Program-made: the position numbers and the translations under genes
Origin: an uncultured Rivibacter sp.
Lineage (GTDB): Bacteria; Pseudomonadota; Gammaproteobacteria; Burkholderiales; Burkholderiaceae
Assembly: GCA_946481025.1 (NCBI GenBank)
Contig: CAMLNA010000065.1
Location: forward strand, 1-23,167
Length of the DNA stretch: 23,167 nt
Reading direction: 5' to 3'
Notes under the pieces: model-generated
Database searches by the model: none
Told to the model about the DNA's origin: nothing
Seen by the model: the letters and a program-made list of their open reading frames with translations, nothing else
Shown: piece after piece, positions 1-23,167 of the stretch
Numbering within the stretch: the stretch's first letter is position 1
How the letters are laid out: every line of letters begins with the position of its first letter

Positions 1-548
1 CGGTGCCCAGCGATGCCGACGCCGCCTACGTGATCGGCCTGGGCCTGCACGACGCGCTCAAGTACGTGGTGCCGGGCCTGCCCGAAGAGCGCTACCCGGA
101 GCTGGGCCAGCGGTACCGGCATCACTACTTCAGGAGCCAGCACGAGCTGACGCTGTTTCCCGGCACGCTCGCCATGCTCGATGCCCTGAAGCAGCGGCAC
201 CACTGGCTGGCGGTGGCCACCGGCAAGACCCGCCACGGCCTCGATGAAGCGCTGAAGACGGTGCAGCTGCGCGGCATGTTCGACGGCTCGCGCACGGCCG
301 ACGAAACCGCCTCCAAACCCGATCCGCTGATGCTTCACGAACTGATGCGCGAGTTCGGCACCGAGCCGGAACGCACGCTGATGATCGGCGACACCACGCA
401 CGACCTGCAGATGGCCGCCAACGCCGGCACCGCCTGCATCGGCGTGGGCTACGGCGCGCATGCGCACGACAGCTTCGCCGAGTTCGCGCCGCGCTTCGTG
501 GCGCACTCCGTGCCCGAGCTGCAGGCCTGGCTGCTCCAACATGCCTGA
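1..548 (+). CDS. HAD-superfamily phosphatase, Gph/phosphoglycolate phosphatase-like (5' partial)
   Basis: Haloacid-dehalogenase-like hydrolase of the phosphoglycolate phosphatase type, presumably a soluble cytoplasmic phosphatase acting on a small phosphorylated metabolite. The reading frame is open to the left edge. The N-terminal catalytic DxDGT motif is not in the window, so the gene is truncated by the window boundary and not by mutation; a GTG at 3 opens the visible frame but is unlikely to be the real start. What remains shows the other HAD motifs: motif II threonine in AVATGKT, motif III lysine in SKPDPLML, and motif IV with paired acidic residues in MIGDTTHD. About 181 residues are visible out of the roughly 220 usual for the family. 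The stop overlaps the start of the Rieske gene by 8 bases, which argues for one operon. The substrate cannot be told from sequence. Confidence 0.88.
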   Translation, partial: VPSDADAAYVIGLGLHDALKYVVPGLPEERYPELGQRYRHHYFRSQHELTLFPGTLAMLDALKQRHHWLAVATGKTRHGLDEALKTVQLRGMFDGSRTADETASKPDPLMLHELMREFGTEPERTLMIGDTTHDLQMAANAGTACIGVGYGAHAHDSFAEFAPRFVAHSVPELQAWLLQHA

Positions 549-936
549 AGACCCGTCCGCGTCCTCCCCGGACGGCGAACCCCTGTGCGCCTCGGCCGAA
601 CTGGCCGAGCGCGGCCGGGCCTATCTCTTCGACGTGCTGGAGTACGGCCGCAGCGTGCGCGCCTTCGCGTTGCGCATCGACGGGCAGGTGGTGGCCTATC
701 TCAACCGCTGCGTGCACGTACCGGCCGAGATGGACTGGCAGCCCGGAGAATTCCTCGACAGCACGCGCGAGTTCATCCTCTGCTCGACCCACGGTGCCGC
801 CTACGAGCCGAAGGGCGGCCGCTGCATCGGCGGCCCCTGCGGGCGCGGGCGGCTCACGGCTTTGCCTGTGAGCGAGCGTGACGGCATGGTGTATTGGTAT
901 CCTTCCCGCGACATCCGCCCTGTGTTTGCCGCCTGA
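541..936 (+). CDS. Small Rieske [2Fe-2S] domain protein
   Basis: A 131-residue stand-alone Rieske ferredoxin-like protein, probably a cytoplasmic electron-transfer or redox protein. The cluster ligands are visible as a C-x-H pair at C57/H59 (NRCVHVP) and a C-x2-H pair at C81/H84 (CSTHGAAY), with the usual spacing between the two halves. Further cysteines at 95 and 100 lie in the GGRCIGGPCGRG loop. No signal peptide or membrane segment is seen, which separates it from the Rieske subunit of the bc1 complex. I chose the ATG at 541, inside the end of the HAD gene, because the fold begins soon after it; the in-frame sequence upstream reads through the HAD gene and is not Rieske-like. The electron partner is unknown. 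Confidence 0.9.
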   Translation: MPEDPSASSPDGEPLCASAELAERGRAYLFDVLEYGRSVRAFALRIDGQVVAYLNRCVHVPAEMDWQPGEFLDSTREFILCSTHGAAYEPKGGRCIGGPCGRGRLTALPVSERDGMVYWYPSRDIRPVFAA

Positions 937-966
937 CCTGCGCGGCCTCCGGAAAGCCCCCTCATC

Positions 967-1986
967 ATGAGCACGCTAGACGACCCTTCACGTCCTGAGC
1001 CTGGTTTCAACCTGCCTTCACCTTCCCCTTCGGCCGCGCCGCGGCAGGAGCCACCGGTCGTGCCGGCGCGCGACGACGGCATTGCCCGCGAGTTCGCCAC
1101 GGCCTACCTGACCGACCGCAAGCGCGAGCGGCGCTGGCGGCTGTTCTTCCGCTTCGCGTGGCTGCTGGTGTTCATCGCCATCGCCTGGGCGCTGTTTGCC
1201 GAGCGCAGTGCCACCAGCGTGCCGAACGGCCCGCACACCGCGCTGGTCGAGGTGCGCGGCGAAATCGCCAGCGACACCGAGGCCAGCGCCGAAGCCATGG
1301 TGTCCGGCCTGCGCGCCGCGTTCGAGGACGTCGGGGCGAAGGCGGTGGTGCTGCGCATCAACTCGCCGGGCGGCAGCCCGGTGCAGGCCGGCATCATCAA
1401 CGACGAGATGCAGCGGCTGAAGGCCAAGCACGGCAAGCCGGTGTACGCAGTGTGCGAGGAGCTGTGCGCTTCGGCCGCCTATTACATCGCCGCGGGCGCC
1501 GACGAGGTGTTCGTCGACAAGGCCTCCATCGTCGGCTCGATCGGCGTGCTGATGGACGGCTTCGGCTTCACCGGCACGATGGACAAGCTCGGCATCGAGC
1601 GCCGCCTGCTCACCGCCGGCACCAACAAGGGCATGCTCGACCCCTTCTCGCCGCAGAACGAGCAGCACCGGGCCTATGCGCAGACCATGATCGACCAGAT
1701 CCACCAGCAGTTCATCGCGGTGGTGAAGCATGGCCGGGGCAAGCGCCTGAAGGAGACGCCCGAAACCTTCTCCGGCCTCTTCTGGAACGGCCAGCAGGCC
1801 ATCGACCAGGGCCTGGCCGACAAGCTGGGCAGCCTCGACTTCGTGGCCCGCGAGGTCGTCAAGGCCGAAGAGGTGATCGACTACACGCCGAAGGAAAACC
1901 TGGCCGAGCGCCTGAGCAAGCGTTTCGGCTCGGCCATCGGCGAAGGGGCGGTGCGCGCGCTGCGCTCGGTCACCAGCATCCGCTGA
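967..1986 (+). CDS. sppA: S49 family peptidase, SppA-like (signal peptide peptidase)
   Basis: A 339-residue membrane-anchored serine protease of family S49, which in known members degrades signal peptides left in the membrane. A single transmembrane helix lies at about residues 58-80 after a proline-rich cytoplasmic N-terminus. The protease domain carries the family's INSPGG segment, the nucleophile serine at S169 (CASAAYYIA) and the GSIGV stretch. K221 (GTNKGMLDPF) is the likely general base: the 52-residue gap between S169 and K221 equals that between Ser147 and Lys199 of the Bacillus subtilis short-form SppA. The length fits the short, single-domain form. ATG at 967 follows a GGAAAG-like ribosome site. 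It is the third gene of the + strand run and converges on ureG with an inverted repeat between them. Confidence 0.92.
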   Translation: MSTLDDPSRPEPGFNLPSPSPSAAPRQEPPVVPARDDGIAREFATAYLTDRKRERRWRLFFRFAWLLVFIAIAWALFAERSATSVPNGPHTALVEVRGEIASDTEASAEAMVSGLRAAFEDVGAKAVVLRINSPGGSPVQAGIINDEMQRLKAKHGKPVYAVCEELCASAAYYIAAGADEVFVDKASIVGSIGVLMDGFGFTGTMDKLGIERRLLTAGTNKGMLDPFSPQNEQHRAYAQTMIDQIHQQFIAVVKHGRGKRLKETPETFSGLFWNGQQAIDQGLADKLGSLDFVAREVVKAEEVIDYTPKENLAERLSKRFGSAIGEGAVRALRSVTSIR

Positions 1987-1994
1987 CTGCGCGC

Positions 1995-2017
1995 GGTCTC
2001 CGGTTCACGCGGAGACC
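1995..2017. terminator. Perfect 8-bp inverted repeat between convergent sppA and ureG
   Basis: GGTCTCCG at 1995-2002 and its exact complement CGGAGACC at 2010-2017 enclose a 7-base loop. The stem sits at the convergence point of sppA and ureG and covers the last codons and stop of ureG. It could act as a bidirectional terminator or as a 3'-end stabilising hairpin. No run of T follows on either strand, so intrinsic termination is not assured. Confidence 0.5.
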
Positions 2018-2655
2018 AGCAGCCCCTTGGTCTCGATGAAGCGCACCACTTCGTCGAGCCCGGCCCGGGTCTTGAGGTTGGTCATCGCATAGGGCCGGGT
2101 CGGCCGCATGCGTTTCGTGTCGGCCTCCATCACCGACAGGTCGGCACCCACGTGCGGCGCGAGGTCGGTCTTGTTGATGACGAAGAGGTCGCTCTTGGTG
2201 ATGCCCGGGCCGCCCTTGCGGGGGATCTTCTCGCCCGCGGCCACGTCGATCACGTAGATCGTGAGGTCGCTCAACTCGGGGCTGAAGGTCGCCGCGAGGT
2301 TGTCGCCGCCCGACTCGATGAACACGATGTCGGCATCGGGAAACCTCTGCAGCATGCGGTCCACCGCCTCGAGGTTGATGGACGCGTCTTCGCGGATGGC
2401 GGTGTGCGGGCAGCCGCCGGTTTCGACGCCCATGATGCGTTCCGGCTCCAGTGCGCCGGCCACGGTGAGCAGGCGCTGGTCTTCCTTGGTGTAGATGTCG
2501 TTGGTGACGACCACCAGGTCCCAGCGCTCGCGCATGGTCTTGCAGAGCATTTCCACCAGCGTGGTCTTGCCGGAACCGACCGGCCCTCCGACGCCTACCC
2601 GCAGCGGGGGCAGCTTCTTGGTGCGGTTGGGGATCGAGTGCAGCAGGGTGGTCAT
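2005..2655 (-). CDS. ureG: Urease accessory GTPase UreG
   Basis: A 216-residue SIMIBI-class GTPase that supplies energy and nickel for assembly of the urease metallocentre, working with UreE, UreF and UreD. The P-loop is GPVGSGKT at residues 24-31. The nickel-binding C-P-H motif is at 82-84 within [15 protein letters not shown]. The guanine-specificity NKTD motif lies near residue 170. The length is normal and no long His-rich N-terminus is present, unlike UreG of some other bacteria; UreE carries the His tail here. The start ATG at 2655 overlaps the ureF stop in an ATGA, so ureF and ureG are translationally coupled. It is the last gene of the accessory run ureE-ureF-ureG. Confidence 0.97.
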
Positions 2656-3371
2656 GAGCGGAAGAGTCGGGAGTACTGGGTTTCGTGCCGGGCCGACAGG
2701 ATGGCCAGGCCGGGTGAAAAGGACTGGCGCTCGCTGTCGGCCAACGCCAGGGCCGCATCCACTGCGGCGGGAATCGCCTCGGCCAGGGCGCCGAGGATGC
2801 GCTGGCCCGCGCTCTGGCCCAGCGGTACGGCCTTGATGGCGGCCTGCGCCATGTTCTCGGCCCAGCCGAAGGCAAAGGCCAGTGCCGCATCGCGCGGCGC
2901 GGCGGCGGTCAACGCGGCGGCCAGCGCGTAGGCCACCGGATAGCAGGGCGCCGGCTTCAGGCCCCGCAGCGCGGCGAGCGCCGAAGCCGGCGCGTCGGGG
3001 CGCAGCTTGAGCCACTCGACGAACGAGCGGCCCATCTGCTCGGCCTGCAGCCGCAACTCGGCGCTCTCGCGCGTGGTGAGCAGCCAGGTGTTGAGTTCGC
3101 CGATGCGGTCGAGGTCCTGCCGCCGCCACGCGGCCACCGCAACCCCCAGCACGGCCAGGTCGCAGCGCGCCAGCGTCAGCGTCAGCTGGTCGAGCAGCCA
3201 GCGGCGGGCATGGTCCTCATCGGTCACGAGGCCTGCCTCGACCGCGGCTTCCAGCCCCTCCGAGTAGCTGAAGCCGCCCACCGGCAAGGCCGGCGAGGCG
3301 AGCCACATCAGCTGCAGCAGGCTGGAGGCGGGCAGCGGCTCGGGCCGCGCCCTCAGGCGTCGCGGTTTCAA
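2652..3371 (-). CDS. ureF: Urease accessory protein UreF
   Basis: A 239-residue UreF, the mostly helical protein that binds UreD and UreG in the urease activation complex and gates GTP hydrolysis by UreG. The family signature is visible near the N-terminus as [16 protein letters not shown] (about residues 26-41), and the rest is Ala/Leu-rich helices as expected. The start is the rare codon TTG at 3371: it overlaps the ureE stop as TTGA, and no ATG or GTG lies between it and the conserved signature except an ATG (Met22) that would cut into the conserved region. Translation probably depends on coupling to ureE. With no ureD nearby, its usual partner must be encoded elsewhere or be missing. Confidence 0.95.
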
Positions 3372-3916
3372 GGGTGATGGTGGCCGTGGTGGTGGCCGTG
3401 ATCGTGGTGGTGTTCATGCCCGTGCTCGTGCTCGTGCTCATGGCCGTGGCCGTGGCCGTGACCGCCGGCATAGGCGCCGGACTCCGGCTCGAACGGCGCT
3501 TCGGCTTCGCTCACGATGAGGTGCATCTGGCGCAGCATGGCGGCCAGCACATGATCGGGCTCGAGTTTCAGGTGGTCGGGCTGCAGCTCCAGCGGGACGT
3601 GGCGGTTGCCCAGGTGGTAGGCCGCCCGCAGCAGGTCGAACGGCGAGCCGTGCTCGGCGCAGTGACGCACCACCAGCACCGGCTGCGCCGCGGGCTCCAC
3701 CCGCACCAGCGAGCCGTCTTCGACCACCAGCACGTCGCCGCCGCGCACCACCGCGCCGCGCGGCAGGAACACGCCGAGCAGGCGGCCGGTGCTGTCGGTG
3801 GCATCGAAACGGCTCTTCTGCCGCACGTCCCAATCGAGCACGACGGTGGCGGCGCGTTTCACGAGGGCCTGCGCGAGGCCGCGGCCCTGGGGAATGAGTT
3901 TGTTGACGCTGTGCAT
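3368..3916 (-). CDS. ureE: Urease accessory nickel metallochaperone UreE
   Basis: A 182-residue UreE, the nickel-carrying chaperone that delivers Ni2+ to apo-urease. It has the N-terminal peptide-binding domain ([20 protein letters not shown]) and the metal-binding domain with the LGNRHVP segment, whose histidine belongs to the conserved nickel site of the family. The last 29 residues hold 18 histidines mixed with Gly and Glu/Asp, an extended nickel-storage tail like that of Klebsiella UreE. ATG at 3916 is preceded by 126 bases shared with the divergent asmA gene, so this is the probable promoter region of ureEFG. Stop and ureF start overlap. Confidence 0.96.
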
Positions 3917-3948
3917 CGCGCGAGTATGCCGGCTGTCGGCGCCGGCCT

Positions 3949-3958
3949 ACACCGGTGT
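3949..3958. promoter_or_regulatory. 10-bp perfect palindrome in the ureE/asmA divergent spacer
   Basis: ACACCGGTGT lies near the middle of the 126-base spacer between the divergent starts of ureE and asmA. It might be a regulator site, but a 10-base palindrome in GC-rich DNA can also occur by chance. No convincing -35/-10 pair was found for either gene. Confidence 0.15.
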
Positions 3959-4042
3959 GGCCGCGCCGCTGATGGCAGGGGCAGGGGGCTGCGACGAAGG
4001 TGCAAGAAGCACGCCCATTCGACTCACCTGTCACGCAAGCCC

Positions 4043-6097
4043 ATGCCCTGGACGACGTCGCTCCGCCGCAACCGCTGGCTGCTGGTCCTGCTGGCCGCCG
4101 TGCTGCTGCTCGTCGTGGCCTTCAGCGTGCCGTGGCGGCTCAACTTCGCGCGCGACTGGATCGCCGAGCGCACCCAGGCCGCCACCGGCCGCGCGCTGCG
4201 GCTGGAGGGCGACATCTGGTGGCATTGGGGCCGCCTGGGGCGGCTCGAGGTGAACGGGCTGCGCTTCGCCAACCCGGCCTGGGCGGGCCGGCCGGACATG
4301 GTGAGCGCGCAATCGATCGATGCGCGCATCGCGTTGTGGCCGCTGCTCACGCAGCGCCGCCTGCAGATCGTCGAAGTGCGCATGCACCAGCCCGACGTCT
4401 GGCTCGAGAGCAATGCGCAGGGGCAGCGCAACTGGCTGCTCGACACGAAGCAGAGCGACGAGGGTTCGCGCATCGAACTGGGCCGGGTGTGGCTCGACAA
4501 CGGCGTGCTGCGCCTGCTGCAGCCGCACCTGCAGACGGACGTGCGGGCCAATTTCCAGAGCGTCGTGCAAGACACGAGGGCCCGGCTGCGGGTTGGAGCC
4601 GAAGGGCAATGGAACGGCCTGCCGCTGCGCGCCGCCGGCACCGGCGACGACGTGCTGCAGCTGCGCGAGGCCGACAAGCCTTACGGCCTGGACGTCGACG
4701 CTTCCATCGGCCGTACGCGCGTGCGCGCGGCCGGGCAGGTGACCGGCCTGCTGGCGCCCAAGGCGGCCGACCTGCGCATCGAGGTGCAGGGGCGCACGCT
4801 GGCCGAGTGGTATCGCATCGCCCACGTGGGCCTGCCCGAAACACCGGCCTACCAGACGGCCGGCCGGGTGCGGCTCGACCGCGGCGTGTGGTGGTACGAA
4901 GACTTCACCAGCCGGGTGGGCAGGAGCGACCTGTCCGGGCAGATCCGCTTCGAGCGGCGGCCCTCGCGGCCGTTCGTCGGCGGCCGGCTGCATTCGAAGC
5001 TGCTCGACCTCAACGACCTCGGTCCGGTGGTGGGCAAGACCACGAAGACGGTCACGGCCGGTCCGGCAGCGGCGCGGGCCTCGGAGGCCACCCCGGCACC
5101 GCCCGAGGCGGCCGCGTCACGCCCCGTGCAGCGGGCCTCGTCCGGCGCCTCCACCGCCCGCGTGAAGGGCGGCCGGGTGCTGCCGCAGCGCGGCTTCAGC
5201 GCCGAGAAGTGGGACACGCTCGACGCCGACCTTCAGTTCGAGGCCCAGGCCATCCGCAACTTCGGCTCGATGCCCTTCGACAACCTCAAGACCCGCGTCG
5301 TGATGGACGACCGCAAGCTCACCCTCGATCCCCTGCGGCTGGGCTTCGCCGGCGGCAACGTCGCCGGCTCGCTGCAGATCGACGGCCGCGTGCAGCCCAT
5401 GGCCGCGCGGCTCGGCGCGCAGTTCAACCGCCTGCAGCTCGAGCAGCTGCTGCCGCGGGTGCGCAACACCCGCGCCGCCTTCGGCCAGCTCAACGGCCGC
5501 GCCACGCTGGCGGGGCGCGGCAACTCGTATGCACAGATGCTGGGCAGCTCCCAGGGCGAGATGCAGCTGGCCATGGGCCGGGGGCGCATCAGCAACCTGC
5601 TGATCGAACTGGTGGACCTCGACCTGGCCGAAGCGCTGAAGTTCCTGGTCACCGGCGACCGCAACATCCCGGTGCGCTGCGCGCTGGCCGACGTGGGCTT
5701 CGAGCGCGGCGTCATGAGCTCGCGCGCCGTGGTGTTCGACACGGCCGACACGGTCATCGATGCCCGCGGCACGGCCGACCTGTCCAGGGAAACGCTCGAC
5801 GTGAAGGTCACGCCGCTGCCCAAGGACAGGAGCCCGCTGACCCTGCGTGTGCCGTTCACCGTGCAGGGCAGCTTTGCCGACCCGAGCGTGAAGCCGGAGA
5901 TGGGCAAGCTGCTGGCACGCGGCGGCGGCGCCTTGCTGCTGGGCGCCCTGGTCAACCCGCTGGCCGCGCTGATCCCGCTGATCGAGACCGGCCCCGGCGA
6001 GGACAGCGACTGCTCGGCCCTGATGGCCCGCGCCCGAGGCGAAGGCGTGAAGGCGATCGACGCCGAGCCGCCGGCCGCGGGGCCGGGCAAGCGCTAA
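4043..6097 (+). CDS. AsmA family protein
   Basis: A 684-residue inner-membrane-anchored protein of the AsmA group, which in known members spans the periplasm and is linked to outer-membrane assembly and lipid transport. An N-terminal membrane helix is at about residues 10-30 after RRNR. It is followed by the typical start of the AsmA domain (NFARDWIAERTQAATGRAL) and long beta-strand-rich sequence. A low-complexity Ala/Pro-rich stretch occurs at roughly 335-370. The C-terminal AsmA-like module includes the GNVAGSLQIDGRV and VPFTVQGSFADPSVKPE segments and ends with a hydrophobic GALLLGALVNPLAALIPLIE. ATG at 4043 was chosen because the membrane helix follows it directly; the frame stays open upstream only across antisense ureE. 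It lies on the opposite strand inside the urease cluster and converges on ureC with an 8-base gap. Confidence 0.88.
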   Translation: MPWTTSLRRNRWLLVLLAAVLLLVVAFSVPWRLNFARDWIAERTQAATGRALRLEGDIWWHWGRLGRLEVNGLRFANPAWAGRPDMVSAQSIDARIALWPLLTQRRLQIVEVRMHQPDVWLESNAQGQRNWLLDTKQSDEGSRIELGRVWLDNGVLRLLQPHLQTDVRANFQSVVQDTRARLRVGAEGQWNGLPLRAAGTGDDVLQLREADKPYGLDVDASIGRTRVRAAGQVTGLLAPKAADLRIEVQGRTLAEWYRIAHVGLPETPAYQTAGRVRLDRGVWWYEDFTSRVGRSDLSGQIRFERRPSRPFVGGRLHSKLLDLNDLGPVVGKTTKTVTAGPAAARASEATPAPPEAAASRPVQRASSGASTARVKGGRVLPQRGFSAEKWDTLDADLQFEAQAIRNFGSMPFDNLKTRVVMDDRKLTLDPLRLGFAGGNVAGSLQIDGRVQPMAARLGAQFNRLQLEQLLPRVRNTRAAFGQLNGRATLAGRGNSYAQMLGSSQGEMQLAMGRGRISNLLIELVDLDLAEALKFLVTGDRNIPVRCALADVGFERGVMSSRAVVFDTADTVIDARGTADLSRETLDVKVTPLPKDRSPLTLRVPFTVQGSFADPSVKPEMGKLLARGGGALLLGALVNPLAALIPLIETGPGEDSDCSALMARARGEGVKAIDAEPPAAGPGKR

Positions 6098-6105
6098 GGC
6101 CAGCC

Positions 6106-7832
<1,727 letters not shown>

Positions 7833-7833
<1 letters not shown>

Positions 7834-8138
7834 CACAGCGCCCCCTGTACCAGGCCGCGGAAGCCCCACACCTCGCGGTCGCCGGCGTAGTCCACCAGCT
7901 CCACCGTGCGCTGCTGCCCCGGCTCGAAGCGCACCGCGGTGCCCGAGGCGATGTGCAGCCGCATGCCGCGGGCCGCGGCGCGGTCGAACTTCAGCGCGCC
8001 GTTGGTCTCGGCGAAGTGGTAGTGCGAGCCCACCTGGATGGGCCGGTCTCCGGTGTTCTCGACCACCAGCGTGAGCGTGCGCCGGCCGGGGTTGAGGTCG
8101 TGTTCGCCGGGGTCGGTGAAGAGTTCGCCGGGGATCAT
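7833..8138 (-). CDS. ureB: Urease beta subunit UreB
   Basis: A 101-residue urease beta subunit, a structural part of the (alpha-beta-gamma)3 enzyme. The start [19 protein letters not shown] and the motif [11 protein letters not shown] are characteristic. I chose the ATG at 8138 over one eight codons upstream (8162). It begins with the conserved MIPGE sequence and has AGGAAG about nine bases before it, while the upstream ATG would overlap the preceding small gene. The stop overlaps the ureC start (ATGA). Separate ureA and ureB genes are the usual bacterial arrangement, in contrast to the fused form of Helicobacter. Confidence 0.97.
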
Positions 8139-8143
8139 GGGGC

Positions 8144-8323
8144 TCACTTCCTGCCGATCCACCAGGCGGCCGCGGCGACCAGGAGTGCCAGCGCGACGAA
8201 GCCGAACACGTCGGTCGCATGCCAGTGCGCCGCACCGGGTTGGTGATGGCCTTCATGGGCCTGGGCGGCCACGCTCGTGGCGAGCAGGGCGGCGCCTCGG
8301 AGGAGGGCGGCAGCTTGTTTCAT
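8144..8323 (-). CDS. Small His-rich single-pass membrane protein inside the urease operon
   Basis: A 59-residue protein between ureA and ureB, ending five bases before the ureB start. It has an N-terminal signal peptide ([22 protein letters not shown]), then a short His-rich segment ([16 protein letters not shown]) and one C-terminal transmembrane helix (about residues 37-56) ending in Trp-Ile-Gly-Arg-Lys. The ATG at 8323 has GGAG nine bases upstream. The expected topology is a short periplasmic His-rich loop in front of a membrane anchor. It occupies the place where some Burkholderiales carry ureJ (a HupE/UreJ-type nickel permease of about 200 residues), but is far too short to be a permease. 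A role in nickel binding at the membrane is only an inference from the histidines and the location. Confidence 0.75.
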
Positions 8324-8383
8324 GGGGGTTCGCTCCGTTGGGGGTTTGTTGTCGCGCACCACGGTGGGTGGTGCGCCGGCAGC

Positions 8384-8686
8384 CTATGCAATCGGCTGGT
8401 GCACGGTCACCAACTTGGTGCCGTCGGGGAAGGTGGCTTCGACCTGGATCTCCGGGATCATTTCCGCCACGCCCTCCATCACGTCGGCGCGGCCGAGCAC
8501 GGTCTTGCCTTCGCTCATGAGGGCCGCCACCGACTTGCCGTCGCGGGCGCCTTCCATGATGGCCGCGGTGATCAGGGCCACCGCCTCCGGGTAGTTGAGC
8601 CTGAGCCCGCGGGCCTTGCGGCGCTCGGCCAGCAGGGCCGCGGTGAAGATGAGGAGCTTGTCTTTTTCGCGAGGCGTGAGTTCCAT
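8384..8686 (-). CDS. ureA: Urease gamma subunit UreA
   Basis: A 100-residue urease gamma subunit. It begins [20 protein letters not shown] and contains the conserved [13 protein letters not shown] and GRADVMEGV segments; length and ends match the family exactly. It is the first gene of the structural operon ureA - small membrane gene - ureB - ureC, read leftward. In most proteobacteria ureD precedes ureA, but here only a 125-base spacer and then a divergent sensor-kinase gene are found. A -10-like TAAGAT on the - strand (8719 to 8714) lies about 28 bases before the ATG. Confidence 0.97.
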
Positions 8687-8713
8687 GGCGCGTGCCTGTG
8701 CAAGTTCGCGGCC

Positions 8714-8719
8714 ATCTTA
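8714..8719 (-). promoter_or_regulatory. Candidate -10 box for the ureABC operon
   Basis: TAAGAT on the - strand matches the sigma-70 -10 consensus at four of six bases and lies 27-32 bases upstream of the ureA ATG. The hexamer 17 bases farther upstream (TGGCCG) matches a -35 box poorly, as expected for a promoter that needs an activator. This is a by-eye call. Confidence 0.2.
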
Positions 8720-8728
8720 GGCAACCCA

Positions 8729-8747
8729 ATGCGAAACGGCCATGCGA
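8729..8747. promoter_or_regulatory. Direct repeat in the ureA / sensor-kinase divergent spacer
   Basis: ATGCGA occurs at 8729-8734 and again at 8742-8747, 13 bases apart start to start. A small hairpin, AGGC-ATA-GCCT, follows at 8758-8768. The region separates the ureA start (8686) from the sensor-kinase start (8812), so it must hold the control sites of both. Whether these repeats bind the LuxR-type regulator is unknown. Confidence 0.2.
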
Positions 8748-8811
8748 CCGAAGGCGTAGGCATAGCCTTTGCACCCTGCCTGGGCTCGGTATCAACCCTT
8801 ACCCGCTCGGC

Positions 8812-11800
8812 ATGGAAAGCATCAATCTCACCGCCGAGTCCGCCCCCTCGCCCCAAGCGCCCGTCTCCGGCGAGGCGGTGCAGCGCGTCATCAAGATCCG
8901 CCGCGACTACAACACCTGGGTCGCGCGCGAGACCATGGAGGACTACGCGCTGCGTTTCACGCCGCGCGCCTTCCGCAAGTGGTCGGAGCTGCGGGTGGCC
9001 AACACCGCCTTCGGCGCGGCCTCTTTCCTGGTGCTCGAGGCGGTGGGAGCGACGCTGCTGGTGCAGTACGGCTTCATCAACGCGTTCTGGGCCATCGTCG
9101 CCACCGGCCTCATCATCTTCCTGGCCGGCCTGCCCATCAGCCACTACGCGGCCCGCCACGGGGTCGACATGGACCTGCTCACGCGCGGCGCCGGCTTCGG
9201 CTACATCGGCTCGACCATCACCTCGCTCATCTATGCGAGCTTCACCTTCATCTTCTTCGCGCTCGAGGCGGCCATCATGGCCTACGCGCTCGAGCTGGCC
9301 TTCGACATTCCGCCGGCGCTGGGCTACCTGATCTGCGCGCTGGTGGTCATCCCGCTGGTCACCCACGGCGTCACCGTCATCAGCCGGCTGCAGGTGTGGA
9401 CCCAGCCGCTGTGGCTGGTGCTGCTGGTGCTGCCCTTCGTCTACGTGCTCAAGGAAGACCCCCACGTGCTGGCCGGGCTGGTGAACTACGGCGGGGACAA
9501 CCACCAGGGGGCCCGGTTCGACCTGCATCTCTTCGGCGCCGCCATGACGGTGGGCATCGCGCTCATCACGCAGATGGGCGAGCAGGTGGACTACCTGCGC
9601 TTCATGCCCGAGCGCACGGCGAGCAACCGCTTCCGCTGGCTGGCCGGCATGCTGATCGGCGGCCCCGGCTGGGTGGTGCTGGGGGTGGTGAAGATGCTGG
9701 GCGGCGCACTGCTGGCCTACCTGGCCATCAGCCACGCCGTGCCGCCTTCGCGCGCGGTGGACCCGAACCAGATGTACCTCGCCGCCTACGAGTACGTCTT
9801 CCCCACGGTCGGCTGGGCGGTGGCGGCCACCACGGTGTTCGTCGTGATCTCGCAGCTCAAGATCAACGTCACCAACGCCTATGCGGGCTCGCTCGCGTGG
9901 AGCAACTTCTTCTCGCGCCTCACCCACAGCCACCCGGGGCGCGTGGTGTGGGTGGTGTTCAACACGCTCATCGCGCTGATGCTGATGGAGCTGGAGGTCT
10001 TCCAGGCGCTGGGCGGCGTGCTCGGGCTGTACTCCAACATCGCCATCTCCTGGATGATGGCCGTGGTGGCCGACCTGGTGGTCAACAAGCCGCTGGGCCT
10101 GTCGCCTTCTGGCATCGAGTTCAAGCGGGCGCACCTGTACGACGTGAACCCGGTCGGGGTGGGCGCCATGGGCGTGGCGTCGGTGCTGTCGGTGGCGGCC
10201 CACCTGGGTGTATTCGGCCCCGGGGCGCAGGCATTCTCGGCAGCCATCGCGATGGTCACCGCCTTCGTCACCGCGCCGCTCATCGCCTGGTGGACACGGG
10301 GCCGCTACTACATCGCGCGGCGGCCCGAGCCTTCGCTGGTCGCGACGGGCTCGCAAGGTGGCTACCCGCGCCTCAGGCGCTGCTGCATCTGCGAGCGCGA
10401 ATACGAAAGCGACGACATGGCGCACTGTCCGGCCTACCAGGGGCCGATCTGCTCGCTGTGCTGCTCGCTCGACGCGCGCTGCGACGACCTCTGCAAGCCC
10501 GACGCGCGCCTGTCGGTGCAGTGGAACGGCGCCCTGCGCGCGGTGCTGCCGCGCGCCATCTGGCCCTACCTCGACACCGGCCTCGGCCACTACCTGCTGG
10601 TGATGGCGGTGGTGGTGCCCCTGCTGGGCCTGCTGCTGGGGCTCATGTACTACCAGGAAATGCGTGTGCTGGGCGAGCAGGCGGCGGCGCATGCGCCGGC
10701 GCTCAGGCTCACCTTCGTGAAGGTGTATGCAGCGCTGCTGCTGGTGGCGGGCATCGTGGCCTGGTGGCTGGTGCTCACCCACAAGAGCCGGCAGGTGGCG
10801 CAGGAAGAATCGAACCGGCAGACGCACCTGCTGATGCGCGAGATCGAGTCGCACAAGCGCACCGACCTGCAGCTGCAGCACGCCAAGCGGGACGCCGAGC
10901 GCGCGCAGCACGCTGCCGAACTCGCCAACCAGGCCAAGAGCCGCTACATCACCAACATCAGCCACGAGTTGCGCACGCCGCTCAACAGCATCCTCGGCTA
11001 CGCCCAGCTGCTCGAGGAGGACGACGCCATGCCGCCCAGGCGCAAGCAGGCGGTCGGCGTGATCCGCCGCGGCGGCGACCACCTGCTCTCGCTCATCGAA
11101 GGCACGCTCGACATCGCCCGCATCGAAGGCGGCAAGCTGACGCTCGACGTGAAGCCGATGCGCTTTCGCGAGTGCGTGGAGGAGATCGCGCGGATGTTCG
11201 AGCTGCAGGCCTCGGCCAAGGCCATCGACTTCCGCCACGACCTGGGCGAGCTGCCGGGCGTGGTGCGGGCCGACGAAAAGCGGCTGCGGCAGATCCTCAT
11301 CAACGTGCTGGGCAACGCGGTCAAGTTCACCAGCGCGGGCCATGTGGCTTTCCGCCTGCACTATTCGGGCGAGATGGCACGCTTCGAGATCGAGGACTCC
11401 GGTCCCGGCATGGGCCCGCAGGAGATGGAGCACATCTTCGAGCCCTTCGTGCGCGGCTCGGCACACACCGGCGGATCGCTCGCCGGCGGCTCGGGCCTGG
11501 GCCTCACCATCAGCAAGATGCTCACCGACCTGATGGGCGGTGAAATGACCGTGAGCAGCACGCCGGGGGTGGGCACGCTGTTCCGCATCAAGCTCTTCCT
11601 GCCGCAGGTGCGTGCGGCGGTGGCCGAGCGCGAGCTGCCGCGCACCGGCCGCACCGGCTACCTTGGTGAGCGCAAGCGCGTGCTGGTGGTGGACAACGAA
11701 GAGGTCGACCGCGAGTTGCTGGCCAGCGTGCTGCAGCCGCTGGGCTTCGAGCTGCAGCAGGCGGCCAACGGCGAAGACTGCCTGGCGCTGCTCGAATCCG

Positions 11801-12300
11801 GCTTCATGCCCGACGCCATCCTGATGGACCTCGCGATGCCGGGGCTCGACGGCTGGGGCACCCTGCGCCAGATCCGCCTGCGCGGCCTGTCCGATGCGCC
11901 GGTGGCCATCGTGTCGGCCAACGCCTTCGACAAGGGGCTCGAGAACGACGTGGGCGTCCGGGCCGAAGATTTCATCGTGAAGCCGGTACGCGTGAGCGAG
12001 CTGCTCGACTGGCTGGGAGCGCGCCTGTCGCTGCAGTGGCTGCATGCCGCGCCACCCCCGGCCGTGGCCAGGCCCGCCGTCACGGCCTATCCCCCCGCAC
12101 AGCACCTGCGCGCGCTCGAAGAACTGGTCACCCTCGGCTACTTCCGCGGCATCGTCAGCAAGCTCGACGAGATCGAAGCGGCCCATCCCGACAGCGCGGC
12201 TTTCGTGGACAAGCTGCGCCTGCTCGCACGCGGCTTCCAGCTCGAAGCCATGAGCACCCTCATCCAACAAGCCCTGCCCGATGTCGAACCGACTGCCTGA
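8812..12300 (+). CDS. NCS1 permease-like hybrid sensor histidine kinase with receiver domain
   Basis: A 1162-residue transporter-like sensor kinase. Residues about 20-500 form a multi-pass membrane domain that resembles purine-cytosine permeases (NCS1 family), with about twelve hydrophobic segments. Then comes a cytoplasmic linker with nine cysteines (C524-C561). Two further membrane helices at about 594-614 and 633-657 and a short coiled coil lead into the kinase. The H-box has H718 in SHELRTPLNSILGY, and the ATPase domain has the N-box (N835), DSGPGMG (D862) and GSGLGLTIS (about 893-901). The receiver has acidic D961, phospho-acceptor D1006 and K1057. A helical tail of about 80 residues ends it. 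ATG 8812 was chosen because an upstream GTG (8692) would reach into ureA's leader. It is divergent from ureA, and its end overlaps the response regulator gene by 20 bases. The ligand is unknown; a nitrogen base or allantoin-like compound is an inference. Confidence 0.88.
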   Translation: MESINLTAESAPSPQAPVSGEAVQRVIKIRRDYNTWVARETMEDYALRFTPRAFRKWSELRVANTAFGAASFLVLEAVGATLLVQYGFINAFWAIVATGLIIFLAGLPISHYAARHGVDMDLLTRGAGFGYIGSTITSLIYASFTFIFFALEAAIMAYALELAFDIPPALGYLICALVVIPLVTHGVTVISRLQVWTQPLWLVLLVLPFVYVLKEDPHVLAGLVNYGGDNHQGARFDLHLFGAAMTVGIALITQMGEQVDYLRFMPERTASNRFRWLAGMLIGGPGWVVLGVVKMLGGALLAYLAISHAVPPSRAVDPNQMYLAAYEYVFPTVGWAVAATTVFVVISQLKINVTNAYAGSLAWSNFFSRLTHSHPGRVVWVVFNTLIALMLMELEVFQALGGVLGLYSNIAISWMMAVVADLVVNKPLGLSPSGIEFKRAHLYDVNPVGVGAMGVASVLSVAAHLGVFGPGAQAFSAAIAMVTAFVTAPLIAWWTRGRYYIARRPEPSLVATGSQGGYPRLRRCCICEREYESDDMAHCPAYQGPICSLCCSLDARCDDLCKPDARLSVQWNGALRAVLPRAIWPYLDTGLGHYLLVMAVVVPLLGLLLGLMYYQEMRVLGEQAAAHAPALRLTFVKVYAALLLVAGIVAWWLVLTHKSRQVAQEESNRQTHLLMREIESHKRTDLQLQHAKRDAERAQHAAELANQAKSRYITNISHELRTPLNSILGYAQLLEEDDAMPPRRKQAVGVIRRGGDHLLSLIEGTLDIARIEGGKLTLDVKPMRFRECVEEIARMFELQASAKAIDFRHDLGELPGVVRADEKRLRQILINVLGNAVKFTSAGHVAFRLHYSGEMARFEIEDSGPGMGPQEMEHIFEPFVRGSAHTGGSLAGGSGLGLTISKMLTDLMGGEMTVSSTPGVGTLFRIKLFLPQVRAAVAERELPRTGRTGYLGERKRVLVVDNEEVDRELLASVLQPLGFELQQAANGEDCLALLESGFMPDAILMDLAMPGLDGWGTLRQIRLRGLSDAPVAIVSANAFDKGLENDVGVRAEDFIVKPVRVSELLDWLGARLSLQWLHAAPPPAVARPAVTAYPPAQHLRALEELVTLGYFRGIVSKLDEIEAAHPDSAAFVDKLRLLARGFQLEAMSTLIQQALPDVEPTA

Positions 12301-13225
12301 CCGTTCGAATGCCGACGTGGTGCTCATCGTCGACGACGTGCCCGACAACCTGTCGGTGCTGCACGACGCGCTCGACGAGTCCGGCTACACCGTGCTGGTG
12401 GCCACCAGCGGCGAAACCGCGTTGCAGCGTGCCGCGCAGGCGCTGCCCGACGTGGTGCTGCTCGACGCGGTGATGCCCGGCATGAGCGGCTTCGAGGTGG
12501 CGCGGCGGCTCAAGGCCGAGGCCGCAACGGCGCACATTCCCATCATCTTCATGACCGGCCTCACCGACACCGAGCATGTGGTGGCCGCATTCGAAGCGGG
12601 CGGCGCCGACTACGTGACCAAGCCGATCCGGCCCAAGGAAGTGCTGGCGCGCATCGCGGCCCACGTGCAGAGCGCGCGCCACACGCGGCAGGCGCGCAAT
12701 GCGCTCGATGCCTTCGGGCATGCCGCCGTGACGGTGCGCGCGGCCGACGGCCGCCTCGTGTGGCAGACGCCGCTGGCGCGCAGCCTGCTCACCCGCTACT
12801 TCGCAAGTGCCGAGCCGCAGCTGCCGGAAGCGGCAGCCGAATGGGTGCAGGCCCAGTCGCAGGCGCAGCTGGCAGGGCTGGGCACCTCCACCTTCACCGT
12901 GGCGCACGGCGCCAAGCGCCTGGTGCTGGCGCTGCACGAGCAGACCGGCGACGGCGAATGGCTGGTCGTGATGCGCGAGGCCTCGGACGCCGCGGTGGTC
13001 GAAGCCATGACCCACACCTTCCGGCTCACGCTGCGCGAGGCCGAAGTGCTCTACTGGGTGGTGAAGGGCAAGACCAACCGCGACATCGCCGACATCCTCG
13101 GCATGAGCGCGGCCACGGTGAAGAAGCACCTGGAGCACGTGTTCGAGAAGCTCGGCGTGGAAACGCGCACCGCGGCGGCGGGCCTGGCGATCGGCAAGGT
13201 GAGGCAGCTGGCGGCGAGCGGGTGA
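12281..13225 (+). CDS. LuxR/NarL-type response regulator with central PAS-like region
   Basis: A 314-residue DNA-binding response regulator. The receiver domain covers residues 12-128: acidic pocket D18/D19, phospho-acceptor D62 (VVLLDAVMPGMSG) and lysine K114 (YVTKPIRP). A central part at about 140-235 looks PAS-like (ALDAFGHAAVTVRAADGRLVW) and is not found in typical NarL proteins. The C-terminal LuxR helix-turn-helix covers about 248-302 (LTLREAEVLYWVVKGKTNRDIADIL, shown here by its recognition helix MSAATVKKHLEHVFEKLG). The start lies inside the end of the sensor kinase gene, a 20-base overlap, so the two are almost surely a cognate pair. With two receivers in the system (kinase D1006 and D62 here), the phosphate path could be branched. 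Its targets are unknown; the divergent urease operon is the obvious candidate. Confidence 0.93.
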   Translation: MSNRLPDRSNADVVLIVDDVPDNLSVLHDALDESGYTVLVATSGETALQRAAQALPDVVLLDAVMPGMSGFEVARRLKAEAATAHIPIIFMTGLTDTEHVVAAFEAGGADYVTKPIRPKEVLARIAAHVQSARHTRQARNALDAFGHAAVTVRAADGRLVWQTPLARSLLTRYFASAEPQLPEAAAEWVQAQSQAQLAGLGTSTFTVAHGAKRLVLALHEQTGDGEWLVVMREASDAAVVEAMTHTFRLTLREAEVLYWVVKGKTNRDIADILGMSAATVKKHLEHVFEKLGVETRTAAAGLAIGKVRQLAASG

Positions 13226-13231
13226 GTGCGC

Positions 13232-14131
13232 CTACCCTGCCTTCGGCCTGCGCAACATCACCAGCTCGAACAGCGCCTGCGCCGCCATCGAAAGCGACCG
13301 GTCGCGCCGGCGGATCACGAACAGCTCGCGCTTCAATCCGGGCGCGAACAACGGTCGTGTCACCAGCGCCGGGTGCTCGAAATGGAACAGCGTCAGCGCG
13401 GGCACGACGGTGATGCCCAGGCCTGCGCGCACCATGCCGGCCACGGTGCTCAGCTGCTCCAGCTCGAGCACCGAATGGATCTGCGCCGGCCGGATGGCGG
13501 TGTCGATGTGCTGGCGCACGCTGCTGTTGCGGGCGAGGTGAACGAAGGGCTGGCCGGGCAGGTCGGCCAGGCCGATGCGGCGCTTGTTCGCGAAAGGATG
13601 GTCGCCGCGGCACACCACGTGGAAGCGGTCTGAACAGAAAGGCTGCGCCAGCAGCTCCGGCGCGCTGGCGCGCACGGCGGCCAGCGCGAAGTCGGCCCGG
13701 CCTGCACGCACGCGCTCCACGCACTCGTCGGACAACGCGTCGGCCACGTCGAGTTCGATGTGCGGATGGCGCGCATGGAACTGCGCCAGCACCTCGGGCA
13801 GCCATCCCGCGGCCAGGGCCGGCAGCGCGGCCAGCGACACCCGGCCGCGCCGGCGCGCCACATGGTCGCCCAGGTCAGCCACCGTGACCTCCACGTCGCG
13901 CAGCAGGCGCAAGGCGCCGTCGAGGAAGAGGCTGCCTTCGGCCGTGAGCTCCACCGTGCGGGTGGTGCGGTCGAACAGCCGTGCGCCGAGGGCCGATTCC
14001 AGCGAGCGGATCAGCGCGCTGAAGGCCGGCTGCGACAAGTGGCACCGCGATGCGGCCCGGGTGAAGTTGCGCGTCTCGGCCAGCGCCGTGAAAGCGCGCA
14101 GCTGGCGCGTCGACAGGTTCGGCTCACTCAT
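13232..14131 (-). CDS. LysR family transcriptional regulator
   Basis: A 299-residue LysR-type regulator. The winged helix-turn-helix is at residues about 8-66 (LRAFTALAETRNFTRAA, LSQPAFSALIRSLE, LGARLFDRTTRTVELTAEG), and the rest is the two-lobed effector-binding domain. Length is normal. The effector-binding half starts with the usual RVSLAALP strand. It is divergent from the atuA-like gene with 98 bases between starts, the common layout for a LysR regulator and its target operon. It ends six bases from the stop of the convergent response regulator gene. The inducer is not known, but is probably a substrate of the catabolic genes downstream of atuA. Confidence 0.95.
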   Translation of the reverse strand: MSEPNLSTRQLRAFTALAETRNFTRAASRCHLSQPAFSALIRSLESALGARLFDRTTRTVELTAEGSLFLDGALRLLRDVEVTVADLGDHVARRRGRVSLAALPALAAGWLPEVLAQFHARHPHIELDVADALSDECVERVRAGRADFALAAVRASAPELLAQPFCSDRFHVVCRGDHPFANKRRIGLADLPGQPFVHLARNSSVRQHIDTAIRPAQIHSVLELEQLSTVAGMVRAGLGITVVPALTLFHFEHPALVTRPLFAPGLKRELFVIRRRDRSLSMAAQALFELVMLRRPKAG

Positions 14132-14145
14132 TTGTCAGGCAGATC

Positions 14146-14167
14146 AATTCATTCAAACAAACGAATT
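14146..14167. promoter_or_regulatory. Imperfect dyad, candidate LysR operator
   Basis: AATTCATT (14146-14153) and AACGAATT (14160-14167) form an inverted repeat that matches at seven of eight positions around a 6-base spacer. It is strikingly AT-rich for this genome and sits between the divergent lysR and atuA-like starts, 15 bases upstream of the lysR ATG. A LysR protein that represses its own gene and activates the divergent operon would bind here. A -10-like TAGAGT follows at 14189-14194 on the + strand, with no good -35 box. Confidence 0.45.
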
Positions 14168-14229
14168 CTCCTTTCAACGTCGTACTCCTAGAGTGAGGTC
14201 CATCCCGCGCTTTTTTGGCCCGAAGCCTC

Positions 14230-15576
14230 ATGACATCACCCCTGCTCGTCGGCAACGCGGCCGGCTTTTCCGGCGACCGCACCGACGCCGCCCGCCCGGT
14301 GGTGGACACGCTCATCGCCCGCGGCGGCCCGGCGGTGCTGATCTTCGAGACGCTGGCCGAACGCACGCTGGCCCTGGCGCAACTGGCCCGGCAGGCCGAC
14401 CCGCAAGCCGGTTACGAGCCGCTGCTGGTGGACATGCTGGCGCCCGTGCTGGCCGACTGCCTGGCCCACCGCATCCGCATCGTCGGCAACTTCGGCGCGG
14501 CCAACCCGCAGGCCGCGGCGCGCCGGCTGCTGCGGCTGGCCGGCGAGCTGCAGCTGCGCCGCCCCAAGGTCGCCGTGGTGAGCGGCGACGACCTGGCCGG
14601 GCCCGGGCACGAGGCCCCGCTGCGCGAGGCGCTGGGCCCGACCGCGGCCGGCCTGCAGATCGCCAGCGCCAACGCCTACCTGGGCGCGCAGGCCATCGCC
14701 GCCGCGCTGCGCGAGGGCGCCGACATCGTGGTCACCGGCAGGGTGGCCGACCCTTCGCTCACCGTGGGCCCGGCGCTCGCGCACTTCGGCTGGGCCGAAG
14801 ACGACTGGGACCGCCTGGCCGGCGCCACCATGGCCGGCCACCTTCTCGAATGCGGCGCGCAGGTGTGCGGCGGCTACTACGCCGACCCCGGCTTCAAGGA
14901 CGTCCCGGACCTGGCCCATGTGGGCTATCCCATCGCCGAGCTGTTCGACGACGGCAGCTGCCTCGTCGGCAAGGCCGCGGGCACGGGTGGCTGCGTCGAT
15001 GAACACACGGTCAAGGAGCAGCTGCTGTACGAGCTGCACGACCCCTTGGCCTACCTCACGCCCGACGTGGTGGCCGACATCGGCGAGGCGCGCGTCGAAG
15101 CGGCCGGCCCCGACCTCGTGCGCCTGTGGGGCGTGCGCGGCCATGCCCGGCCGGCCACGCTGAAGGTCAACGTGTTCCACCCGCACGGCTGGCTGGCCGA
15201 AGGCGAGATCTCGTATGCCGGCCGCGGCGCCGAGGCGCGGGCCCGGCTGGCCGCCGAGGTGCTGCGGTCGCGGCTCGCCGGCTGCGGGCCGCTGCGCGTC
15301 GACCTGATCGGCGTCGCCAGCGTGTTCGCCGACGACGCCGGCCGCTGGCTCGCCACGCAGCCGCCGGGCGATGCACGCGACGTGCGCCTGCGCGTCGCGA
15401 TGAACCACGACGACAAGCGCACCGCCGAGCGCCTGCTGCGCGAGGTGACGGCCCTCTACACCTGCGGGCCGGCCGGCGGCGGCGGCGTGCGCACCGCGCT
15501 GCGCCAGCGGCTGGGCACGGTGTCGTGCCTGGTGCCGCGCGAGCGCGTGCCGCAGACCTGGGAGTTCATCGAATGA
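14230..15576 (+). CDS. AtuA family (DUF1446) protein, acyclic terpene utilisation-like
   Basis: A 448-residue protein of the AtuA/DUF1446 family. The name comes from the Pseudomonas citronellol/geraniol utilisation cluster, but the reaction of AtuA itself has not been assigned to my knowledge. Family landmarks are the N-terminal GNAAGFSGDR, SANAYLGAQ, the strongly conserved VVTGRVADPSLTVGPAL, and GKAAGTGGCVDEHTVKEQLL. No signal peptide is seen, so it is cytoplasmic. ATG 14230 was chosen over a TTG five codons upstream because the conserved sequence begins right after it. The gene stops within the start of the next one (ATGA overlap), which encodes the domain that is fused to this one in longer AtuA proteins. 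It likely starts the LysR-controlled operon. An actual role in terpene breakdown is not supported: no other atu genes are present. Confidence 0.88.
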   Translation: MTSPLLVGNAAGFSGDRTDAARPVVDTLIARGGPAVLIFETLAERTLALAQLARQADPQAGYEPLLVDMLAPVLADCLAHRIRIVGNFGAANPQAAARRLLRLAGELQLRRPKVAVVSGDDLAGPGHEAPLREALGPTAAGLQIASANAYLGAQAIAAALREGADIVVTGRVADPSLTVGPALAHFGWAEDDWDRLAGATMAGHLLECGAQVCGGYYADPGFKDVPDLAHVGYPIAELFDDGSCLVGKAAGTGGCVDEHTVKEQLLYELHDPLAYLTPDVVADIGEARVEAAGPDLVRLWGVRGHARPATLKVNVFHPHGWLAEGEISYAGRGAEARARLAAEVLRSRLAGCGPLRVDLIGVASVFADDAGRWLATQPPGDARDVRLRVAMNHDDKRTAERLLREVTALYTCGPAGGGGVRTALRQRLGTVSCLVPRERVPQTWEFIE

Positions 15577-15947
15577 AGGCGAACGAAACGCTGGCCGTGC
15601 CGCTGCACTGCCTGGCTCACGGCCGCACCGGCGACAAGGGCGATCGCTCCAACATCAGCGTCATCGCCTGGCACCCGGCGCTGTACCCGCTGCTGGCGGA
15701 GCAGGTCACCGAGGCAGCGGTGGCGCGCCAGTTCGCGCATCGCCGCCCGCAACGCGTGGTGCGCCACCTGCTGCCCCACCTGCACGCGATGAACTTCGTG
15801 CTCGACGGCGTGCTCGACGGCGGCGTGAACGACGCGCTCAACCTCGACAGCCACGGCAAGGCCCTGTCGTTCCTGCTGCTCGACCTGCCGGTGGCCGTGC
15901 CGCAGGCCCTGCGGCCGCTGCTCAAGAACCCCCCACCTTTCGCCTGA
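15573..15947 (+). CDS. AtuA-related C-terminal domain protein
   Basis: A 124-residue protein matching the C-terminal part of long AtuA proteins. The signature is AHGRTGDKGDRSNISVIAW (residues 15-33), followed by the MNFVLDGVLDGGVNDALNLDSHGKA region shown here by NFVLDGVLDGGVN and LNLDSHGKALS. It starts at 15573 in an ATGA overlap with the DUF1446 gene, so the two are translated together and probably form one complex. In other bacteria the two parts are one polypeptide; the split form is also common in Burkholderiales. Function is unknown beyond this pairing. Confidence 0.87.
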   Translation: MKANETLAVPLHCLAHGRTGDKGDRSNISVIAWHPALYPLLAEQVTEAAVARQFAHRRPQRVVRHLLPHLHAMNFVLDGVLDGGVNDALNLDSHGKALSFLLLDLPVAVPQALRPLLKNPPPFA

Positions 15948-15975
15948 TCGACCCACACCACAACGGAGACAACGC

Positions 15976-16947
15976 ATGACCCCGCTCACCCGCCGCCCGC
16001 TGCTCGCGCTGGCCGCTGCCATGGCCTTTGGCCAGCCTTTCGCCGCGTTGGCGGCCTACCCCGAAAAGCCGATCACCTTCGTCGTGCCCTTCGCGGCCGC
16101 CAGCGCCACCGACCAGCTCGCACGCGCGCTGGGCCAATCCGTCACCGCGCAGACGAAGCAGTCCGTGGTGGTGGACAACAAGGCCGGCGCCAGCGGCATG
16201 CTGGCCGCGCAGCAGGCGGCCCGCGCACCGGCCGACGGCTACACCGTGCTCATCACCACCAACACCACGCAGGCGGCCAACCAGCACCTCTACAAGAAGC
16301 TGGCCTACGACCCGGTGAAGGACTTCGCGCCGGTCACCGGCCTGGGCAAGGGCGGGCAGGTGATGGTGGTGCGCGCCGATGCGCCGTTCAAGAACGTGGC
16401 CGACGTGGTGGCCCGGGCGAAGCAGCAGCCCGGCAAGCTGAGCTTCGGCAGCGGCAGTTCGTCGAGCCGGGTGGCCGGCGAGATGTTCCAGCAGCTCTCG
16501 GGCACCGAGATCCTGCACGTGCCCTACAAGAGCAACCCGCAGGCGCTGACCGACCTGATGGGCGGCCAGTTCGACTTCATGATCACCGACACGGCAACCG
16601 GCCTGCCGCAGGTGAAGGCCGGCAAGCTGAAGGCGCTGGGCTATTCGACGCAGAAGCGCAGCCCGCTGCTGCCCGACGTGCCCACCATCGCCGAAGCCGG
16701 CGTGCCCGGCTACGACATGGGCTACTGGTTCGCCGCCTACGTGCCGGCCGGCACGCCGCAGCCGGTGGTGGCGCGGCTGAACGAGCTGCTCACCCAGGCC
16801 GCGAAGAGCGCCGAGGCCCGGGCCTTCTTCGATGGCAGCGGCGTGGAGGCGTGGACCACCACGCCGGACGAGCTGGCGAAGTTCCAGGCGGCCGAAACGC
16901 AGAAGTGGGGCAAGGTCATCAAGGCCGCCGGCATCGAGCCCGAGTAA
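15976..16947 (+). CDS. Bug family (tripartite tricarboxylate transporter) solute-binding protein
   Basis: A 323-residue periplasmic substrate-binding protein of the Bug/TctC family, which is greatly expanded in Burkholderiales. A signal peptide (residues 1-26, ending FAALAA) precedes the typical mature start YPEKPITFVVPFAA. Other family segments are VVVDNKAGASGMLAAQ, ADGYTVL, FGSGSSSS and LPDVPTIAEAGVPGYD. Length is normal. GGAGAC lies eight bases before the ATG. Binding proteins of this family often bind carboxylates; the ligand here is unknown. No TctA/TctB membrane genes are in the window, which is usual for orphan Bug proteins. The 28-base gap to the AtuA pair suggests one operon. Confidence 0.93.
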   Translation: MTPLTRRPLLALAAAMAFGQPFAALAAYPEKPITFVVPFAAASATDQLARALGQSVTAQTKQSVVVDNKAGASGMLAAQQAARAPADGYTVLITTNTTQAANQHLYKKLAYDPVKDFAPVTGLGKGGQVMVVRADAPFKNVADVVARAKQQPGKLSFGSGSSSSRVAGEMFQQLSGTEILHVPYKSNPQALTDLMGGQFDFMITDTATGLPQVKAGKLKALGYSTQKRSPLLPDVPTIAEAGVPGYDMGYWFAAYVPAGTPQPVVARLNELLTQAAKSAEARAFFDGSGVEAWTTTPDELAKFQAAETQKWGKVIKAAGIEPE

Positions 16948-16976
16948 GCCGGCGCCTGACCCCCATTCCCTGAAAA

Positions 16977-16994
16977 GCCGGCGGCACAGCCGGC
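16977..16994. terminator. GCCGGC stem-loop between the Bug gene and the hydrolase lipoprotein
   Basis: GCCGGC at 16977-16982 and 16989-16994 can pair around a 6-base loop, 29 bases after the Bug stop. No T-run follows. It could be a weak attenuating hairpin that lowers expression of the next gene relative to the binding protein, or an mRNA stabiliser; GC-rich background makes chance possible. Confidence 0.25.
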
Positions 16995-17042
16995 GGGGCG
17001 CAGCCATGCCCGAACGATCCTTCGAGAACACAGGAGACAACC

Positions 17043-19166
17043 ATGAAGACACTGCATCGCAGCTCGGTCGGCGCCGCGGCGCTGGCCCTCGTGCTGGCCG
17101 CCTGTGGCGGCGACGACGACGCCCCCGCCACGCCCGCCGCGACCCCGCGCGTCACGCTGGCGATCACCGCGACCGAGGACTTCGCCGGCAGCTACGGCAC
17201 CGTGGGCGCCTATGAGCGCGTCACCGGCACGCTGAGCGGCGAGGTGGATCCTCATGACCCGAAGAACGCGGTGATCCAGGACCTGAAGCTTGCTCCGGTC
17301 AATGCCCGCGGCATGGTCGAGTTCAAGGCCGACTTCGTGATGCTCAAGCCCAAGGACATGAGCCGCGCCAGCGGCGTGCTGCGCTATGACGCACCCAACC
17401 GCGGCAACATCCTCACCATGCCCAACCCCGCCGCATCGCCGAGCGACGCGGTGTACCTCGAGCGCGGCTACGTGCTGCTGTATTCCGCCTGGCAGGGCGA
17501 CGTGCCCAAGAGCAACCCGAACCGCCTCACCGTCACCGTGCCGGTGGCGAAGAACCCGGACGGCTCGTCGATCACAGGCCCCTACAAGACCGAGCTCGTG
17601 CCGGCTGCGGCCACGCCGGTGATGAGCCTGCCCGGCGGGGTGTTCAACGGCAGCATGATTCCCTACGAGCCGGCCAGCCTCGACAACACCTTGCCCGGCC
17701 ATTCGCTCACCCGCCGCCGCAACGAAACCGACCCGCGCATCGTCATCCCCGCGAGCGACTGGAAGTTCGCCAGCTGCGACACGGCGGCCGACCCCTTCCC
17801 CGGCACGGCCGACGCGACCAAGGTCTGCCTGAAGGGCGGCTTCGACCCGCAATACCTCTACGAACTCGTCTATGTGGCCAAGGACCCGAAGGTCATGGGC
17901 GTGGGCCTGGCGGCGCTGCGCGACACGGTGAGCTTCTTCCGCGGCAAGGCGGCCGACAGCGACGGCAACCCCAACCCGCTGGCCGGACGCATCACCCATG
18001 CCATCGGGCAGGGCACCTCGCAGTCCGGCAACGCGATGAAGACCTTCCTGCACCTGGGCTTCAACCAGGCGCTCGACGGCGGCAAGGTGTTCGACGGCGT
18101 CTATGCCCATGTGGCCGCGCGCCAGACCCACATCAACACCCGCTTCGCCGTGCCCGGCGGCGGCGGCGGCCTGCGCACCGACCACACTGCGTTCGGCCAG
18201 ACCGCACCGCGCGCGCTCGCCGCCGACTATGTGGACGAGCTCACCGGCCGGCAGGGGGGCGTGATGAAGCGCTGCGCGGCCACCAGCACCTGCCCGAAGT
18301 TCTTTCTCGGCCTCTCGGGCACGGAGTTCTGGCAGCTGCAGGGCTCACCGGTGCTGACCGATGCCTTCGGCCAGCGCGACCTCGTGCAGCCGGACAACGC
18401 GCGCGTCTACTACTACGCCAGCACGCAGCACGGGGGCCCCGGAGGCACGGCCGGCATCAACTACACGCCCACGCGCAACGTGTACCCGGCCGGCACGGTG
18501 GTGCACTTCAACGACACCTTCCGCGCGCTGTTCATCGCGCTGGAGGACTGGGTGGTGCGCGACGTGGCGCCGCCCGCGAGCCAGGTGCCCAAGCTCGCCG
18601 ACGGCACGCTGGCGCGGCCGGACCAGCTGGTGTTCCCCACCATGCGGGGCCTGGAGTGGCCGGTGAACGGCACGCCCACTTCGGTGCCCGAATTCGACTA
18701 CCTCGCGCGCTACAACGGCTTCCCGCTGCTCGACTTCGGGCCGGAATACAAGCCGCAGGACGAGTCGGGCATCGCGACGCTGCTGCCGCCGGCGTATCTC
18801 AACAGGGACTACGCCATCCTCGTGCCGCAGGTGGATGCGAGCACCGGGCTCACCCGGGCCGGCATCCGCAGCGTGGAGGCGAGGGTGCCGCTGGGCACCA
18901 GCATCGAGTTCAACTACCCGGCGGCCGCCGGCGTGGTGGACCTGTCCAACCTCACCGGCGCCTTCATCCCCTTCCACAAGACCCGGGCCCAGCGGCTCGC
19001 GGCGGGTGACACGCGGCCTTCGCTCGAGGAGCTGTACGCCGACCAGGCGGGGTATGTGGCGGCGGTGACGGCCGCGGCCGACGAGCTGGTGGCGCAGCGG
19101 TTGTTGCTGAGAAGGGATGCGGATGCGATCGTGGTGCGCGCGGCGGGGCAGGTGGTGTTGCCTTGA
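17043..19166 (+). CDS. Large lipoprotein of the alpha/beta-hydrolase (Abhydrolase_10-like) type
   Basis: A 707-residue exported lipoprotein. Residues 1-20 are a lipoprotein signal with lipobox LVLAAC (C21), followed by the acidic tether GGDDDAPATPAATP. The body resembles the alpha/beta-hydrolase domain family known as Abhydrolase_10, best seen at GQGTSQSGNAMKTFL (S326 or S328 as nucleophile) and NQALDGGKVFDGVYAH. Late landmarks are FLGLSGTEFWQL and LYYYASTQHGG-type sequence (VYYYASTQHGG). AGGAGA lies six bases before the ATG. Its 95-base distance from the Bug gene and shared strand suggest it belongs to the LysR-controlled cluster, perhaps hydrolysing an ester or lactone outside the cytoplasm whose product the Bug protein binds. 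Aspartates follow the lipid cysteine from position +3, not +2, so an outer-membrane place is more likely than inner-membrane retention. Substrate unknown. Confidence 0.75.
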   Translation: MKTLHRSSVGAAALALVLAACGGDDDAPATPAATPRVTLAITATEDFAGSYGTVGAYERVTGTLSGEVDPHDPKNAVIQDLKLAPVNARGMVEFKADFVMLKPKDMSRASGVLRYDAPNRGNILTMPNPAASPSDAVYLERGYVLLYSAWQGDVPKSNPNRLTVTVPVAKNPDGSSITGPYKTELVPAAATPVMSLPGGVFNGSMIPYEPASLDNTLPGHSLTRRRNETDPRIVIPASDWKFASCDTAADPFPGTADATKVCLKGGFDPQYLYELVYVAKDPKVMGVGLAALRDTVSFFRGKAADSDGNPNPLAGRITHAIGQGTSQSGNAMKTFLHLGFNQALDGGKVFDGVYAHVAARQTHINTRFAVPGGGGGLRTDHTAFGQTAPRALAADYVDELTGRQGGVMKRCAATSTCPKFFLGLSGTEFWQLQGSPVLTDAFGQRDLVQPDNARVYYYASTQHGGPGGTAGINYTPTRNVYPAGTVVHFNDTFRALFIALEDWVVRDVAPPASQVPKLADGTLARPDQLVFPTMRGLEWPVNGTPTSVPEFDYLARYNGFPLLDFGPEYKPQDESGIATLLPPAYLNRDYAILVPQVDASTGLTRAGIRSVEARVPLGTSIEFNYPAAAGVVDLSNLTGAFIPFHKTRAQRLAAGDTRPSLEELYADQAGYVAAVTAAADELVAQRLLLRRDADAIVVRAAGQVVLP

Positions 19167-19304
19167 TTGAAAGAAGGCCGAGCCGCGACCGCACTTGACC
19201 AGCCTCGCCTGCATCCTCAGCACGAGGGATGTGCCGGTCCAGGCTCCTGGCACGATCTCCGCGGCGCCAACCGTGGGGTGGCGGATCGAGCCAGGAGAGG
19301 AAAC

Positions 19305-20522
19305 ATGGTCGCAGAACGCCTTCACGTGACGATGCTGCTTGTGCTGTCCTCGCTCGTTGCAGGGTGCAGCGCCCTGCCGGAGCTGGAAGGAGGGCGCGTC
19401 ATCCTCATGTCGTCGTCTGCCGAACCGAGGCCGGCGGTCGACGAACTTGCCAAGATCGACATCGCTTACCAGCTCGACCCGAAGAAGAAGGGCTTCTGCC
19501 ATCGCGCGGTCTTGAAACCGGACGCGCCTGCTGCGACCGGCGCACCAGGCGCCGAGCCGACCAAGAAGCCGATGGATCCCACAACGGAGATCCGCTGCGC
19601 CATGGACGGCTTCTACTCCCAGGATTACTTCGAAGAGCTGGGTGAGCGCGAAAGGCGGGCGCTCGAGGTTAGCAACGTGACGTTCGCCTACGCCGAAAAG
19701 CAGACAAATCGGATCGGTGATCTGTCGAAGAAGCTTGACGAGGCGGTCTCCAAGTTCGACATGCAATACCGGGCCACCCTTCAGAACAGGCTTCAGGCCG
19801 CGGTGATCGATACCCAAGTCACCGACCTGACGAATCGAGTTCAGCAGGCGACGGAGAGTTCAGCCTTTCTCGAGTTCCAGCGCCGAAGGAGAAATGGTGT
19901 GCAGTCCGCGTTCATCGCTGCCAGCGACGCTGCCTGTGACTTGTACAAGCGCAACCTCAACAACGTCTACAGCACTTCCAACTTTTCATTTGGCTCCGTC
20001 GCGACGGTCGCAGGTGGATTGGGAGCAGCCGTCACGGGAGAAAGTGCTGCGCGGGCACTGGCCGCGGTCGCGGGAATCACCAGCGGCATTCGCGCCGAGT
20101 ACAACGACGCCTTCTTTCGCAACAAGGTCGTGGAGTTGCTGACGAAAGCCATGGACATCTCTCGCATGAGAAAGAAGGAGGAGATCCGCAGACGTACGGT
20201 GCAGATCCTGGCGGACTACAGCATGGAAGACGCACTCGGTGATGCGATCCTCTACAACTCTCAGTGCAGTCTGGTGGCAGGGCTGCAGGAAACCTCCGAG
20301 TCGCTGCAGACGGTCTCCGATCCAGGGCTGAAGTGGCTGGCCAATGCATTTGGTGGCGCGGCGTCGAACAAGGCCTTGACCACCAAGCTGTTCGAATCCC
20401 TGGGAGAGGCGGTGGGGACCGTACAGGCGATCCAGCGGACCACGGAAGACCAGAATGCGATCGTGGCCGGTACCGGGGACGGTGCAAAAAACGGAGTCAA
20501 CGAAGTCGCGAAACCGAAATGA
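19305..20522 (+). CDS. Unrecognised lipoprotein with coiled-coil and glycine-rich segment
   Basis: A 405-residue protein of no family I can name. It has a lipoprotein signal with lipobox LVAGC (C21). Residues about 125-190 are heptad-like (KQTNRIGDLSKKLDEAVSKF and LQAAVIDTQVTDLTNRVQQA) and could form a coiled coil. Residues about 225-270 contain a Gly/Ala-rich stretch (FGSVATVAGGLGAAVTGE) that resembles a membrane-inserting or hairpin segment. It is followed by a charged helix rich in Lys/Arg/Glu. ATG 19305 has a strong ribosome site (AGGAGAGG, four bases away). G+C counted by hand on several lines is about 55-70 percent, lower than flanking genes, and AT-ending codons are more frequent, which may mean recent transfer. 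Spacers of about 135 bases on both sides suggest an independent unit. Function unknown. Confidence 0.8.
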   Translation: MVAERLHVTMLLVLSSLVAGCSALPELEGGRVILMSSSAEPRPAVDELAKIDIAYQLDPKKKGFCHRAVLKPDAPAATGAPGAEPTKKPMDPTTEIRCAMDGFYSQDYFEELGERERRALEVSNVTFAYAEKQTNRIGDLSKKLDEAVSKFDMQYRATLQNRLQAAVIDTQVTDLTNRVQQATESSAFLEFQRRRRNGVQSAFIAASDAACDLYKRNLNNVYSTSNFSFGSVATVAGGLGAAVTGESAARALAAVAGITSGIRAEYNDAFFRNKVVELLTKAMDISRMRKKEEIRRRTVQILADYSMEDALGDAILYNSQCSLVAGLQETSESLQTVSDPGLKWLANAFGGAASNKALTTKLFESLGEAVGTVQAIQRTTEDQNAIVAGTGDGAKNGVNEVAKPK

Positions 20523-20562
20523 AGTAGGCCCGGTACGGGAGCGGCGACGCACGCCCGGGGCA

Positions 20563-20575
20563 AGCGAGGCTCGCT
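20563..20575. terminator. Short stem-loop downstream of the unknown lipoprotein gene
   Basis: AGCGAG-G-CTCGCT is a perfect dyad 40 bases past the stop of the lipoprotein gene and about 80 bases before the DinB-like gene. As a hairpin it gives a 5-bp stem with a 3-base loop. The following bases (GGAGATTT) hold only three T, so it is at most a weak terminator. Confidence 0.25.
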
Positions 20576-20655
20576 GGAGATTTCCGCCCGCGGATGGCAG
20601 AGTGCGAAGCGTTCCAACAACCGACTCGCCGGGCTTTCCCGCACCCGCTAGCGCC

Positions 20656-21156
20656 ATGTCCCTCAGCACGCTGAAATCGCTGTTCGCCCACAAGGCCTGG
20701 GCCGACGCCGAACTGTTCGCACTCCTTGAAAGCCTGCCGGCCGCACACGAGAACGAACTGCACACCTGCATCCGCACGCTGAACCACATCCACGTGGTCG
20801 ATCGCATCTTTCGCGCCCACCTGGCCGGCGAGCCGAGGCCGTTCGATGCCACCAACACGAAGGAGACGCCCTCGCTCGGCCAGCTGCAGGCGCAGGTGCG
20901 GGCCACCGACGCCTGGTACATGGAGCATGTGTCCCGCCTCACCGAGCCGGTGTTGGCCGAGACGGTGGCCTTCACCTTCACCGACGGTGACGCCGGCCGC
21001 ATGACGCGCGAGGAAATCCTGCTGCACGTCATCACGCATGGCGGCTACCACCGGGGCAACGTGGGCCAGGTGCTCAAATCCATCTCGGTGGTGCCGCCGC
21101 GCGATCTCTACACCAAGTTCCTGCATGTGAGCGAACCGACCAGGCGCGGCGCCTGA
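20656..21156 (+). CDS. DinB family protein (YfiT/DinB four-helix-bundle)
   Basis: A 166-residue member of the DinB/YfiT superfamily, four-helix-bundle proteins that usually bind a divalent metal through three histidines. The probable triad is H46 (LNHIHVVDR, with H44 nearby), H128 and H132 (VITHGGYHRGNVGQ). Length is normal and no signal peptide is seen. In related proteins activities include thiol-dependent transfer reactions, but most members, as this one, have no assigned substrate. ATG 20656 was chosen because the first helix begins directly after it (LKSLFAHKAWADAEL); no clear ribosome site is seen. It converges on the LysE-type gene. Confidence 0.9.
   Translation: MSLSTLKSLFAHKAWADAELFALLESLPAAHENELHTCIRTLNHIHVVDRIFRAHLAGEPRPFDATNTKETPSLGQLQAQVRATDAWYMEHVSRLTEPVLAETVAFTFTDGDAGRMTREEILLHVITHGGYHRGNVGQVLKSISVVPPRDLYTKFLHVSEPTRRGA
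21141..21155. terminator. Palindrome across the dinB-like stop codon
   Basis: CAGGCGC-G-GCGCCTG at 21141-21155 is a perfect dyad covering the last codons and stop of the DinB-like gene. A second pair, GGCGGCG at 21161-21167 and CGCCGCC at 21186-21192, follows in the 41-base gap to the convergent LysE-type gene. Together they may end or stabilise both transcripts. No T-run is present, so the call is tentative. Confidence 0.3.
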
Positions 21157-21197
21157 CCCTGGCGGCGCGGCACAGGGCTTCGACCCGCCGCCGCGAC

Positions 21198-21830
21198 TCA
21201 GGCGTTGCGGCGATACAGCGCCAGCGAGCCCGCCAGCGCCAGCAGTGCGCCGCCGCACAGGCGGTCGAGCCACAGCACGCCCTTGGCACGAAGCGCACGA
21301 ATCGCCTGGGCGCCCGCGGCGGCGTAGGCCAGCATCACCAGGAAGTCGATGCTGCCGAACACGGCTGCCAGCGCCACGTACTGCGGGACCTGCGGCTCGG
21401 AGGTGTCGATGAACTGCGGCAGGAACGCCGAGAAGAACAGGTAGCCCTTCGGGTTGGTGACGGCGACCAGGAAGCTGCGCAGGAAGATGGACTTGCGCAA
21501 GGCTGTCCCGTCGGCGGCTGGGGTGTCGTCGGCCGGCAGCGCCAGCGTGCCTCTGGAGCGCAGCATGCGCACGCCCAGCCAGGCCAGGTAGGCCACGCCC
21601 ACCCATTTGACGGCTGAGAACCAGAATTCCGAAGCCGCCAGCAGGGCGCCCAGGCCGAGGGCCACCGCCGAGATGAGCACGAAGTCCGACAGCACCGCTC
21701 CCACCATGCCGGGCAGCGATGCCCTCACGCCGTAACGCGATCCGTTGCTCAGGGCCAGCAGCACGGTGGGCCCCGGCGTGGCGATCCCGATGAACGCAAC
21801 GACGGCAAAGACGAGAAGGGTCTGCGACAT
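21198..21830 (-). CDS. LysE/RhtB family amino-acid exporter
   Basis: A 210-residue inner-membrane protein of the LysE/RhtB family, which exports amino acids or related metabolites. The N-terminal signature is FIGIATPGPTVLLALSNGSRYG (family hallmark TPGP at about residues 18-21). The middle KSIFLRSFLVAVTNPKGYLFF segment is equally typical (NPKGYLFFSAFLPQF). About six hydrophobic segments can be counted. The gene begins 13 bases after the stop of the GNAT gene, so the two are likely co-transcribed. The substrate is unknown; LysE-family members transport various amino acids and homoserine lactones. Confidence 0.93.
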   Translation of the reverse strand: MSQTLLVFAVVAFIGIATPGPTVLLALSNGSRYGVRASLPGMVGAVLSDFVLISAVALGLGALLAASEFWFSAVKWVGVAYLAWLGVRMLRSRGTLALPADDTPAADGTALRKSIFLRSFLVAVTNPKGYLFFSAFLPQFIDTSEPQVPQYVALAAVFGSIDFLVMLAYAAAGAQAIRALRAKGVLWLDRLCGGALLALAGSLALYRRNA

Positions 21831-21843
21831 GGTGGCGGGGTCC

Positions 21844-22299
21844 TCAGGGGGCGATGGATTTCTGCATGAACACGCTGAATGGGTCGTCGGGGTAGTCGCC
21901 GAACGGCGGCCTGCGGCGGAAGCCCCGGCTCTCGTAGAAGGCCAGGGCCTCGGGCTGCTTCGGCCCGGTCTCCAGCATCAACAGCCGGCAGCCGCCTTCC
22001 AGCGCTTGCGCCTCCAGGAGCGCGAGCAATTTCCCGGCAACGCCCTGGCCGCGGCTTTCAGGGTGCACGTACATGCGCTTGACCTCGCCGTATTGCAGGC
22101 CCAGCACGATCGCCCCGCAGCCGACCGCGCGGCCCGACGGCAGGCGCGCCACGGCAAACAGCACGTTGGGCTGCTTCAGCGAGGCGAGGTCCAGGGCGTA
22201 CCGGCTTTCGGGCGGATAGAGGGTGTCCTGGTAGGCGTCCAGCTCGGCGATGAGCTGCAGCACCTCCGGCTGGTCGGGCGATTCGAGGGTCGTGAGCAT
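21844..22299 (-). CDS. GNAT family N-acetyltransferase
   Basis: A 151-residue acetyltransferase of the GNAT fold, transferring an acetyl group from acetyl-CoA to an amine. Motif A, which binds the CoA pyrophosphate, is RMYVHPESRGQGVAGKLL at residues 75-92 with the R-G-Q-G-V-A core at 83-88. The later FYESRGFRRRPPFGDYPDDP segment is the usual C-terminal motif B region. ATG 22299 was chosen because it gives the normal family length; the longer open frame upstream runs antisense or out of frame to YceI and is not GNAT-like. It is followed closely by the LysE-type exporter gene. Acceptor unknown. Confidence 0.92.
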   Translation of the reverse strand: MLTTLESPDQPEVLQLIAELDAYQDTLYPPESRYALDLASLKQPNVLFAVARLPSGRAVGCGAIVLGLQYGEVKRMYVHPESRGQGVAGKLLALLEAQALEGGCRLLMLETGPKQPEALAFYESRGFRRRPPFGDYPDDPFSVFMQKSIAP

Positions 22300-22364
22300 G
22301 GCGGCGGCGACGCTACCACGGCTCGGCGGCCGGCGTGCCCTGTTGCCCCGGCGAGGTGGCGCCG

Positions 22365-22937
22365 TCACTGCGCCGCCACCGCCTCCACCTGGATGCGCAG
22401 CAGCACGTCCATCTTGAAGCCCCAGTCCTTGCCGGCGTCCAGGCCGAACTGGTCGCGCTGGATGGTGGCGCTCGCGTCGGCGCCACACAGGTCCCGCTTG
22501 TGCAGCGGATGCGGGATGCACTTGAGCGAATGCAGGGTCAGCGTGACGGGGCGCGTGACGCCGTGCAGCGAAAGATTGCCCACCACTTGCGTGGGGCCGC
22601 TGCCGTTGGGCACCTCGAAGCGGCCCTTGTAGGTGGCCTTCGGGTACTTCTTCACGTCGAAGAAGTCCTTGCCGCGCGCCCAGGCGTTGAGCTGGTCCTG
22701 GCCGAAGTCGATGCTGGCCAGGTCGATGGCAACGTCGACGCTGCCGGTGCCGCCCTGCTTGTCGAGGCTGATGCTGCCGCTGCTCTTGTTGAGCTTGCCG
22801 CGCCACACCGAGATGCCCATGTGGTCGGCCTCGAAGCTCGGGAAGGTGTGGGCGGGATCGATCTGGTAGGTGACCGGGGCGGCCGATGCGGTGGATGCGG
22901 CCATGGCCAGCCATGCGGTGGTGGCGAGGTGACTCAT
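22365..22937 (-). CDS. YceI family periplasmic protein
   Basis: A 190-residue YceI-family protein, a secreted beta-barrel that in solved members binds a long isoprenoid-type lipid. The signal peptide covers residues about 1-20 (LAMAASTASA, cleaved before APVTYQ). The mature part has the classic YceI pattern: YQIDPAHTFPSFEADHMG, then WRGKLNKSSGSI, VDVAIDLASIDFG, KDFFDVKKYP and GNLSLHGVTRPVTL. ATG 22937 was chosen over one 13 codons upstream because it gives a proper signal peptide. Two cysteines (CIPHPLHKRDLC) near residue 150 may form a disulfide in the periplasm. It lies 65 bases ahead of the GNAT gene on the same strand. Confidence 0.95.
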   Translation of the reverse strand: MSHLATTAWLAMAASTASAAPVTYQIDPAHTFPSFEADHMGISVWRGKLNKSSGSISLDKQGGTGSVDVAIDLASIDFGQDQLNAWARGKDFFDVKKYPKATYKGRFEVPNGSGPTQVVGNLSLHGVTRPVTLTLHSLKCIPHPLHKRDLCGADASATIQRDQFGLDAGKDWGFKMDVLLRIQVEAVAAQ

Positions 22938-23011
22938 GTCGGTTTGCTTTCGATTCGGTTGATCTGACGGACACACGACGAACGGGCCGCGCCGGAATCG
23001 ACACCGCTTTT

Positions 23012-23035
23012 CGAACGATCACGTGCCGCCGTTCG
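23012..23035. promoter_or_regulatory. Inverted repeat in the yceI / right-edge divergent spacer
   Basis: CGAACG (23012-23017) and CGTTCG (23030-23035) form a perfect 6-bp inverted repeat around 12 bases that include the palindrome CACGTG (23020-23025). It lies 17 bases before the start of the right-edge gene and about 75 bases before yceI. It might be an operator for either; evidence is symmetry only. Confidence 0.25.
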
Positions 23036-23051
23036 TGGCGAAGATAACCCG

Positions 23052-23167
23052 ATGTCCTTCCAGGTCATCTACCTGTACCCGCATGCGCCGGCCAAGCCGC
23101 CCGAAGGGCAGGCGTGCAACGGTTGCGGCGTGTGCTGCGCGAGCGAACCGTGCCCCGCGGGCCGGCT
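23052..23167 (+). CDS. Cysteine-rich protein, N-terminal fragment (3' partial)
   Basis: The frame from ATG 23052 stays open to the right edge, giving 38 residues. They start MSFQVIYLYPHAPAKPP and contain a cysteine cluster, CNGCGVCCASEPCP, with five cysteines in 14 residues. Such C-x2-C-x2-C-C clusters bind zinc or an iron-sulfur centre in several small bacterial proteins. The start is supported by its place just after the divergent spacer from yceI. The rest of the gene is outside the window and the family is not identified. Confidence 0.65.
   Translation, partial: MSFQVIYLYPHAPAKPPEGQACNGCGVCCASEPCPAGR

What the first reader, a model, noticed from the sequence alone, without database searches (positions are those of the whole stretch)
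8812..13225. Permease-like sensor kinase and LuxR regulator divergent from urease
The kinase gene joins an NCS1/cytosine-permease-like domain (residues about 20-500) to a complete histidine kinase and receiver, and its end overlaps a LuxR-type regulator gene. Known transporter-kinase fusions such as CbrA use an SSSF-type module; an NCS1-type module would point to purines, pyrimidines, allantoin or hydantoins. Several of these are degraded to urea, the substrate of the divergent operon. Inference: this is a transporter-type receptor that links a nitrogen source to urease expression. I do not know of a characterised example.
Basis: partly seen in the sequence, partly recalled or inferred. Interest (0 to 1): 0.8.

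Follow-up and report, generated by a model that had tools for sequence, protein, structure and literature searches.

The report
Urea-linked transporter-like sensor kinase pair
A bacterial sensor built from a transporter-like protein, and the gene switch encoded beside it, appear to turn on urea uptake and urea-splitting genes through a shared DNA signal; the signal molecule is probably urea or a small amide, which has not been tested.

Summary
Window 8812-12300 encodes a 1162-aa protein: an NCS1-type membrane domain, a module of eight cysteines invariant in 123 of 123 aligned sequences, a histidine kinase and a receiver. It overlaps by 20 bp a REC-LuxR regulator and is divergent from ureA. No Pfam model hits the membrane part, but profile-profile comparison and the predicted fold place it with NCS1 (CodB, Mhp1), not SSSF. 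The urease link goes beyond adjacency: in 250 sampled genomes, 41 of 43 with this domain carry urease, against 61 of 207 without it. A palindrome, TACG-N8-CGTA, lies in 39 of 41 tested urtA upstream regions of kinase loci and in 0 of 20 from kinase-free genomes. The ureA-kinase gap of the window has a one-mismatch copy at 8743-8758, the only one in the window. A sister branch sits beside a UrtA-like transporter and formamidase. Function is untested. I rate it a new variant of the transporter-kinase receptors (CbrA, CrbS).

The parts
8812..12300 (+). hybrid sensor kinase gene (P0001, 1162 aa)
8935..10311 (+). NCS1-type membrane domain, residues about 42-500
10381..10497 (+). eight-cysteine module, residues 524-562, probably metal-binding (inference)
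   Evidence: C524 C527 C539 C547 C550 C551 C557 C561 all invariant in 123 of 123 aligned sequences, window included
10933..11133 (+). HisKA, phospho-acceptor His718
11272..11601 (+). HATPase_c catalytic domain
11680..12009 (+). receiver domain of the kinase, Asp1006
12281..13225 (+). response regulator gene, REC plus LuxR/GerE HTH (P0002, 314 aa)
   Evidence: a relative lies within 450 bp after the kinase in 73 of 80, 41 of 43 and 31 of 33 loci
8743..8758 (.). operator-like palindrome TGCG-ACCGAAGG-CGTA between ureA and the kinase, one mismatch to TACG-N8-CGTA
   Evidence: only match with at most one mismatch in the 23167-base window; P 0.035 in mononucleotide shuffles of the 125-bp gap
8384..8686 (-). 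ureA, urease gamma
7833..8162 (-). ureB, urease beta (family match begins at residue 9 of this ORF)
6106..7830 (-). ureC, urease alpha
3368..3916 (-). ureE
2652..3371 (-). ureF
2005..2640 (-). ureG (start approximate)
   Evidence: translation from 2652, family match from its residue 17

Best explanation
The pair is a urea-responsive two-component system. The NCS1-type domain acts as a receptor for urea (in the sister branch, for formamide or other short amides). Binding is relayed through the eight-cysteine module and the long helical linker to the kinase, and phosphate passes, perhaps by way of the kinase's own receiver, to the LuxR-type regulator. The regulator then binds a palindrome (TACG[C/T]C-N4-G[G/A]CGTA and close variants) upstream of urtABCDE and in the ureA-kinase gap, switching on urea uptake and urease together. 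Shown by sequence: domain order, NCS1 relationship, conservation, linkage, and the palindrome with its association with the system. Inferred: ligand, direction of control, phosphoryl route, the regulator as the protein that binds the palindrome, metal in the cysteine module.
For: Co-occurrence: 41 of 43 genomes with the domain have UreC, 61 of 207 others (Fisher 1.4e-16; relatedness not corrected). Co-location within the stretch fetched: ure and/or urt in 56 of 80 closest loci (80 kept of 261), 35 of 43 loci of an even sample of the order, 29 of 33 new loci of an even sample of the phylum. Palindrome: perfect TACG-N8-CGTA in 39 of 41 linked urtA upstream regions (match of 300 bits or more and at least 250 bp upstream; 0.16 expected in mononucleotide shuffles); in 32 of 37 kinase-urtA2 gaps, 0.10 expected; at most one mismatch in 22 of 45 ureA-kinase gaps, window included, 0.77 expected, and in 10 of 29 after thinning, 0.3 expected. 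Genome-wide, 12 of 15 TACGCC-N4-GGCGTA sites in 40 genomes lie 152-231 bp before the UrtA match. Six more urtA genes of kinase genomes chosen without a known site: 4 perfect (G569 and G573 about 10 kb from the kinase, G149 and G243 unlinked; G085 and G129 without); kinase-free genomes: 0 of 20 perfect, 3 with one mismatch. Recognition-helix consensus nearly the same in both branches: TVkKHLEH (first Lys commonest but under 60%) vs TVNKHLEH. Ligand class: neighbours urtABCDE, FmdA homologues in 46 of 232 loci held (two of these overlap; one scanned, over the NCBIfam formamidase cut-off), AmiS/UreI and FmdA in L212. Pocket: by alignment the TM6 aromatic that stacks on cytosine in CodB (Phe204) is Leu251, with Glu152, Gln254 and Asn352 invariant.
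Against: No experiment. No palindrome in 20 of 45 ureA-kinase gaps even at two mismatches. The window copy is imperfect, and P 0.035 is weak alone. The strict TACGCC-N4-GGCGTA form is absent from 23 of 37 kinase genomes tested (looser forms occur in some). Two of four fully unlinked urtA genes chosen without a known site lack it (G085, G129). In genomes of the formamidase-linked branch the main urt-ure operon lacks it: 0 of 10 urtA upstream regions (one had only 232 bp upstream), so control of urease is not general to the family. 24 of 80, 8 of 43 and 4 of 33 loci have no ure/urt gene in the stretch fetched, some of them at contig ends. No genome is held for the window, so its own urtA was not seen. 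Two relatives (G099, G106) live in genomes where no UreC was found.
Confidence: 0.72

Rival explanations
1. One reading: the NCS1 domain senses a purine, pyrimidine, allantoin or hydantoin, and urease is induced because these are degraded to urea.
For: NCS1 relationship; the bacterial NCS1 proteins characterised before MetT are described as taking nitrogen heterocycles (PMC13390362, passages).
Against: The recurring neighbours identified are urea and short-amide genes. The TM6 aromatic of the heterocycle site is replaced by Leu251 (Leu in 114 of 123, otherwise Met or Ile). The NCS1 member MetT takes acyclic metformin, so the family is not bound to rings. Purine and pyrimidine genes were not searched for systematically.
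Confidence: 0.12
2. The system does not sense urea itself but nickel, redox or nitrogen status, read by the eight-cysteine module; the NCS1 domain is only a membrane scaffold.
For: All eight cysteines invariant in 123 of 123 aligned sequences; urease is a nickel enzyme (established knowledge).
Against: Putative pocket residues Glu152, Gln254, Glu257, Asp260, Lys350 and Asn352 are just as invariant. Formamidase and the UrtA-like transporter, genes of the sister branch, are not known to me as nickel proteins.
Confidence: 0.1
3. The palindrome belongs to another regulator of urea genes, and the kinase pair merely travels with the cluster.
For: No binding experiment; in some genomes urtA with the palindrome is far from the kinase (G087, G149, G243).
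Against: A perfect site before urtA was found only where the kinase is present (39 of 41 linked; 0 of 20 kinase-free), and it lies in the kinase's own upstream gap in 32 of 37 cases.
Confidence: 0.05

Closest known systems
CrbS/CrbR of Pseudomonas and Vibrio (SLC5-STAC hybrid kinase plus LuxR-type regulator)
   Same: Transporter-like domain, hybrid kinase, separate LuxR-type regulator, imperfect inverted-repeat operator at the promoters of the matching metabolic genes (PMC5715377, passages)
   Different: SLC5 (SSSF) membrane domain with STAC, acetate genes; here NCS1 with an eight-cysteine module, urea and amide genes
CbrA/CbrB
   Same: Transporter domain fused to a kinase, described as a transceptor (PMC13022988, passages)
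   Different: SLC5, STAC and PAS, histidine as ligand; CbrA lacks the C-terminal REC that CrbS has
NCS1 transporters CodB and Mhp1
   Different: Stand-alone sodium-coupled transporters of cytosine or hydantoin; by alignment the sodium-site Thr278 of CodB corresponds to invariant Lys350 here (inference)
UrtABCDE-linked kinases noted in genome papers (Dechloromonas aromatica; Ectopseudomonas guguanensis)
   Same: Kinase plus receiver or LuxR regulator listed beside urtA (PMC2907700; PMC13296017; passages)
   Different: In the passages seen: no NCS1 domain, no palindrome and no function assigned; sequence identity with the present family not tested

Membership tests
NCS1 (nucleobase:cation symporter-1) fold family | Profile similarity to NCS1 transporters | tested here: met
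   hhalign of 49 kinase domains vs 17 NCS1 proteins (17 of 19 loci fetched by PF02133; two dropped by length or composition filter): probability 99.2, E 1.3e-19, 421 columns. Single-sequence scans: no Pfam hit at E<=10 and no PF02133 match at the kinase loci
NCS1 (nucleobase:cation symporter-1) fold family | NCS1/LeuT-type fold | tested here: met
NCS1 (nucleobase:cation symporter-1) fold family | Cation-coupled transport of a nucleobase-like substrate | not testable with these tools
   no biochemical data
SLC5-STAC sensor kinases (CbrA, CrbS) | SSSF/SLC5 membrane domain | tested here: not met
   hhalign vs 20 SSF proteins: probability 2.1
SLC5-STAC sensor kinases (CbrA, CrbS) | STAC domain after the transporter | tested here: inconclusive
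   residues 521-703 gave only weak unrelated Pfam hits below cut-off; whether the library holds a STAC model was not checked
Hybrid sensor kinase with NarL/LuxR-type response regulator | HisKA, HATPase and REC in one protein, with an adjacent REC-GerE regulator | tested here: met
Urease operon regulator | Acts on ureA or urt promoters | tested here: inconclusive
   Palindrome statistics in favour; no expression data

The most novel reading that the evidence does not exclude
The NCS1-type domain is a true urea or short-amide receptor, a ligand class that the passages read here do not assign to any NCS1 protein, which signals through a new eight-cysteine transducer module to a kinase. It founds a widespread class of receptor that controls urea and amide uptake and breakdown through a TACG-N8-CGTA operator, with two branches of slightly different operators (urease-linked and formamidase-linked).
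Probability: 0.5. Interest if true: 0.82.

Novelty: new variant of a known kind. Interest (0 to 1): 0.72.

Why it matters
Urea is a major nitrogen source in soil, water and wastewater (general knowledge), yet a bacterial urea receptor of this kind did not show in the paper searches. The domain occurs in about one in eight sampled genomes of the phylum (38 of 299, leaving out three weak or fragmentary hits). A defined palindrome and a defined pair of genes make the question of how these bacteria sense external urea or amides directly testable, and show another transporter family, beside SLC5, turned into sensor kinases.

Tried and rejected

Literature: in ten searches I saw no paper describing an NCS1-type sensor kinase or its role in urea regulation. 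I saw listings, and opened passages of seven papers; most listed papers were not opened, some listings were cut (20 of 314, 8 of 43, 12 of 78), and subscription journals are mostly missing. JGI and NCBI automatic names already call the domain purine-cytosine permease-like.

Selection notes: of the ten further urtA upstream regions (8 of 10 perfect), four (G001, G087, G572, G578) were chosen after a strict site was already known there, so only the other six count (4 of 6), and two of these six (G569, G573) lie about 10 kb from the kinase rather than unlinked; the Fisher values include the biased ones and are not used. The 20 kinase-free upstream regions were 20 of 59 available; kinase-free means no match at E<=1e-20. 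In the tree 77 of 157 rows were kept after thinning, and the root is unsure (long outgroup branch).

Full report
WHAT IS THERE. The kinase gene runs from 8812 to 12300 and the regulator gene from 12281 to 13225, overlapping by 20 bp; ureA lies on the other strand with a gap of 125 bp. The kinase has HisKA, HATPase and receiver domains, the regulator a receiver and a LuxR-type HTH. His718 and Asp1006 are invariant in 123 aligned sequences, window included. Urease genes ureA, B, C, E, F, G were confirmed; I did not look for ureD specifically.

POCKET, BY INFERENCE. CodB holds cytosine between Trp108 and Phe204, with Gln105, Ala207 and Asn280 near, and sodium by Asn275, Thr278 and Thr279 among others (PMC9379551, passages). 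By sequence alignment (TM6 and TM8 anchored by me on the DxxR and Tyr motifs) these fall on Phe148, Leu251, Thr145, Gln254, Asn352, Ser347, Lys350 and Ile351. Residue 251 is Leu, Met or Ile in all 123; Gln254, Lys350, Asn352 and Glu152 (aligned with Gln121 of Mhp1) are invariant. A lost aromatic sandwich fits a small acyclic ligand, and a lysine in the sodium site suggests that the domain is not sodium-driven. This is alignment, not superposition.

CYSTEINE MODULE. C524, C527, C539, C547, C550, C551, C557 and C561 are invariant in all 123 aligned sequences, even in L120 and L121, whose kinase parts are about 30% identical to the query. Pfam and structure searches name nothing with confidence. 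Its place between transporter and kinase matches that of STAC in CbrA and CrbS, so I take it as the transducer; metal binding is inferred.

COMPANY IT KEEPS. Among 250 genomes drawn evenly from the order of the nearest relative, 43 have the domain, 102 have UreC and 100 have UrtA-like proteins at E<=1e-80. Domain and UreC: 41 of 43 vs 61 of 207; domain and UrtA-like: 41 of 43 vs 59 of 207. Relatedness is not corrected for. Of 38 genomes mostly chosen because urease is not next to the kinase, 34 still have UreC. Urease or urt genes lie in the stretch fetched in 56 of 80 closest loci (80 kept of 261), 35 of 43 of the order sample and 29 of 33 new loci of the phylum sample. In the phylum sample 41 of 299 genomes matched, 38 after leaving out three weak or fragmentary hits.

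TWO BRANCHES. In one, including the window, the pair sits by ureA and/or upstream of urtABCDE. In the other it is divergent from a UrtA-like transporter (the one scanned passes the UrtA cut-off), in most cases followed by formamidase; FmdA homologues occur in 46 of 232 loci held, two of which overlap, and the one scanned exceeds the FmdA cut-off. Two further loci (L212, L214) have AmiS/UreI-like and FmdA-like genes. The nearest stand-alone relative seen in the phylum sample (L216, about 30-33% identical; PF02133 E 3.6e-9) lies near a binding protein of the PF13433 type and an AmiR/ANTAR-type protein. Context labels cluster on the tree (25 changes, shuffled mean 43.6), but they do not form two clean clades and the root is unsure.

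PALINDROME. The gap between kinase and UrtA-like gene holds TACG-N8-CGTA in 32 of 37 cases (0.19 expected in mononucleotide, 0.10 in dinucleotide shuffles). The same palindrome lies in 39 of 41 tested urtA upstream regions of kinase loci (0.16 expected; some rows are close relatives). In ureA-kinase gaps, window included, 22 of 45 have it with at most one mismatch (0.77 expected); 20 of 45 do not have it even at two mismatches. The window copy is TGCGACCGAAGGCGTA at 8743-8758, the only match with at most one mismatch in the window (P 0.035 for the gap).

PALINDROME ACROSS GENOMES. TACGTC-N4-GACGTA gives 18 sites in 15 of 24 kinase genomes and none in 6 kinase-free ones; 15 of the 18 lie in the kinase-UrtA-like gap (positions; sites). 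TACGCC-N4-GGCGTA gives 15 sites in 14 of 40 genomes (37 with the kinase, 3 without), and 12 of the 15 lie 152-231 bp before a UrtA match, while the backward control pattern occurs 89 times; 23 of the 37 kinase genomes have no such strict site. Over the 250-genome sample the same pattern gives 43 sites, 3 of them before urtA, all in kinase genomes. Among six further urtA genes picked without a known site, 4 have a perfect copy, including G149 and G243, where no ure/urt gene was found near the kinase; G085 and G129 lack it; 0 of 20 in kinase-free genomes have it, 3 with one mismatch. Main urt-ure operons of the formamidase-linked branch lack it (0 of 10).

MECHANISM. Best reading: external urea or short amide binds the NCS1-type domain; the signal passes by the cysteine module and helical linker to His718, perhaps by Asp1006, then to the regulator, which binds the palindrome and raises uptake and breakdown genes. 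Sequence shows the parts and the palindrome; ligand, direction and phosphoryl route are inferred.

COMPARISON AND NOVELTY. It works like CrbS/CrbR (SLC5 hybrid kinase, LuxR regulator, inverted-repeat operator) but is not a member: the SLC5 feature fails. Database names already mark the permease likeness, and two genome papers list a kinase and regulator beside urtA without the NCS1 domain or a function in the passages seen. A recent NCS1 member, MetT, takes acyclic metformin (PMC13390362, passages), so non-ring ligands are possible. I score it a new variant of a known kind.

Noticed in passing
window 4027-6097 (+): A 690-aa ORF without a Pfam hit splits the urease cluster between ureC and ureE; L002 and L024 show a similar gap of several kb there.
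   Followed up: partly
window 13232-16947: Divergent LysR regulator, AtuA-like pair (PF07287, PF23544) and a TctC-type binding protein.
   Followed up: no
window 17043-19166 (+): 707-aa protein with an Abhydrolase_10 domain.
   Followed up: no
L120:9123-13310 and L121:9016-13260: Relatives of 1396 and 1415 aa with longer, different kinase parts, in genomes where no UreC was found (G099, G106); possibly a different ligand.
   Followed up: partly
L212:6346-10156: Non-hybrid relative of the kinase followed by a receiver-kinase protein, FmdA and AmiS/UreI: a third wiring of the same sensor domain.
   Followed up: partly
L219:5472: A second perfect palindrome in G521 just before the CN_hydrolase (amidase-type) domain of an ORF, suggesting a wider amide regulon.
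   Followed up: partly
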